Positions 1 through 64,000 of a DNA stretch of 64,000 nucleotides are shown here, piece after piece. Origin of the DNA: Hymenobacter setariae (GTDB lineage Bacteria; Bacteroidota; Bacteroidia; Cytophagales; Hymenobacteraceae); assembly GCF_007713685.1 (NCBI RefSeq), contig NZ_VMRJ01000001.1:912129-976128 (forward strand), given 5' to 3'. How positions within the stretch are numbered: the stretch's first letter is position 1; every line of letters begins with the position of its first letter. Both the position numbers and the translations under genes were made by a program. The notes below the pieces were generated by a model, which did no database searches, was not told the origin of the DNA, and was given only the letters and a program-made list of their open reading frames with translations.

Positions 1-159
1 CCCGTACTAAACCAAAAGCAGCGCGCCATCCGGGCACACCGCTCGCAGTTGGCGCCGGGCATCATCACCGACGACCCCAGCGGCTTTCTGCTGTCCGAAT
101 CTATGCTCGCGCATTTTGCCCAGCCTACCGAAGTCTTTCTAGAAGCTCCCACCTTATGA
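1..159 (+). CDS. PIG-L family deacetylase, C-terminal end only
   Basis: Only the last 52 codons lie in the window; the start is off the left edge. The readable end contains the string AIRAHRSQ, which resembles the C-terminal helix of PIG-L/LmbE-type zinc-dependent N-acetyl-sugar deacetylases. The stop codon overlaps the start of the next gene (ATGA at 156-159), so the two are translationally coupled. PIG-L genes often sit beside small SAM methyltransferases and family 2 glycosyltransferases, as here, which suggests a small glycoconjugate or secondary-metabolite cluster. The family call rests on a short fragment and on context. Confidence 0.6.
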   Translation, partial: PVLNQKQRAIRAHRSQLAPGIITDDPSGFLLSESMLAHFAQPTEVFLEAPTL

Positions 160-752
160 ACGAAAACCAACCCAATACCCTCGCGCCCGATTACTTCGAC
201 GACGTGTACCGGGCTAATACCGACCCCTGGCAGTTTGCGAGCAGCCCCTACGAGCGTGAAAAGTACGCGGCGACCTTAGCTGCCTTGCCCCGCCCCCACT
301 ACAATCGGGCGTTTGAGATTGGCGGCTCTATTGGGGTACTCACGGCCCAGCTGGCCCCGCTGTGCGACTACCTGCTGAGTGTAGATGTAAGCGAGGCAGC
401 CCTGGCCCAAGCCAAGCAGCGCTGCGCAAGCTTGCCGCAGGTGGAGGTCAAGAAGATGCAGGTGCCCAACGAATTTCCAGAAGGCGAGTTTGACCTGATA
501 CTAGTGTCGGAAGTGGGCTACTACCTCTCGCCGGCCGACTTGGCCCGCGCCGCCGACCAAATGCTGGCGGCCCTGCCAACTGGTGGCCAGCTTCTGCTAG
601 TGCATTGGACCCCCGTTGTGCCCGATTATCCCCAGACCGGCGATGAAGTGCACGAATTTTTCTTAGCCAAAGCCCAGCCAGATGGCCCGCTACGCCACCT
701 CACGGGCCAGCGGCACGACAAGTACCGGCTCGATTTGCTAGAGAAAAACTAG
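156..752 (+). CDS. Class I SAM-dependent methyltransferase, NodS-like
   Basis: This 198-residue protein has a Rossmann-type methyltransferase fold. Motif I reads FEIGGSIGVLT at about residues 53-63, the acidic end of beta 2 is in LLSVDVS, and the motif IV region is DLILVSEVGYYL. The N-terminal pattern YFDDVYRANTDPW followed by SPYEREKY is characteristic of the NodS-like family that methylates amino-sugars or other nitrogen-containing acceptors. The start overlaps the stop of the upstream PIG-L gene, which fits a deacetylate-then-methylate pathway. A perfect hairpin follows the stop. The exact substrate cannot be read from the sequence. Confidence 0.85.
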   Translation: MNENQPNTLAPDYFDDVYRANTDPWQFASSPYEREKYAATLAALPRPHYNRAFEIGGSIGVLTAQLAPLCDYLLSVDVSEAALAQAKQRCASLPQVEVKKMQVPNEFPEGEFDLILVSEVGYYLSPADLARAADQMLAALPTGGQLLLVHWTPVVPDYPQTGDEVHEFFLAKAQPDGPLRHLTGQRHDKYRLDLLEKN

Positions 753-780
753 CCTAGATTTCTACGATTGCCACAAGTAA

Positions 781-833
781 AAAGGCTCATGGGTTGGGCA
801 GCGCACGGTGCGCTGCCCAACCCATGAGCCTTT
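781..833. terminator. Long perfect hairpin between convergent genes
   Basis: A 26-bp perfect inverted repeat (781-806 and 808-833) with a single central base lies between the methyltransferase and the convergent glycosyltransferase. The A-rich start and T-rich end allow termination in either direction. It is one of several unusually long perfect hairpins in this window. Confidence 0.75.
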
Positions 834-877
834 CCTATTCTATTCCGCGTTAGCGGCGGCCGAGCTATCAGCCAGCG

Positions 878-2188
878 CTAGCAATAGTTCTCTCCTTGGC
901 GCACGGCCTGGCGCAACCAAGCCAAAGCTTCGCTGAGCGGCACGCGGGTATCGTAAGGCTGCTCTAGTATGGCGCTGGCGCGGGTGCCCAGCACCCATTC
1001 CCAAAACGCTCCGAATGACTGGGCGGCATGCAGCCTATCATACATATCTCCGGCCTGCACGCGCAGCATCAGGGCCCATTCGCGGAAGCCTGCGGGCGTG
1101 GGTTGGCTGCGCTGCTGCCAGTAGGCACGCAGCTCGCGACGAGCCTGCCATAAGGCGGCGAGCTGGCGCGGACACTCTACCTCAGGCTCACGCTGCTCTT
1201 GGGCATTGGCAGCCCACTCACGCAGCTGCCACGACAGCCCCACCTCTACGCGGCCTTGTTGGCGGGCCGAGGTGCTCACGCGCACCCTAGGGCTGTGGCG
1301 CACGGGCAGGTCGTGGCGGCACAGGGCGCGCCACAAGGCTTCGTCTTCGAGGTAGCGCACCACGGGCAGGCCGCCTACTTGGCGGTAAGCCGCTACGGTA
1401 AGCGCCAGGCTGGCGCCAAAATGCTGGTGGTGGCGGGGCCAAGGGTCATGCTGGCAGGGGTCGAGCAGGCACTCTAGCTGGTTGCGCAGCAAGTGGTAAG
1501 TAGCATCGCGAAGCTGGGTGCGGCGCACGGCCAGCGCGTCGCTCACCAAGGGCTCGCTACACGGGTTTATGGCTACTAGCTCTTCGGGCTCAGGGTCGTC
1601 GGGGCGGGTGAGGATGCGCCCACCTACGGCCGCGGCACCGGCCGCTACTTCGGCCTGGCAGGCGGCGAGCCAGTCGGGTGCTACCAGAGTATCGGCATCG
1701 GTGCTGAGAATGAGGCCATTGGGGCCGGCAGTCAGCTCTAAGCGCTGGGCGGCGGCATCCATAAGCAGGCGGCGCGCTTGGCCTACGTGGGCTAGCTCGC
1801 CGGGCAGTTGGAGTTCGGCCACGTGCAGCGCCAAGCCGGGGTAGCAATACGCCAGCTGGCGCACCACGGCGGCGGTGTGGTCTTGGCAGTTGTTGGCCAG
1901 CACGATTATCTCTAGGCACCCTAGGGACAGGGGCGTGCCGTCGAGCGCAGTTTGGGTAGCCAGCGCAGCCAGGGTAGCGGGTAGGTGATGCGCCTCATCC
2001 TTGGCCGGAATGATAACGCAAGCCCGCAACTCGGGGGCAGGCGGGGGCAGCTGGCGCCACAAGGCACGCGCTAGTTGCGCGGGCGTGGTGAGGGGCCGTG
2101 GTAGCCGGGCTTGCCGAGGCAGCAGTGCTGGGGTGGCCATGGCTTCACGCGTGGCGTGAAAACGGGCGGGCGTAGCAAGATTGCTCAT
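878..2188 (-). CDS. Family 2 glycosyltransferase
   Basis: The 436-residue protein has a GT-A nucleotide-diphospho-sugar transferase domain. ACVIIPAKDEAHHL begins the first strand at about residue 56, IIVLANNCQDHT follows, and STDADTLV supplies the DxD metal-binding motif at about residue 165. There is no obvious membrane segment. The roughly 130-residue C-terminal part is arginine- and tryptophan-rich and has no recognised domain. It converges on the NodS-like methyltransferase and probably belongs to the same glycoconjugate cluster. The acceptor is unknown. Confidence 0.85.
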   Translation of the reverse strand: MSNLATPARFHATREAMATPALLPRQARLPRPLTTPAQLARALWRQLPPPAPELRACVIIPAKDEAHHLPATLAALATQTALDGTPLSLGCLEIIVLANNCQDHTAAVVRQLAYCYPGLALHVAELQLPGELAHVGQARRLLMDAAAQRLELTAGPNGLILSTDADTLVAPDWLAACQAEVAAGAAAVGGRILTRPDDPEPEELVAINPCSEPLVSDALAVRRTQLRDATYHLLRNQLECLLDPCQHDPWPRHHQHFGASLALTVAAYRQVGGLPVVRYLEDEALWRALCRHDLPVRHSPRVRVSTSARQQGRVEVGLSWQLREWAANAQEQREPEVECPRQLAALWQARRELRAYWQQRSQPTPAGFREWALMLRVQAGDMYDRLHAAQSFGAFWEWVLGTRASAILEQPYDTRVPLSEALAWLRQAVRQGENYC

Positions 2189-2405
2189 AGGGTAGTAGGT
2201 GTACGCCCCTTTGCACGCCCAGGATAGGCCACTACTTGGTTATGAGACCCAAACAACTCGCGTTATAAGCTCAGTGGCTTCAAAATGAGCTGGGTATTTT
2301 ACTAAAAAGCAACTGTTTAGCAAAATCCAATTTTTCATAAAAAAACTAGTATTATTAGTCACAATAAACCTCAAGCAGTAGCGAGAGTCAACTGGGCACC
2401 TAGGC

Positions 2406-2444
2406 AAAAAAGCCACGCAACCGAGGAGGCTACGTGGCTTTTTT
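2406..2444. terminator. Rho-independent terminator
   Basis: The hairpin pairs AAAAAAGCCACG with CGTGGCTTTTTT around a loop of about 15 bases. It lies 38 bases past the stop of the minus-strand BamA-like gene and can work in both directions. The remaining 2189-2405 stretch is AT-rich upstream sequence of the glycosyltransferase, with no gene recognised. Confidence 0.75.
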
Positions 2445-2481
2445 GGCGTCAGTCTTAGGCGCGGGAGTCTTTTAGCTAGCT

Positions 2482-3699
2482 TTAGAAAGCTTCGCCAATG
2501 GCGAAGTAGAAGCCGGGGTCGGTGCCAAAGGCGTAGTCAAAGCGTAGGTTCACGCGGTCGCGCCGGATGAAGTTGAAGCGTGCTCCTACGCCGCCCGCCG
2601 TGTGAATGCCGCCGAAGGTGTAGTCGCTGATATTATAGCCCACTTGCCCCACGCCTAGGAAGGCAGCGGCATCGAGGCGCCAGAACAGGTGCTGGCGCAG
2701 TTCGGCCTGGGCGGTCATCATCTGGCGGTCGCGGTAGCGTTGCTCGTAGATGCCGCGCATCAGGTTGGCGTTGTCGTAGAGCGTGCCGCCTAGGTTAGCG
2801 CCGAGGCCAGCCAGCGCATGCCACGGCACTGTACCCGAGTGGAATTGCCCGAGGTACTGCAGGGCCAGAATGGTTCTGTTGCCGAAGATGGGCTGAAAGT
2901 GGCGAGCGTCAATCTGGTAACGTACGAAGTTATAGTCCGAGCCGACGTACTTGCCATTGAACATCACCTGCAAGTCAAGCAAGTTGCCCCGCGAAGCTCC
3001 TAGGGCCACGTCACGCGTGTCGAGGGTAAACACCGGACCTAGGCCCGACACGCCAAAGTTTTGGCGCTGGCGCGCGTCGAGGCGAGGGTCGCCATCCTGA
3101 AAATAATTAGTGCCGCCAATCTCGTCGCCGTTGTCATTCACGCGGCCCGGCTGTGGCGCAATGTTGTACACCCGCGAAAAGCGGTACTGCAAGCCCACAA
3201 ACCGGTTGGGAGCGATGCTCTTCTGGAAACGCTGGTTGATAATGAACAGGTTGAAGTCCAGAAACGAGCGATTGCTATTCGATACATCGTTGCCGATGCC
3301 GAAGTAGTAGAGGCGGTTTTTGTAGGAGCTAACCTCGCCGTTGAGGTAAAACTTCTCGCCCGGCGAATAGATAGTGTGCACAAACTGGAGCAGGTTCTGG
3401 CTTTCCTGCGTGGTCCAGTACTGCACACGAGCGTTTGATGAGCGCGTGATGGTATCGGTGCCAAAGCGGCCGCTTAGCAGCCCACCCAGGCCGTAGCCAA
3501 AGCCCGTTTCCTGCTGATAAAACAGCACGGGGATAGGCAGAATCGTGATTCTCTTGGTCGGCTTAGGAATATTAACGGGCGGAGGGGGGGGCGTACCAGG
3601 CGTGCGGGTAGTATCGGGCTGGCCGGCTGGCAGGCCCTGGCCTTGGCTCACGAGCGACCCACCTAGTAACCCTGCCAGCAGCAGCGGAAAAATGCGCAT
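2482..3699 (-). CDS. BamA/TamA family outer membrane beta-barrel protein
   Basis: The 405-residue protein starts with a signal peptide (MRIFPLLLAGLLGGSLVSQG), followed by a proline-rich linker and a barrel of the bacterial surface antigen (D15/Omp85) type. Alternating aromatic strands such as QNLLQFVHTIY and NLRFDYAFG are visible, and the chain ends in phenylalanine, as outer membrane barrels do. No POTRA domains are present, so it is a stand-alone patatin- or Omp85-like barrel rather than BamA itself. It probably moves or inserts a surface component; the substrate is not known. Confidence 0.75.
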   Translation of the reverse strand: MRIFPLLLAGLLGGSLVSQGQGLPAGQPDTTRTPGTPPPPPVNIPKPTKRITILPIPVLFYQQETGFGYGLGGLLSGRFGTDTITRSSNARVQYWTTQESQNLLQFVHTIYSPGEKFYLNGEVSSYKNRLYYFGIGNDVSNSNRSFLDFNLFIINQRFQKSIAPNRFVGLQYRFSRVYNIAPQPGRVNDNGDEIGGTNYFQDGDPRLDARQRQNFGVSGLGPVFTLDTRDVALGASRGNLLDLQVMFNGKYVGSDYNFVRYQIDARHFQPIFGNRTILALQYLGQFHSGTVPWHALAGLGANLGGTLYDNANLMRGIYEQRYRDRQMMTAQAELRQHLFWRLDAAAFLGVGQVGYNISDYTFGGIHTAGGVGARFNFIRRDRVNLRFDYAFGTDPGFYFAIGEAF

Positions 3700-3839
3700 A
3701 TATAAAGATGAAGAAAAGAAGTAGTGAGGGCCTCAACGGAATTAGGGGCCTGCTGGTTGGCCCCTACCCACCCAGGTGCCCGGCCAATCCGCAAGCCCAA
3801 CCAGAAAATCGCGCTAATTCTCTACGTTTCAAGGCGCCT

Positions 3840-4742
3840 TTACGCCAGCAACATGCTCAATACACCGGCCAGCATAATGCCCTTGCACCACGCGCTAAGT
3901 TGCCGAAAATGCCGGCGGCGGTCGGCGCGCCACAGCAGGCGGCCTAGCCACACCAGCGGCAAAAGCACTAGCAGCAGCAGCCAAGCACCTAGGGCCCAGC
4001 GCCCTAGGCTTATTAGCTCATAGGCCGCGCCTAGCACCAGCACGCCCAGGCACGCTAGAAAGCCGCCGGCCACCCACTTGCTGCGCACCACACCCCACAC
4101 AAGTGGCAGGGTGTGGCAGTCGTGCTGCGCATCGCCGCGCATGTCTTCAATATCTTTTACTATTTCGCGCACCGCAGTGAGCAAAAAAGCCGCCAGTGCA
4201 TACAGCCACACGGCTTTTTGGCCTGTCAGCAGTTGCAGCTCGGGCAGCAGCACTAGCGCCGCCGTGAGGGTGGCGATGCTGACGTTGCCTACCAGCGCCA
4301 CGCGCTTGAAGCGGGCCGAGTAGCCCCACAGCAGCAGCGCTGCCCCGAGGGTCACAAGCCCCAGCCGCCACGACAACGCCGCGGCCAGCACTACCCCTAC
4401 CCCACTAAGCACCACGTGCGCCAGCATGGCCTTGCGCCGCCCTAGCAGCCGCCCCACCACCAGCCGGCTGGGCCGGTTGATAGCGTCGATTTTAACGTCG
4501 TAGTAATCATTGATGATATAGCCTGCGGCGGCTACCAGCAGCGCCGCCACCACCAGCAGCCCAAAGCTGGGCGCCAGCAGCGCCGCCCCGAGCGGCCGGC
4601 CGGGCTGCAATAGTGGCCCGCGCACCAGCACCAGGCTTAGCAGCATGATGGCCAAGTTGGGCCACCGCACCAGCCCTGGCAGTGCCCGCAGCAGCGGCCC
4701 GGGCGGGGCCGTCGGGTCAGGAGTGGGGCGGGCAGAAAACAT
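3840..4742 (-). CDS. UbiA family prenyltransferase
   Basis: This integral membrane protein of about 300 residues has around eight hydrophobic segments. It has both aspartate-rich UbiA motifs: NDYYDVKID, followed by NRPSRLVVGR, and KDIEDMRGD later. The family transfers polyprenyl groups to phenolic or glycerol-phosphate acceptors. In Bacteroidota this subgroup is often annotated as geranylgeranylglycerol-phosphate geranylgeranyltransferase. The start is placed at 4742 (MFSARPTPDP), because a longer reading to 4808 would add 22 basic residues and come within a few bases of the terminator of the next gene. The exact substrate is inferred. Confidence 0.8.
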   Translation of the reverse strand: MFSARPTPDPTAPPGPLLRALPGLVRWPNLAIMLLSLVLVRGPLLQPGRPLGAALLAPSFGLLVVAALLVAAAGYIINDYYDVKIDAINRPSRLVVGRLLGRRKAMLAHVVLSGVGVVLAAALSWRLGLVTLGAALLLWGYSARFKRVALVGNVSIATLTAALVLLPELQLLTGQKAVWLYALAAFLLTAVREIVKDIEDMRGDAQHDCHTLPLVWGVVRSKWVAGGFLACLGVLVLGAAYELISLGRWALGAWLLLLVLLPLVWLGRLLWRADRRRHFRQLSAWCKGIMLAGVLSMLLA

Positions 4743-4817
4743 GATGCGCAGGAAAAGGGGCTTAAAGATACTAGTGCTGGCGCGCCGCAAGCAGCGCCTC
4801 CCCAGCACTACCCACGC

Positions 4818-4850
4818 AAAAAGCCCGACCTCCTTGCGGGGGCCGGGCTT
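4818..4850. terminator. Terminator of the Dps gene
   Basis: The sequence AAAAAGCCCG pairs with CGGGCTT across a GC-rich loop. It lies just past the stop of the minus-strand Dps gene and upstream of the UbiA gene. Confidence 0.65.
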
Positions 4851-4878
4851 CTATTAGGGTAGGCTTGCCTACCTAGGA

Positions 4879-5541
4879 CTATTCTGCGCGGGTGAGCGGC
4901 GACTCCACTACGTGCTCCGACACGAACCACACTTGCAGTTCGTTGGCACGCATCACGTCACTTACTACGAGGTCATTGGTGCCATCGTCGCCCGACTCGT
5001 CGGCCTTCTTAGCATACTCGTGGCAGTTTTTCAGGATAATCTGGTGGGCTTCCAGCAGACGCGAAATCTGTACAGGAGCTTCTTCACGGTCGCGCGGGGG
5101 GCGCGGAATGCTCGTGATTTCGGCCACGTCGAAGGCCATTGCTACGGCCACGCCGCCCAGAATCTGGATGCGCTCTGCAATGGTGTCTACTAGCTCGGCT
5201 TGCTCCTCGTAGTGTTTGTCGAACAGCAGGTGCAGCTGGTAGAACGTAGGGCCTACTACCTGCCAGTGGCTTTTCTTATACAAGTCGCGCAGGCTGATGG
5301 TGTCAGCCAGCAACTGATTGAGCATCTGCACGCTCTCTAGACGCACATGGTCATCGAGGCCGATGGGCAGGCGCTGGCTTACAGTGCCAAAGCGCTGCGT
5401 GGGGTTAGGTGCCTTTATCTGCTGGTTAAGAATCGGCTGCACGTTCACGGCCGAGTTCGTTTGGGGCTCACCGGCTCCTTTCATCGAAGTCAGGCCGCTT
5501 TGGTTGTCTTTTTTGGGGTGTGCTTGGGCGTCGGTAGCCAT
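4879..5541 (-). CDS. dps: Dps-family ferritin-like DNA protection protein
   Basis: The protein has about 220 residues from MATDAQAHP. The ferritin-like core begins near residue 65 and shows the Dps signature: KSHWQVVG with the ferroxidase histidine, then LLFDKHYEEQAELVDTIAERI with the acidic ligands, then a helical C-terminus. Dps dodecamers oxidise and store iron and shield DNA in starvation and oxidative stress. The N-terminal extension of about 60 polar residues (Q, N and P rich) is much longer than in classical Dps. It may bind DNA or be disordered. Translation could begin eight codons earlier (5565), but MFIQLLCS is an unlikely start for a cytoplasmic protein. Confidence 0.85.
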   Translation of the reverse strand: MATDAQAHPKKDNQSGLTSMKGAGEPQTNSAVNVQPILNQQIKAPNPTQRFGTVSQRLPIGLDDHVRLESVQMLNQLLADTISLRDLYKKSHWQVVGPTFYQLHLLFDKHYEEQAELVDTIAERIQILGGVAVAMAFDVAEITSIPRPPRDREEAPVQISRLLEAHQIILKNCHEYAKKADESGDDGTNDLVVSDVMRANELQVWFVSEHVVESPLTRAE

Positions 5542-5772
5542 AGAACAAAGAAGTTGGATAAACAAAAGGAACGCAGCGCCTAGGTCGGGCCGGGGCCCGC
5601 GGGTGGCTGGCTGCTGGGCTATCTACGTAAGGCTACCGCCGAAGTTGGGATAAATTCCTTTCTTTAGTGCAGTTTTTGCCCCGGCCGTCACCACCCCGGT
5701 TTTCTTACCCATAGCGGCACTTTACTCTTAAAACTCCGCTTTCTACTCCTACTATATTACTGTATCTGCCTG

Positions 5773-6312
5773 ATGGCTTTTCCTTTTTTTGGCGACGATA
5801 AATCAACCGTAGCCCGCTTGCTCGCCACCCTGCCCCAGCAGGGCCGGCTCGAATGGATAGGCCTGCGCCCAGCCCGTCGCGCCGAACTGCTAGCCGTGCC
5901 CGAGGCCGAGGTGCTCACCGACCAGCGCTTGGCCGGCGACCATGCCAGCCCCAAGCCCGGCGGCAAACGCCAGCTCACTATCATTCAGCACGAGCATCTA
6001 GGTGCAGTAGCAGGCTACCTAGGGCTGCCCGAGCCGGTGGCACCAGGCCGCCTGCGGCGCAACTTGGTGGTGAGCGGCCTGAACCTGCTGGCCCTCAAAG
6101 GCCGCCAAATTCAAATCGGCGAGGAAGTGTTGCTCGACATCACCGGCGAGTGCCACCCCTGCTCACGCATGGAGGAAGAACTGGGCCCCGGCGGCTACAA
6201 CGCCATGCGCGGGCACGGTGGCCTCACAGCGCACATTGCGCAGGGCGGCATTATTCGGGTAGGCGATGCCGTGCGGGTAGTGGTGCCGCCTAGCCCGAGT
6301 GCCGCGCCCTAG
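5773..6312 (+). CDS. MOSC domain-containing protein
   Basis: The 179-residue protein is a stand-alone MOSC domain (molybdenum cofactor sulfurase C-terminal). Visible family features include LRRNLVVSGLNLLAL and the cysteine-containing segment GECHPCSRMEEELGPGGYNAM followed by GGLTAHIAQGGIIRVGD. MOSC proteins bind the molybdenum cofactor or carry sulfur through this cysteine. No molybdoenzyme gene is nearby, so the physiological partner is unknown. It converges on rtcB, separated by a terminator. Confidence 0.85.
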   Translation: MAFPFFGDDKSTVARLLATLPQQGRLEWIGLRPARRAELLAVPEAEVLTDQRLAGDHASPKPGGKRQLTIIQHEHLGAVAGYLGLPEPVAPGRLRRNLVVSGLNLLALKGRQIQIGEEVLLDITGECHPCSRMEEELGPGGYNAMRGHGGLTAHIAQGGIIRVGDAVRVVVPPSPSAAP

Positions 6313-6333
6313 GCACCTAGGCAGGCACAAAAA

Positions 6334-6361
6334 AAAGCCTTCACCAAAGGAGAAGGCCTTT
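6334..6361. terminator. Bidirectional terminator between MOSC and rtcB
   Basis: AAAGCCTTC pairs with GAAGGCCTTT, with an A run before and a T-rich end after. It serves the plus-strand MOSC gene and possibly the end of the minus-strand RNA operon. Confidence 0.7.
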
Positions 6362-6444
6362 CTACTTATGAAAACACGACTCCAAAGAGCCTGCCCCATT
6401 TACGCGGCGGGCAGACTAGCCGGATTTAGCGGGGCCGGAAATAA

Positions 6445-7845
6445 TCAGGCCCCGTCCATGCGCACGATTTTGGGCGTGAAGGAGCCTAGGACATCTACCA
6501 ATTCGCGCTGGCTGGCCATCACAGTATGAATGTCTTTGTAAGCCATCGGGGCTTCGTCGAGGCCGCCACCAATGAGCTCCACACCATAGTCGGCGAGGTG
6601 GCGGCGCACCTCGGCTTCGCCTAGTTCGGCCTTGGCGCGGGTGCGCGACAGCAGGCGCCCCGCCCCATGTGAGGCTGAGGCTAGCGACGCCGGTACCCCG
6701 CGCCCACGCACAATAAAGCCGGGCGCCGTCATGGAGCCGGGAATTATGCCGAGCACGCCCGCGCCGGCCGGTGTGGCGCCCTTGCGATGTGTAATGACCT
6801 CGCGGCCATCGGCTAGCGTTTCTTTCCAGGCAAAGTTGTGGTGGTTTTCCACTTTCGCCAGGGGTTTCTCACCCAAGGCTTTGGCTAGGCGCCGGTGTAT
6901 CTGCTCGTGGCAGGCCGAAGCATAGTCGCCGGCAAGGGTCATGGCGGCCCAATACTCCTGGCCAGCCTCAGTGTCGAGGCCCAGCCAGGCCAGGTATTGG
7001 GCTTCGGCGGGCAGCTTGCACACATCGCGGGCCAGGCCGGTGTAGTGATTCGCCACACTCGCGCCCAGGCCGCGCGAGCCCGAGTGCGAAAGCACGCCTA
7101 CGTACTGGCCCAAGGGCAACCCTAGGTCGTTGGTCGGGTCGGTGATTTCGACCAGCCCAAACTCCACAAAGTGGTTGCCCGAGCCCGAGGTGCCGATTTG
7201 CTCCACGGCTGTGGCGTGCTTGTTTTTCAGAAACGGTACCGTCGCAAATTCGTCGCGCTCCAGCACGTCGTGCCCTAGGCGCTGGCCACGGTCCCAGCCA
7301 CGCCCGCCGCCAAAGCGAGTGTTGGCAAGCAGCAAATTGCGCAGCTCCTGGGTACGCTGCCCTAGGTACTTAGCCGGCAGGTCAAACACCGAGAGCGCCA
7401 TGCGGCAGCCAATGTCCACGCCCACGGCGTAGGGAATCACTGCGTTATCGGTAGCCAGCACGCCCCCGATGGGCAGGCCGTAGCCGTGGTGGGCGTCGGG
7501 CATGAGGGCGCCGGCCACCGTCACGGGCAGTTTCATGGCCGTTTCCATCTGGTGGATGGCGCCTTGCTCGATGTGCTCGGCCCCGAAGGTGGCGTACTCC
7601 TTGCGCGGCACCAGCGCCACGTGCCGCGACGGGGCCGGCAAGAGTGCGGCCGCCGTGTGGCTCCAAGCCAGGTCGGTGAGGTAGTCGGTGGGGTTAGTCA
7701 AGATGGTCTTGAGCAGCGCCAGCTGCTCGGTTTGGGGCAGGCGCTTGTGTTCTTTGCGCTGCAATTGCGCTAGCGCCAGCCCGATAGCGCGGCCCTCGGG
7801 AAACCCGAGCTGCCGCAAGTCATTGCCACGTAGTTGTGAGGCCAT
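6445..7845 (-). CDS. rtcB: RtcB family RNA-splicing ligase
   Basis: The 466-residue protein is a manganese- and GTP-dependent ligase that joins RNA 2',3'-cyclic phosphate (or 3'-phosphate) ends to 5'-hydroxyl ends. Metal-binding motifs are DAHHGYG, the cysteine in VDIGCRM, GSGNHFVEFG and SHSGSRG. The guanylylated histidine is in SHGAGR at about residue 393. It is the last gene of the minus-strand RNA locus, after the TROVE, PARG, RNA-array and PcfJ segments. No rtcA cyclase and no rtcR regulator are present. The neighbouring permuted tRNA-like RNAs are plausible ligands or substrates, but that is inference. Confidence 0.93.
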   Translation of the reverse strand: MASQLRGNDLRQLGFPEGRAIGLALAQLQRKEHKRLPQTEQLALLKTILTNPTDYLTDLAWSHTAAALLPAPSRHVALVPRKEYATFGAEHIEQGAIHQMETAMKLPVTVAGALMPDAHHGYGLPIGGVLATDNAVIPYAVGVDIGCRMALSVFDLPAKYLGQRTQELRNLLLANTRFGGGRGWDRGQRLGHDVLERDEFATVPFLKNKHATAVEQIGTSGSGNHFVEFGLVEITDPTNDLGLPLGQYVGVLSHSGSRGLGASVANHYTGLARDVCKLPAEAQYLAWLGLDTEAGQEYWAAMTLAGDYASACHEQIHRRLAKALGEKPLAKVENHHNFAWKETLADGREVITHRKGATPAGAGVLGIIPGSMTAPGFIVRGRGVPASLASASHGAGRLLSRTRAKAELGEAEVRRHLADYGVELIGGGLDEAPMAYKDIHTVMASQRELVDVLGSFTPKIVRMDGA

Positions 7846-7943
7846 GAGTTTAATTATTAATGGTTAGTTAGTAATGGTTAATGACTAGTGGAACTGGCTG
7901 ATGAATGAACCATTAACCCTTGACAATTAACCATTAATGAAAA

Positions 7944-8027
7944 GCCGGAGCGATAAGCGGCCCGCGCAACGGGCCTAGGCAGGCCCGACGGGACAGGTCG
8001 GAGTAGCGCGGGCCTACGGCATCCGGC
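7944..8027 (-). ncRNA. Structured RNA unit H, related to the array but without a tRNA module
   Basis: Read on the minus strand, it starts with GCCGGA (8027-8022), then the conserved TGCCGTA, then GGCCCGCGC. It ends with GCGCGGGCC, GCTTATCGC and TCCGGC. Both helices are perfect (6 and 9 bp), and the internal loop matches the array units further upstream in transcription. Inside are only two small hairpins. One is a 5-7-5 arm, CCGAC-CTGTCCC-GTCGG, whose loop has the form of an anticodon loop with GTC. The other is GGGCC-TGCCTA-GGCCC. No T arm, D arm or acceptor stem exists. It lies in the gap between the PcfJ and rtcB genes and is followed by a T run. Confidence 0.75.
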
Positions 8028-8058
8028 TGGTTTTTAGTTTGATATAGTTGAGACGGCG

Positions 8059-9369
8059 TTATGCCAGGGCGTAGTACTGGTCCCATACACGGTCGATGGC
8101 GCTGATGCCCTCTTGCCGCAGCCAGCTGAGCACCCAGCCGCTTTCCTCGGCAGTGGGAGAGCGGTTGTACTTGCCGCGCACCTGCACCAGCCGCCGCTCG
8201 GGCGACAGTTGCAGCGTGAGCTTGCGGGCCCCGCCCAGGGTGAGCGAGTAGATACCCGCCTGGCCGCGCACGCAGCGGTGCATAAACGACGCCACGCAAT
8301 GCTGCATCTGTTGGCCTTCTTCGAGCAGCTCGGGGTAGCTTAGCAGCTGTCGGATGCATACCCAGTCGCCCGTGCCGCCCACGAAACCCGGCACCGGCAA
8401 GCCCGGCCAGGTCGTATTGAGCAACTGGTTGAAGTGCGGGTTGGCACGGGTGCGGCCGAGGCTACGTTGCCAGCGGGCCGTGCCCGCCAGCAGCGAGGCC
8501 AGTGTGCGGCCGCGTACCGAAAAACCAGGCTGGGCCGGCTCGGTGGGCGTGCCTTGATAGCGCCGCAGGCGCACGTAGTCGCACACCGGCCCAAACTGCC
8601 AGGCGTCTACCTCCGGCTCGGCCCGAAAGAGGTCGAGCACGGCCAGGTACAACTCATCGTCGGCACCAATGGGCAGGCGGCCCAGCGGCGAGGCCAGCAT
8701 CACGCCTAGGTACTCGGGCGCCCCGCGCTCGGCCAGCTGGGCATAGCGGTAAGCCTCGTGGAAGGTGCAGCCGGCTGGGGCCTGCTGCATCAGATGCGCT
8801 TGCCGCTTGCTGAGGTGCACTGGCAACCCTACAAAGCTGCGCAGGGGCTGGCCGCTACCTAGGTGCACTAGCAGGGCACTTAGGCAGAGGTCGTTGCGCT
8901 GGTCGGGGGACTGGCCCCAGCGGTGGCGCACCCAGGCCGGCACATCGCCAAAGCCATCGAAGAGGTGGCGCACCAGGCTGTCGAGTTGCCGGAAGGCGTT
9001 TTTCGAAGGCGGCTGCCAGTCGTCTAGCTCGCGCCGGCGGCGGTGGAAGTGTAGGCCTAGCTGCACGAGGGCCGGCGCCAGTTCGGGGCGTGAGAAAAGC
9101 ACGGTGCTGCGCAGGGCCAACTGGCGCAGCAAGTGCCCGATGCGCCATTGCTCGTTGGCCGAGCGGCCACCTAGGTGGCGATGCAGCGCGGCCAATAAGG
9201 AATGCGGCTGGGCCAAGCGACTGATTTCGGTTTCGCCTTCGGCCGAAAATAGAAAATTGATTTGACGCGGCAGCGGCCATTTTTCCCAAGTGGGGCGCTG
9301 GGCCAGGGCCACATCGGCGGCCTGGGCCACGCGCACGCGCCAGGGTAAAGGTTTGTGTCGGTTTGCCAT
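8059..9369 (-). CDS. PcfJ domain-containing protein
   Basis: The 436-residue protein carries the C-terminal PcfJ-like domain. Its hallmark is a short motif with EEGQQMQHCV, where the histidine and cysteine fall at about residues 357-358, followed by a beta-rich segment (IYSLTLGGARKLTLQL) ending in LVQVRGKYNRSP. PcfJ-like proteins are named after a conjugative-plasmid protein and have no settled biochemical function. Here the gene sits between the permuted tRNA-like RNA array and rtcB on the same strand, which points to a role in RNA handling. The basic N-terminal half, with many arginines and histidines, would fit RNA binding, but no known domain is recognised there. Confidence 0.75.
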   Translation of the reverse strand: MANRHKPLPWRVRVAQAADVALAQRPTWEKWPLPRQINFLFSAEGETEISRLAQPHSLLAALHRHLGGRSANEQWRIGHLLRQLALRSTVLFSRPELAPALVQLGLHFHRRRRELDDWQPPSKNAFRQLDSLVRHLFDGFGDVPAWVRHRWGQSPDQRNDLCLSALLVHLGSGQPLRSFVGLPVHLSKRQAHLMQQAPAGCTFHEAYRYAQLAERGAPEYLGVMLASPLGRLPIGADDELYLAVLDLFRAEPEVDAWQFGPVCDYVRLRRYQGTPTEPAQPGFSVRGRTLASLLAGTARWQRSLGRTRANPHFNQLLNTTWPGLPVPGFVGGTGDWVCIRQLLSYPELLEEGQQMQHCVASFMHRCVRGQAGIYSLTLGGARKLTLQLSPERRLVQVRGKYNRSPTAEESGWVLSWLRQEGISAIDRVWDQYYALA

Positions 9370-9526
9370 AAATGCAGGGCCGGCGCGGCCCAGGGGCGGC
9401 CGGCTTAGGGGGGTGAGAGACGCGAGAAAAGCATAATCGAGGCGGTCGGGGCAATGTCGTTTCGCATGATGAAGTAGGCTTTTAGCCAGCTGCTAGCCAG
9501 CGTGATACAATAAGTTAAAACCCAGT

Positions 9527-9677
9527 AAATGGGGTAATAAATGAGTAGTGACCTAGGGTGACAATTCAGCTTTCGGTCACTCAGCCACCGCGCCGTCAGG
9601 CACGGGCAGAATTCGAACCTGCGGCAACCTGGTAGGCCATGGCATTCAGAAGTAGCGCTGCGCTACGGCATCCACTT
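9527..9677 (-). ncRNA. Permuted tRNA-like RNA, unit G (Ser-like D arm)
   Basis: The last unit of the array. On the minus strand it shows the conserved TGCCGTA (9670-9664), a T arm GCAGG-TTCGAAT-TCTGC, the 3' acceptor strand CCGTGCC, a four-base loop TGAC, and the 5' acceptor strand GGCGCGG, which pairs with it (one G-U). A D-arm-like segment GGCTGAGTGACCGAAAGC follows, as in serine tRNAs. The outer helix AAGTGG/CCATTT can still form next to the 3' motif TTTATTAC. The inner helix is not found and its 5' strand can fold on itself (GTAGCG/CGCTAC), so this copy may be decayed. Confidence 0.6.
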
Positions 9678-9687
9678 CAGCTACTAA

Positions 9688-9841
9688 TAAGCTGGGCAAC
9701 AAGCGCAAAGCCTGCCAATACGTGCTTTGCCATTTTAAGCTACCGCTGGAAATTGCTGCTACATCAGTCCAGCGAGCGGGATTCGAACCCGCAATCCCGT
9801 CGTCCCGAAACGAAGTAAGGCCCTGCTACGGCACCAGCTTA
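9688..9841 (-). ncRNA. Permuted tRNA-like RNA, unit F (Pro CGG-like, 8-base loop)
   Basis: The outer helix TAAGCTGG/CCAGCTTA is perfect, the internal loop is TGCCGTA against GCTTGTTGC, and the inner helix is GCAGGGCC/GGCTTTGC (two G-U pairs). Inside are the anticodon arm with loop TTTCGGGA (anticodon CGG if proline-like, at 9805-9807), a T arm GCGGG-TTCGAAT-CCCGC, and acceptor TCGCTGG paired with CCAGCGG across an 18-20 base loop. Then comes a D arm GCTT-AAAATGGCA-AAGC. Two anticodon-stem pairs come from the 3' piece (CG) and three from the 5' piece (TCG). The loop has eight bases instead of seven. Confidence 0.75.
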
Positions 9842-9863
9842 AGTAGTAAAAAATTCAAAAAGC

Positions 9864-9989
9864 AACCCAGGCAACAAGCGGTCGGCGGCATTCCCGAGGC
9901 CGGGGCCTCGGAACGGGGAGTCGAACCCCAACTCTGATTTACAGTCAGATTTCACCAAGCGAAGGAGCGCCAGCCTACGGCACTGGGTT
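9864..9989 (-). ncRNA. Permuted tRNA-like RNA, unit E (Tyr GUA anticodon arm)
   Basis: The outer helix AACCCAG/CTGGGTT is perfect, the internal loop is TGCCGTA against GCTTGTTGC, and the inner helix GGCTGGCG/CGCCGACC has one mismatch. The anticodon arm is complete: TCTGA-CTGTAAA-TCAGA with GTA at 9940-9942. It is followed after only two bases by a T arm (TGGGG-TTCGACT-CCCCG). The acceptor TTCCGAG pairs with CTCGGGA and is extended by two more pairs capped with CCCG. There is no normal D arm and no long variable arm, unlike a real bacterial tRNA-Tyr, so it is a mimic or a highly reduced form. Confidence 0.75.
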
Positions 9990-9999
9990 TTGATTTTTA

Positions 10000-10142
10000 G
10001 TTTGGGGCAATAAGCGCCCGGCCTCCATATCCTGCTCTACCAAGCTGAGCTACAGCCGCTGCCGGAGCAGCCACCGGCAGGACTCGAACCTGCGACCTGG
10101 GCATTAAAAGTGCGAAGTATGGCCGGGCTACGGCACCCAAAC
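10000..10142 (-). ncRNA. Permuted tRNA-like RNA, unit D (Lys UUU)
   Basis: The clearest unit. The outer helix GTTTGGG/CCCAAAC and inner helix GCCCGGCC/GGCCGGGC are perfect, around TGCCGTA and GCTTATTGC. Then follow CTTC and the anticodon arm GCA-CTTTTAA-TGC-CC (TTT at 10106-10108). Next are variable loop AGGTC, T arm GCAGG-TTCGAGT-CCTGC, the 3' acceptor strand, a UCCG tetraloop cap and the 5' acceptor strand GCGGCTG. A canonical D arm GCTC-AGCTTGGTA-GAGC, then A and GG, complete it. The GG pairs with the CC after the anticodon arm, so the chain break lies between tRNA positions 28 and 29. The acceptor has one G-G mismatch. Confidence 0.82.
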
Positions 10143-10149
10143 AAAAGGG

Positions 10150-10288
10150 AAAACGAGGCGACAGGCGGCGAGCCATCCTGCTCTAACCAACTGAGCTACA
10201 CTAGCTGCCGAAGCTACTAGCGGCGGGGCTCGAACCCGCGACCCGGCGAATCGCAATCGAAGCAAGGCTCGCCTACGGCACTCGTTTT
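10150..10288 (-). ncRNA. Permuted tRNA-like RNA, unit C (anticodon loop TTGCGAT)
   Basis: The outer helix AAAACGAG/CTCGTTTT and inner helix GGCGAGCC/GGCTCGCC are perfect 8-bp helices around TGCCGTA and GCCTGTCGC. The anticodon arm uses CGA/TCG plus GG/CC, with loop TTGCGAT (anticodon GCG at 10252-10254, arginine if read as a tRNA). The T arm is GCGGG-TTCGAGC-CCCGC. The acceptor strands CGCTAGT and GCTAGTG pair with two G-U pairs, and the extension ends in a C(UUCG)G tetraloop at 10207-10214. The D arm GCTC-AGTTGGTTA-GAGC is canonical. As in unit D, the break is after position 28. Confidence 0.82.
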
Positions 10289-10366
10289 ATAAGTTGCTAC
10301 TCAAGCGCAGCGTAAAAAAATTGTTTTCACGTCAGAAAGAGATTTTTAAGGTCAATACCTCTCAAG

Positions 10367-10495
10367 CTGCCGGGGTAATAAGTTGCCTGCGACTGCTACT
10401 CTACCGTTGAGCTACTCAGCCAGTTTGACAAGTGGCGGCCGAGATAAGAATCGAACTTATAACCCGAAGGAACGCCTGGCTACGACACCCGGCAG
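10367..10495 (-). ncRNA. Permuted tRNA-like RNA, unit B (no anticodon arm, encodes CCA)
   Basis: The outer helix CTGCCGGG/CCCGGCAG is perfect. The internal loop reads TGTCGTA against AACTTATTAC; compared with the other units, C-G has become T-A at one internal position, a compensatory change. The inner helix is two 3-bp blocks (GCC/GGC and GCG/CGC). The T arm is ATAAG-TTCGATT-CTTAT. Acceptor CTCGGCC pairs with GGCTGAG, and the 3' strand is followed by G and an encoded CCA in a 15-base loop. The D arm GCTC-AACGGTA-GAGT is canonical. No anticodon arm is present, so this unit resembles the tRNA-like module of known bacterial Y RNAs most closely. Confidence 0.78.
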
Positions 10496-10506
10496 CGAGT
10501 AAGAAT

Positions 10507-10635
10507 ACAGGGCAACGGGCAGCCAGCGCGTTGTTTGCCGCTAGCCAAGGCTAGCGCCGGGACTCGAACCCGCAGGCCCTACCGCAGTAGCACCCGAAAC
10601 CGACCACGAAGTAGCGCCAGCCTAACGGCACCTGT
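10507..10635 (-). ncRNA. Permuted tRNA-like RNA, unit A (first of the array)
   Basis: The outer helix is ACAGG/CCTGT. The internal loop is TGCCGTTA against TGCCCGTTGC, one base longer on each side than in the others. The inner helix is GCTGGCGC/GCGCTGGC with two wobble pairs. The T arm carries TTCGAGT, and the acceptor CGCTAGC/GCTAGCG is perfect and closed directly by a CTTG tetraloop (10546-10549). The 5' side after the acceptor is short (GCAAACAAC) and has no D-arm consensus. The stretch before the T arm can form a small hairpin CTAC-TGCG-GTAG, perhaps a long variable arm. Its tRNA identity cannot be read. Confidence 0.7.
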
Positions 10636-10660
10636 AAGAGAAGGAGTTGGCCCTAGGTGT

Positions 10661-10735
10661 GGAACGGGCCGCTGGGGCAGCGAGGCCCCAGCGGTAGTCC
10701 GTTCCGGCCAGCGGCTGTCCTTAAGAGGTCAGCCG
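10661..10735 (-). other. Two strong hairpins between the PARG gene and the RNA array
   Basis: Hairpin 1 (10661-10705) pairs GGAACGG and CCGCTGGGGC with GCCCCAGCGG and CCGTTCC around a small internal loop. Hairpin 2 (10712-10735) pairs CGGCTG with CAGCCG and AGG with CCT. They lie downstream of the PARG stop and just upstream of unit A. They have no T run, so they are not simple terminators. They could protect or direct processing of the transcript that continues into the array. Confidence 0.5.
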
Positions 10736-10785
10736 TTTGCCTAAGTTGTGTAGCATAGAAAATGCTCGTTTAGAAGGTGGTACAA

Positions 10786-11634
10786 TTATGCTGCCAATTC
10801 TTTGCAATCAAGGGCTTCTTCAAAAGCGCGCAGCACGGCGTGCGGCGGCTTAGGGTCAAAAATGGCGAAGGCTATGCACCGAAAACGGCCCCGAATGGCC
10901 GGGTCAGCCAGCGCCTCGGCAAAGAGCAGGGCCACCTGCGCCGGTTCGTTGGCGAAGACGCCGCAGCCCCAGGCGCCGAGCACCAACGCCTCCACACCGT
11001 GGCGGGCGGCAGTGGCCAGCACCAGCCGCACCCGCTGGCGCATGGTGGGCACCAGTTGAGGTAGCAGGTGAGGCGCGTTGCGAGCTAGCGCACCAGCATT
11101 CACGGCCGGAGCCGTGATGATGTCGAGCAGTAGCGGCTGGGGCCGCCATTGGCCGTCATCGGTGCGCAGCACAGGCACGCTAGGCGAGTAGATGAGGTAG
11201 TCGCTGTAAAGCGCCGTACTGGTAGGCAGACTGTTATAGGTGTACATCTCCGCAAACTGCGTGAGGCACGGGTACAGTCCCGACGACCGGGCCAGGCTTT
11301 CTTCCTGGGCTTGGCTGCCACCTAGGAAGCCGCCGCCAGGATTGCGAGCTGAGGCAAAATTCAGCACCCCTACCCTGCCAAACTCGGCCGCCAACTGTGT
11401 GGCGGCTTCGAGTGTGGTGGCGTTTTGCACCCGCACATCGGCCAGCGGGCCGGCGGGCCAGGTTAGCTCGCGCAGCAGGTCGGCCGCATCGGCTGGCCGG
11501 TAGAGGCGGCTGCCCGCCTCAGTGGCCCGCTGGGCGGCCGCAAACTCGATGCGGCCGGCGGGGCCATTGTAACAGCCGTTTTCGAGAGCAGCCAGGGTTT
11601 CGCGGGCCAGTTGTTGGCGGTAGTCGCGGTTCAT
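10786..11634 (-). CDS. PARG-type macrodomain protein (TIGR02452/DUF2263)
   Basis: The 282-residue protein matches the bacterial poly(ADP-ribose) glycohydrolase family. The catalytic signature is present as GGGFLGG at about residues 100-106, followed by QEE at about 110-112, after FASARNPG. The family hydrolyses ADP-ribose from modified macromolecules. Related macrodomain enzymes can also act on ADP-ribosylated nucleic-acid ends. Here it lies between the Ro60/TROVE gene and the permuted tRNA-like RNAs on one strand, so an RNA-end or stress-signalling role is a reasonable inference. The start at 11634 (MNRDYRQQLA) is the only in-frame ATG that keeps the N-terminal helix. Confidence 0.85.
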   Translation of the reverse strand: MNRDYRQQLARETLAALENGCYNGPAGRIEFAAAQRATEAGSRLYRPADAADLLRELTWPAGPLADVRVQNATTLEAATQLAAEFGRVGVLNFASARNPGGGFLGGSQAQEESLARSSGLYPCLTQFAEMYTYNSLPTSTALYSDYLIYSPSVPVLRTDDGQWRPQPLLLDIITAPAVNAGALARNAPHLLPQLVPTMRQRVRLVLATAARHGVEALVLGAWGCGVFANEPAQVALLFAEALADPAIRGRFRCIAFAIFDPKPPHAVLRAFEEALDCKELAA

Positions 11635-11744
11635 GATAATGGTTGTCAGTTGTTACTTGCTAGTTGTCAGCCTAAAGCCGCTACTAGCAGCTACTTATGT
11701 GGCGGCCGGGGGTTCCGCTTGATTGCCCGACCGTTCAGCTTAGG

Positions 11745-13268
11745 TTACAGCTCTATTTTCTGGATTTCGGTGAGGGCGTCGCCGCCGTTTTCGAGGGCTG
11801 CCAGCACGTCAAATACTTTATCGGACCAGCCGGCAATGAGGGCCACGCCGTGCTCGGCGCGCACATCGAGCGGAGTAGGGCCGTGCCCAGCTAGGTCGAA
11901 GAGGTACAAGCGGGCCTGCGGGGCTACGTTGGCGCGGTAGGCGGCCCATTCCTGAGCTACCTCGACGCCCCGGCCGCTCCACAGCTGGCAGTCAGTGAAA
12001 ATCATAACTTTATCGACCACCTCGCGGCGTTGGCGCAAGTCCTGAATCACGAGGTAACCATTGGTGGAGTACCCCACCTCGCCCTCGCGGCGGTATAGCT
12101 CCTGCACGTTGCGCAACACTTGGCCCTGGGGTAAGGCGATGCGCTTCCAGGTATTGCCGAAGATGCCGGTGACAACGTGCTGGCAGCGGCTTTGCAGCAA
12201 CATGCCCAGTACCAGGCCTACGTCGTAGAGCAGTACTTTGCTGCGCGGCGAAATAGGCTGCTGCATCGAGCCCGACACGTCGCAGGCCACCACCACGCGG
12301 GTGTTGCCGTCGAAGCCGCGCAGGTTGGCCACGCTGGCCGAGATGGCCGCTTCGAGCGCTGCCAGCACTGGGGGCGCCGCGCCGGCACCTAGGGCCAGCA
12401 CCTCGCGGTAAGCGGCCAAAAAGCGGAAAGGCAATTGCTTGGCGCGAGCTACCTGGCTGGGGTTGGCCAAGGTGGCGCAAGCGTGAGCCAACACCTCTGC
12501 ACTTACCTTGGCCTCCAGCAAGTTGCGCAAGTTGCGCAGCAAGGCCATGTAGCCGAGACGACCGCTGGTGACGAGGGTTTCCCAGGTGTGGGCTACGGCA
12601 GCCTGGCGCTCGGCGGGCGAGGCGTAGTCGACCTGCCCGGCCGCCGAAAGCTCGGTTTCCCAAGTGTAGGGCGTGGGCAGGGTACCGGCCACCAACTGGT
12701 CGAACACCGCCTGCTGGCCTTCATCGCGCGGCTTGGGGTGCACTAAGAACAAGGCATCGCGCAAGCGCACAGCCCCGTCGCGGTTGTACTTGGCTAGCTG
12801 GTAGGCGTCAAACTTATTGAAGGCTAAGGCTAAGCCGTGTTGCACCTGTTTGGATAGCCGCCCTAGGGTCTTGGTTCCGTTGCGGCCGTTGGCCTGGGCG
12901 TAGAAGGCCAAAAGCTCTGGAATTTCATCGGCCCGCTGCACCACCCGCGCCACCAGGCGGCTCACCAAGTTGTCGCCCCGGTGGATGCGCGCCAGTTCCA
13001 CGGCCAGCACCAGCGGCACCGAGCGCAAGTACAACTGCTCGCGGGCATACACCGCTAAGCGGGCTACGAACTGCGGCTCATTCTTCGCCACCAGTTCGCG
13101 CAAGCGGACCAGGCGGGTGTCGGCAGTTTCGTAGAACTGGTCGCTAAGGGCAGCTGTAGCTACAGCGGCATATAGCTCTAAGGCTGGTGTGAGCACGTAA
13201 GCGGGTGCGCCTTCGTGGTTGCGAACGGGAGCCGGCGGCGCTTTGCGAAAATTAAAGTTGAAGCGCAT
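11745..13268 (-). CDS. Ro60/TROVE domain protein
   Basis: The 507-residue protein is a bacterial Ro60 orthologue (Rsr-like). The N-terminal two thirds is an alpha-helical repeat ring of the TROVE module, with LYAAVATAAL, LARIHRGDNL and YMALLRNLRNLL in the expected order. The C-terminal third is a von Willebrand A domain with the MIDAS motif DVSGS at about residue 330. Ro60 rings bind misfolded RNAs and Y RNAs, and in other bacteria work with PNPase or with rtcBA operons. The start is placed at MRFNFNFRK (13268), since the longer reading adds 12 non-conserved residues. It is the first gene of the minus-strand RNA locus. No clear TAnnTTTG promoter was found just upstream. Confidence 0.9.
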   Translation of the reverse strand: MRFNFNFRKAPPAPVRNHEGAPAYVLTPALELYAAVATAALSDQFYETADTRLVRLRELVAKNEPQFVARLAVYAREQLYLRSVPLVLAVELARIHRGDNLVSRLVARVVQRADEIPELLAFYAQANGRNGTKTLGRLSKQVQHGLALAFNKFDAYQLAKYNRDGAVRLRDALFLVHPKPRDEGQQAVFDQLVAGTLPTPYTWETELSAAGQVDYASPAERQAAVAHTWETLVTSGRLGYMALLRNLRNLLEAKVSAEVLAHACATLANPSQVARAKQLPFRFLAAYREVLALGAGAAPPVLAALEAAISASVANLRGFDGNTRVVVACDVSGSMQQPISPRSKVLLYDVGLVLGMLLQSRCQHVVTGIFGNTWKRIALPQGQVLRNVQELYRREGEVGYSTNGYLVIQDLRQRREVVDKVMIFTDCQLWSGRGVEVAQEWAAYRANVAPQARLYLFDLAGHGPTPLDVRAEHGVALIAGWSDKVFDVLAALENGGDALTEIQKIEL

Positions 13269-13390
13269 GGTGGGTGGAAGTAGAGATGATGAATAGGCAA
13301 TCAATTAATTCAACGGGCAATTATTTTTGAATTGCAATGGCAATACTTTTCCCGTCGAATAAAATAGCTTTTTATTCGTTTAGCAATTAC

Positions 13391-13425
13391 AAAAAAAGCC
13401 CGGCTTGTAGGGGCCAGGCTTTTTC
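13391..13425. terminator. Terminator hairpin upstream of the TROVE gene
   Basis: AAAAAGCC and GGC on the left pair with GCC and GGCTTTTT on the right, with A and T runs at both ends. It closes any minus-strand transcript coming from 13.4-13.6 kb and separates it from the TROVE operon. Confidence 0.65.
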
Positions 13426-13437
13426 AGTATGCAGTTA

Positions 13438-13455
13438 CGTCACTAATTAGTGACG
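13438..13455. promoter_or_regulatory. 18-bp perfect palindrome
   Basis: The sequence CGTCACTAATTAGTGACG is a perfect palindrome with no spacer, about 170 bases upstream of the TROVE start. Its form fits a dimeric regulator site, but it is followed by a terminator, so it could also be only part of RNA structure. Confidence 0.35.
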
Positions 13456-13597
13456 CTTAAATCGCAAAGAAAAAACGTGGCCGTGCCGCTTACTCCAACC
13501 GCGTAGGGGCTGGCTCGAAAGCTGCTGCAACGGGTAATTGAAGTGGATAGATGGCATCGGGCAAGAGGGATAAGCGGTTGACTAACCGGCTAAACAC

Positions 13598-13748
13598 AAA
13601 AAAACCCGAGCTTAGAGGCTCGGGCAGTGGCAGTTCTAACCTAGGGTTAGAGGCAGGCACATGTACCGAGCAGCGGCAGCCTTTCTGGCTGCATCTTATC
13701 CGAATTCCGGCGGCTGAGTGTGAGGTGATACATGGCTGTGGTGGTTTA
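13598..13748 (-). ncRNA. Small promoter-to-terminator unit (sRNA or 28-codon ORF)
   Basis: A minus-strand TAnnTTTG element (13755-13762) is followed by about 150 bases and a terminator hairpin CCCGAGC/GCTCGGG with a long T run (13598-13625). The transcript would contain a hairpin GCAGCC-AGAAA-GGCTGC. It could also encode a 28-residue peptide from ATG at 13733 to TAA at 13647. I do not recognise the RNA or the peptide. The rest of the 13269-13949 gap, apart from the listed elements, shows no gene. Confidence 0.45.
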
Positions 13749-13754
13749 GTGTGA

Positions 13755-13762
13755 CAAAGGTA
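13755..13762 (-). promoter_or_regulatory. Bacteroidota -7 element TACCTTTG
   Basis: It matches TAnnTTTG exactly, with a TTG about 21 bases upstream in the AT-rich stretch. It drives the small unit that ends at the 13598-13625 terminator. Confidence 0.55.
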
Positions 13763-13936
13763 GGCGAACAATTTTTATATATCCAACTAATTTAAAAAAT
13801 TATTTTAATTATTTTTTAAATTAGGATTAGTGTTTCCAAATCATGAATTAATAAATCAATTAACTATTCGCATTCAGCAAAGTAAATGCTTCGAATAATA
13901 TCCCAATAGAATAAGAGACGTATTTCTACTGCCAAT

Positions 13937-13944
13937 TACTTTTG
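13937..13944 (+). promoter_or_regulatory. Bacteroidota -7 element TACTTTTG of the J-domain gene
   Basis: The match to TAnnTTTG ends five bases before the ATG at 13950, so transcription should begin at or next to the start codon. This predicts a leaderless or nearly leaderless mRNA. Confidence 0.55.
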
Positions 13945-13949
13945 TTTTG

Positions 13950-14960
13950 ATGGCTGACTCTTCGCTTCCCCTACGCCGACCGCTGCCCGAACGCATTACA
14001 GCCACAGAGCCAACCAGCACCCCGACGCAACAGGCTTTCCGGCAAGCCATTGAAGCGGTGGAAGAGCTCCGTGGGCAACTACATACTCTGCGTGCAACCC
14101 AAGCGGCCACGCGCCAGGCTTATTGGCGGCAAGTTGGTCCCCTCGCAGCGGCTACCGTGGAGGCACGGCGGGCACTATACGCTCCTTTAGAAAATGCGTT
14201 GCTGGATGGCTATCTAAGCCGGGCCGAACTGCAACAAGTCACCGAGTTGCTGTTGCAGAATGCCCGCAGCCTGCAAGAACGGTTTGGCGAAGACGAAGCA
14301 ACCATCATCAATCGCTATGCTCCAGCACCGGCGCCAACAGAGCCACCTCTAGAAGCAGAAGCTACCGATACCAATGCTCCTCCCTTGCTTCCTCATGAGC
14401 GGGCCGCGACGGCCGCTCGTGCCCGGCGGCAACAACGGGCGCAAGCCGCCCGTGCTGCAAAAGCCCAAGCTGTCGATACTGAAGACCAAGCGTTGCTCCA
14501 AAATACCAAGGCAGCCTACCGCCAACTAGCTCGCCTGCATCACCCCGACCGTGCGGCTCAGGCCGACGAGCCTACTCAACGGGCGCAAACCGAGTTGATG
14601 CAGCGTATCACAGCCGCCTATGCTGCCAACGACCTAGCCACCTTACTGACACTATTGGCTGACGCGCCTGCTACCAGCTCACCTACCGCCGAAACAGAAA
14701 CTTTGCTGCAACGCTATACCCAAGCCTTAGCCCAGCAGCAAGCGCAGTTGGCAAAAGAGCTTACAGCGGCACAATGGACCGACACTACTGCGCCATGGAG
14801 CGGCACCGAGAAACAACAGCGCACCCGCCTGCGCCAACTTAAGCGAGATTTGCGAGCCGAGTTAGATTACCTAGGCTACTTACTGCCGCAGCTAGCTGAC
14901 CCCGCAAGCCTGAAAGCGCTGCTGCGGGCGCTAACTAGCCGGGACCAACATACTCTCTAA
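13950..14960 (+). CDS. J-domain (DnaJ-like) protein
   Basis: The protein of about 336 residues is rich in Q, A and R. A long helical N-terminal half (about 30-120) precedes an alanine- and arginine-rich coiled segment (about 150-185). A J domain follows at about 180-240, with KAAYRQLARLHHPDRA, where HPD is the Hsp70-stimulating motif. J-domain cochaperones bring substrates to DnaK. This one has no zinc-finger or client domains of DnaJ. The ATG at 13950 is chosen because a promoter ends five bases before it. It lies next to the RNA locus but on the opposite strand. No link is proven. Confidence 0.75.
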   Translation: MADSSLPLRRPLPERITATEPTSTPTQQAFRQAIEAVEELRGQLHTLRATQAATRQAYWRQVGPLAAATVEARRALYAPLENALLDGYLSRAELQQVTELLLQNARSLQERFGEDEATIINRYAPAPAPTEPPLEAEATDTNAPPLLPHERAATAARARRQQRAQAARAAKAQAVDTEDQALLQNTKAAYRQLARLHHPDRAAQADEPTQRAQTELMQRITAAYAANDLATLLTLLADAPATSSPTAETETLLQRYTQALAQQQAQLAKELTAAQWTDTTAPWSGTEKQQRTRLRQLKRDLRAELDYLGYLLPQLADPASLKALLRALTSRDQHTL

Positions 14961-14986
14961 CCAGTGAGCTGCTTCCCTAGGCTCGG

Positions 14987-15694
14987 CTATAGACCTAGGG
15001 CCGCCACGGCGGCTTGTACCGCCGCGGCCCGGTAGGCGGGCGCTGTAGCTGGGGCTTGCAATAGCTTAAGCAGGTTCATGTATTTGCGGCGGCCTTCGGC
15101 TAGCATCTCGGCCGGTACTTCGAGTGGAAAAACACCGAAGGGCTCGACCTTTTGCACGCCCACCAGCAAGAAGCGCTCAGCTCGCAGGGCATCGGTATAG
15201 AAGGCAGCCTGGCGGTCATAATCGTAGGCCGAACACTGCCAACGGAAGTGGTCGGCATCGCGGGCCAGTGTGGTTTTAAAATCGATAACCGTGTAAGGCT
15301 GGCCGGGCTGGTCGAGCACAAGGTCGGCACGCAGCTTACAGAGCGTGCCCGTGGTAGGCTCCGTGAAGAGGGCACTGCGCTCGGTGAGCCCTTGGGCAAG
15401 CAGTTGGTTGAGCTCGGTATTCAGCTTCACGCCCTCCACCAGCCACCAAACGAGGGTATCGTTGAGGCCGGGCTGCCCGGCGCGGTAGTCATCGGGCTCA
15501 AGGAGCGCCGTGTGAAAAGCCGTACCAAAGCTCAGCGCGCCCGAGCCTGAGTCGGTGCGCGGGGGCCGACCGTCAAGGGCATCGCGCAAGCGAGACAAGT
15601 CGGAGTTGGCAATGGCGGGCAGAGCCCGGTAGTCGTCGTAGGATACGCGCAGCAGGTCGGGGCGGTGGGCGGGGGTCGGAAGCAAATCGGGCAC
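14987..15694 (-). CDS. PD-(D/E)XK nuclease-like protein (DUF3799/RecE-like)
   Basis: The 235-residue protein has the features of the putative exonuclease VIII/RecE-like PD-(D/E)XK family. ANSDLSRLRDALDG and GTAFHTALLEPDDY start the fold, CKLRADLVLD supplies the first acidic residue, YTVIDFKTT the D-x-K core, and QCSAYDYDRQAAFYTDAL the downstream helix with the conserved Q and Y. Such proteins trim double-stranded DNA ends and are common in phage-derived contexts, but no other phage genes are seen here. It converges on the J-domain gene with a 26-base gap. Confidence 0.75.
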   Translation of the reverse strand: MPDLLPTPAHRPDLLRVSYDDYRALPAIANSDLSRLRDALDGRPPRTDSGSGALSFGTAFHTALLEPDDYRAGQPGLNDTLVWWLVEGVKLNTELNQLLAQGLTERSALFTEPTTGTLCKLRADLVLDQPGQPYTVIDFKTTLARDADHFRWQCSAYDYDRQAAFYTDALRAERFLLVGVQKVEPFGVFPLEVPAEMLAEGRRKYMNLLKLLQAPATAPAYRAAAVQAAVAALGL

Positions 15695-15792
15695 GGTAGC
15701 TTAACAGTAAAACCCAGCCGAAAGTACCGCCCGCCACCGCCGTAACCAGTATTTTTTTACGCTTCTTTTCTAAGTGGCTTAGTATAAATAAA

Positions 15793-15824
15793 AACTGCCT
15801 CGAACATTTACGTCCGAGGCAGTT
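15793..15824 (-). terminator. Terminator of the DUF4270 gene
   Basis: AACTGCCTCG pairs perfectly with CGAGGCAGTT around a 12-base loop. On the minus strand the stem is followed by TTTTTATT. It lies 33 bases past the DUF4270 stop. Confidence 0.75.
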
Positions 15825-15856
15825 CTGAGAGCACCCTAGGGGCAACTTAGCTGATG

Positions 15857-17275
15857 CTAATTGTTGCTGATGAGGTATAGGCGCAGTTGCAGCTTATTAT
15901 TGGCGCGGTTGGGTCCACCTAACACTACCCGCTCAGGCGTGGCCGGCGTTATCGTGTTGAGAAGTAAGCCCTCATTGGGCACCGTTCCATTTATCACATC
16001 TTTGCAATACTCAAGCACAGACCAGCGGTAACCCGCTTGATTAATCCCTGCCAGATTAGCTACATCCGTTCTGTAGTCGAACGTGGTAGGAGTGCCACTA
16101 GCAGAAACATCACTTTCCAACCGAGTATTTTGCACTAAGGCAACAGGTTGATTGCTCCGGTTGCTTCTGTACAAGCTCAACCTTGCTGGTGGAGCGAGGT
16201 TATTGCGTATACCTGAAGTATTATCCGGCTCTTGCGCCGTCATCACCGCGCTCGTAACAATGATATTCCGTCCGAAATTACGCAGGTTAGTGAGGTAAGG
16301 AATTTCAATTTTGGTTTGTAATCCCAAAAGCCCCTGAATGTAGGTCTGCTGCGTGGTAAGCGCGGAAGGAAGTGCCTGTAGCGACGTGGTAAGGGCACCT
16401 AAGCCTGCGGTAACCGAGCGGTCGGCCTCAGCTTGGTAAAAGTGCCGTCCAGTGCTCAAAGCAAATGAGTAATTAAGTACCGTAGCAGGGTCAGCCAACT
16501 CGTGGTAATAGAGTACGAGTGCCGCCGTCTCACTATTTGCCGTAAACTGTACCAATGCAGCTTCGTCGGTAGCACCGGGCAGTATTGCGAGCCCAGGAAA
16601 CCGGGCGTCTAGTTGCTCTTGGCTAGTGAGCTGCCGCGATTTGCCCGCATCCAACAGTTCCTGGCCGAAGGTGCTTAGCAACCGTACGCGTAACGTCGAA
16701 AGGTTGGGGCGTGCCCGGCGCACTACTACCCGGTTAGGGTCGTTCACCGACTCGGCCCGCACTCGGCTGCTCATTGGGGTAAGCTTGGGCGAGGCATAAC
16801 CGTACTGTGAAGAAGGCACAAACGAGTTCAAGCGATGCACATCAACCAGTGTCTGCGTCTTGGTTGTGTCACCGTAGCGGTAGGTATTGGGCTTCAGCAC
16901 CAGTACCAGCGAGTCGAGCACCTGGGTTTGGCTGGGCGTGAAGTTGCTCGGCAAGCTCATCGTTACGTAGCTCTTAGCCGTGATAGTACCTAGCTGTGGG
17001 TCGCGGTAGCGCCCCACCAGTAACAGGTTCGACGAAGAAGTAATGATGGAATCGCGCAGTACCGTCGAAGCACGAACAGTGAGTGTGTCTACCAAATAGG
17101 CGCCCGTATTGGCATCAGCGCTGGGCAGGCCGACGCCAATATTGCCGGGCGTGCTGGAGCAGGCCGCTGCTACCAGCAGCAAGCTCAGCCCCAGCAGTAG
17201 CCGTTGCCACCCGGTAGCCAGTACTACTGGCGCCGAGAAACTAGCAGGCTTATTGTTGCGCAGCATTCGGGTCAA
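15857..17275 (-). CDS. DUF4270 lipoprotein
   Basis: The 472-residue protein has a lipoprotein signal with the lipobox LLLVAAACS, so it is probably an outer-membrane-anchored lipoprotein. The body matches DUF4270, a Bacteroidota family of beta-rich proteins with DTLTVRASTVLRDSI and the LVLVLKPNTY strand. The function is unknown. The start overlaps the end of the upstream kelch lipoprotein by 26 bases, so the two are likely cotranscribed. A later start at MLRNNK (17266) is possible. Confidence 0.75.
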   Translation of the reverse strand: MTRMLRNNKPASFSAPVVLATGWQRLLLGLSLLLVAAACSSTPGNIGVGLPSADANTGAYLVDTLTVRASTVLRDSIITSSSNLLLVGRYRDPQLGTITAKSYVTMSLPSNFTPSQTQVLDSLVLVLKPNTYRYGDTTKTQTLVDVHRLNSFVPSSQYGYASPKLTPMSSRVRAESVNDPNRVVVRRARPNLSTLRVRLLSTFGQELLDAGKSRQLTSQEQLDARFPGLAILPGATDEAALVQFTANSETAALVLYYHELADPATVLNYSFALSTGRHFYQAEADRSVTAGLGALTTSLQALPSALTTQQTYIQGLLGLQTKIEIPYLTNLRNFGRNIIVTSAVMTAQEPDNTSGIRNNLAPPARLSLYRSNRSNQPVALVQNTRLESDVSASGTPTTFDYRTDVANLAGINQAGYRWSVLEYCKDVINGTVPNEGLLLNTITPATPERVVLGGPNRANNKLQLRLYLISNN

Positions 17276-18338
17276 AATTCCAGAAATCGTCGAATGCTGT
17301 AGCGCCCGTAGCCCCTAGGCCTACGTAGCCCGTGTTGCCAATGCCAAATGCCACGGGCAGCGAACGGCCCGAGCCCGTGAATGGGTTCTTTAGGGTCCAG
17401 TTATCAGCTGCTGGGTCGTACTCGTAGCAGGTCAGTAGGTTGCTGCCATTGTTGCCTACCGTTACATAACCCTTGTTATTGACAGCAAAAGTTGCCGTCT
17501 GGGTACGGGCTACCCCGCTGTAATCGTAGCTTCCAGTCGAGTTGCTGATGTTAGCTAGGCTACGCTTCGGAGTCCAGGTGCTCGATGCGGGGTCAAAAGC
17601 CCAAAACTGCGTATCGGTCGTGTTATTGCTGGTACCGAAGCCCATGTACATCACGTTGTTGAGCGTAAAGGCCGAGGCGTTTACACGCTTGTTACCGGGG
17701 AAGCCGATATCGGTCCACGAGTTGGTGGCCGCGTCGTACTTATACATGTCTTTCTCGTAGTTGCCGCCGAAGCCGCAGCCTACGTAGCCTACATTGCCTA
17801 CGCTACCAGCCACAGCGCCGCGGCGGCCAGTACCAGTGGTGGTCAGCGGGAAGTCCTTAATGCGCGTCCAGGTACCGATGGTTGTGGTCGTGGTCGTGGT
17901 GCCGTTGGTCGTAGTGCTGGTCACGGTCGGCGTGGCAGGGTCAAACTGCCAAAAGTCGCTGAGGTAAGTACCATCTTGGGCAAAACCGGTGCCTACGTAG
18001 CCTTTGTTGTTAGCGGCAAAAGCAGCAGCCATGTAGCGAGCCGGCGCAGCGGCAGGCATAGGCGTTAGCTGGGTCCAGCTACCCTTGGCGGGGTCGAAAG
18101 CATAGAAGTCTTTGAGACGGACGCTGCTTACATCGTTACCCGTGCCTACGTAGGCGATACCGTTGATAATGAAACTTACGGAGCCACTGCGCGTTACTCC
18201 TGGAAAGGAGTTGCCGGCCGTCCAGTTACCAGTTACTGTGGTAGTCGTGTCATCCTTTTTGCAGCTGCTCAGCCCAAGGCCGACGAGAAGGAGCGCCAGG
18301 GTCAGGAAACGGCCTGCCCGCAACGAAAAGTTTTTCAT
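17250..18338 (-). CDS. Kelch-repeat lipoprotein
   Basis: The protein has about 362 residues from MKNFSLRAGR, with a lipobox LGLSSCKKDD, so it is surface or periplasmic and lipid anchored. Five to six kelch-type blades can be read, such as YAFDPAKGSWTQLTPMP and YKYDAATNSWTDIGFPG, with repeated GYVGTG or GYVGLG strands, so a beta-propeller is expected. A short TTTT-rich run in the first third is low complexity. A longer start (18476) would add 46 residues with no signal-peptide pattern. It pairs with DUF4270 downstream. The ligand is unknown. Confidence 0.8.
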   Translation of the reverse strand: MKNFSLRAGRFLTLALLLVGLGLSSCKKDDTTTTVTGNWTAGNSFPGVTRSGSVSFIINGIAYVGTGNDVSSVRLKDFYAFDPAKGSWTQLTPMPAAAPARYMAAAFAANNKGYVGTGFAQDGTYLSDFWQFDPATPTVTSTTTNGTTTTTTTIGTWTRIKDFPLTTTGTGRRGAVAGSVGNVGYVGCGFGGNYEKDMYKYDAATNSWTDIGFPGNKRVNASAFTLNNVMYMGFGTSNNTTDTQFWAFDPASSTWTPKRSLANISNSTGSYDYSGVARTQTATFAVNNKGYVTVGNNGSNLLTCYEYDPAADNWTLKNPFTGSGRSLPVAFGIGNTGYVGLGATGATAFDDFWNFDPNAAQQ

Positions 18339-18575
18339 GTAAAAAAAGTAATGGATTGCGCTTAAGAGTAAGCCAGCGGGCAAAGTGGTTGCGTTAGCTC
18401 GAAGTAAAAAGTAAAAATGGGGCTGACCTAAAGCCCTGCAAGGTACGGCGCAACCCGCTTTTACCCCAATTCTCATCGGCTAACACGGGCTTTTTACCGC
18501 GCAACCAGCTGAACAATGGGACTAGCCGGGGCCGTAGCTAGCACAACGCCAACTGAGCAGTTTTCTTGCCCGCCG

Positions 18576-19790
18576 CTAGTCAAATCGGATGGCCACCATG
18601 GGCTTGATGCGGGCAATGAGGTACGTAGGAATAAGCACGGCCAAGCCCGAAGCTACCAGCGTAGCCACGTTGAGCAGTATCATCATGGTAGGGTCCCAGG
18701 CAATGGGCACGCGGTCCATGTAATAGTTTTCGGGGTCGAGAGGGATAAGTCTGAAATAGTATTGCAACGCGCAGAAGCCCAACGCTACGGCATTGCCAAT
18801 GAGCAAGCCGCGCAATGTAATGGACACGCCTCGGAAGAAAAACATTTCTCGAATCTGGTTGTCGCTCGCCCCTAGGGCCTTCAAAATGCCTATCATCTTG
18901 GTGCGCTCCAGAATCATGATGAAAATGGTAGCAACCATGTTAAAGGTAGCCACGAAGATGATGAGCACTAAGAAGATAATAACGTTGCGATTGAGCAATT
19001 GCAACCAATCAAAGAGCTGCGCATACTGGTCGGTCACTTTCTCTACGCGTACCTCGTAGGGCAGCTCCTCATAAAACTGATCGAAGGTGCGGTCGAGTTG
19101 TTTGAAGTCACGTAGGCGCACCTCTAGCCCGCCTACTAGTGAGTCGGGCCAGGCATTCAGTTCCTGCACTTGGCGCAGGTCGCCGAGTACATATACCTCA
19201 TCAAACTCATCTAGGCCGGTCTGGTAGATGCCCGATACCCGAAATTTACGCACCCTAGGTGGCTGCTGAATGAAGTAAAACAGCGCCTCGCTGCCCACTT
19301 TCAGCCGCAGCTTGTCAGCCACCTTGCGCGACACGACAATGTCGGGGCTGGCCGCCGTGTCGGTGAAGGTGATAAACTTACCATCCACCATATTTTGGCG
19401 CATCGAGTTTGGGCCATGCTTCTCGTTAATGCCTTTGAGCACCACGCCGAGCACCTCGTCGGTAGTTTTAATGATGGCCGTTTTGCGAGCGAAGGGCTGC
19501 ACCGACACCACCTGGCGATAGGCACCTAGGCGCTGGCGCAGGTCAGGCTCGGAAAGCGGGGCCACTTCAAGCGAGTTGGTATTGTCGTAGCGCGAAAGCT
19601 GAATGTGGGCGCCAAACGAGAATATTTTACCCTGGATTTGCTCGCGGAAGCCCTGCAGGATAGAAAATGACACCAACATCACGGCAATGCCCAGGGCAAT
19701 GCTCACCGTGGCAATGCGGGTGACCGAATGGGTGAAGGAGCCGACGTCGGCCCCGTCCATCTTGCTTGATATGTAGCGGGCAATGTTCAC
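18576..19790 (-). CDS. FtsX-like ABC transporter permease (LolC/E or MacB type)
   Basis: The 404-residue protein has one N-terminal membrane helix (VSIALGIAVMLVSFSILQGF), a large periplasmic domain, and three C-terminal helices, as in the lipoprotein-releasing permeases LolC and LolE. The segment KMIGILKALGASDNQIREMFFFRG is the cytoplasmic coupling region of FtsX-type permeases. In Bacteroidota this gene is usually annotated as a lipoprotein-releasing system permease. The matching ATPase is not in the window. It is divergent from the NamZ-type gene. Confidence 0.8.
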   Translation of the reverse strand: MNIARYISSKMDGADVGSFTHSVTRIATVSIALGIAVMLVSFSILQGFREQIQGKIFSFGAHIQLSRYDNTNSLEVAPLSEPDLRQRLGAYRQVVSVQPFARKTAIIKTTDEVLGVVLKGINEKHGPNSMRQNMVDGKFITFTDTAASPDIVVSRKVADKLRLKVGSEALFYFIQQPPRVRKFRVSGIYQTGLDEFDEVYVLGDLRQVQELNAWPDSLVGGLEVRLRDFKQLDRTFDQFYEELPYEVRVEKVTDQYAQLFDWLQLLNRNVIIFLVLIIFVATFNMVATIFIMILERTKMIGILKALGASDNQIREMFFFRGVSITLRGLLIGNAVALGFCALQYYFRLIPLDPENYYMDRVPIAWDPTMMILLNVATLVASGLAVLIPTYLIARIKPMVAIRFD

Positions 19791-19862
19791 TAGCGGGCGT
19801 AAAGCTACGGCCGGGCTGGCGTTGGGCGGCGGCCGGACGCCAGAGAGGTGTAGTTTTGAAGT

Positions 19863-21074
19863 ATGATAACGCGCATTTTGGCCGGTGCCAGCTTCCTAGG
19901 TGCCCTCGGTTTGGGAATGTTAACTCACCGCAACGACCTGCCGCCGATGGCCCGGCCCGATGCGGGGCCCACCATTCAGGTGGGTGCTGCCCAGTTGCCT
20001 GCCTACCTACCTTGGCTGCAAGGCAAGCGAGTAGGCTTGGTTGTCAACCAAACCTCGCTGGTAGGGCGCACCCACCTAGTCGATACGCTTAAAAGCCGGG
20101 GCGTAAACCTGACGGCCATTTTTGCTCCTGAGCACGGGTTTCGGGGCGAGGCGGCCGATGGCGCTACTATTGCCGACGGGCGCGACGCTCGCACTAGCAT
20201 TTTGGTGCGCTCCTTATATGGAAAGACCAAGAAACCAACGCCTGAGATGCTGGCCGATGTCGACATGCTGGTATTTGATATACAAGACGTAGGTACGCGC
20301 TTTTATACCTTCATCAGTACGCTGCACTACGTGATGGAGGCCGCCGCCGAGCAAGGCAAAACTGTGGTAGTGCTCGACCGCCCTAACCCTAACGGCGCAG
20401 TGGTCGATGGCCCAGTGCTCGACCCCAAGCATCGGTCTTTCGTGGGCCTCGACCCGCTGCCTATCTGCCACGGCCTCACGGTGGCCGAATTGGCTAAGAT
20501 GCTGAACGGCGAAAAGTGGCTGGCCAATGGTCGCCAGTGCGCGCTGAAGGTGGTGCCGATGACCGGGCGCTACACCCATGCCCAGCCTTACGCCTTGCCT
20601 GTGCGTCCTTCGCCCAACCTGCCTACGGCGCGTGCCGTGGCGCTGTACCCTAGTATTTGTTTATTTGAGGGCACCAACGTGAGCGTAGGCCGTGGCACCG
20701 AGCGGCCGTTTGAGGTAATTGGCGGGCCCACGCAGCCCGCCAGCCGACCCTACCTATTCACACCCCGCCCCAATGCGGGCTCCCCCACTCCACCCCTAAA
20801 CGGCCAGCTCTGCTATGGCCTCGACCTGCACCAGCCCGCCGCCCAAGAGCCCGCCGAGTTTTTCACGCTGAAGTATTTGCTTGACTTCTATCGGCAGAGC
20901 ACTGACAAGGAGCACTTCTTCACTAAATACTTCGAGCAGCTGGCCGGCACCGACTCGTTGCGGGCACAGGTTATCGCGGGCCGCTCGGAGGCTAGCATCC
21001 GGGCTAGCTGGCAGCCGGCCCTAGGGCGCTATAAGGCATTGCGCAAAAAGTACCTGCTATATCCCGAGCGATAG
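19863..21074 (+). CDS. DUF1343 exo-beta-N-acetylmuramidase (NamZ/GH171-like)
   Basis: The 403-residue protein has a short N-terminal hydrophobic signal. The catalytic domain shows the family patterns VGLVVNQTSLVGRTH, AIFAPEHGFRGEAADGA, MLVFDIQDVGTRFYTFIST and VVLDRPNPNG. NamZ enzymes remove terminal MurNAc from peptidoglycan fragments in cell-wall recycling. The C-terminal segment with YICLFEGTNVSVGRGTERPFE-type sequence (about 260-285) is also conserved. It is upstream of fmt and divergent from the FtsX-like permease. Confidence 0.85.
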   Translation: MITRILAGASFLGALGLGMLTHRNDLPPMARPDAGPTIQVGAAQLPAYLPWLQGKRVGLVVNQTSLVGRTHLVDTLKSRGVNLTAIFAPEHGFRGEAADGATIADGRDARTSILVRSLYGKTKKPTPEMLADVDMLVFDIQDVGTRFYTFISTLHYVMEAAAEQGKTVVVLDRPNPNGAVVDGPVLDPKHRSFVGLDPLPICHGLTVAELAKMLNGEKWLANGRQCALKVVPMTGRYTHAQPYALPVRPSPNLPTARAVALYPSICLFEGTNVSVGRGTERPFEVIGGPTQPASRPYLFTPRPNAGSPTPPLNGQLCYGLDLHQPAAQEPAEFFTLKYLLDFYRQSTDKEHFFTKYFEQLAGTDSLRAQVIAGRSEASIRASWQPALGRYKALRKKYLLYPER

Positions 21075-21238
21075 GCCAGAAAGCTACTACTAAGCTACAT
21101 AGCGCGCAGCACCAGGTATAAAACCGACTGTATAGCAAAGCCAGCCTGGCCGGCACCTAGGTGGCATTGGAGGCAGGCTGGTTACTTTCGCGCCGCGCTC
21201 GGATGGCCTAGGTTGCTGGCGGGCGCTCCCGATTCCCT

Positions 21239-22174
21239 ATGTCTACTCCGCTCCGTCTCATCTTCATGGGCACGCCCGATTTTGCCGTGCCTACCCTCGA
21301 AACTTTGCTGGCGCTGCCCGAAGCGCGGGTAGTGGCCGTCGTCACGGGTCCCGACCGGCCTGCTGGCCGCGGGCGGCAATTACAGGCCTCCGCCGTGAAG
21401 CAAGCGGCCCTAGCTCACAGCCTACCGGTGCTACAGCCTACCAATTTGAAGGACTCTGGCTTCCAAGAAGAGCTGCGTAGCTACGCCGCCGACTTGCAGG
21501 TGGTAGTGGCCTTCCGGATGCTGCCCGAGGCAGTATGGAATATGCCCCGTCTGGGCTCAGTTAACATCCACGGCTCATTGCTGCCGCAATACCGGGGCGC
21601 GGCCCCCATCAACTGGGCTCTGATGCACGGCGACCAGGAAACGGGTGTTACGAGCTTTTTTCTTCGCCACGAGATTGATACTGGCGACTTGATTTTGCAG
21701 GAGAAATTGGCCATCACCCCTGACGATGACTTTGGGTCGGTCTACGACAAGCTAAAGGTCCTAGGTGCCCAGTTGGCGGCCCGCACGGTAGCGGCCATTG
21801 CGGCCGGCACAGCACCCAGCACGCCCCAGCCCACCGCACCCGATGGCCTACGCCCTGCGCCTAAACTCACCAAGGAAACCGGCCGGCTCGACTTCAGCCG
21901 CTCGGCTGCTGAGCTGGTCAACCAAATCCGCGGTCTTAGCCCAGCGCCCGCTGCCTACACCGCTTTGCCCGATGGACGGAGCCTGAAGGTATTTCGCGCA
22001 GAGGCGGTCGATGCGGCCTCCGATACGCAGGCTGGCACCTGGTCCACCGATGGCCGGCAGTCGCTCGGAGTGACTACCAGCAACGGCTGGCTCAAGCTGC
22101 TGGAGGTGCAGTTAGAAGGTAAAAAACGGATGAGTGTAGAAGAGTTTTTGCGCGGCACCAAGCTAACCTTCTAG
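21239..22174 (+). CDS. fmt: Methionyl-tRNA formyltransferase
   Basis: The 311-residue protein carries the formyl-tetrahydrofolate hydrolase/transferase fold. The active-site region is VNIHGSLLPQYRGAAPINWAL, with the conserved asparagine and histidine, followed by GVTSFFLRHEIDTGDLI. The C-terminal tRNA-binding domain starts near residue 205. It formylates initiator methionyl-tRNA. Length and motifs are normal. Downstream is folA, which supplies the folate pool, so the pair makes functional sense. Confidence 0.95.
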   Translation: MSTPLRLIFMGTPDFAVPTLETLLALPEARVVAVVTGPDRPAGRGRQLQASAVKQAALAHSLPVLQPTNLKDSGFQEELRSYAADLQVVVAFRMLPEAVWNMPRLGSVNIHGSLLPQYRGAAPINWALMHGDQETGVTSFFLRHEIDTGDLILQEKLAITPDDDFGSVYDKLKVLGAQLAARTVAAIAAGTAPSTPQPTAPDGLRPAPKLTKETGRLDFSRSAAELVNQIRGLSPAPAAYTALPDGRSLKVFRAEAVDAASDTQAGTWSTDGRQSLGVTTSNGWLKLLEVQLEGKKRMSVEEFLRGTKLTF

Positions 22175-22262
22175 GTACTACCATGGGCATTGAGCCGCTT
22201 AGTACTCACAGCAGGGTACCTACTGCTCTTAGCTCATCATCATTAATTGCTCCTTGATTTAG

Positions 22263-22760
22263 ATGGTTTCTCTTATCGTAGCCGCCGCCGAAAATGGTGT
22301 TATCGGCCGCCAGGGCCAACTGCCCTGGCACCTACCCGCCGACCTCAAGCACTTTAAAGACCTTACCCTGGGGCATCCTATTATAATGGGTCGGCGCACA
22401 TTCGACAGCATTGGGCGGCCACTTCCGGGACGGACCAATATTGTGCTTACGAGTCATCCTGGCTGGTCGGCGCCAGCGGGGGTGCTCGTGGCGCACTCGC
22501 TGCCCGAGGCGCTAGCACTGGCGGCTGGCCAGCCAGGGGGCGATGAAATCTGCGTTATTGGCGGGGGCGAAATCTACCGCCAAGCCTTGCCTGGCGCCGC
22601 TGTAGTGCACCTTACCGAGGTGCATACTACCGTGGCCGATGGCGACACTTTTTTCCCTACCCTTTCGCCCACCGAGTGGCGCGAGGAAACCCGCCATCGA
22701 TACCCCGCCGACGACCGCCACGCCGTGGCTTATAGTTTCGTAACGCTACGGCGCAGGTAA
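22263..22760 (+). CDS. folA: Dihydrofolate reductase
   Basis: The 165-residue protein is a standard bacterial DHFR. It has MVSLIVAAAENGVIGRQGQ, then LPWHLPADLKHFK with the catalytic acidic residue, IIMGRRTFDSIG, and the NADPH-binding ICVIGGGEIYR. It reduces dihydrofolate to tetrahydrofolate. The stop codon is the first three bases of a 34-bp perfect hairpin shared with the convergent porU end. Confidence 0.95.
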   Translation: MVSLIVAAAENGVIGRQGQLPWHLPADLKHFKDLTLGHPIIMGRRTFDSIGRPLPGRTNIVLTSHPGWSAPAGVLVAHSLPEALALAAGQPGGDEICVIGGGEIYRQALPGAAVVHLTEVHTTVADGDTFFPTLSPTEWREETRHRYPADDRHAVAYSFVTLRRR

Positions 22761-22828
22761 GAGTAAGTGATACGAAAAAGGCTCGTCTAATAAAATTAGA
22801 CGAGCCTTTTTCGTATCACTTACTCTTA
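22758..22828. terminator. 34-bp perfect hairpin between folA and porU
   Basis: Arms 22758-22791 and 22795-22828 are perfectly complementary around AAA. The left arm begins with the folA stop codon, and porU ends four bases past the right arm. Each strand has a run of five T after a GC-rich part, so it can terminate both genes. Confidence 0.85.
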
Positions 22829-22831
22829 TTA

Positions 22832-25800
22832 CTACCGCAGCAGCACGAGTTTGCCCCAGTCTTTCTGGAAGGCTTTGTCGCCGGCTGTAGCGCGCTGGCT
22901 GAACTGTCCATTCGGGTCGTTGAGCGAAACTCGGTAGAGGTACGTGCCATTGGCTAGGCGGTCGCCGTACTGGTCGGTACCGTCCCAGGCGTAGTCCGTG
23001 ATGTTATTACCAATGTGCAGTGGCCCCAGCTCACTCATGAAAATTTCGCGCACCACTCTGCCAGTCAGTGTCATAATTTGAATTTTCATGTCGCGTGGCA
23101 GCTCTTGGCCCGTTACTGTGAATACAAAGCGGGCTTTACTTGTGACGGGATTAGGATAAGGGAACACGTTGGTGATTGTCGATTCCTTTACCACTTCAAA
23201 CTTAATCTGGTAGGTCTGCGTGCCAGCAGCATTGCCCGAGCGGTCGCGGCCCTGCACTTGCAGCGTATAGATACCGTTTTCGAGCGGCGTCGTTTTGCCC
23301 GGCTGGAAGTCGAGACGCGCCACTGAGCCCGCCTGCGAGGTCGAATCGATGGTAAATTGAATTTCTGAGTTGCCTAAGGTATTTATCAGCGTGGGGGTCG
23401 TCTGGCCGGGCTTTTGGAGCAGCACTGTGAAAGCCGAAGCATCCTTAATATGCCGCAGCTTGTCTTCGTCCTTAAGCTGAATGCTGACAACCGGTGTCGG
23501 CGACACCAAGTCACCGTTGAGCAGGTGTCGACCATCCACGGCCACGTCGAGCGTAGGTGGCACGTTGCCATCACTGATGGTGTAGGGAGCCAGCGTGAGC
23601 GTATTATTGAAGAAATACAGTTCGGGCTGGCGATTGGTCACCGGGTTCACCGTTACTACCGGCGTGAGGGTGCCAAATACTCCGACCACGTCTAGGCTTA
23701 TTTGCACGGTCATGCTTTCGCCAGCTTTGAGAATGCTAGGAGCCGTGAAGGTGGCCGACTTCACCGAAACGCCGCTGGCATTGAGCAAGTCGATGCGTGT
23801 GGTAAGCGGGGCGCCAAAATCGATACCGCCAATATTCTGGAACACTACCGGGAATGCAATCTTTCCATAATTAGTGGCCTGGCCAGCTAGAGTGGCGGGG
23901 TCATAGCTAGCGCTGGATACTAAGTCGCGCCGCACTGTACCCTCGGGCAAGCCTTTATAAGCCACGAGCCACTGCCGCAGTTGAGGCGGCACCCGGTTCA
24001 CCGAGTCACGCAGGGTTACTTCGAGCTGTAAGTACGGGTACTTGGCAGCCGCCACCGATGTCAGGCTATATGACTTGGTTTTAACATCAGGAGCCAGTTC
24101 GGTAGTGGCGTTGCTGGCATCAACGCCGAGCACGCGCAGGGTATAATCCGAAGTAGTGTTTTCGCGCTTAATAACGTTGAAAAGCGTTTGCCATTCCTGC
24201 GCGGGGCCGATGCGGGTGCTCAGCACCCTACCACCTTGACCGGGGGCGAGTACTGTATCCACAAGGCTCACTAGCTGGTTGTAGCTGGGCTGGGCTAGGG
24301 TACGGTCGGGGCCTTGCTCACGCACGAGGTTGCCGCCCGTAGCCATCTTTTTTGCCAGCAATACCCAGGGCTCGCCATTGCGCAGCTGCCCACTGGCAGC
24401 AAGCTGGCTGCCCAGCAGCTTAGTGAGTGCTGTGCGCACGCTGGCCGGGAAGGCTGCGTAGCGCAAACGGTTCATGCTAACGAGCGCCACATAAGCACCA
24501 TCGGGTACGTTGTTGAGGAACGTTACGAGCTGTTGCTGACGCGCTGCGCTATTGTTCAGGTTGTCGAGGGTATCGCCACTGGTGCTACCAAAATGATAGA
24601 ACAGCTGGTCGTTCGGGCCGCAAGTGCTATACGGGCCGCCGGGCACGGCCACGCGCTTGAGCGTGTGGCCATCCAGGGCTACCAGCAGTAGGTTAGGTGA
24701 GTCGGTACCGCAGTCGCCTAGGTAGGGGGGCACCGTCACATCAGTCCGAATACCATATCCATTGCCGATGTTGAAAGTACTGCCAGACCCAACACCGCCC
24801 CCGCCTACTGTGAAGAGTGCCACTGGCTGACGCTGGTCGGCAAAGCTCCAGCGTCCAGTTGGCGCGGCAACGGTTACATTTTGTAGTTGGTCACGCTGAA
24901 ACTGCGCATGATGGCTCTGCGACCAACCACCCGCTACAGCACCCGAAATAATGCGGAAAGATGACTGCTGCCAGTTGGGGTCTTCGCCTGCCGCGGGTTG
25001 GCTGAAACGCACCCGCCAGTACCACACTACCGAGTCGGGGCGCGCCCCCACCAGCGTCGGCGGCTGCCAGCTCACTACGGCCGGTCCCGAAAGATTGAGC
25101 GCCTGCTTAAGGGCACCGCTGTTAAAGGTAGCCACGGTATCGACCTGAAAGTCGTAGCCTCGCACAGCGGCCGTAGCATCGTTGTTTTGCGCTACGAGCA
25201 GAGGCAGGTTGGTGCTCACAATCGCAAATTCAGTGGGCGTAACTAATGTCATTCCACCTTTCAGGAATGAATAGGTGATGGTAGCCGCATTGTTGGTTTC
25301 ATCGAGTTCAGCCACTTTGTTGGCGTAGTCCAGCTCTACCTTGAAGGTATTGTCGCCATACACATCGCCCGTGTTACCTAGTGTAATAGTGTAAGTCGTA
25401 TCGCGGGCCCACGCCTGGCGGAAAGTTTGGGTCAGCACCTCGGCCGCCCGGCCCCCACCCGGCCGGTACGTGCGCGTCACCCTGATTTCAACTGCATCTG
25501 TGGTAATGCGGGCGGGGTTGCTTACACCTACCCGCAGCACAAAGGGCGCAGTAGGTGTAATAGCCGAGGCCCCCGGCGCTGGCGCTAGCGACAAAGTGGC
25601 ATTGCTGGTAATAAAGTCGGGTTTAGCCGGCGCGTAGAGGCGCAGAGCAGGGTCGCCCTGCCAAGTGGTGCTCAGCAGTTGCTCTTGGCCTACCACCGAT
25701 TGGAAAGCCGCCTTGGTTTGCATTTGGCGCACTACTTCGTTGTACACCTGCGTCACGGGTTGACCAAACCACGTCGCATTGTTGAACAACAGTTCGTACA

Positions 25801-28087
25801 TCTTATCCTGCACGGGGTCGAGCAGATAAGCATACGATTCGCACGCCTGCGAAAGCATGCCGATAGAACCCTTTTGCGGCGCTAATAGCCAGCTAATGCC
25901 AAAAATGCGTGTATTAAAGGCAAAATCGCCCGCGATGCAGCCGTTGTACATCAAAATGGGGTAACGTCCCACATTCTGATAACCGTTGGAAGCATCATCA
26001 ATGTTGCCAATATCTAGATTAAAGTAGTTGAGCGCACCGTGGCCAAAGTAAGTAATGGCTGCTAAGCCAGTGTTCAGCTCCGTCGAGATGTTGAGTGGGA
26101 CAATAAACTGATTTGTCGTGTTTTTACGGAACGTGGTAACCTTGCCTCCTAGCAGCGGCCGCGGCACTCGGCGAGCATAGCCATCGAGATAACCTGCAAA
26201 CTCCCGGAATTCATCACTGGTGGCGCCCCCTGCTAGGTGTACCACATTTTTGCGCCAAGTTTGAGGGTCGGTCGGGCTGTAGGTAGTTAGCTTTTCTTCG
26301 TGCTGCTGCAGCTTGGCCAGGTAGTTCATCACCTCTTGCGGGCTGATAGCCGGCACGCGGCCAGTGGGCATGCGCGCCACAAAGTTGTTGTTAGGCCAGT
26401 CGCTAGAAAGAAAATTGTCCGACGTAGAAGCGGTCGAAACCGGCACCAAATCTATACCTTGCTCGCCCAAAATTCGGCTGGTTCTGGCCGCCACAATGCC
26501 CCCACCCTCCAGAATGTAATCTTGGCCGGGCTGCGTGCCGGGGCCCAGGCCTTTACCTAGTAGCAGCAGGTATTTGATTTGCGTGGCGGGCGATGAGCCT
26601 ACTAGCCAGAGCGCAAAATGGCGGAGGGCCATCACCGACCGCTCACCGTAATGAAACTGGTCATATAGCTGAGGGGCCGTTACCATTAGGGTATCGTAGC
26701 GACCACCAGCCACTGAAGCACGATAGTTGGCGTAGGCCCGGGCGGCGTTAGGCGCGCTGCCAGCGGCTTTCATCAGCTGCGGGTGAGTGATGATGACAAA
26801 GTTTGGCTTGGCCGGGTCTATCGGCCGGAAGGTGATACGCTGCGCCGCCGCAGGTACTAGCCACGCGTTGGCATCAGCTAGCAGCAGGCGGTGCGTACTC
26901 TGCTCTGTGGCTCCTGGGAATACAAAGCGACGGGCGGTGCCACCCATCGTTTGGGCGGCCGTAGGTGCCACACGCTGTACATTCCAAGGGTCCTGCACAT
27001 CGTAGCCAACTACCGTAGCCGGTACATTATCAAGCTCGTAAGTAGCAGGCCCAGCTAACAGCGAATCGTTTTGAAACCACATGGTGCGGCGGTCACTAAA
27101 CCACACGCTTTGCTGCGGCGCCGTTACTTTCAGGTAAGCATAGCGCCATACGTCATAGGGCGCTGCTGGGCGCTGATTGAGTGCTACGCAATGCATCTCA
27201 ACCGTGCCGTTATTAACGTCTTCGGGCCGAATAGCGTAGCTACCGCGAATAGGATTGTAATTCTGAAACCTCATTACTCCCACTTCTCGCTGAGCTCCAG
27301 TCGGCGGCACGACACGCACACTAGTTATATGCAGGCCGGCGGTGCCACCATTACCGCTAGGTACGCTGCCGCCTACTAGGCACACCTCGGCTTTGATAGC
27401 AGGGGTTCCACCCTGCGTGGGCAGAGCTCGCAGCAGGCTGTCGGTGCGCACCGAAAAGTCACCCGTCGTGCCAGAAAAGAACCCCTCGCTGCTCTCCAGC
27501 CACGGCATATGGGCAGTACCTTCTGTAGGCCCTTGCACATAGCCGCCTACTACCAGCTTTAGCGACGTTTGGAGGCGCCAGGCATGGGGCGTGCCACCAG
27601 CCGCCGCTGGCTGCGCCACGCGCTTGCCAGCCCGGCTACCCCAGGTAATGAAGTAGGTAGCCGTATCCGTATAGAAGCTATAGTACTGGTGAGCTTGGTC
27701 GGCAGGATTTTTATAGAACTCGCGGTCTAGCTTGCCATCATTGCGCTGGCCATAAAACTCTAGGTAGCTCGTGGCATCGAGCGTGGCCTGGTTGCCCCCT
27801 TGGTACAGGGCTACCTCTTTACCACGCCGCCAGAGTTGAAACTGCGTGGGGGCCACGCCCGCGGCATTGAGACTACGCAAATAATTGTAGTCGAGGCGGT
27901 AGATGCCATCGCGCCACACTTTCAACTTGTAGTAGGGTTGGCCCGCCACTATCCATTCGTTGCCGTAGGGGCCCGACTGTGCACGCGCGCCAATGCTTAA
28001 TAGCACGCCCAGCACGATGAGCAAGCTTCTACCTAAGCCCCGTAGTATAGTGGTATTTTGCCAACCAGCGGTGTACTGCTGTGTCAT
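22832..28087 (-). CDS. porU: Type IX secretion system sortase PorU
   Basis: The 1751-residue protein is the gingipain-type (C25) sortase that removes C-terminal sorting signals from type IX cargo and attaches the cargo to the cell surface. A signal peptide lies near residues 10-36. The catalytic domain, at about 420-860, carries the histidine in ITYFGHGALNYF and the cysteine in MYNGCIAGDF. Ig-like regions follow. The chain ends in a sorting-type domain with FPYPNPVTSKARF and GTYLYRVSL. The gene is followed downstream in transcription by folA in convergence and preceded by porV, the usual order. The length is on the long side of the family. Confidence 0.9.
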   Translation of the reverse strand: MTQQYTAGWQNTTILRGLGRSLLIVLGVLLSIGARAQSGPYGNEWIVAGQPYYKLKVWRDGIYRLDYNYLRSLNAAGVAPTQFQLWRRGKEVALYQGGNQATLDATSYLEFYGQRNDGKLDREFYKNPADQAHQYYSFYTDTATYFITWGSRAGKRVAQPAAAGGTPHAWRLQTSLKLVVGGYVQGPTEGTAHMPWLESSEGFFSGTTGDFSVRTDSLLRALPTQGGTPAIKAEVCLVGGSVPSGNGGTAGLHITSVRVVPPTGAQREVGVMRFQNYNPIRGSYAIRPEDVNNGTVEMHCVALNQRPAAPYDVWRYAYLKVTAPQQSVWFSDRRTMWFQNDSLLAGPATYELDNVPATVVGYDVQDPWNVQRVAPTAAQTMGGTARRFVFPGATEQSTHRLLLADANAWLVPAAAQRITFRPIDPAKPNFVIITHPQLMKAAGSAPNAARAYANYRASVAGGRYDTLMVTAPQLYDQFHYGERSVMALRHFALWLVGSSPATQIKYLLLLGKGLGPGTQPGQDYILEGGGIVAARTSRILGEQGIDLVPVSTASTSDNFLSSDWPNNNFVARMPTGRVPAISPQEVMNYLAKLQQHEEKLTTYSPTDPQTWRKNVVHLAGGATSDEFREFAGYLDGYARRVPRPLLGGKVTTFRKNTTNQFIVPLNISTELNTGLAAITYFGHGALNYFNLDIGNIDDASNGYQNVGRYPILMYNGCIAGDFAFNTRIFGISWLLAPQKGSIGMLSQACESYAYLLDPVQDKMYELLFNNATWFGQPVTQVYNEVVRQMQTKAAFQSVVGQEQLLSTTWQGDPALRLYAPAKPDFITSNATLSLAPAPGASAITPTAPFVLRVGVSNPARITTDAVEIRVTRTYRPGGGRAAEVLTQTFRQAWARDTTYTITLGNTGDVYGDNTFKVELDYANKVAELDETNNAATITYSFLKGGMTLVTPTEFAIVSTNLPLLVAQNNDATAAVRGYDFQVDTVATFNSGALKQALNLSGPAVVSWQPPTLVGARPDSVVWYWRVRFSQPAAGEDPNWQQSSFRIISGAVAGGWSQSHHAQFQRDQLQNVTVAAPTGRWSFADQRQPVALFTVGGGGVGSGSTFNIGNGYGIRTDVTVPPYLGDCGTDSPNLLLVALDGHTLKRVAVPGGPYSTCGPNDQLFYHFGSTSGDTLDNLNNSAARQQQLVTFLNNVPDGAYVALVSMNRLRYAAFPASVRTALTKLLGSQLAASGQLRNGEPWVLLAKKMATGGNLVREQGPDRTLAQPSYNQLVSLVDTVLAPGQGGRVLSTRIGPAQEWQTLFNVIKRENTTSDYTLRVLGVDASNATTELAPDVKTKSYSLTSVAAAKYPYLQLEVTLRDSVNRVPPQLRQWLVAYKGLPEGTVRRDLVSSASYDPATLAGQATNYGKIAFPVVFQNIGGIDFGAPLTTRIDLLNASGVSVKSATFTAPSILKAGESMTVQISLDVVGVFGTLTPVVTVNPVTNRQPELYFFNNTLTLAPYTISDGNVPPTLDVAVDGRHLLNGDLVSPTPVVSIQLKDEDKLRHIKDASAFTVLLQKPGQTTPTLINTLGNSEIQFTIDSTSQAGSVARLDFQPGKTTPLENGIYTLQVQGRDRSGNAAGTQTYQIKFEVVKESTITNVFPYPNPVTSKARFVFTVTGQELPRDMKIQIMTLTGRVVREIFMSELGPLHIGNNITDYAWDGTDQYGDRLANGTYLYRVSLNDPNGQFSQRATAGDKAFQKDWGKLVLLR

Positions 28088-28181
28088 CGCTTAATTAGAT
28101 AAGCCGGCCTGCGCCAGCGATATAGAAATAGTGAGTTGCAGATAAAATGGCGGCTTCCTGGCCGACCTAGGTGCATAGCGC

Positions 28182-29273
28182 TTAGTTGCTGGTGCGCAGG
28201 CCACCCGCCCGGCTCCCAAACCCGTAGCCTAGGCTCACAATTAAGGAATTGACGCTGGACGATTGGTCGAGCGCCAGCCGCGACAATGCCAAATCAACGC
28301 GCAGGCCGCTAAACGCCACACCAGCGCCTAGGCTATACTGGCCTTTCCACTGCTGTTGCTTGCCAAAATCCCTTATTTTCTGGTAGTTGCCGGCGCCGCC
28401 ACGCAAGAATACCAAGTTACGGTAACCCACTTCGACTCCTATCCGTGGGTCAATACTCACGGGCTTGGCCGAAACGAGCGTATTGCGCTGGCCATCGGTA
28501 GTGGCCTCTAGGTCGGTAGCCACTAAGGCCGTAAAATCGGCAGGCAACTTAAACTGATAGCCTACCCCTACTACCAACCTAGGAAGCGTCAGCTCGGTCG
28601 AGTTTGTAGGGATGGCTTCGTTAATAGTAGTAGCCTTAAAATTCTCAGCGTTGATGCTCCAGGCGTTGAAGGTTGTTGTGATATCGCGGGCCGTCAGGCC
28701 AAGGCGCCAACCGCCATGGTTGTACTGCACGCCAGCATCTATGCCAAAGCCATAGGCATTGGCATACGAACCAATATTGCGATAGATGAGCTTGGCGTTG
28801 GCACCAACACTTAGGCCCTCGGGGCCCAATTTGCGGGCGTAGCTGAGTAGCAGCGCATAATCAGCCACTGAAAAGTACGTGATTCTATCGTACTGAATCT
28901 GCCCATATTCGTTGATGAGCGCCCGAGTATCAGCAATGTTATCGACCCCCGAGCGTAGCAGCGTAGCACCGACCACGGTTTTGTCGTCTAGGGGCATGGC
29001 GAAGGCAGCATAGTCATTTTTCACGACACCCGAAAACAGCTCGGAATGCATCAGCACGCCATCGTAACGAGCCTGTAGGTTGGGGAGGGCGGCGGGATTC
29101 CAGTAGCCAGCCGTGGCATCGGTAGCTAGGCTTACTTGCACTTTACCCATACCTAGGGACCGCGCTCCAGCGCCTAGGTTCATAAACTCATTGCTGTATT
29201 TAGGGGTGTTGGTTTGAGCATGCGCGCCTGCTATGGCCGCCAGAGCCAGCCCCAAGCTTAGGCTCCACTTCAT
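28182..29273 (-). CDS. porV: Type IX secretion outer membrane protein PorV
   Basis: The protein has about 363 residues from MKWSLSLGLALAAIAGAHAQ, a clean signal peptide. The mature part is an FadL-like barrel with the PorV/PorQ signature EFMNLGAGARSLGMG at its start and ATAGYWNPAALPNL soon after. PorV carries cargo from the translocon to PorU, and lies directly upstream of porU here. A longer start (29348) is open but adds residues without a signal pattern. The last strand ends in a polar tail. Confidence 0.85.
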   Translation of the reverse strand: MKWSLSLGLALAAIAGAHAQTNTPKYSNEFMNLGAGARSLGMGKVQVSLATDATAGYWNPAALPNLQARYDGVLMHSELFSGVVKNDYAAFAMPLDDKTVVGATLLRSGVDNIADTRALINEYGQIQYDRITYFSVADYALLLSYARKLGPEGLSVGANAKLIYRNIGSYANAYGFGIDAGVQYNHGGWRLGLTARDITTTFNAWSINAENFKATTINEAIPTNSTELTLPRLVVGVGYQFKLPADFTALVATDLEATTDGQRNTLVSAKPVSIDPRIGVEVGYRNLVFLRGGAGNYQKIRDFGKQQQWKGQYSLGAGVAFSGLRVDLALSRLALDQSSSVNSLIVSLGYGFGSRAGGLRTSN

Positions 29274-29676
29274 GCGCCAAGACCGAATAACAAGAGTAGA
29301 TGTTAGCATAGTAGGTATAAAGACCAAAAAATTGTCACGCCAACGCAAGTTACTGCCAGATAGTGCGAGTAGCTACTTGCCCGGTGCTAGCTTACTAGCA
29401 CCAGCTTTGCACAAGCAACTCGCATTCCGCTGATTAGCTCGTCAGTTAGTGGCTAAAGGATAGATAGGACGGTAGTGAGCTAGTATTTTCTTGAACTTTT
29501 CTAACTACGCCTCCCAGAATTCTTGCTGCAGAGCAATAGGTTACTGAATGCAAAAAATATTTTTAAATCGATTTCTTCTGAAACGAAACAAAAAATTTTA
29601 CGCCAAGTATTATGCAATACAAAGTACCTGCACTACATTTGTACTGTTCCTCACCTACTACTAGCCCATACCGCCC
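29274..29676. other. Divergent intergenic region between porV and the PadR gene
   Basis: About 400 bases without a gene. It becomes AT-rich from 29530 on and holds a clear plus-strand TAnnTTTG element. No promoter matching the consensus was found on the porV side. Confidence 0.5.
29634..29641 (+). promoter_or_regulatory. Bacteroidota -7 element TACATTTG for the PadR operon
   Basis: An exact TAnnTTTG match 35 bases upstream of the PadR ATG, inside an AT-rich stretch. It probably drives the PadR-PspC pair. Confidence 0.6.
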
Positions 29677-30015
29677 ATGAAACTAGAGAACACCCAGGTG
29701 CAGATGCGCAAAGGCATCCTCGAATTCTGCATTCTGGAGATTATCGGCCGCGGGGAGGCCTACGCCAGCGACATGCTGGAGGAGCTCACCCAAGCCCGCA
29801 TGATAGTGGTGGAGGGTACGCTCTACCCGCTACTCACGCGCCTCAAGAATGCCGCCCTGCTCGACTACGTCTGGAAGGAATCGACTTCCGGCCCACCCCG
29901 CAAGTACTACACGCTCACCGACTCAGGCCGCCAGTTTTTGGAAGAGCTGCGCCAAACCTGGGAAGAAATGGCTCTCTCGGTAGGCATCATTCGCCAGCCT
30001 CGCCGCCCAGCTTAG
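29677..30015 (+). CDS. PadR family transcriptional regulator
   Basis: The 112-residue protein is a winged-helix PadR regulator. GILEFCILEIIGRGEAYASDML is the first part of the DNA-binding domain, VVEGTLYPLLTRLKNAALLDY the recognition helix and wing, and PPRKYYTLTDSGRQFLEEL the conserved wing end. It is followed after 69 bases by a large PspC-domain membrane protein, a pairing common in Bacteroidota. It is likely to be the repressor of that operon. Confidence 0.9.
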   Translation: MKLENTQVQMRKGILEFCILEIIGRGEAYASDMLEELTQARMIVVEGTLYPLLTRLKNAALLDYVWKESTSGPPRKYYTLTDSGRQFLEELRQTWEEMALSVGIIRQPRRPA

Positions 30016-30084
30016 TCACCCTGCTTTTACGCCCCACCTCTTTCAGCTTAAAACTGCCGCGCTTCGCCGCCTGCGGCCTTTCTC

Positions 30085-32775
30085 ATGAAAAAGAACATCA
30101 GCATCAACTTGCAGGGTATCATCTTCCACATCGAAGATGATGGCTACGAAGTGCTTAGCCGCTACCTCCACGAGGTGAAGGCGCACTTTGCCAGCTACCA
30201 GGGCCACGAGGAGATAGTGGCCGATATCGAGGGCCGCATTGCCGAACTGTTTTCGGCGCGCCTTTCGGCCGTTAAACAAGTCATTACCCTCACCGACGTG
30301 GAGGAAATGACTGCCAAGATGGGCCGCGTGAGCGACTTCGCCTCGGAGCCTGACGAGGACGAGGAGGCCTATGCCGAGCCTACAGCCACTGGCCAATCGG
30401 CCGGCTTTGGCCGCGGCTACACGGGCGGCGCTACGCCTCCCTATAGTGGCCAGGGCACGGCCGATGGCCAGCCCCGCCGCCTCTACCGCGACCTAGCGCA
30501 CCGCAAAATTGCGGGTGTGTGCGCTGGCCTGGCGCAGTATTTCATGATAAACCCGCTGGTAGTGCGGCTAATTTTTCTGGCCTTGGTGCTACTGCCCAAT
30601 GTGGTTGGGGTGTACGACCATATTCCCGGCACCGGCATATTCCGCCACCGCTTCGATTTTGGCGGCATTGCGCTCATCGCCTATATCATCTTGTGGATAG
30701 TGTTGCCTAAGCGCGACGACGCCCCCACCCCCATCGATACGCTCGATTTTGGTGGCTCGCTCACCGGCCGCAAGCTGTTTCGCGATGTAGATACCGGTAA
30801 GATAGGTGGCGTGTCAGCTGGCCTGGCAGCCTACTTCCGCACCGATGTAGTGCTGGTGCGTGTGCTATTCTTGCTGAGCTTGTTCCTAGGTGGCTCAGGC
30901 TTTATCATCTACCTCATCCTGTGGGTAGTAGTGCCCGAGGCCCGCACCGTATCAGAAAAAATGCAGATGCGCGGCGATGCCGTTACGCTTTCGGGCATCG
31001 ATAACACTTTGCGTACTAGCGCCTTTGAGGGCGACGCTACTACGCCGGCCGGCAGCCGCTCGGTAGGCACTTTTCTAGAGGGGGCGGCGCGTAGCGCCAA
31101 GCCAGCGGCCTCCTTCCTAGGTACCATTATCCGCTGGCTAGTGGGCTTGTGGCTGATTTTTTGGGGTGGCTCGTGGCTAGTAGCCGTGATGGCCATGCTA
31201 GGTGCTGCCCTCAGCATCATTCCTTTCTCGGCCGTAGAGCACACAAGCAACGGCTTTATGTTCGACAATGAGTTTGGCTCGGTGGTGCGCAACCTGCCAC
31301 CGTGGGGCGCGGTTGCCGGTGCCCTACTCACCAGCATTCCGGCCATTGGCCTGATACTGCTGGGGCTGCGCCTGATAATGCGCCGCTGGATACTGGGCCG
31401 CAACACGGGACTAGTGCTGCTAGGTTTATGGCTGCTCGGGGTAGCTGGTTCGGCTGCAGCCGCTTTGCAAGTGGCCCGCGAGTTTCAGGCTAAAGGCACT
31501 TATAACACGACCGTGCGCCTGGATGCAATGGCGGGCCGGGGCATCGTACTCGACTCGCGCGATGTGGAAGACCGCATGGAATGGGTGAACCTGAATGTGG
31601 CTCCCGCCGATAGTGGCAAGGCTCCCTACATCGAGCAGGAGTTTCGGGCCAACGGCCGCACCGAAGAGGCCGCCCGCCTCACGGCCCAGCAAACGATGGT
31701 GTACAACATCGACCAGCGCGACTCGACCATCACCTTTGACGAGGGTTTGCGCCTCAAGGATAATGCGCCGTACCGCAACCAGAAGCTGCGCCTGACCTTG
31801 TATTTGCCACTTGATAAAGTGTACCGCCTCACGCCCCGCTTCCTAGACCACCTCAACGATGACGATTTCACCGATGGCCATCGCCCCAACACCGACGGCG
31901 ACCGCTCGTACCGCGCCCGCTTCACCCGCGAGGGCAAGTTTACCTGCCTCAACTGCCCGCCTGTTGACCAAGATGATGCTGACAACGACAATGACGGCGA
32001 CGAGGTGGTAGACATCGACGCTGATGGCACCAAAATGAAGCTGCGCGTAAACACCGATGGCAACGAGCCTACCGTGCGCATCAGCACTAGCACCCCCAAC
32101 TTCAACACCGACCCCGGCCACTACGGCACTGGCCGCAAGACGCTCAATGGCAGTGAGGAATTCAGTGAAATTGAAGCAGCTGGCCTGTTTCGGGTGCTGG
32201 TGCGGCAGGGCGATGGCTTTAAGGCCGAAGCTGCTGGCCGCACGAGCGACCTCGACGACGTGCGCCTCGAAGTACGGGGCGAGCGCCTCATCATCCGCGG
32301 CCGCCGCAACAATGGCTTGTTTTCGGCCTTAGGCAGCAACCGCAACCCGATACTGGTAACTGTGACGCTACCCCGCTTGCGCCACCTCGAGTTGAGCGCC
32401 GCCTGCCAAGCCGACGTAAGCGGCTTCCGCGACGAAGACTTGCGGGTGAACGCCTCTAGCGCTGCCTCTGCCCGCCTCGCTGTCGAGGTACCGCACCTCG
32501 AAATCGACCTCAGCAGTGCAGCTCACGCCGAGTTGAGTGGCTCGGCCAACGAGTTGTCGGTAGACGGCTCCAGCGCCAGCTCACTCGACGCCCTAGGCTT
32601 GCGCGCCACTAATGCGTCGGTCGACCTCAGCAGCGGCTCCGAAGCTAGCGTGCGTGCCACCGACGTGCTGAAAGTAGACCTCAGCAGCGGCAGCCAGGTG
32701 AAATACGCTGGCAGCCCCAACCGCATTGAGAAAGACCTCAACAGCGGAAGTTCGCTAGAGCAGGTGAAAGAATAA
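30085..32775 (+). CDS. PspC-domain membrane protein with C-terminal DUF2807 region
   Basis: The 896-residue protein starts with a cytoplasmic region resembling HAAS-type stress-sensor N-termini (about 1-70). Two PspC domains follow: RRLYRDLAHRKIAGVCAGL at about 131 and RKLFRDVDTGKIGGVSAGL at about 229, each with membrane helices. Further membrane segments run to about residue 465. An acidic, asparagine- and aspartate-rich stretch around 630-650 precedes a beta-solenoid of the DUF2807 (head GIN) type with repeated D-L-S-S-G turns. PspC proteins act in envelope stress signalling. It is cotranscribed with the PadR regulator and followed by a very long hairpin. Confidence 0.85.
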   Translation: MKKNISINLQGIIFHIEDDGYEVLSRYLHEVKAHFASYQGHEEIVADIEGRIAELFSARLSAVKQVITLTDVEEMTAKMGRVSDFASEPDEDEEAYAEPTATGQSAGFGRGYTGGATPPYSGQGTADGQPRRLYRDLAHRKIAGVCAGLAQYFMINPLVVRLIFLALVLLPNVVGVYDHIPGTGIFRHRFDFGGIALIAYIILWIVLPKRDDAPTPIDTLDFGGSLTGRKLFRDVDTGKIGGVSAGLAAYFRTDVVLVRVLFLLSLFLGGSGFIIYLILWVVVPEARTVSEKMQMRGDAVTLSGIDNTLRTSAFEGDATTPAGSRSVGTFLEGAARSAKPAASFLGTIIRWLVGLWLIFWGGSWLVAVMAMLGAALSIIPFSAVEHTSNGFMFDNEFGSVVRNLPPWGAVAGALLTSIPAIGLILLGLRLIMRRWILGRNTGLVLLGLWLLGVAGSAAAALQVAREFQAKGTYNTTVRLDAMAGRGIVLDSRDVEDRMEWVNLNVAPADSGKAPYIEQEFRANGRTEEAARLTAQQTMVYNIDQRDSTITFDEGLRLKDNAPYRNQKLRLTLYLPLDKVYRLTPRFLDHLNDDDFTDGHRPNTDGDRSYRARFTREGKFTCLNCPPVDQDDADNDNDGDEVVDIDADGTKMKLRVNTDGNEPTVRISTSTPNFNTDPGHYGTGRKTLNGSEEFSEIEAAGLFRVLVRQGDGFKAEAAGRTSDLDDVRLEVRGERLIIRGRRNNGLFSALGSNRNPILVTVTLPRLRHLELSAACQADVSGFRDEDLRVNASSAASARLAVEVPHLEIDLSSAAHAELSGSANELSVDGSSASSLDALGLRATNASVDLSSGSEASVRATDVLKVDLSSGSQVKYAGSPNRIEKDLNSGSSLEQVKE

Positions 32776-32869
32776 CGCTTAGCTAGTAGCCACTAATAGT
32801 TGATGCCGCACAATGCTCCGCTTGGGAGTTGTTGTGCGGCATCAACCATTAGTAGCTACTAGCTAAGCG
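32776..32869. terminator. Very long near-perfect hairpin after the PspC gene
   Basis: Arms of about 40 bases (from CGCTTAGCTAGTAG to CTACTAGCTAAGCG) start right after the PspC stop and end five bases before the SUI1 stop on the other strand. The inner part TTGATGCCGCACAA pairs with TTGTGCGGCATCAA. It has no long T run. Confidence 0.7.
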
Positions 32870-32874
32870 CTAAC

Positions 32875-33213
32875 TTATCCGCCTATCTGCTTCGCTTTGT
32901 AGCCTTCCTTCAACAGCACTTCCAGCACTTTAGCGCGGAAGTCACCTTGGACTACTATCTCGCTGTCTTTAGCGCTACCGCCCACACCGCACTTGGTTTT
33001 GAGCAGTTTCCCGAGGGTCTGTAAATCTTCATCACGGCCCACGAAGCCGGTAACGAGCGTCACCTGCTTGCCGCCACGCTGCTTTTTATCGAGCTGCACG
33101 CGCAGCTGCTGTTGCTGAGGCGGTAGCGTGGTCGCTTCGGTATCGCCACTGGTTTGGTACGAAAAATCGGGGTTGGTAGAGTACACCACGCCCTGGCGCT
33201 GGTCTTTTTTCAT
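32875..33213 (-). CDS. SUI1/eIF1-like translation factor (YciH family)
   Basis: The 112-residue protein is a bacterial homologue of eukaryotic eIF1. The C-terminal SUI1 fold shows QLDKKQRGGKQVTLVTGF, LKTKCGVGGSAKDSEIVVQGDF and VLLKEGYKAKQIGG. In E. coli YciH affects initiation fidelity and stress translation. The N-terminal 45 residues are polar and probably flexible. It follows the DUF3050 gene with nine bases between them, likely in one operon. Confidence 0.9.
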   Translation of the reverse strand: MKKDQRQGVVYSTNPDFSYQTSGDTEATTLPPQQQQLRVQLDKKQRGGKQVTLVTGFVGRDEDLQTLGKLLKTKCGVGGSAKDSEIVVQGDFRAKVLEVLLKEGYKAKQIGG

Positions 33214-33222
33214 AACCGAAAA

Positions 33223-34011
33223 TTACGCAGTGGCCGGCTCTTGAGTTAGCGCCGCCTGAATGCCATCCCAAAGCAAAACGCGAGCAGCCATGCCTTGCTG
33301 GGCTACTTCGGCGGCCTGCTGCCAGCGGGCTGGGTCGGCGCCGCAGAGGTCGCGCACCATTTGCTGAGCTAGTGGGGCGTGGGTTTCCTCATCAAGCTCG
33401 ATATGGCGGTTGAGGTAATAAATGAATGTGTCGAGCTGGCCAGGGAAGCGCCGCCCTAGGTCGGTCACTAGGTGCCGAAACATATCGGGGATAACATCTT
33501 CGCGCCCAAACGTGAAAGCCGCCGCTACGGCGTGCGGCTGCCCAGCCGCAATCACGGCAAAGGTCTGCTTCACAAACTCCTGTACGGCCGCTGGGGCCTG
33601 AGCTGCGGCTAGGGCGGCGGGTACGCTGGCCCCCTCCCCTAGGGCGGCGAGCAGGCGCTCGGCGGGCGCGGTATCGGCCCCGCACTCGCGCATGGCGCGT
33701 AAATACAGCTCGAAGTGGCTAGTAGGTCGGCCTTCGGGGTCAACGTCGGTTTCTTCCTCTAGCACTATCTCGTTGATGAGGCGGCGCGTGGCGGGGTTGC
33801 CGGTGGGCACCCACGGCAGCGTGGTGCAGGTAAGGTCGCGCTGCAAAGCCTTGAGCAGCGACATAAAATCCCACACTGCAAACACGTGGTATTCCATAAA
33901 CACCCGCAGGTCGTCGAGCGAGCGGATGCTGTAGTACAGCGAGTGGTCGACCAGCTGCTGCCGCGCTGGCTGCAATTCTACTTGCAAGTCCTTAATAAAA
34001 TCCTGAGCCAT
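33223..34011 (-). CDS. DUF3050 protein (heme oxygenase-like fold)
   Basis: The 262-residue, all-helical protein matches DUF3050. Family patterns are VDHSLYYSIRSLDDLRVFMEYHVFAVWDFM near the start, a run of acidic residues in NEIVLEEETDVDPEG, and a late HIELDEETHAPLA. Histidines and acidic residues at spaced positions resemble a TENA/heme-oxygenase-like di-iron scaffold. The reaction is unknown. It sits between a lipid kinase and the SUI1-like gene. Confidence 0.8.
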   Translation of the reverse strand: MAQDFIKDLQVELQPARQQLVDHSLYYSIRSLDDLRVFMEYHVFAVWDFMSLLKALQRDLTCTTLPWVPTGNPATRRLINEIVLEEETDVDPEGRPTSHFELYLRAMRECGADTAPAERLLAALGEGASVPAALAAAQAPAAVQEFVKQTFAVIAAGQPHAVAAAFTFGREDVIPDMFRHLVTDLGRRFPGQLDTFIYYLNRHIELDEETHAPLAQQMVRDLCGADPARWQQAAEVAQQGMAARVLLWDGIQAALTQEPATA

Positions 34012-34151
34012 TTTCGTTTATTTTAATTCGCTACGTTGAGTACTACCTGCCTAACAGCCAAACACGGTAGATAGCTTACGCACTACCTAAGAGCTGCCAG
34101 TACGCAGCAGCTTACGACGAGCAGCGGCCAGCGGATTGCCGTGTTTACTCA

Positions 34152-35027
34152 CTACACGGCCACTTCGAGGGCTAGGGGTAGCAAATCAAACTCAAAATCG
34201 GTGCCGTGGCCTAGGTAGTCGCCATCGGCGTGGCAGCCAATAGGGGTAGCAGCCCGCACCGTGGTGTGGCTGGTGCGGCTATAAGCCGCGCCGCCGGTGC
34301 GCGGCAGCGTGCCTAGGGCCATGCCCAGCACCACCTGCACGGCCCGCCAAGGAGGCAGCGCATCCATGAGGCACATATCAAGCAGGCCATCTTGCAGGTT
34401 GGCATCGGGCGCGATGTAAGCGTTGTTGCCGTACTGCGAGGCGTTGGCAAAGGCCAACACGTAGCAATTGGTTTCGAGGGTCACGCCGTTAGTTTCAACC
34501 ACCACGGGCACCGATTCAAACGTTCGATACTCACTTAGTGTCACGCGCATATAGGTACTCAGCCCCCGCGAGCCAGCCTGAGCAAACTGTTGGCTCACGC
34601 GCGCATCGAACCCCAGCCCGGCCGTGCAAAAAAACGGCCGACCATTGACCCGCCCTACATCCATGCGGCTGAAGGCAGGCTCGCGCAAGCGGCGCAGGGC
34701 TCGCCCTAGGTTTAGGGGCACCTTGAGGTGGCGGGCTAGGCCATTACCCGAGCCGCGCGGCACGATACCCATGGCCGTATGCTCTTGGTGTAGCAGCCCC
34801 TGCCCTACCTCATTCACAGTGCCATCTCCTCCCACGGCCACCACTACTCGGCAGCCTGCCCGCGCGGCAGCTTGTGCTAGCTCAGTGGCATGGCCGGGGC
34901 CTTCGGTGGGGCGCAGCACGTAGTCTCCCCGACTTTCAGTGCCAAAATACCGAGCTAGCAGCTCCGGAAACTCGGCCCGGCGGCCGGTGCCCGCCGTCGG
35001 ATTAAAAATAAAACAAGTACGCGGCAT
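34152..35027 (-). CDS. Diacylglycerol kinase-type lipid kinase (YegS/DagK-like)
   Basis: The 291-residue protein has the NTP-binding start IFNPTAGTGRR, the nucleotide-binding motif VVVAVGGDGTVNEV at about residues 60-73, and GIVPRGSGNGLARHL. The later FFCTAGLGFDARVS is also typical. The family phosphorylates diacylglycerol or related lipids in membrane lipid turnover. No transmembrane helix is present. It is followed by terminator-separated gap on the 5' side. Confidence 0.88.
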   Translation of the reverse strand: MPRTCFIFNPTAGTGRRAEFPELLARYFGTESRGDYVLRPTEGPGHATELAQAAARAGCRVVVAVGGDGTVNEVGQGLLHQEHTAMGIVPRGSGNGLARHLKVPLNLGRALRRLREPAFSRMDVGRVNGRPFFCTAGLGFDARVSQQFAQAGSRGLSTYMRVTLSEYRTFESVPVVVETNGVTLETNCYVLAFANASQYGNNAYIAPDANLQDGLLDMCLMDALPPWRAVQVVLGMALGTLPRTGGAAYSRTSHTTVRAATPIGCHADGDYLGHGTDFEFDLLPLALEVAV

Positions 35028-35069
35028 ACCTTCTGGCGTCGCCCGCCAGGCGACTGTTCAATCAAGACA

Positions 35070-35105
35070 ATAAAAAAGGCCCGCCTAGCAGGCAGGCCTT
35101 TTTCT
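35070..35105. terminator. Terminator between gap and the lipid kinase gene
   Basis: AAAAAGGCC and GCCT pair with AGGC and GGCCTTTTT around a three-base loop. It terminates the minus-strand gap transcript and has a T run on both strands. Confidence 0.8.
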
Positions 35106-35171
35106 AATAAGTAGGAGCTTGTATCAGTTGTTAAGGTCATTCCTCAACAACCAATCCTTCGCAACTAACTA

Positions 35172-36296
<1,125 letters not shown>

Positions 36297-36404
36297 TTAA
36301 CAAATACACTACGCCCACAGTTTTTTTTCAACTGAAAATCAGCGCCGTTTTAAATCTTCGGTATCTTTATCAGGCTCAACATTTGGTTTGAAACTAAATC
36401 GTCG

Positions 36405-36412
36405 TACCTTTG
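36405..36412 (+). promoter_or_regulatory. Bacteroidota promoter of the tRNA-Glu gene
   Basis: TACCTTTG matches TAnnTTTG and lies 18 bases before the tRNA, with TTTG about 20 bases further upstream (36382-36385). Confidence 0.7.
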
Positions 36413-36430
36413 CACCACCAAAACAAAAAC

Positions 36431-36502
36431 GGTCCGTTCGTCTAGGGGTTAGGACAGTAGATTTTCATTCTACCAACAGGGGTTCGATTCCCCTACGGAC
36501 TA
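36431..36502 (+). tRNA. tRNA-Glu (UUC)
   Basis: A full cloverleaf of 72 bases. Acceptor GGTCCGT pairs with ACGGACT. The anticodon arm is GTAGA-TTTTCAT-TCTAC with anticodon TTC. The T arm is AGGGG-TTCGATT-CCCCT. CCA is not encoded. It is a normal, non-permuted tRNA with its own promoter and terminator, which contrasts with the permuted units at 9.5-10.6 kb. Confidence 0.95.
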
Positions 36503-36504
36503 CT

Positions 36505-36541
36505 AAAAACCCGCTCTACAGCAAGTAGAGCGGGTTTTTTT
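36505..36541 (+). terminator. Terminator of tRNA-Glu
   Basis: AAAAACCCGCTCTAC pairs with GTAGAGCGGGTTTTT around AGCAA and ends in seven T. Confidence 0.9.
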
Positions 36542-36596
36542 GTTATTGGAGCATAGCCGAGGGCAAAAGAAAAGCTTAGGGCGGGTAGCGGTTGCC

Positions 36597-37142
36597 CTAC
36601 CTTACTTCAAACTCGTAGCTAAAGTCTTGCGCGGGGCTTGCCTGCGAAATGCCGGGCGTTGTTGGCGTACTATACTCAGTCCACGTGAAGATTGGCGCAA
36701 AGTGGGTCTGGTAATGGCCGACTGGTAGGTAGCTGGTGGCAGCATGGCGGCAAAACTGGGACGTTGTCGGATAGGTTGCCTCTTCGACCCACGGAATGGA
36801 GAAGGTGTACGTTTGCCCAGCGAGCAAGGGAGTTCCGCCCTGGTAGGTGCAAAAAATATATTCGTAAGGTTTGCCAAACGACACTCCCACCCGATTAGAA
36901 ATACTCAGAAAGGTAGCCGGGTCGAAGACGGGATTGGGCAGAAAGATGGCGTGGTCGGAGTTGTTGTGCACTTGGAAACGCAACACCATGTTTTGGCCCT
37001 GCGCAAATACAGTTGCGGGTTGCCCTTGCCCATTCAGTACTTGCAGCGAGCCCGTTACCGTCGGGGCTGGGGCAGCATCGTTTTTATGGCAGCTAAATAC
37101 TGTACTGCCTAATGCAATAGCTAAGAGGGGTAAGTATTTCAT
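36597..37142 (-). CDS. Hypothetical lipoprotein
   Basis: The 181-residue protein has a lipobox (GSTVFSCHKND), so it is lipid anchored. The rest looks like an Ig-like or BsuPI-type beta domain: LQVLNGQGQPATVFAQGQNMVLRF and HNNSDHAIFLPNPVF are extended strands, with two conserved-looking cysteines later. I do not recognise a named family. It stands alone between the tRNA terminator and the gap before pyrC. Confidence 0.6.
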   Translation of the reverse strand: MKYLPLLAIALGSTVFSCHKNDAAPAPTVTGSLQVLNGQGQPATVFAQGQNMVLRFQVHNNSDHAIFLPNPVFDPATFLSISNRVGVSFGKPYEYIFCTYQGGTPLLAGQTYTFSIPWVEEATYPTTSQFCRHAATSYLPVGHYQTHFAPIFTWTEYSTPTTPGISQASPAQDFSYEFEVR

Positions 37143-37555
37143 CTGCGAATGAAAAGAGGACGGTACCTAGTGATTACTAAGAGCCCTAGGTAGCGCCTAT
37201 GGTTGCGTGGCAGGGCACCAAACAACTTGCTTCAGCCAACCGATAGCAAAAGCACGAAGCCACTTTCCAAAGTCGCCTTTAGAAAATGGCTTCGTACTTT
37301 ATTCGTCTACTATCGTGTTTCCGCTTGAAAGCAAGGCAACTCCGACCTAGGTCTTGAGGCGCTGCGACCGGAAGCCTCTTGCAGAGAGTTTCACCGGTGG
37401 GCTTGCTCAACCAAGCGAAAAGTACCGAAATCGATGGTAAGGAATGCTGGTTGCATCCGCAAACCTTTCTCTCTCAATGGACCATCCTAGCACTCATCGT
37501 GAGCCTTGTTGATGGGGCTGCCTGAAAACAGTCTAGGTCTCGGCGCTAGGAGCAG
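37143..37555. other. Intergenic region with no recognised gene
   Basis: About 410 bases between a lipoprotein gene and pyrC. One short plus-strand frame (about 37420-37526) reads like a peptide fragment (STEIDGKECWLHPQTF...), perhaps a decayed transposase or other remnant, but it has no start and no family I recognise. An imperfect repeat of GAAGCCATTT-like sequence (37256-37300) can form a hairpin. Confidence 0.3.
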
Positions 37556-38833
37556 TTAGCGTTCCAGCAAGATTTCCGAGTCTAAAAGCACTAGGTCTAC
37601 CCGACCTTTCAACGTTTGGTCGATGAAGGGTGTGTTCTGGGATTTAGATTTCATAAAGTCCCGTGTGAAGGTAGTTTCCGCCTCGGTATCGAACAGAACG
37701 CAGTTGGCTGGCTGGCCGATTTCGATGCTGGGTACTGGCAGGCCCATCAGGCGCCGGGGCTCGGCCGAGTAACGCTTCACTACCAAGTCCCACCCAAACT
37801 TGCCGGGCTCGACGAAGAAGTGGTGGAGCGAGACCAGAGCCGTATCCAGGCCGGTGATGCCGTTGGGAGCGCTGATAAAGTCCTGGGCTTTCTCGAAGGG
37901 CGTGTGCGGCGCGTGGTCGGTTGCAATGAGGTCAAACACGCCTTCGATGAGTCCTTCGAGCAGCGCATCACAATCGGCTTGCGTGCGTAGCGGCGGGTTC
38001 ATCTTATAGTTGGTGTCGTAGTCGCCAATGTGCTCATCGGTGAATAGTAGGTGGTGCGGAGCCACTTCGGCCGTCACTTTTACATCGCCGCGCGATTTCC
38101 ACCAGCGGATAGTTTCCATACCGAGCTTGCTCGATACGTGCTGGATGTGCACGTGCGCGCCCGCCGCCCGGGCCAACCGGATGTCGCGGTCGATGATGAT
38201 TTCCTCGGCGCACGCCGGTGAGCCCTTGATACCTAGGCGATAGCTCATCACGCCTTCATTGAGGGCGCGCGGCCCGGCCAGTTCCGGCACCTCGCAGTGG
38301 CTGGCAAAGAACATCCCAAACTCGGTGGCGTATTGCATGGCCCGCAGCAGCACCGCCGGGTCGCCGGTAGTATCGCCATCGTCGGTGAGCATTTTCACCC
38401 CTAGCTCGCGCATGCCCTCGATTTCTGCCAGTTCCTTGCCTTCGCGGTTTTTAGTGACGCAACCGGAGGTGTACACCGGAATACGAGACCGGTCTATGGC
38501 ATTCTCCAGCACGGTAGCCACGGAGGTAGCGGAATCAAGGGCCGGGCGCGTGTTGGGCATCATCACCACCCCGGTAACGCCGCCATTGATGGCCGCCTCG
38601 CTACCCGTGGTAATGGTTTCCTTGTTTTCAAAGCCGGGAGCCCGGAAATGGACGTGGGCATCAAACATGCCGGGCATAAGTACCCGGCCGCGTGCATCGA
38701 TGACCCGCGCACCCTCGGGAATAGCTAGTTTGGTGCCGATGTCCTGAATTTTTCCTTCGACAATTAGGACATCGCTCTCAAGCAGCACGGGTGAATTTTC
38801 GGAAGCGATGCGGGCGTTTTGAAGGAGAAGCAT
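37556..38833 (-). CDS. pyrC: Dihydroorotase
   Basis: The 425-residue protein is an amidohydrolase of the multifunctional-complex (class I) dihydroorotase type. Metal ligands are in FDAHVHFRAPG, and a later aspartate in ATDHAPHTPFEKAQ. HIQHVSSKLG is typical of the family. It closes carbamoyl aspartate to dihydroorotate in pyrimidine synthesis. It follows pyrB with a 65-base gap on the same strand, so the two pathway steps are likely cotranscribed. Confidence 0.93.
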   Translation of the reverse strand: MLLLQNARIASENSPVLLESDVLIVEGKIQDIGTKLAIPEGARVIDARGRVLMPGMFDAHVHFRAPGFENKETITTGSEAAINGGVTGVVMMPNTRPALDSATSVATVLENAIDRSRIPVYTSGCVTKNREGKELAEIEGMRELGVKMLTDDGDTTGDPAVLLRAMQYATEFGMFFASHCEVPELAGPRALNEGVMSYRLGIKGSPACAEEIIIDRDIRLARAAGAHVHIQHVSSKLGMETIRWWKSRGDVKVTAEVAPHHLLFTDEHIGDYDTNYKMNPPLRTQADCDALLEGLIEGVFDLIATDHAPHTPFEKAQDFISAPNGITGLDTALVSLHHFFVEPGKFGWDLVVKRYSAEPRRLMGLPVPSIEIGQPANCVLFDTEAETTFTRDFMKSKSQNTPFIDQTLKGRVDLVLLDSEILLER

Positions 38834-38898
38834 GAAATAATAAGTACTGTAAACCGCAAGGGTTATGGGAGATATAAATAAATGGCGGAGTTAGGTAC

Positions 38899-39879
38899 CT
38901 AGGGCATCGTTATCGCTGAGCCAGCACGCGGTCGCGCGGCATAAGCTTCCTGCTTTGGAAATTCTCCGCCCGGCGTGAGCCAATCGAGCACGGCCATGCG
39001 AATGGAGATGCCGTTTTCGACTTGGTTGGTGATAAGGCTGCGCTCATAATCCATGACGGCGTCGCACAGCTCAACCCCCCGGTTCACGGGGCCGGGGTGC
39101 ATGATGTAGAGGCCGCGGTCGCGGATTTCTGCCAGCCGGGTATTGGTGATGCCGTAAACCCGGTGGTATTCGCGCACGCTAGGGAAAAACTGCACATCTT
39201 GGCGCTCCATCTGCACGCGGAGCAGATACACCACATCGGGCGTCCAAGCCATAGCTGCTTCATAGTCGGTAAAGCGGCGGATACTTTCCGGAATATACTT
39301 GGGTACCAGCGAGCCCGGCCCGAGGTAAGCAACCTCGACACCTAGCTTTTGCAGCAGAGTACTAGTAGAGCGCGCCACGCGGGAGTGGAGGATATCGCCG
39401 ATGATGAGGACTTTTTTGCCCCTAGGGTCGGGAAATTTCTCTTTGATGGTGAAGGCGTCGAGCAGGGCCTGAGTGGGGTGCTCGTGCGCCCCGTCGCCGG
39501 CATTAATGACCGACGCTGTGGTTTGGCGAGCAATCATACCAGGCAGGCCAGAGTGGCTATGGCGAACAACGATGTAGTCGGTGCGCATGGCCTGGAGCGT
39601 CTCGATTGTCTCACGCACCGATTCGCCCTTGGTGATGGAGGAATGGGCAACGTCGAAATTTGTCACTTCCGCCGAGAGGCGTTTGGCCGCAACTTCGAAG
39701 GAAGAGTGTGTCCGGGTGCTGGCCTCATAAAACAGCATGAGCACGGACTTGCCTTCGAGGGCCGGAATTTTCTTCACCGAGTGGGTGAACAGTTTTTTAA
39801 AGGACGTGGATTGGTCGAGCAAAAACTCGATTTCCTCACGGTGGAGGGAGGCGATGTCGAGCAGGTCTTTACGTGCCAT
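38899..39879 (-). CDS. pyrB: Aspartate carbamoyltransferase catalytic subunit
   Basis: The protein has about 326 residues from MARKDLLDIASLH. The carbamoyl-phosphate site is YEASTRTHSSFE, and the catalytic histidine is in HPTQALLDAFTI. Later, VYLLRVQMERQ and MHPGPVNRGVE are typical. It condenses carbamoyl phosphate and aspartate. No pyrI regulatory subunit is nearby. An upstream in-frame start at 39945 would add 22 residues without family similarity. It is transcribed just before pyrC. Confidence 0.94.
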   Translation of the reverse strand: MARKDLLDIASLHREEIEFLLDQSTSFKKLFTHSVKKIPALEGKSVLMLFYEASTRTHSSFEVAAKRLSAEVTNFDVAHSSITKGESVRETIETLQAMRTDYIVVRHSHSGLPGMIARQTTASVINAGDGAHEHPTQALLDAFTIKEKFPDPRGKKVLIIGDILHSRVARSTSTLLQKLGVEVAYLGPGSLVPKYIPESIRRFTDYEAAMAWTPDVVYLLRVQMERQDVQFFPSVREYHRVYGITNTRLAEIRDRGLYIMHPGPVNRGVELCDAVMDYERSLITNQVENGISIRMAVLDWLTPGGEFPKQEAYAARPRAGSAITMP

Positions 39880-40080
39880 ACCGATAGTTGAGGAAAAATG
39901 GGGTTGTCTAGCTAAAAACGGATAATGTGGGTTCTTATCTGCCACTATCCATAGCAGGGAAACCGGCTAGTGGCGTGGTTGCCGCGCTGGCAGCAGTCTA
40001 TAGCTGGGGAGAGGCGGCCAGCAGCTACAGTAGTTATTAAGGTTTGAGACCGAGCAGCATATCACGGCCTCAATGGACAT

Positions 40081-40253
40081 AAAAAAACCGTTTCGGAATC
40101 CGAAACGGTAGCGGGGCAATACTCAGAAAATAGAACGGAAACGCCAAAGGCAAAATCGGAAAAACCAATGGTAGCGAAGACCTTCCGGTCTACTCGCGGC
40201 TCCTTGCTGAACAGGATTACGCGCTTCGTTAACAAGTTTTTTGGATGAAGCAT
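40081..40253 (-). ncRNA. Small promoter-to-terminator unit, probably a structured sRNA
   Basis: An exact minus-strand TAGCTTTG (40258-40265) is followed by about 170 bases and a terminator (40081-40108: CCGTTTCGG/CCGAAACGG with a T run). Inside is a hairpin AGACC-GGAA-GGTCT extended by GCGA/TCGC. An open frame from ATG at 40253 would read 63 codons but runs through the terminator stem. A second frame is also open for about 45 codons. I favour an RNA. It lies about 200 bases upstream of pyrB. Confidence 0.5.
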
Positions 40254-40257
40254 TATG

Positions 40258-40265
40258 CAAAGCTA
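40258..40265 (-). promoter_or_regulatory. Bacteroidota -7 element TAGCTTTG
   Basis: An exact TAnnTTTG match, ending about five bases before the ATG of the small unit at 40253. Confidence 0.5.
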
Positions 40266-40545
40266 CGGCATTGTTACGTATCCTTTGAGAATGCCAGTCA
40301 AAATTTCCGGAGAGGCGACTATATGTATTGCGGACAAATAATAAACAGAGAAGATGTTCTCAAGTCACTAAGGTTACCTATTCTATGGTAGTTAGGTTGG
40401 TAAGCGAGTCCTACGGTCGCGCAGTTTATTTTTAGGCCTATTACCACTGCACTGGCTAGCAGTAACGAGGCCCTGCCATCGATAGGAATAGCATCTTGAT
40501 TGGCGGTTGGACTGGGAGCAGACCCACCCGCAGTAAGCGCCTAGG

Positions 40546-40689
40546 TTAAAACTCGGGTAGCGCAAGCAGCCTATAGATTAGTGCATCACTTCGAATGGTC
40601 AGGTTGCTGTTGGTGAAGGTCACCAGCTAGCTCACACGCACGCCGCCGTTGTTCAGAGTAAGACAGGCGGCGTTATTCATGTCAAACTG
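40546..40689 (-). pseudogene. Possible decayed lipoprotein fragment
   Basis: Read on the minus strand, the peptide DMNNAACLTLNNGGVRVS is followed by an in-frame stop (40627-40629) and continues as LVTFTNSNLTIRSDALIYRL. The two parts read like one beta-rich secreted protein broken by a stop. No start or signal remains. Outside this fragment, 40270-40770 shows no gene. Confidence 0.3.
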
Positions 40690-40776
40690 CGCACCTAGAG
40701 TTTGTATCTAACCTGGAGGGTTTAAAAGAATCGTCTAAGATTCTTTATCATATGGCTCACAGCAATGGAATCAACT

Positions 40777-40820
40777 TAAAAAGAAAAGTCCCGACCAGTG
40801 GTCGAGACTTTTCTTTTTAA
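40777..40820. terminator. Bidirectional terminator
   Basis: TTAAAAAGAAAAGTC pairs with GACTTTTCTTTTTAA, with an inner CGACC/GGTCG. It stands isolated, 165 bases past the end of the next minus-strand lipoprotein gene (40986). Confidence 0.7.
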
Positions 40821-40985
40821 AGAAGTGTGGGCGTAGGACATCTGGCCATCGCTCCAATGCGTCAGTTGCGCAGGCACTACGCTTATTCCCTGCGTATCTA
40901 CCGTCGCCTAGTCATACTCAAAAATTCAGCGGCTAGACATCGCTAGTCTAACTACCGGGGCAACGGGCTAGCGGCCATCTCGCGG

Positions 40986-41396
40986 TTACTTTTTGGCGAC
41001 AATGACGTCGCTTCCGTCCGTGATGGTGAGCGTATTGCCCACAACAGTGCCTAATTTCTGCCCATTCTCAAATAATTCGTAACCTGTGCTGGCGGCCTTG
41101 ACCTGCACAAGGCCACTGTCACTCGTATCCGACATTCCCGTGACCTTGAGCGTAACGGTCATGTTCGTCTCGTCCTGCTTGCCAGTAACTACTGACACGT
41201 TGATGGTCCCCGATATAGCAACGCCATTGGCAGCGAAGGGGAGAGCTATCGTTGTGCCATTAGAGGTAATGGCTGTCATAGTATAAAGCCCCGCAATAGC
41301 CTCGGCTGGTATTTTAGGCACAGGGTCATCTGTTTTGTCTTTGCTACAGCTTGCCAGCAGTAGTAGACTGAAAATGAAGCAGAATAGATGTTTCAT
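40986..41396 (-). CDS. Hypothetical lipoprotein
   Basis: The 136-residue protein has a strong signal and lipobox (LLLLASCSKDK). The mature part resembles small lipocalin-like Bacteroidota lipoproteins: AGLYTMTAITSNGTTIALP, then alternating beta strands (TINVSVV, MTVTLKVTGM) and a final LTITDGSDVIVAKK. No named family is certain. It lies at the left edge of an AT-rich accessory stretch. Confidence 0.65.
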   Translation of the reverse strand: MKHLFCFIFSLLLLASCSKDKTDDPVPKIPAEAIAGLYTMTAITSNGTTIALPFAANGVAISGTINVSVVTGKQDETNMTVTLKVTGMSDTSDSGLVQVKAASTGYELFENGQKLGTVVGNTLTITDGSDVIVAKK

Positions 41397-41486
41397 TTAC
41401 TTTCGAAGTAAGCTAGACTATAGCTCTCGCTTATTATTTACCTCAATTAGACTATATTAAAGAACTGTTTATCAAATAACAAACGC

Positions 41487-41768
41487 TTACTTTATAGTAG
41501 AAGAGGGTGTACTTTCGCTCGCAGCAACAGACTGATTAGTAGGATGTGGCCGATAGATAGCTCCCGTGGCAAAATCAACTCCGACCCCAAGCAATCCTAC
41601 TAATAGAATATCTGCGATTAGAGCTCCAACACGCACTTCTCGTTGTGGCTGCCCTGGCAATGGCCTCGTTTTTTGATAATCAGTTATTTGCCCACCAAAA
41701 ACAGTGGCGCAGCTAGAAAGCGAGCTAGCAATGAGACCGCACGCAATCAATTGACGAAATCTGTACAT
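41487..41768 (-). CDS. Small lipoprotein, paralogue 1 (CATVFGG family)
   Basis: The 93-residue protein has the lipobox SSLSSCATVFGG, then YQKTRPLPGQPQREVRVGAL and a hydrophobic segment (ADILLVGLLGVGVDF). It is very similar to the 79-residue protein 130 bases away on the same strand, so the pair arose by duplication. The SCATVFGG start is shared by many small outer-membrane lipoproteins of unknown function. The C-terminal tail is longer and serine-rich compared with its paralogue. Confidence 0.65.
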   Translation of the reverse strand: MYRFRQLIACGLIASSLSSCATVFGGQITDYQKTRPLPGQPQREVRVGALIADILLVGLLGVGVDFATGAIYRPHPTNQSVAASESTPSSTIK

Positions 41769-41836
41769 GAGAAAAGTAAAAAATGGGTAATAAGATGGTC
41801 AAGAAAATGATGGAAAAAATCAATTTTAAAAGACAT

Positions 41837-41882
41837 AAAAAAACCGTGACGCTCAACTAAGTAGCAAGTCACGGCTTTTTTT
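41837..41882. terminator. Terminator between the two lipoprotein paralogues
   Basis: CCGTGAC (41844-41850) pairs with GTCACGG (41868-41874), flanked by seven A and seven T. Confidence 0.75.
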
Positions 41883-41900
41883 ATTGGTAGGTTGTAAGCC

Positions 41901-42140
41901 CTATTTACCCTGCGGTTTATAGATAGCTCCAGTAGCAAAATCTACGATAGTGCCAGGCCAAAACAGAAGAATATCTGCCACAAGAGCCCCCACGCGCACA
42001 TCACGCTGCGGTTGGCCTGGAGCAGGCTTTGTTTTTTGGTACGTACTAACGGGGCCACCAAAGACAGTAGCGCAGCTGCTCATCGAGATAAGCGAGGTAG
42101 CTACTAACCCAAGGGTGATGATTTGTCGAAGTTTTGACAT
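41901..42140 (-). CDS. Small lipoprotein, paralogue 2 (CATVFGG family)
   Basis: The 79-residue protein has the lipobox SMSSCATVFGG, then YQKTKPAPGQPQRDVRVGAL and ADILLFWPGTIVDFATGAIY. About two thirds of positions match its neighbour. It ends soon after the shared FATGAIY-x-P motif and has its own terminator. Function is not known. Confidence 0.65.
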   Translation of the reverse strand: MSKLRQIITLGLVATSLISMSSCATVFGGPVSTYQKTKPAPGQPQRDVRVGALVADILLFWPGTIVDFATGAIYKPQGK

Positions 42141-42210
42141 GAGATATAAAAAGAAACGGTTGGTGAAAAAAGTAATAGGCGCAGACGAATACCGATTATA
42201 TTATTTGTTA

Positions 42211-42585
42211 TTAGAAATTCAAGTAAACGACTTTAGTACCGGAAAACCGGTCGTGCCAGGCTAGGGCTCGACGACTGAATACTAAACTCAACGGTTCTAA
42301 GGGAAGAAAGCGCAATACAGTGCGGAGTAGCAGCTTGCTTTGAGTAGGGGTATCGTCACTTGTCGTAACAATATGTGTGCTTGTAAAAAGCTTGCCCAAG
42401 GTGCGTTTAAAAAGTAGCTCAGCTAAAATGTAATAGCTAAACATGACACCTAATATTATAAAGCGATAATTGTTAACGGCAATAAGCCCAGCAGGTAGCA
42501 CACGCAATACTGCAAGAAATAGAAATAATACACAGCCACTATCAATAGCGAAATTGGCTAATCGACGCCACTTAGATGCTTCCAT
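42211..42585 (-). CDS. RDD family membrane protein
   Basis: The 124-residue protein has three hydrophobic segments and the features of the RDD family: a positively charged start with RRLANFAIDS, then LLFKRTLGKLFTSTHIVT after the second helix, and a late ALAWHDRFSGTKVV, which corresponds to the conserved H-D of the family end. RDD proteins are small membrane proteins of mostly unknown transport roles. Codon use is more AT-rich than in the flanking housekeeping genes. Confidence 0.8.
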   Translation of the reverse strand: MEASKWRRLANFAIDSGCVLFLFLAVLRVLPAGLIAVNNYRFIILGVMFSYYILAELLFKRTLGKLFTSTHIVTTSDDTPTQSKLLLRTVLRFLPLEPLSLVFSRRALAWHDRFSGTKVVYLNF

Positions 42586-43425
42586 AAAGTATTAGGAGTT
42601 AATAAATAATAAGTATTGAGCGTCTTTGGAAGAAATAAAATACTTTGTTGAATCTACTTTTAAACTGGGCTATATTAAATGCTCATTTCCTCACTATACT
42701 ATTACAGTATATCACTTAATTTTTGTCTAAGAAAAAAGCTGCTAATTTGCTTTTTCACTTATAAGCATGTATTCTTTCCAATTAAGAAATTGCACAAGCG
42801 GTAACTAACACAACTTACTTTAAAGCATCTATATAAATACTTTATAAGTATGTCAGACAATGAACTATAGGATTAATAAAATTGCACAATTTCTGTAATA
42901 GATAAAATTAAATAAGTTTTATATGTATTATATTCCATCAATGTTAATTTATAGTTAATTATAATATAAATCGTAATAAAGCTCTGTATTGAACATAATA
43001 ATACAATACCAAAGCTTATGACACGTGCTGCAAAGGTATATTCACCAATTATGTAAATGCAAACTAAATTGCACTTTTACAAACTATTATAGATAATATT
43101 CAGTTAATCAGCAAGTTATTCTTAAATACAACTATCTCTTAGCACGTTGGATGTAGGTTGACAAATCATTTAAGGAACACTTTGTAGCAAATCAAATTAT
43201 CTATAACAAACTATTTATCAGCCCAATAATACGTTTTCTGATTTGTTATCAGTATAAAAGCTCAACTAAAACTCTCGCTTGCTTTAATCACTTAAGGACG
43301 GAATCTATAATGATAAATAATCGGACGCGGTAACGCGTGCAATAATGTCGAACGAAGCCACCCAGGTTGCGTCGGCGTTTTCACAGCTAAGCTACTTTTG
43401 CAATGCTATAACTATCAAAGCTTTA
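42586..43425. other. AT-rich gene-free region
   Basis: About 840 bases, strongly AT-rich compared with the rest of the window, with many short A and T runs and no open frame of note. A minus-strand TACCTTTG (43031-43038) could begin a transcript toward the RDD gene with a very long leader, and a plus-strand TACTTTTG (43393-43400) faces the hairpin at 43426. Confidence 0.5.
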
Positions 43426-43475
43426 CTATAAAAAATTGCACCTAGCATCTCGATGCTAGGTGCAATTTTTTATAG
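43426..43475. terminator. 23-bp perfect hairpin
   Basis: Arms 43426-43448 and 43453-43475 are perfectly complementary around CTCG and contain runs of six A and six T. It is about 210 bases past the GH2 gene end. A plus-strand -7 element sits only 26 bases before it, so a tiny plus-strand transcript is also possible. Confidence 0.75.
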
Positions 43476-43685
43476 TCCTAAAAGAGCTAAGGCCGCCCCT
43501 TATACAGCTTAGCAAAGCGCAGTGAACGACAGCGTTAGTACTTTCTTATAGCTCATCTCATTGCGACCTATTAACCCTCAGTTTCTATGAGGAATTTATA
43601 GGTAATAAAGGGATGCGTGAAAAGCCGTAAATAGGCTGGCTCAATGGCACGCGCAGAACTCGTAGAAGAGTACAAGAGACCTAGG

Positions 43686-47000
<3,315 letters not shown>

Positions 47001-47088
47001 CTAAGTGCAAGCTGCAATGCAAAAGCTTGCGGTAGTCCCACCCTAGGCCCGCCCCCTACCCTTTCGGGCCGCCGGCCTCGAATCTACT

Positions 47089-48780
47089 CTAATACCCAGC
47101 GTTTTGCACTAGTTTGGTATTCTTCGCAATATCCTCCTGCGGAATAGGCATCCAGTTCTGGAAATCGAAGAAGCGATTTTCAAACACCTTCACCTTAGCG
47201 TAAGTGAGCTTACCGGTAGCCTTGTCGGGGGTAATGAGCATCCCCATCGAGGGCGTGTTCAAGACGCCGGTGGAGCCGGCCGTGATTTTCCAGCGCCGGA
47301 TGTCAAACCAGCGCTTGTCCTCAAAGGCCAGTTCTATGCGCCGCTCCCGGCGGATGTAGTCGCGTAGCTGGCTCTGGCTCATGCCCGCCGCAAGGTCGGG
47401 CAGGCCAGCGCGCTTCCGCAGCTGGTTGAGGGCGCTGTACACGCCGGCGCCGGGGCCGACCGCTTCGTTTTGCGCCTCGGCGTAGCTGAGCAGCACCTCC
47501 CCAAGGCGGAAAATGACGTAGTTCGCGCCGCTAGCGTTTAGCGCGCGGCTGGTTTGAGCCGGAATGCGCTCGTCTAGGGTCTTGCGGCCATAGTAGCCCG
47601 TATTGCTGATGTCGCTGGTTGAGTTCAAGTCAATCTGGTTGTTGCCCCCGATGCGCATCGTGAGAATGTCGCTTTGCCACGGCGCGCCATCGTAAAGGAT
47701 GGACTGGTAGAAGCGCTTTTCGCGGTTCGCATATGGGTTCTGCGGGTCGTAGCCGGAGGCCGGGTCAGTGATAGGCAAGCCGTTGCTCATCAAGTAGTCA
47801 TCGACCAAGCTCTGGGTAGGCTGGTAGTTGCCCCAGCCCTGCGTTACCCCGTTCACGTTTACCGGCCCGTAGGTACCCTCCTTCGAATGGCCCGCCGTTA
47901 CGGCAATGTACTCCTTGTTGAAGATAACCTCTTGGTTGTCATTATTCTCCTGCAAAAAGAAAGTCCCTAGGTCCGGGAACAGCGAGTAGACATTCAAGTC
48001 CAGCACCTGCTTGTTGGTGGCGGCGGCGGCGGCCCACTTGGCCACGTCGTTGCTGGTATTGGCGAGCGGGCTGGCGGCAAACAGCTGCGCCCAGCCTTTC
48101 AGGGCCAGCGCCGCTCCCTTAGTGGCGCGGCCGTCGCCCTTGCGGGCGGCCGTTGTGGGCAGGCTAGCGGCCGCGGCATCGCAGTCGGCCACGATGAAAG
48201 CCAGCGTCTGGTCGATGGTGCTGCGCGCCACAAACAAGCCGTCGGGGTCAGTGGTAGCGTCGAGGGGCTTGTCGATGAGCGCCACGCCGCCGTAGCTGGT
48301 AAACAGGTACGTGTAGTAGAGCGCCCGCAGAAATTTCACTTCTCCTACGCGCTGCGTTTTCCAGCTAGCCGAGAAGTTGGTCGAGTACTTCTCGACGTTT
48401 TGCAAAAACAAGTTGCACTTCCTGATTCTGCTGTAGTTGTCTTCCCAACGCCACATGCTGCTGGGGCCGTTGGGCACGTTGGCCGGCGAAATGGCCCCGG
48501 CGCGCACCACTGATTGCCCCGTTTCCCAGCCTGCCCCGCAGAAGCTGTTGTCGGCATACTGCTCCAGGGTCTGGGTGGGGTCGTTGCTAGAGCTGGGGAT
48601 ATTGTTATAAATGTCGTTTACGATAAGGTCGGCGTTGGTTTCGTTGCTGTAGGCGCTGACTTCGGTTACCGCGCTCTTGGATTCTACGTTCAGGAAATCG
48701 TCGTTTTTGCAGCCGTTCAGCAGCAAGGCGGCCCCAAGCAGCAGGGCGGGGGCGCGCCGAAGGAGGGTGGGAGTTGGCAT
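47089..48780 (-). CDS. SusD/RagB family nutrient-binding lipoprotein
   Basis: The protein of about 563 residues has a lipobox (LLLNGCKNDD) after a short signal starting at MPTPTLLRR. The body shows SusD patterns: a helical TPR-like first half with RVGEVKFLRALYYTYL, and a C-terminal part with ERRIELAFEDKRWFDIRRW. SusD binds glycans at the outer face and sits on SusC. It follows susC with a 13-base gap, so they form one operon. The likely substrate is a beta-galactoside polymer, judged from the GH2 neighbour. Confidence 0.92.
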   Translation of the reverse strand: MPTPTLLRRAPALLLGAALLLNGCKNDDFLNVESKSAVTEVSAYSNETNADLIVNDIYNNIPSSSNDPTQTLEQYADNSFCGAGWETGQSVVRAGAISPANVPNGPSSMWRWEDNYSRIRKCNLFLQNVEKYSTNFSASWKTQRVGEVKFLRALYYTYLFTSYGGVALIDKPLDATTDPDGLFVARSTIDQTLAFIVADCDAAAASLPTTAARKGDGRATKGAALALKGWAQLFAASPLANTSNDVAKWAAAAATNKQVLDLNVYSLFPDLGTFFLQENNDNQEVIFNKEYIAVTAGHSKEGTYGPVNVNGVTQGWGNYQPTQSLVDDYLMSNGLPITDPASGYDPQNPYANREKRFYQSILYDGAPWQSDILTMRIGGNNQIDLNSTSDISNTGYYGRKTLDERIPAQTSRALNASGANYVIFRLGEVLLSYAEAQNEAVGPGAGVYSALNQLRKRAGLPDLAAGMSQSQLRDYIRRERRIELAFEDKRWFDIRRWKITAGSTGVLNTPSMGMLITPDKATGKLTYAKVKVFENRFFDFQNWMPIPQEDIAKNTKLVQNAGY

Positions 48781-48793
48781 AAAACAGGATAGG

Positions 48794-51700
48794 TTAAAAG
48801 TTCGCATTCAGGCCGACCGAGAATACCTGCTGCTGGAAGTAGTTCTGGTTGTTGCTGCTATTATCTGGGTCAATAGTTTCCCGGATGTAGGGCGTCCAGG
48901 TCAGCAGGTTCTGCCCCGACACGAAGAGGCGCACCGACTTGAGGGCGTTGTGCAGCAGCGCGCTGTCGAAGGTGTAGCCGACCTCCGCACTCTTGAGGCG
49001 CACGAAGGCGTTATTGCGTATCCACCAAGAGGATGACTGGGTATTGTTGGCCGTGGGGGTGCCAGTCAGGCGAGGGTAGAGCGTGTTGGTGCGCTCGGGC
49101 GTCCAGTACTCCTCGAAGGCCAAGGTAGTAGCCGAGCTCGACTCGTCGAAAGGCCGCACGTGGTAGCCATTCAGGTAGATGTTGCTACGGGCCGTACCCT
49201 GCACTAGAAAATCCAGGTCAAAGTTTTTGAAGCTCAGGCGCGGCGCCAGGCCGTAAATAATTTGGGGCGTCTGCGATTTGCCAATGACCGTCTGGTCGTT
49301 CACGTCAATCTTGCCGTCGCCATTCAGGTCGGCATACTGGATGTCGCCGGCCCGCACCGGGCCGAAGGTGGGCACCGGGATACCGGCCTTGAGGGTGGTG
49401 CCATCGGCGGTGAAGTCGCTGGTGCTGAAGTAACCTAGAGCCTCGTAGCCAAACTGCGTGCCGATGGGCCGGCCGGCAATGCGGCGGTTGGGGTTGTCGT
49501 AGGTGGCACTGGTTTCAAAGATGTTTACCTGGGTGTTGCGGGCGTAGGTGAAGGTGCCCGTCACGTCTAGGTTCCAGTTCTTGCCGAAATGGCGCGAGCT
49601 GCGTACCGTCAGGTCGAGGCCGCGGTTAGTGATAACACCCGCATTCACCAACCCTACCCCCACGCCATACTCGCCGGGCAGCACACTGGCGCGGGTGGTC
49701 AGCACGTTGGCGCGCTTCTCGTAAAAGAAATCTACTTCCAGGTTCAGCAGCCCTTTCCACAGCGAGGTTTCGAGGCCGATGTCTGTTTTGTTGGCTCGCT
49801 CCCAGGTAATGTCGGGATTACCCTGGCGCGCCTCGTACAGGCCTTGCACTGCGGTGCCGCCTATCACGCCGGCCGGGCTATAGGGAGTGTACGGGCTGAG
49901 GTACTGAAAATCAGCGATGTTGCCATTGATGTACGGAAATGCCCCCGACTGCCCCCACGACCCGCGCAGCTTCAAGTTGTCGAGCCAGGTGTAGCGGTTT
50001 TTCAGGAAGCTTTCCTCGCTTATCCGCCAGCCGGCTGAGAATGCCGGGAAGAAGCCGAAGCGCCGGCCGGGCGCAAACACGTAGCTGCCGTCGTAGCGGC
50101 CCGAGGCCTCAAAGAGATACTTGCCGGCGTAGGCGTAGGTGGCGCGGTAGATGAGACCTAGTTGCTTTCTCTTGTAGGAGCTGCCCCCGTTGGTAGCGTC
50201 GGATGCGCCTGGACCGCCAAAATCCAGCTCGTCAATCGACGTGTTGTAGTTGACGCGGGAAGCCTGAAACTGCTGGTGCGTCAGATTGCGCGACTCCACC
50301 ACCGCCAGGCCCGTTACCTCACTCTTGCCGAAGGTGTTGGCGTAGTTCAGGTAGCCCTGGTAGGTGAAGGCCCAGTCCTGCGCGTAGTACTCCGTAAACG
50401 AGGGTTTGGTATTGCCCTGCGTGCCCTGCTTATAGGTGTAGGGGGTAGTGCTGGTATCGACGTTGTAGAACGTGATGGGGGTCCTGTAGATGCGCTGAAA
50501 CGAGCTACTGGGGTCAAAGCTGGCAGTGCCCTTAATACTGAGACCTTTGATAAAAGGCAGCTGCTGCTCAATCAGGAACTGGGCCTGCAACGTGGGGTTT
50601 TGATTTACCTGGGTGCCGCTGCCGTAAATCTCGCCAATTAGCGACTCGGCGATGTAGCCCGAGGGCAGCCCGTTGCTGTAGCGCACGGGGGTAGTGGGGG
50701 CTTGGCGCTGCGCCTGCCGCAGGATGGATCCGGCCCCAAACGTGGGAAAATGCTGCATCTCCACCCAGCCATTCAGCGACAAGCCCACGCGGGTGGTGCT
50801 GGTGGCCTCGGCCGTCACGCTCAGCGAGGCGTTGTACTTATCGAGGTAAGTGGGGTCCCACATGCCCTGCTGGTGGGTGTAGCCCAGCGACGTGAAGTAC
50901 TGCACCTTGTCGCCGCCGCCTGCCAGCGACAGGTTGTGGTAAGTGAGGATGCGGTTTTTCTTGATAACGTCACGCAGCGGCTCGCCGTCGGGGTGCCCGT
51001 CGGGGTCCGAATGGTCCTGGAACTTCTGCAAGTCATCGGGCGAGTACGGCAGCGTGCGGTTGGGGTCGTTGGGGAAGTCGTTGGCTACCGTGGCGTTGCG
51101 CATCAGCGCGTACTGGTAGGAGTTGACGAACCTAGGCAGCCGCGTCGGGTTCTGAATGCCCACGTAGCCATTGTAAGAGAGCTGCGGCGGCCCTTTGCGG
51201 CCCCGCTTGGTGGTGATGAGCACCACGCCATTAGCGCCGGCCACGCCGTAGGGGGCTACGGCGGCGGCGTCTTTGAGCACCGTAATAGTTTCAATAGTAT
51301 TCGGGTCGAGCCGGCTAAAGTCGCGCGGCACGTTGTCCACGATGTACAGCGGCTGGGTGCCGCCGGTCGTGCCCACGCCGCGAATCTGAATGTTGGCCCC
51401 ATCGAACCCCGGCTCGCCCCCACCCTGCGTCGAGATGACGCCCGCCACGCGCCCCGCCAGCGAGTTGGTCAGGTTCACCACGGGCTTCTGCGCCACATCG
51501 GCGGCGGGCAGCGTGGACACGGCGGCCGTGGTCGAGGTTTTCTTCTGAGTGCCAAAGCCCACTACAACTACCTCGTCCAGCGAGTTGGCCTGCTCGTTGA
51601 GCTTAATGTCCACTTTGCCGCCATTCTTGGCTTCCACCTCTTGGCTGACAAACCCCACGAAGGAAAAGACCAGCGTGGTGCTGCCCTCTGGCAAACTCAG

Positions 51701-51928
51701 CGAGTATTTGCCCGCGCCGTCCGTCACTGTACCGACAGATTGGTTTTTGACCCGCACGCTCACGCCCGGCAGCGGCTCGCCCTTTTGGTCTACTACCTGG
51801 CCGCTCACGGGCACCGCCTGGTAGATGGCCGCCCTAGGTGGGGCAGCCGCCGCTGCCACGCCGGGCAGCAGGGCAAAAGACAATGAGAAATACAGGCCCG
51901 GTACTTTTTGGCGTATCGTCTTCTTCAT
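48794..51928 (-). CDS. SusC/RagA family TonB-dependent outer membrane protein
   Basis: The protein has about 1044 residues from MKKTIRQKVPGL, with a signal peptide. Next come a carboxypeptidase D-like domain (VSGQVVDQKGEPLPGVSV), a plug with the SusC pattern IQIRGVGTTGGTQPLYIVD, and a 22-strand barrel ending in FSVGLNANF. It imports oligosaccharides with energy from TonB. The longer frame to 52096 adds residues without signal character. A minus-strand TAGTTTTG (52281-52288) would give a leader of about 350 bases. Confidence 0.92.
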   Translation of the reverse strand: MKKTIRQKVPGLYFSLSFALLPGVAAAAAPPRAAIYQAVPVSGQVVDQKGEPLPGVSVRVKNQSVGTVTDGAGKYSLSLPEGSTTLVFSFVGFVSQEVEAKNGGKVDIKLNEQANSLDEVVVVGFGTQKKTSTTAAVSTLPAADVAQKPVVNLTNSLAGRVAGVISTQGGGEPGFDGANIQIRGVGTTGGTQPLYIVDNVPRDFSRLDPNTIETITVLKDAAAVAPYGVAGANGVVLITTKRGRKGPPQLSYNGYVGIQNPTRLPRFVNSYQYALMRNATVANDFPNDPNRTLPYSPDDLQKFQDHSDPDGHPDGEPLRDVIKKNRILTYHNLSLAGGGDKVQYFTSLGYTHQQGMWDPTYLDKYNASLSVTAEATSTTRVGLSLNGWVEMQHFPTFGAGSILRQAQRQAPTTPVRYSNGLPSGYIAESLIGEIYGSGTQVNQNPTLQAQFLIEQQLPFIKGLSIKGTASFDPSSSFQRIYRTPITFYNVDTSTTPYTYKQGTQGNTKPSFTEYYAQDWAFTYQGYLNYANTFGKSEVTGLAVVESRNLTHQQFQASRVNYNTSIDELDFGGPGASDATNGGSSYKRKQLGLIYRATYAYAGKYLFEASGRYDGSYVFAPGRRFGFFPAFSAGWRISEESFLKNRYTWLDNLKLRGSWGQSGAFPYINGNIADFQYLSPYTPYSPAGVIGGTAVQGLYEARQGNPDITWERANKTDIGLETSLWKGLLNLEVDFFYEKRANVLTTRASVLPGEYGVGVGLVNAGVITNRGLDLTVRSSRHFGKNWNLDVTGTFTYARNTQVNIFETSATYDNPNRRIAGRPIGTQFGYEALGYFSTSDFTADGTTLKAGIPVPTFGPVRAGDIQYADLNGDGKIDVNDQTVIGKSQTPQIIYGLAPRLSFKNFDLDFLVQGTARSNIYLNGYHVRPFDESSSATTLAFEEYWTPERTNTLYPRLTGTPTANNTQSSSWWIRNNAFVRLKSAEVGYTFDSALLHNALKSVRLFVSGQNLLTWTPYIRETIDPDNSSNNQNYFQQQVFSVGLNANF

Positions 51929-52510
51929 GAAGTAGGAGGTTGGGTGGGAGAAACAGTAGCAGGTAGCTCGTCGCACGCTGTAGCCGCGCACGGCTCCGCC
52001 GGGCTGCGAAGCAGCGAGCATTTTTGGAAAGAAGTGTTGGGGGCTGATGCGACCGCGGCGTGTCGGCTGCTCAGCCGCAGAGCGGCAGACGCGCACCGGC
52101 TAAGACCAGCGCAATTGGTCGCCCTAGTCGATAATCAGCAGTAGTAAGAAAGCAGGTGGCTGGTGACTCTGCCAGCGTAAACTCGACCTAGAAACCGGTG
52201 GCGTCTTACCCGCCCTAGGTCATTGCGCGGCTCATGATTGTATCAAGGCTAATGGCATGAATTGCTCTTTCGGAACACTGCAAAACTATTGGGCCGTTTT
52301 TGACTTAACCCGGTATTTTCAGGTATAAAAACCGGGTCATTTTTGATAACAGCGATTAAGCAGCCACTGTTATATAATTGTTTTTCTGACATTTAATAAA
52401 AATCACAGGAAGAGGCCAGCTTTTAGCCCTCAGCGGAAGACCCGCCCTGCCGCCCACTCCTGGGCAGGAGAAATAGCCTCGGTCCCACTTTGCAAACCAT
52501 GCCGGGAGTA
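51929..52510. other. Leader and intergenic region upstream of susC
   Basis: About 580 bases with no gene. It contains a minus-strand -7 element TAGTTTTG at 52281-52288, next to an AT-rich stretch. Everything downstream of it would be a long untranslated susC leader. No known riboswitch is recognised. Confidence 0.4.
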
Positions 52511-52568
52511 AGCTAAGTGAGCCCCCATCTACCGAGATAACTCTCAGTAAATGGGGGCTCACTTAGCT
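52511..52568. terminator. 18-bp perfect hairpin past the hybrid regulator gene
   Basis: AGCTAAGTGAGCCCCCAT pairs perfectly with its complement at 52551-52568 around a 22-base loop. It lies about 130 bases past the end of the minus-strand regulator gene and lacks a strong T run. Confidence 0.55.
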
Positions 52569-52700
52569 AAGGAGCAAGTCAGCGACGGCACCTGGGCGGG
52601 CTTAATTGTGAGCCCAGCAGCCTAGGGTAAACAAGCAGCCTCAGCCCACCTCAAGGCGGCTCAGGCATACCCTTCCCCTACCCTAGGTCGGGGCCGGTCG

Positions 52701-55700
52701 CTAGCTAGCGGAAGCCGATGATTCTCGGCTGAGCCGATGCTGCCGAATATATTCGGAGGGCACTACACCGTAGATTTTCTGAAACGTTTTGCGGAAGTAT
52801 TTCTCGTCCACGATGCCCACTTGGAAGGCAACTTCTGAGACGCGCATCTGGGTTTGGGCAAGTAGCTGGGCGGCGCGCTTCATGCGCACATCCCGAATAA
52901 ACTCAACCGCCGTCTGACCCGTCACGCCCTTGAGGCGCCGGTAGCACAGCGACTGGCTCAGGCCCACCTCACGCGCCAGCATCTGCACGCTAAATTCGGG
53001 GTTGTCGAGGTTGCGCTCTACAGCGGCCATGGCCGCGTCCAGAAACTGCCGGTCGGCATCAGCTACCACGATTTCGGTGGGCTCCAGCAAAATCTGACGC
53101 TGGTAATATTCGCGCAGCTGCCAGCGGTTGCGCAGCAGCGTCTGCACCTTGGCTTGCAGCACCTGCGGGTTGAAAGGCTTGCTTACGTAATCGTCGGCCC
53201 CCACGCCTATGCCTTCTAGCTCGTGCAAGGCAGCGGTGCGAGCCGTGAGCAGTACCACCGGAATATGCCCGGTTTTGGGGTGCTGCTTGAGCTGCCGGCA
53301 GAGGTCTAAACCATCGCTGTGGGGCATCATCACATCCGAAATAATTAGGTCGGGCAAGTGACCTAGGGCTTTCTTCCAGCCTGCCTGGCCGTCCTCGGCG
53401 GTCAGCACCTCGTAGCTGTCCTCAAACAGCTGGCTCAGGTACTGCCGCACTTCGTCGTTGTCTTCTACCAGCAGCAGGCTCGGTAGCTTCGCCGCCAGCG
53501 CGGGAGGCCCTAGGTCGGGCTCGCTAGGCGGTAGCAAGGCCGGTGCGTCAGTGGCCAGCTCTGTGGTAGGGCTTTCAGGCTGCACGTCGTCGGGGTGCAG
53601 ATGCTGGCGGCCGAAGGGCAGGCGCAGCTCGAAGGTAGTGCCCACCCCTTCCGTACTCACCACGTTAAGCCGGCCCTGGTGGCGCTCGGCAAACTGCTTG
53701 GCAAGCGACAAGCCAATACCTGTGCCCCCAATGCGCCGCGCCGCGGTGTGCGCCGCCTGGTAGTAGGGGTCAAAAATGCGCGCCAACTCACCGGCCCGAA
53801 TACCGGTACCCGTGTCACTAACGGTGATTTCGAGATAATTACCAACCAGTTGCTCTTGGCTGTACACAGCTTCTCCACCCGGATTGCCGACAACTGTCGC
53901 GGCCAGCTCGACGCGGCCGTGGGCGGGTGTGTAGGTAAAGGCATTAGCCAGCAGGTTGGTCAGGATGATTTCCAGCTTGCTGCGGTCGAAGTACAGCCGC
54001 ACCGGCTCGGCCGGGATGTCCAGCCCATAATCGATGCCCTTTTCCTCGGCTCGCAGGCGGAATACGGGGTAGAGGCTGGTCAAAAAGCTTATTGCATCAT
54101 CATGGCTGGCACGCAGCGGCACGTGGCCCATTTCTACCTTCCGGAAATCCAGCAATTGGTTGACCAGCTCCAGCAGCTTGCGCGCCTGTCGGTGCATGAG
54201 TTGCAGCTTGTCCTGGCGCTTTGCCTCGCCTGACCCGGCACCGGTTATCAGCTCTTCGAGGGGCCCTAGGATAAGCGTGAGCGGCGTGCGCAGTTCGTGC
54301 GAGATGTTGGTGAAGAAGCCAAGCTTTAGGTCAGTCAGTTCCTTTTCTTTCTCCGCCTGAAACTGCTCTAGCACCAGCTGGCTCTGCAAGCGCTGCTGCC
54401 TTAGCTCTATGCGTCGGTAAATGGCAACGGCGCCTAGGGCGGCTAGGGCATACAATAGGTATGCCCACCCGGTGCGGTACCAGGGCGCGAGCACCGTAAA
54501 CTGCATCGAGGCCGGCTGCCGCGACCACACGCCCTCGCCGTTGCTGGCCTTCACGCGCAGGGTGTAATGGCCAGGCGGCAGGTTGGCAAAGCTGGCAGTG
54601 CGCTGGCCCGCCGCCGGCTGCACCCAGCCGTGGTGGTAGCCTTCTAACTGGTACGCGTAGCGGGTTTTTTGCGGGCTGGCGAAGTTCAGGGCCACAAAAT
54701 CAACCGAGAAATCGTTTTCCGACGCCTTAATAGTTAGCTGCTGTGGCACGGCCAGGGCTTGCGCCAGCAGTACCCGGCCGTGCAGTTGGGTGCCCACTCC
54801 TACTGGCTCGTTGTGCACGCGCAGGCCGGTCAACTGCACCACGGGAGGATACGGATTAGGCTGAACAGCCCGCGGCTGAAAGTAGCTAATACCATTTTTA
54901 CCACCGAAGTAAAGCGTGCCATCTTGCGCCCGGTAGGCGGCCCCCACCTTAAAAGCGTTGCTCTGCAACCCGTCCGATACGTCGTAGCGCAGGTACTGGC
55001 CGGTGCCGGGTCGGAAACGGTAGAGTCCGGTCCCCCCCACCCAGAGATTGCCGTCATCGTCGGCCAGCAAACTCTCTACTTCGCTCTCCGGAAGCTCCGG
55101 CTGGTACGAGCGTACCATCTCCCTACCCTTGGCATCAGTCACAAGCTGGTGCAGCCCCCCGCCGATAGTACCAATCCAGAGCGCTCCCTGCCGGTCAAAA
55201 AGCAACGGCCACGTGTAGTTTACTTGCAGACGCTGCCCTGGCGGCGAGTGATAAGCAAATTGCCGCATTACGACCACCGAGTCGAGCGTGACGCGCAGCT
55301 TGAGCAGCCCCGCGTCGCAGGTGCTCGCCCACAGCACGTCTTTCGTGCGGTCGTAGAGCAGGTACGTGAACTGCGCAGTGGGCAGCGGGTGGTGGGGAGC
55401 CGAGTAGGCATTCAACAACCTTCCATCCTGGGTGAGGTGGTACAGCCCCCCCTCGCGAGTTCCTAGCCAGAGCATGCCGTACCGGTCTTCGGCGATGCTT
55501 TCGATACTAAGTTGGCTCAGCTCTAGAGCCCCTTTGCCCACGGTCGTATACGTTGTCCAGTGGTCGTGGCCATGGATGCGGGTAAGTGCCATCAGGCCAT
55601 TGCCGCGGGTGCCAAACCATAGCGTCCCGTTAGAGCTTTGAAAGATGGATAACACGTTGCCCTCCGAAGCGTCGGGCTGCTGGTTGAAGTAGTAACCAAA

Positions 55701-57011
55701 CTGCCTAGTTGTCAAGTTGTAACACGCAGCCCCATTACGTGTGCCGTACCAGAGCAAGTTGCGCGCTTCCTCTTTATAAATGGCGTTGACATAGTTATTG
55801 GGCAGCGTAGCTTGGCCCAACAACTGCTGGCGAATGCGTCCAAAAGGCTTCTGCCGCAGATTTACCCAATTAAGTCCCCCAGCTGCCGCGCACAGCCACA
55901 GCAGCTGGTTGCGGTCCTCAAAAATCTGGTAGACCTGCTCGGCATTGAGGCTATGCGTTTCCCCATCACTAGGCAGAAAGCGGTGCGGTGGGGTAGGCTG
56001 CAGAGGCGGGTAATTGGCGGCCGGCGGCCCGGGCTCCCACACGTAAAGCCCATAGATAGTGCCCACCCACAGGCGGTTAAACGAGTCAAGATGCAGCGAC
56101 TGCAAAAACGGCAGCCGCTGCGGCAAGGCTGTGGCCGTCAACTCTTCCGGGCGGCGGCCCGCCGCGCCGTGCACCCACAGTACCGTATGGTTGGTACCCA
56201 CCCACAGGTCACCACGGCGGTCTAGGTGCAGAGCCCGTACGCTGGCCGTGGCAACGGGGGTAGCGCGGGCTACCGGCCGGGCCGCAGTGGCATCCACCAC
56301 CTGTAGGCCCACGTTGTACGCGCCTACCCAGAGGTTGCCTTGCTGGTCAATGGCCAAGGCGCTCACAGTAAATGCCTGCCTTGGCGCTGCCGCTGGGGGG
56401 ATAAGTGCCAAGCTCTGCACCTGCTGGTGGTCCGGCCCGAGGGTTAGCACAAATAACCCTTGGCTGGTGCCCACCCAAAGCCGGCCCCGCGTGTCGGACA
56501 CCAGCGACGACACATCTGCCTGCGCCAAATGGCGCAGCAGGCGCCGCTCAGGCGGCGACACCGACTGCGCGGCCAGGCTCCGAAAACGGTCATGGCTGGC
56601 GTCGTAAAAACTTAGGCCGGCGCGCTCGGTACCCACCCAAAGCTGACCCGCCCGGTCGGAGTATAGTATTCGGATACGATTGGCCGACAATCCATTTAGT
56701 GCGTTTACTGGCAGGGCATACGGCTTTAGCTCATAGCCATCGTAGCGGTCTAGGCCGTGGTTGGTGCCCACCCAAATAAAGCCGGTCTTATCCTGCGTGA
56801 CGGCCGTGGCGTCACTATGCGCGAGGCCCTCATCCACACTAAGGTGCTCGAAGCGGAACTCACTCGGTAGAGCAGGTTGGGCCACAGCGGCCGGCGCCAT
56901 GCCCAAGAGGCAGGTCAGCAGAACCCAGCCCCAAAGGCTATTAAAGCAGGAGTAGCGCTTATTGCGGTGCTCAAGCAGGCCAACAAGTAATGAGGGAAAC
57001 GAGCGTAACAA
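52701..57011 (-). CDS. Hybrid two-component system regulator of the utilization locus
   Basis: The 1436-residue protein is a one-chain sensor-regulator. A signal and periplasmic two-component propeller repeats (about 50-740, with many LWVGT-type strands such as IWVGTNHGLDRYDG) are followed by a Y_Y_Y domain and a membrane helix near 850. The cytoplasmic part has a HisKA domain (NISHELRTPL), an ATPase domain (VSDTGTGIRAG), a receiver with aspartate in IISDVMMP, and a C-terminal AraC-type DNA-binding domain. Such HTCS proteins sense glycan breakdown products and switch on the adjacent susCD operon. Confidence 0.93.
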   Translation of the reverse strand: MLRSFPSLLVGLLEHRNKRYSCFNSLWGWVLLTCLLGMAPAAVAQPALPSEFRFEHLSVDEGLAHSDATAVTQDKTGFIWVGTNHGLDRYDGYELKPYALPVNALNGLSANRIRILYSDRAGQLWVGTERAGLSFYDASHDRFRSLAAQSVSPPERRLLRHLAQADVSSLVSDTRGRLWVGTSQGLFVLTLGPDHQQVQSLALIPPAAAPRQAFTVSALAIDQQGNLWVGAYNVGLQVVDATAARPVARATPVATASVRALHLDRRGDLWVGTNHTVLWVHGAAGRRPEELTATALPQRLPFLQSLHLDSFNRLWVGTIYGLYVWEPGPPAANYPPLQPTPPHRFLPSDGETHSLNAEQVYQIFEDRNQLLWLCAAAGGLNWVNLRQKPFGRIRQQLLGQATLPNNYVNAIYKEEARNLLWYGTRNGAACYNLTTRQFGYYFNQQPDASEGNVLSIFQSSNGTLWFGTRGNGLMALTRIHGHDHWTTYTTVGKGALELSQLSIESIAEDRYGMLWLGTREGGLYHLTQDGRLLNAYSAPHHPLPTAQFTYLLYDRTKDVLWASTCDAGLLKLRVTLDSVVVMRQFAYHSPPGQRLQVNYTWPLLFDRQGALWIGTIGGGLHQLVTDAKGREMVRSYQPELPESEVESLLADDDGNLWVGGTGLYRFRPGTGQYLRYDVSDGLQSNAFKVGAAYRAQDGTLYFGGKNGISYFQPRAVQPNPYPPVVQLTGLRVHNEPVGVGTQLHGRVLLAQALAVPQQLTIKASENDFSVDFVALNFASPQKTRYAYQLEGYHHGWVQPAAGQRTASFANLPPGHYTLRVKASNGEGVWSRQPASMQFTVLAPWYRTGWAYLLYALAALGAVAIYRRIELRQQRLQSQLVLEQFQAEKEKELTDLKLGFFTNISHELRTPLTLILGPLEELITGAGSGEAKRQDKLQLMHRQARKLLELVNQLLDFRKVEMGHVPLRASHDDAISFLTSLYPVFRLRAEEKGIDYGLDIPAEPVRLYFDRSKLEIILTNLLANAFTYTPAHGRVELAATVVGNPGGEAVYSQEQLVGNYLEITVSDTGTGIRAGELARIFDPYYQAAHTAARRIGGTGIGLSLAKQFAERHQGRLNVVSTEGVGTTFELRLPFGRQHLHPDDVQPESPTTELATDAPALLPPSEPDLGPPALAAKLPSLLLVEDNDEVRQYLSQLFEDSYEVLTAEDGQAGWKKALGHLPDLIISDVMMPHSDGLDLCRQLKQHPKTGHIPVVLLTARTAALHELEGIGVGADDYVSKPFNPQVLQAKVQTLLRNRWQLREYYQRQILLEPTEIVVADADRQFLDAAMAAVERNLDNPEFSVQMLAREVGLSQSLCYRRLKGVTGQTAVEFIRDVRMKRAAQLLAQTQMRVSEVAFQVGIVDEKYFRKTFQKIYGVVPSEYIRQHRLSRESSASAS

Positions 57012-57162
57012 GAATGACTGGACGAGCTAGGAATATGTTCAGCGACAGGTAACGAATATAACGCAGAGGCTGAGATAGCCAGGAAGCTGTGTAGCAGCCG
57101 ACTGTAGGCTGCCAGTCTCGCTCCGCTGCGTTCTAGACGTCAGACCTAGCTGGCTGCTACTC

Positions 57163-58104
57163 TCAGCCGAGCACTACCACGGCTTTGCCTTTCACTTTAC
57201 CCTGGCTGGTCTCCTGGTAGGCCTGCCGGACGTTGGCTAGGTCATACACCTGCTCCACCGGAATTTGCAGCCCGTCCTGAGCGAAGCTTGCTAGGGTGTT
57301 GAGGCCCGCCGCTGTGGGCTTCAGGATAAGAATCTTGCGCTTTCTAGATGAGAAAAGGTTGTGAAAAAATGAAAGAACAAGGCTTTGCGGCGAAGGCAGC
57401 GTATTGACAAACGTGGCCCCAGGCTTCAGTAGCTTCTTGGCCGCTTTAAAGGTGAGCTTGTCTGACAGGTCAATAACAGCGTCAAACTGCTGCGTCAACT
57501 GGCGGACATCCTGCTTGGTGTAATCAATGACTACATCTGCCCCCAGCTGGGTGGCCCGTTGCACACCCGCTGGGCCGACCACGGCTGTGACCCGAGCGCC
57601 GCGTTTTTTAGCCAGCTGAATGGCAAACATCCCCACGCCTCCGGTCGCCCCATTTATCAATACCTCGTGGCCCCGGCCAATGACGGCCAACTGGTCGACA
57701 ATCTGTAAAGCAGCCAGTCCAGCTACCGGCAGAGATGCTGCCTGGTCAAACGAAATAGCAGCTGGCTTAGGCGCAATAACTGCCTCCGTGACAACGACAT
57801 AGTCGGCTAAGGCCCCACCTTTGAAAACGTCCAGCAGGCCGAATACGGAGTCGCCCAATCGAAAGCGTGTGACGCCAGGGCCCACCTGGGCAACGACGCC
57901 CGCAAAGTCGATGCCGACGCCCTTGGGCAGCTTTGACCCCGACAAGAGCTTCATTTCGCCCCGGTAAATTTTCCAATCCAGGGGGTTAATGGAAGTCGCT
58001 TTTACTTGAATCAGCAGCTGATTTTTGGCGATGGTGGGGGTAGGTTGTTCTTGCACCTCCAGGACTTGTTCGTCACCAAATCGGTTATACAGTACTTTAC
58101 GCAT
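57163..58104 (-). CDS. Zinc-independent quinone oxidoreductase-like protein (MDR family)
   Basis: The 313-residue protein belongs to the medium-chain dehydrogenase/reductase superfamily. The N-terminal GroES-like domain reads KATSINPLDWKIYRGEM and GIDFAGVVAQVGPGVTRFRLGDSVFG. The Rossmann part has INGATGGVGMFAIQLAKKRGARVTAV. No catalytic zinc ligands are visible, as in NADPH quinone reductases. It may detoxify quinones or reactive enones. It is a single gene, divergent from the cupin gene. Confidence 0.87.
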   Translation of the reverse strand: MRKVLYNRFGDEQVLEVQEQPTPTIAKNQLLIQVKATSINPLDWKIYRGEMKLLSGSKLPKGVGIDFAGVVAQVGPGVTRFRLGDSVFGLLDVFKGGALADYVVVTEAVIAPKPAAISFDQAASLPVAGLAALQIVDQLAVIGRGHEVLINGATGGVGMFAIQLAKKRGARVTAVVGPAGVQRATQLGADVVIDYTKQDVRQLTQQFDAVIDLSDKLTFKAAKKLLKPGATFVNTLPSPQSLVLSFFHNLFSSRKRKILILKPTAAGLNTLASFAQDGLQIPVEQVYDLANVRQAYQETSQGKVKGKAVVVLG

Positions 58105-58229
58105 GGCGTTGGGTAAGTGAAAATGTGAGGTAGGAATGGGCGGCTTTTGAGCGAGGCGCCCAGCGTCGTTGCCACGAGGTCACCTAGGCCCTAGTTCTGG
58201 CTCAGGCTATTGTGGGTCTCAAATCGCTT

Positions 58230-58377
58230 GGCAAAGGTGGGCGGCCTGTGGCCCCTACCCCTACTCCAAAAAGGCAGAAAATCAGCTCTATCGGGCAACT
58301 AAACCAGGCTGTCGCATTGGACTGTTTTTGTGCCTTTTTGGAGTAGTACCAGGGGCCGCGGCCCCCTCACCTTTGCC
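58230..58377. repeat. Large imperfect palindrome upstream of the cupin gene
   Basis: Arms of about 55 bases, starting GGCAAAGGTG and ending CACCTTTGCC, are about 80 percent complementary. They share the block CTACTCCAAAAAGGCA and its complement, with about 36 bases between the arms. It could be a MITE-like element or a leader hairpin. No target-site duplication is clear. Confidence 0.5.
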
Positions 58378-58397
58378 CCACACTTTTACTCCTCCAC

Positions 58398-58898
58398 ATG
58401 GAAACGCACAAGCAGTCCCCCGTTACCCTAGGGCCCGAGCAGGGCGAAACGCTGGCCGTGATGGGCAGCAACTACCGCATTCTGGCCGGCGGCAAAGACA
58501 CGGCCGGCACCTACGCCACCATCGACATGCTGGTGCCGCCTGGCGGTGGCCCCGGCCCGCACGCCCACGCCGACATCGAGGAAACCTTCTTCGTGGTAGC
58601 GGGCGAGGTAGAAGTCAAATCGGAGGCTGGCACGTACACAGCGGCGGCTGGCTCGTTTATCCGCATTCCTAAGGGGGGCGTGGTGCACGGCTTCAAAAAC
58701 AAAAGCACGCAGCCGGCCCGGCTGCTGTGCACGGTGGTGCCAGCGGGTTTGGAAGAGTTCTTCCAGGAAATCGGCGAGCCGGTAGCCCCCGGCCAGTTTC
58801 TACCGCCGCCGGTGCTCGACGCGGCAGCTATCCAGCGCATTCAGGCGCTGGCTCAGGAGTACGGGCAGCAGGTGTTCCCGCCCAATTACCTCGGCTAA
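58398..58898 (+). CDS. Cupin domain protein
   Basis: The 166-residue protein is a single cupin barrel. Metal-binding residues are in GPHAHADIEETFFVVAGEVEV and a late IPKGGVVHGFKNKS. The C-terminal extension GLEEFFQEIGEPV is common in bacterial cupins annotated as quercetin dioxygenase-like. The reaction is unknown. It converges on the AraC regulator with only six bases between them, and a regulatory link is possible. Confidence 0.87.
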   Translation: METHKQSPVTLGPEQGETLAVMGSNYRILAGGKDTAGTYATIDMLVPPGGGPGPHAHADIEETFFVVAGEVEVKSEAGTYTAAAGSFIRIPKGGVVHGFKNKSTQPARLLCTVVPAGLEEFFQEIGEPVAPGQFLPPPVLDAAAIQRIQALAQEYGQQVFPPNYLG

Positions 58899-58904
58899 CA
58901 CCCC

Positions 58905-59885
58905 CTAGGACTGCGCGTAGCGCTTGGGGTTGAGGCCGTAATGCTTCTCAAACAGTCGGCTGAAATGGCTTAGGTTGGAAAAGCCCAGCTCGTAGCCTAC
59001 CTCGGCCACCGAGTGCTGACCCTGTTTCAGCAAAAAAGCCGCTTCCTTCATGCGGGCCTGCTGGTAGTAGGTGTACACCGAGCTGCCGAAGGTCTGCTTG
59101 AAGAGCTGCTTGAGCTTGGTTTCGCTCATGGCCGCCTGCTGGGCCAGCTCGCGCAACACGGGCGGCGTGCTGAGGTCGCTAAGCAGCAGGTTGTGCACTT
59201 GTAGCAACCGCTCGGCGTCGGCGCTGTTGATAGGCTGGTGCGGGGCCGATTCGCGCAGCACCAGCTGCCGAAATACCAGGTACAGCAGCTCCTGCACCTT
59301 CACCTGGGTATAGAAATGACTGAGGCTGTCCTGCTGGTTTACTTCCGTGATGTGCTTGAGCAACAGCTTGGCTTCGGCCGTCATCCGCTCGAAAAACAGA
59401 AACGAGTTGTCCGCTTCCGTTAGGGTGCTCAGCACCGCATGAGACTCGCTACCCGCCAGCATCGCCTTCAGCCGGGGTGCTTTGATGGCGACCACCAAGT
59501 AATGCACAGCGTGGTGCGCAGGGAAGCAGATAGTGGAGCTCAAATCATTGGAAGTCAGCTGAACTGCCGACTCGTCGCGCTGCGAAAACCGGACCTGCGC
59601 ATGGTTGGTGTAGGCAATGTCCAGCGGCTGCTCGTTATTGTAGAAGAAGATAGTAATCTGGTCGCTGCCCCCACCAAATGCCTGGCGCTTGATAAGCAGG
59701 TCTTCGCGCAGCACATAGCGATGAATAGTGAGCTTGAAGTCGGCCCCGAACAGCAACTTGCGCACGTAGCCTTGGCCTAGGTGCTCGGGCAGCACCACCT
59801 GGCCTAGGTGCTCGGGCACCTGCAGGTACTGCGCAAACTGGGTGATAAAATCAAAATCGGGCGTCGCAAAGAAACTGAACGTCAT
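58905..59885 (-). CDS. AraC family transcriptional regulator
   Basis: The 326-residue protein has a C-terminal AraC-type double helix-turn-helix at about 240-325, with LAQQAAMSETKLKQLFKQTFGSSV and VAEVGYELGFSNLSHFSRLFEKHYG. The N-terminal part is a beta-rich sensor region without a clear family. Near residue 22 a six-residue stretch, PEHLGQ, is repeated in tandem; it arises from a 27-base duplication that contains two CCTAGG sites. It converges on the cupin gene. Confidence 0.87.
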   Translation of the reverse strand: MTFSFFATPDFDFITQFAQYLQVPEHLGQVVLPEHLGQGYVRKLLFGADFKLTIHRYVLREDLLIKRQAFGGGSDQITIFFYNNEQPLDIAYTNHAQVRFSQRDESAVQLTSNDLSSTICFPAHHAVHYLVVAIKAPRLKAMLAGSESHAVLSTLTEADNSFLFFERMTAEAKLLLKHITEVNQQDSLSHFYTQVKVQELLYLVFRQLVLRESAPHQPINSADAERLLQVHNLLLSDLSTPPVLRELAQQAAMSETKLKQLFKQTFGSSVYTYYQQARMKEAAFLLKQGQHSVAEVGYELGFSNLSHFSRLFEKHYGLNPKRYAQS

Positions 59886-60130
59886 TCTGGGTAACGAGGG
59901 TAGCGACTACTGAGCAAGGCCCTGATGCCACTTATAGGCTTGCTCAGTGCCCTTGCCAAAGCAGGGCCCAAGTGGAGAGCGAATATAGAGAACTGCCGAA
60001 AACAATAGCCGCTTATTAGCTCAGGACTACTTGCTACACATTGATACATTAGCTCAACTAGCTGATGTTTATTTATAGTGTTAGGCTCGACTAATTAGAT
60101 GAATATCTAATTAGCAAGTATATTAGGGCG

Positions 60131-60385
60131 ATGAATTTGCTGTTCAAGGCCCTACATGACCCGACACGACGCGCCATTTTGGAATTGCTCCGTGAGGGCC
60201 CACTGACGGCTGGCGACATCGCCGAGCAATTTCACCTGTCCAAACCTACCATTAGCCACCACCTCGACTTGCTCCGCCAAGCTGAATTGGTGACTAGCCA
60301 TAAGCAAGGACTATACATTACTTATTCCTTGACTACAACCGTCCTGGATGACCTCCTGAGCTGGCTGCTGCAGTTCAAGTCCTAA
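60131..60385 (+). CDS. sdpR: ArsR-type autorepressor, SdpR-like
   Basis: The 84-residue winged-helix protein matches the SdpR/ArsR family: LHDPTRRAILELLREGPLTAGDIAE, LSKPTISHHLDLLRQAELV and the wing HKQGLYITYSL. In Bacillus, SdpR controls SdpI and itself. The downstream gene is an SdpI-like protein after 18 bases, the same arrangement. The upstream 59886-60130 region is AT-rich just before the gene and holds the likely operator. Confidence 0.85.
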   Translation: MNLLFKALHDPTRRAILELLREGPLTAGDIAEQFHLSKPTISHHLDLLRQAELVTSHKQGLYITYSLTTTVLDDLLSWLLQFKS

Positions 60386-60403
60386 CTATTAGCTGGTTTT
60401 CTT

Positions 60404-61060
60404 ATGAAACGTTCGCTTTCTATTTGGCACTTGCTATCATTTCTTGTGCTGGTGTTACCTACGCTGTATTTGATTTGGGCCTGGCCGGCGCTACCCTCCC
60501 GTATTCCCTCTCATTTCGGCATCGGTAGCATTGATAACTACACCAGCCGCAGCCATGTATGGCTGCTTACTTCGGCCCTGCCAATTGGTACGTATCTGAT
60601 ACTGACTTTTCTGCCTCGCTTTGACCCACGCCGACGGCTAGCGGCCGATAGCCGCAGCTTTCACAAACTATCGCTGCTACTAGTAGCAGGCCTTAGTGCG
60701 TCAGCTTGTTATTGCCTCTACCTAGCCTTGCATCCCGAGCAATTACCCGACTGGAAAATGGGAGCTGGCATCTCCTTATTTCTAGCTTTGGTCGGCAACT
60801 ACCTCACGACCGTGCAACCCAACTATTTCCTAGGTATCCGCACGCCGTGGGCATTGGAGAGCGATATTGTTTGGCTAAAAACGCATCGGCTTGTAGGTCG
60901 CCTACTCTTTGGAGGTGGGCTGGGCCTCCTGGCCTTGGCAGTACTAGGCCCGCTGACATGGTTTGAGCCTGCCTTATTACTCGTAGTACTGGGCATAGTA
61001 GGGTTAAGCTATGGCTACTCCTATTGGCTCTACCAGCAGCTCCTGGCCTCAAATACTTAG
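60404..61060 (+). CDS. sdpI: SdpI-like membrane protein
   Basis: The 218-residue protein has five or six membrane segments. The first part is DUF1648-like (YLIWAWPALPSRIPSHFGIGS). The C-terminal part is the SdpI domain, with LGIRTPWALESDIVWLKTHRLVGRLLFGGG. SdpI gives immunity to the SdpC peptide in Bacillus; in Bacteroidota its role is less clear. It follows the SdpR-like repressor and probably shares its operator. Confidence 0.87.
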   Translation: MKRSLSIWHLLSFLVLVLPTLYLIWAWPALPSRIPSHFGIGSIDNYTSRSHVWLLTSALPIGTYLILTFLPRFDPRRRLAADSRSFHKLSLLLVAGLSASACYCLYLALHPEQLPDWKMGAGISLFLALVGNYLTTVQPNYFLGIRTPWALESDIVWLKTHRLVGRLLFGGGLGLLALAVLGPLTWFEPALLLVVLGIVGLSYGYSYWLYQQLLASNT

Positions 61061-61176
61061 TTAGTTGTTCCTGCCTTCGAGTCCCTGGGACTTACAGAAG
61101 GTAGACAGCCCTAGGCCTTTCCATTCCAGCGATTATATGCGTAGCTTCCAGGCTTAGGCCACTTAGTCGTTTGCTT

Positions 61177-62193
61177 ATGACTGTTTCGTACTCGCTAGGT
61201 CGCCTTCGACCTGCTCTCTGGTTTGGATTTCTGCTACTGCTGCTTATCGGCATAGAGCTGATGATTACCACCTCGGTACTCTTCAGTCAACGCCCCATAC
61301 TCCCCTACGCGGTTACCTTCGACCTACTCGTTGGCATACCTGCTCTTTTCTATTGGCTAATGGTGCGGCGCTATCAGCTGCCCCTCAGCAGTTTGGTCGG
61401 CGTAATAGGAGCCTGTCTAGCACTGGCTTATTGGCTATTACCAGTTGCCCAGCAGGCCCCGCTGCAAGCCTTACATTTCTTGCCGGCCCTCTTGGAGGGT
61501 ACTACGCTACTGCTACTCGTGGCCAAAGGCCGGCGACTCGTGCGAAGCTACCAGCAAGCGTATCAACAGCAGCCGCACTTCTGGCCCTGTGCGCAACTCA
61601 CTGTGCAGCAAACGCTAGGGGCAGCAGGCGTCTTACTCGTCGCAGAGGTCGAAATGCTGCGCTATGCCGTGCTCGGCTGGTGGTCTCAGCCCGAAATAAC
61701 ACCGCAAGCCACGGTCTTTACTTCCTATCGTGACTCAGGCTTTACGGCCTTCGCCAGTGTGCTAGGCATTGCGTTAGTGGTTGAAACGGTTGTGGTGCAT
61801 CTGCTAGCCTCTTTATGGAGTGCGCACCTCGCGGGCTGGCTCTTGCTGGTTGATGCTTACACACTAATTATGCTCCTGGCCCATGCGCATGCCGTCCGGT
61901 TACGGCCTGTGCTGCTCACGGCTGATACGTTGCACCTACATGTGGGCTCTGTATGGCAGTTGACGGTGCCAGTAGCAGAACTAGTAGCTGTTGTGCCCTT
62001 ACGTGACAATCCTACGCCGGCCCCTGACCTGCTTAATCTAACGAAGCTACTTTTCACGCCCCCAAACCTATTACTCACCTTTAGCCAGCCAGTTACTATA
62101 AAAGGCCCTTATGGTATCCAACGTACAGGTAGGCGCTTAGCTATATATCTCGACCAGCCACACCAGTTTGTGGAAGCATGGAAACTACAATAG
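61177..62193 (+). CDS. Hypothetical membrane protein
   Basis: The protein of about 338 residues starts at MTVSYSLGRLR (61177). Six or seven hydrophobic segments run from about 15 to 250. The last 90 residues are soluble-looking, with TLHLHVGSVWQLTVPVAELVAVVPL and AIYLDQPHQFVEAW, a PH-like beta pattern. I do not recognise a family. It stands 117 bases after the SdpI-like gene on the same strand and could be part of that operon. Confidence 0.6.
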   Translation: MTVSYSLGRLRPALWFGFLLLLLIGIELMITTSVLFSQRPILPYAVTFDLLVGIPALFYWLMVRRYQLPLSSLVGVIGACLALAYWLLPVAQQAPLQALHFLPALLEGTTLLLLVAKGRRLVRSYQQAYQQQPHFWPCAQLTVQQTLGAAGVLLVAEVEMLRYAVLGWWSQPEITPQATVFTSYRDSGFTAFASVLGIALVVETVVVHLLASLWSAHLAGWLLLVDAYTLIMLLAHAHAVRLRPVLLTADTLHLHVGSVWQLTVPVAELVAVVPLRDNPTPAPDLLNLTKLLFTPPNLLLTFSQPVTIKGPYGIQRTGRRLAIYLDQPHQFVEAWKLQ

Positions 62194-62450
62194 TCTTTGA
62201 CTGGCTACCAAGCAACAAACTACGCTGTAAGGCGGGCTAGGTTGCTCGCTTTTAGAGCCAGACCGACTACTCTTCACCAATGGTTTTCATTCAGTGTAAT
62301 GTGAAACCTAGGATGAGTAGCCGCCCCAAGAAGGTGGCTGGCCGAGCTGCTGCTGGCAAAGCCCGCTTTCCCGCCCTACTTTGCGCGCCAAACGTGACAA
62401 AGCTGGTGCAGCCTCGCTTCTTCTTGCACTAGCCGGTGGCGCGTCCCTTC

Positions 62451-63350
62451 ATGAACCGCGTGTTCACTTTTCTGAAAAGCCGGGAGTTTTACTTAGGCCT
62501 GTGTCGCTACGGCTTGGGCTTGACCATGATTCCCTACGCTGTTTCTAAGCTCCTGCAGCTGCAATTCGTTGTGCTGCCCCTGCACACGTGGCAGCAGCCG
62601 CTCGAGCAGCTCCCGGGCCCGCTTCTAGCATGGGCGTTTCTGGGGCATGCGGGTTGGTTTCAGGTGCTGCTGGGGGTGCTGGAGCTGGTGCCCGCGCTAC
62701 TGCTGCTATTTCGGCGCACGACCCTACTAGGGGCCATGCTGCTACTGCCCCTGACGCTGAACGTGCTGCTAGTCAACGAGGCGTTTACCCTCTGGCCCGA
62801 AACCCGTCTTACAGCGCAAGTACTGCTGGTCCTGAACGTGGGTCTACTGGTGTTTGAGTGGTCTAACATCAAGGCTATCTTACTTATCATCTTACAGCGC
62901 GAGCGCACGTACCGCCTCAACGGCTGGGAAACGGGCATTAACCTGTTACTGGTCGCAGTGGTGGCAGGCCTGATAGGCAGTCAGTTGCTAGATTACGCCC
63001 GCCAATCCGACGAACTGACCGGCGACTGGCACCACCGCCACCCTAACGAGTGGGTATTGCAGCCCGAGCCGGCCAATCCGGTTGACCGCCAGCGAAGCTA
63101 CTTCGGCACGTATGGCAGCTACGAAGAGGCTGGCCCGGCAGGCCTCAACAAGCGCCTCAGCTGGTACAAGCTCGACCGCCAACACCACCAGCTACAGCTC
63201 GGCCCTAGGCCCGACAGCGTGGCCCAAACCTATACCTACGCGCTGGTAGGCGACTCGCTGCTGACGCTGCAGCCGGTGGCCGGCGCGGCGGGCAGCCCGC
63301 CGGTACTCAAGACATTTAGGCGGCGCGTCCTCAACACAGGTGCCAGGTAA
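62451..63350 (+). CDS. DoxX-like membrane protein with soluble C-terminal domain
   Basis: The protein has about 299 residues from MNRVFTFLK. The first half has four hydrophobic segments with DoxX-like character (LCRYGLGLTMIPYAVSKLLQ and FQVLLGVLELVPALLLLF). A fifth helix near 165 precedes a soluble part of about 120 residues, with NPVDRQRSYFGTYGSYEEAG and LLTLQPV, possibly a lipocalin-like or periplasmic domain. A GTG start at 62436 is also possible. The function is unknown. Confidence 0.6.
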   Translation: MNRVFTFLKSREFYLGLCRYGLGLTMIPYAVSKLLQLQFVVLPLHTWQQPLEQLPGPLLAWAFLGHAGWFQVLLGVLELVPALLLLFRRTTLLGAMLLLPLTLNVLLVNEAFTLWPETRLTAQVLLVLNVGLLVFEWSNIKAILLIILQRERTYRLNGWETGINLLLVAVVAGLIGSQLLDYARQSDELTGDWHHRHPNEWVLQPEPANPVDRQRSYFGTYGSYEEAGPAGLNKRLSWYKLDRQHHQLQLGPRPDSVAQTYTYALVGDSLLTLQPVAGAAGSPPVLKTFRRRVLNTGAR

Positions 63351-63424
63351 GCCAACTGCTAGCAGCTCGATTGCCTCGCCCAAAAATGCTCGAGCCACTA
63401 AGGAGTTTCCGCGCCGACTTGAAC

Positions 63425-63467
63425 AGCTGGGGCGTGTCGTCTACCATCGCGACGACACGCCCCAGCT
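63425..63467. terminator. 17-bp perfect hairpin between convergent genes
   Basis: AGCTGGGGCGTGTCGTC (63425-63441) pairs perfectly with 63451-63467, around a nine-base loop, and is followed by TTTT on the plus strand. Confidence 0.8.
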
Positions 63468-63521
63468 TTTGCCACTTGACAAGCCTTGCAGCTATTGGCT
63501 ATCGCCCAGCAATGCGCCGCA

Positions 63522-63998
63522 TTAGTAGTTTGTCTCCTGGGCCGTCAGCCCACGCAGATAGCCCGTATCAGCTTCCCCCTGGGTGCTCGGACGGGTAAGC
63601 AACAGCAGGCGCCAGTCGGCCAGGGCAGCCCGGCGGATAGGTGCCACCTGATTAATGTAAAACTCGCTCTCCACCCAGCGCCGAAAAACGCCTAGGTTCC
63701 GGTATTCTACCAGGGCGACGGCGTCCCACTGCTCGCCGGGTAAGCCGGCGAGTTGTGCCTGGGCTGTACCCTGAAAGACGATGGTGAACTCAGCTGGGTC
63801 ATTGTACTGTAGAAAGGCGTCAACGTACGCCTGAAATGCTTGCTGCCCAGTAAGTGGCGGCTCAGTGGTGGGGGCGTTGTAGGCGGCCTGGGCGCGGTAA
63901 CGCAGCAGATTGAGCATCACGACGGGCTGCTCAGCAGGCAAGGCCGCCGCGGCGGCTACTATGGCGTCGAGACGCAGGTCGGGAGGGGTATCCAGCAT
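63522..63998 (-). CDS. DUF1330-like (dimeric alpha-beta barrel) protein
   Basis: The 158-residue protein has the pattern of DUF1330-type ferredoxin-fold proteins: VVMLNLLRYRAQA near the start, GQQAFQAYVDAFLQY, EFTIVFQGTAQ, and EQWDAVALVEYRNLGVFRRWVESE near the end. No enzyme is assigned to the family. The ATG at 63996-63998 is just inside the right edge. It converges on the DoxX-like gene, with a strong hairpin between them. Confidence 0.7.
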   Translation of the reverse strand: MLDTPPDLRLDAIVAAAAALPAEQPVVMLNLLRYRAQAAYNAPTTEPPLTGQQAFQAYVDAFLQYNDPAEFTIVFQGTAQAQLAGLPGEQWDAVALVEYRNLGVFRRWVESEFYINQVAPIRRAALADWRLLLLTRPSTQGEADTGYLRGLTAQETNY

Positions 63999-64000
63999 TG

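Follow-up and report, generated by a model that had tools for sequence, protein, structure and literature searches.

What RNAs are encoded by a series of tRNA-like sequences whose arms run in permuted order, and what might they do beside a Ro60 gene? The question is raised by a 64-kb stretch of the Hymenobacter setariae genome (hereafter the window), in which a reading of the sequence alone had described an array of seven circularly permuted tRNA-like RNAs, each wrapped in an outer helix and, in all but one of them, an inner helix, with an extra one at 7944-8027. All of these units are present and fold as described: the seven (A to G) span positions 9525-10639 and the eighth (H) lies at 7941-8030, all on the minus strand. 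The permuted order and the wrapping helices stand, but the view that these are permuted tRNAs without precedent does not, since the YrlA RNA (Rfam RF02553) shares both the order of the arms and the Ro60/RtcB locus. Comparison of the sequences leaves the identity of the eight units as predicted bacterial Y RNAs of the YrlA-like kind well supported. The class of RNA is known; what looks new is the scale of the array, its variety of tRNA identities and its anticodon-like loops, and we found no reports of such scale or anticodon-like diversity in the open-access literature.

The Array Lies between Ro60 and RtcB

Read along the minus strand, the order in the window is Ro60, a PARG-like gene, the seven RNA units, a PcfJ-like gene, unit H and RtcB, and from Pfam and the sequence the eight predicted Y RNA units and these neighbouring genes all lie on that one strand. 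Ro60/Rsr, first gene of what is presumably an operon (11745..13304), encodes TROVE and Ro60 vWA domains (Pfam TROVE, E 2e-27; vWA_Ro60, E 3.8e-8). Its product matches the solved TROVE proteins 9l5y and 9kop (E 1.1e-27) and is, in the best segment, 97% identical to the Ro60 of Hymenobacter sp. BT559. Between Ro60 and the array is a microbial-type PARG-like gene (10786..11634; PARG_cat_microb, E 5.3e-43), between the array and unit H a gene for a PcfJ-like protein (8059..9369; PcfJ, E 2.5e-10), and downstream of unit H the gene for an RtcB RNA ligase (6445..7845; RtcB, E 2.4e-79). The sequence-only reading had not remarked on the Ro60/RtcB locus, and the anticodon-like loops and the variety of tRNA identities likewise go further than it did.

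A covariance-model search, which that reading had proposed, was carried out with a model (R1) whose training set includes units C and D and none of the other six window units. R1 finds all eight units in the window (E 4e-51 to 1.4e-8), the next match having an E of 0.38. From the whole 6.1-Mb host genome it recovers units A to G but not H, together with two weak matches elsewhere (E 7.6e-6 and 7.6e-4) that overlap ordinary tRNA genes, namely two neighbouring tRNAs on one contig (C9) and one tRNA on another (C11). A search of the whole genome with a short pattern gave no discrimination (310 matches vs. 342 for the reversed pattern).

Of 100 sampled genomes of the family, 94 have R1 matches at E 0.001 or better, of which the weak ones may be ordinary tRNAs; because the weak host matches overlap tRNAs, the eight matches that the host contributes to this survey need not all be array units. 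Within the genus, host included, 32 of 33 genomes have a match, with a best E below 1e-20 in 26. Among 80 loci fetched by means of Ro60, 78 have R1 matches near Ro60 and on its strand, the exceptions being one whose contig ends 341 bases past Ro60 (L080) and one with weak matches on the other strand only (L081). Locus L071 has a single, weak match (E 1.9e-7), which precedes Ro60. At E 0.001 or better, 251 matches came from the window together with 40 of the 80 loci.

The arrangement is kept in the Hymenobacter loci compared. RtcB lies downstream of Ro60 on the same strand in all 31 of them, and every one of their 211 R1 matches (E 0.001 or better) falls between the two genes, with 3 to 11 matches per locus. 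The sequence-only reading had thought the array unusual and, with up to 11 units per locus and diverse tRNA identities, it is. A promoter pattern of the Bacteroidota type has two matches in the 64-kb window, where 0.81 are expected by chance, and none near the array.

Structure and Covariation of the Units

We aligned 26 C/D-type units from the window and the Hymenobacter loci, reading the structure from these same sequences. In this alignment 95.2% of cells pair, against at most 46.0% in slid controls, and 127 cells have changed on both sides vs. 38.5 in shuffles, none of 500 shuffles reaching 127 (kinship uncorrected). Changes on both sides occur in 20 of the 41 pairs; the paired share of cells is 96.2% in helix 1 and 97.1% in helix 2, and these two helices contain 9 pairs changed on both sides. 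The size of this effect leaves little doubt that the outer and inner helices, as predicted, covary, which bears out the earlier observation that they differ between units and stay complementary.

The internal loop between the two helices is, as had been seen, nearly fixed across units (TGCCGTA/TTRTTGC). The replacement of a C-G by a T-A pair in unit B, which had been taken for a compensatory change, proves to be part of a general covariation: the pair is C-G in 203, T-A in 41, T-G in 12 and C-A in none of 256 units found by script (kinship uncorrected), a set that takes in window units A to F and leaves G and H outside. Having missed G and H, the script gives counts that cover the 256 script-found units; unit G, outside these counts, is one exception to the covariation, with a C-A mismatch. 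The D and T stems rank with the least variable parts of the 26 C/D-type units. Short loops connect the acceptor strands, which mostly form one stem of more than 7 bp (pairs 8-10 of helix 6), and a CTTCG element is conserved directly after the inner helix.

Several features point to Y RNAs. In C/D-type units the 5′ and 3′ ends pair into a long stem that contains a conserved internal motif, and all the units are encoded beside a Ro60/Rsr gene, the TROVE gene lying on their own strand. The Y RNA motif is GNCGAAGN0-1G, and GCCGTAG of the units is one base off it. Y RNAs are reportedly encoded near Ro60 in over 250 species, a count said to come from work by Chen in 2014. The order of T arm, closed acceptor (3′ strand, loop, 5′ strand) and D arm, described earlier, was found in units C and D, by eye in B and F, and in G with a Ser-type D arm. 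In the RF02553 alignment the T arm precedes the D arm in YrlA too, so that permutation as such is an established trait of this RNA.

RF02553 itself matches units D, C, B and F on the minus strand at E 5e-6 to 1e-3. These matches are below the cut-off, the best window unit scoring 38.2 bits against a gathering cut-off of 69 bits, and we therefore file the units as YrlA-like Y RNAs and not as members of RF02553. They are the four sub-threshold matches of the whole host genome, all in the array; as such matches also occur in 7 of 14 control genomes, they are weak evidence alone. At the gathering threshold, neither the window nor nine other loci gave a Y RNA match in Rfam. Phage units, described below, reach 50 bits with RF02553.

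The Eight Units of the Window

All eight units lie on the minus strand, and we describe them in the order in which they would be transcribed. Unit A (10503..10639; R1 E 1.1e-10) has, on its sequence, the outer helix, a TGCCGTT motif, CTACTTCG, a long variable region, a T arm and a sealed acceptor; a clear D arm was absent on reading the sequence. Unit B (10366..10496; R1 E 1.6e-14; RF02553 E 3.9e-4) has TGTCGTA facing TTATTAC, with the compensatory T-A pair, and its sequence contains a T arm, an acceptor and a class I-like D arm; no anticodon hairpin was found in it. Unit B also matches the variable region of tRNA-Tyr, probably by chance, over a stretch that overlaps the conserved CTTCG element.

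Unit C (10149..10289; R1 E 2.9e-40, the unit being in the training set; RF02553 E 1.5e-5) forms the hairpin CGA-TTGCGAT-TCG, with a His/Gln-like loop and the triplet GCG, and has a T arm, a UUCG-capped acceptor and a class I D arm. Unit D (9998..10144; R1 E 4e-51, likewise in the training set; RF02553 E 5.1e-6) shares the T arm, capped acceptor and class I D arm. Its hairpin, GCA-CTTTTAA-TGC, includes 11 nt identical to the anticodon arm of the host tRNA-Lys, and ARAGORN calls a linear tRNA-Lys inside the unit (10067-10138).

Unit E (9862..9991; R1 E 2.3e-12), recognized also by its arm class and sequence, contains a whole anticodon arm, TCTGACTGTAAATCAGA, that agrees with the host tRNA-Asn arm in 16 of 17 bases and has the triplet GTA, but at another offset from the T loop; no clear D arm was apparent on reading the sequence. 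Unit F (9687..9842; R1 E 2.7e-30; RF02553 E 1.1e-3) has a Pro-like loop, TTCGGGA, at the tRNA offset, with 12 nt identical to the arm of the host tRNA-Pro(CGG), and an extra T that breaks the 3-bp stem kept in most relatives. It also has a T arm, an acceptor and a D-arm-like part.

Unit G (9525..9679; R1 E 1.4e-8) has a long variable region and a Ser-type D arm. Its inner helix is not clear, and TGCCGTA faces TTATTAC in its internal loop, a C-A mismatch. Unit H (7941..8030; R1 E 8.3e-12) has a stem and an internal loop like those of the other units and is without a T arm. No anticodon hairpin is present in A, B, G or H. In the window, unit D resembles tRNA-Lys, E tRNA-Asn, F tRNA-Pro, G tRNA-Ser and C tRNA-His or tRNA-Gln, with A, B and H left unassigned, and no unit has a complete cloverleaf with a 5-bp anticodon stem and a free acceptor end.

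tRNA Identities and Exchange of Modules

We collected 41 host tRNA matches with 36 distinct anticodons, among them ordinary genes for Lys, Asn, Pro, Leu, Ser, His and Gln. Exact matches of at least 11 nt to host anticodon arms occur in 25 of 251 units vs. 1 of 251 for reversed arms (kinship uncorrected). They comprise eight to Asn (17 of 17 bases, in units of eight relatives), four to Pro, eleven to Lys, one to Gln and one to His. Matches of at least 15 nt to the D-arm region, Leu-specific D arms included, were found in 43 of the 251 units and in none of the reversed control.

Motif classes were scripted over 32 genomes, that is, the window and the 31 Hymenobacter loci. A C/D-type unit is present in 31 of them, a Pro-like unit in 18, a Leu-type D arm in 17, an Asn arm (one mismatch allowed) in 9 and a Ser-type D arm in 7, and across loci the modules resemble Lys, Asn, Pro, Leu, Ser and His/Gln tRNAs. 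The module at a given place in the array differs between relatives. The unit just before D, with its ACGAG/CTCGT outer helix, is His/Gln-like in the window and in locus L031 and of Leu type in L032 and L063; unit D is Lys-like in the window and in L032, whereas in L031, where Ro60 is 97% identical, it has a C-type hairpin. This exchange of modules would be read most simply as gene conversion within the array.

An Anticodon-like Hairpin at the tRNA Offset

In a module that retains the anticodon of a tRNA and everything 3′ of it, the loop is expected to start 22 bases before the T loop. We scanned offsets -34 to -12 for hairpins with a stem of at least 3 bp and the loop pattern YTNNNR. Among 176 units from a helix-scoring finder that did not use the hairpin pairs, 36 have such a hairpin at -22, 8 at -21 and 0 to 4 at any other offset. 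Outside Hymenobacter, where we used 138 R1 matches (nine from phages), the hairpin lies at -22 in 22 of 116 units, at -21 in 4 and elsewhere in 0 to 2, R1 including the three hairpin pairs and perhaps favouring them slightly. The two sets overlap partly, because the loci of the 176 units include non-Hymenobacter ones, and neither set of counts is corrected for kinship. Phages and other Bacteroidota also have the hairpin; in either set the majority of units fail the hairpin test, and in the window C and D alone pass it. The list of 44 hairpin units holds at least one false entry, at 2761 in locus L034, where the T loop was taken for an anticodon loop.

U33 is kept in 25 and A37 in all of the 26 C/D-type units, all 17 F-type units have U33 and a purine at 37, and changes in the stem keep its pairing. 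On a tree of Ro60 from 31 genomes, in which each genome was represented by its best C/D-type unit and L045, without such a hairpin in its best unit, was left out, the minimum number of changes is 12 at position 34, eight at 35, seven at 36, eight at 32 and nine at 38, compared with two at 33 and none at 37. The whole triplet requires at least 15 changes, vs. a mean of 15.7 (range 14-16) for shuffled labels. A fixed U33 and purine 37 around variable positions 34-36 would also be expected of a merely structural tRNA-like loop. In units C and D the 5′ strand of the hairpin is, or adjoins, the conserved CTTCG element, so that the Y RNA core supplies part of one hairpin strand.

Comparison with Known Systems

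In Salmonella, the rsr-yrlBA-rtcBA operon is described as being switched on when tRNA fragments accumulate (PMC7790460). As far as these accounts go, the likeness to YrlA and its operon extends to the Ro60 and RtcB neighbours, the end-to-end stem, the T arm before the D arm and the closed acceptor. The operon carries yrlB and yrlA, whereas Hymenobacter setariae has eight units, and a review's description of YrlA lists the D, T and acceptor arms without an anticodon arm (PMC8394870). In the account of one source, the tRNA-like domain of YrlA is suggested to be a competitive inhibitor of anticodon nuclease, and YrlA is reported as uncut by the Salmonella anticodon nuclease (PMC7790460). The review describes modification of YrlA by the tRNA enzymes DusA and TruB, as well as a role as tether (PMC8394870). 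The Y RNA of Deinococcus radiodurans, compared by description alone, also has Ro60 as its partner, and is described as tethering Rsr to PNPase, the role proposed for it (PMC7790460).

Related loci occur in two tailed phages. Three R1 units in Xanthomonas phage Olaya and six in Caulobacter phage CcrColossus lie just upstream of a TROVE gene, and each phage has one unit with the Asn-like loop CTGTTAA. The phage units are on the opposite side of the Ro60 gene compared with those of the window, and no RtcB is annotated in the 9-kb phage stretches. One phage unit is annotated as tRNA-Gln. A further phage stretch with a TROVE-like gene (L127) has no R1 match at E 1 or better.

Possible Function of the Array

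The reading that we prefer, with a probability of roughly 0.57, is that the window encodes eight YrlA-like Y RNAs held by Ro60 via their stem, seven of which present a permuted tRNA-like module, likely as a decoy or docking site for tRNA-acting enzymes, at times of RNA damage. We infer that the units are transcribed, bound by Ro60 and folded into an L shape, and that they may act as decoys. The Ro60 ring would bind each predicted Y RNA by the stem, and the sealed acceptor end would preclude charging with an amino acid. Once on Ro60, the copies could recruit tRNA-cleaving, tRNA-modifying or tRNA-degrading enzymes or compete for them, and RtcB would meanwhile rejoin cut tRNAs. With a different tRNA face on each of several units, more than one target would be covered, and the repertoire could shift as hairpins or modules are exchanged. 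Since A, B, G and H are without the hairpin, E has its arm at another offset and the stem of F is broken, the decoy idea does not apply to the whole array. Also against the preferred reading are the lack of a promoter-pattern match at the array, RF02553 scores below the curated cut-off, and the reported resistance of YrlA to the Salmonella nuclease (PMC7790460).

The main rival holds that YrlA-like Y RNAs tether Ro60 to PNPase (the RYPER machine) or gate Ro60, that the elbow and acceptor suffice for this, and that the variety of tRNA identities and loops comes from neutral drift and gene conversion between paralogues. We regard it as possible and give it a substantial minority chance. The tether role is reported for Deinococcus (PMC7790460) and described for YrlA (PMC8394870), and the constancy of the D and T stems agrees with it, as do the hairpin-less half of the window units and a triplet that changes about as often as shuffled labels do. 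Hairpins at the tRNA offset both inside and outside Hymenobacter are not easily put down to drift, which also sits poorly with stem changes that preserve pairing and with a U33 and A37 held while their neighbours change.

Going further than decoys or docking sites in general, the arrays might form a changeable repertoire of anticodon decoys that draws the nucleases of phages, toxins or rivals away from real tRNAs, with RtcB mending those that are cut. Phages with Ro60 would have taken up the same repertoire, and the loops would change by hairpin exchange as the attackers change. We consider this specific scenario rather unlikely.

It is very improbable that the units are true circularly permuted tRNA genes, with transcripts that are circularized and trimmed to working tRNAs. 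In the permuted tRNA genes described from algae and archaea (PMC3978253), the 3′ part of the tRNA likewise precedes the 5′ part, and the T arm, acceptor and D arm of the units, with some anticodon-like loops, follow that order. The algal and archaeal genes give working tRNAs, whereas the acceptor ends here are sealed inside a Ro60-type stem, their strands joined by short loops and mostly continued beyond 7 bp. Moreover, the hairpins of C and D have 3 bp and a 5′ strand that is or adjoins CTTCG, none of the 36 host anticodons found is GCG, the triplet in unit C, and unit H has the same stem without a T arm. The host has ordinary tRNAs for the matching amino acids, and the units therefore need no processing into tRNAs. 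Finally, although ARAGORN and Rfam see pieces of tRNAs in the array, the chance that it is a graveyard of degenerate tRNA genes is negligible, and tRNA pseudogenes were rejected, on account of the strong covariation of outer and inner helices in 26 units, the nearly fixed internal loop and the Ro60-RtcB placement kept in 31 of 31 Hymenobacter loci.

Annotation is affected too, as such units can be taken for tRNAs (tRNA-Lys in unit D, tRNA-Gln in a phage). These arrays, in which similar stems bear different tRNA identities and the anticodon-like loops vary at the positions of true anticodons, offer a natural experiment for finding the binding partners of the tRNA-like part of bacterial Y RNAs. 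If the decoy reading is true, Ro60, repair by RtcB and defence against tRNA-cutting toxins would be linked.

Short units without a T arm

The eight predicted Y RNA units (A-H) lie on the minus strand between the Ro60 and RtcB genes. Unit H (window 7941-8030) is short, lacks a T arm and carries a TTCGACC-type loop. Units of this short type fall in two clusters (30/31) and are present in 20 of the 34 sources clustered, where they are often the final unit ahead of RtcB.

Surroundings of the array

Directly before unit A (window 10503-10639) we observed a long inverted repeat at 10661-10705 that may be a terminator or a site of processing; its minus-strand sequence reads GGAACGG...CCGCTGGGG...CCCCAGCGG...CCGTTCC. 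In three other Hymenobacter Ro60 loci (L031, L032, L063), Ro60 and PARG flank a Y RNA unit; in the corresponding gap of the window (11635-11744), we found no Y RNA motif on reading the sequence and no match to R1, a covariance model built from C/D-type units. The Ro60-RtcB locus also encodes a PcfJ-like protein (window 8059-9369), and in several relatives a relative of this gene lies on the opposite side of Ro60.

Phage units and confusion with tRNAs

Y RNA units occur directly upstream of the TROVE gene in two phages, six in Caulobacter phage CcrColossus (L129 2809-3916) and three in Xanthomonas phage Olaya (L128 3329-3946). The R1 search found none in a third phage stretch, L127. One unit in each of the two phages carries an Asn-like loop, CTGTTAA, and in CcrColossus the annotation places a tRNA-Gln across part of one unit.

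In the host genome, two adjacent ordinary tRNA genes weakly matched the Y RNA model (G000:C9:550655-550808, E 7.6e-6); placed in series, they present it with a T arm, then a D arm. A second weak match (G000:C11:459448-459604, E 7.6e-4) overlaps a tRNA-His gene. Within unit D (window 9998-10144), ARAGORN called a linear tRNA-Lys at 10067-10138, which looks like a miscalled Y RNA and could mislead annotation.
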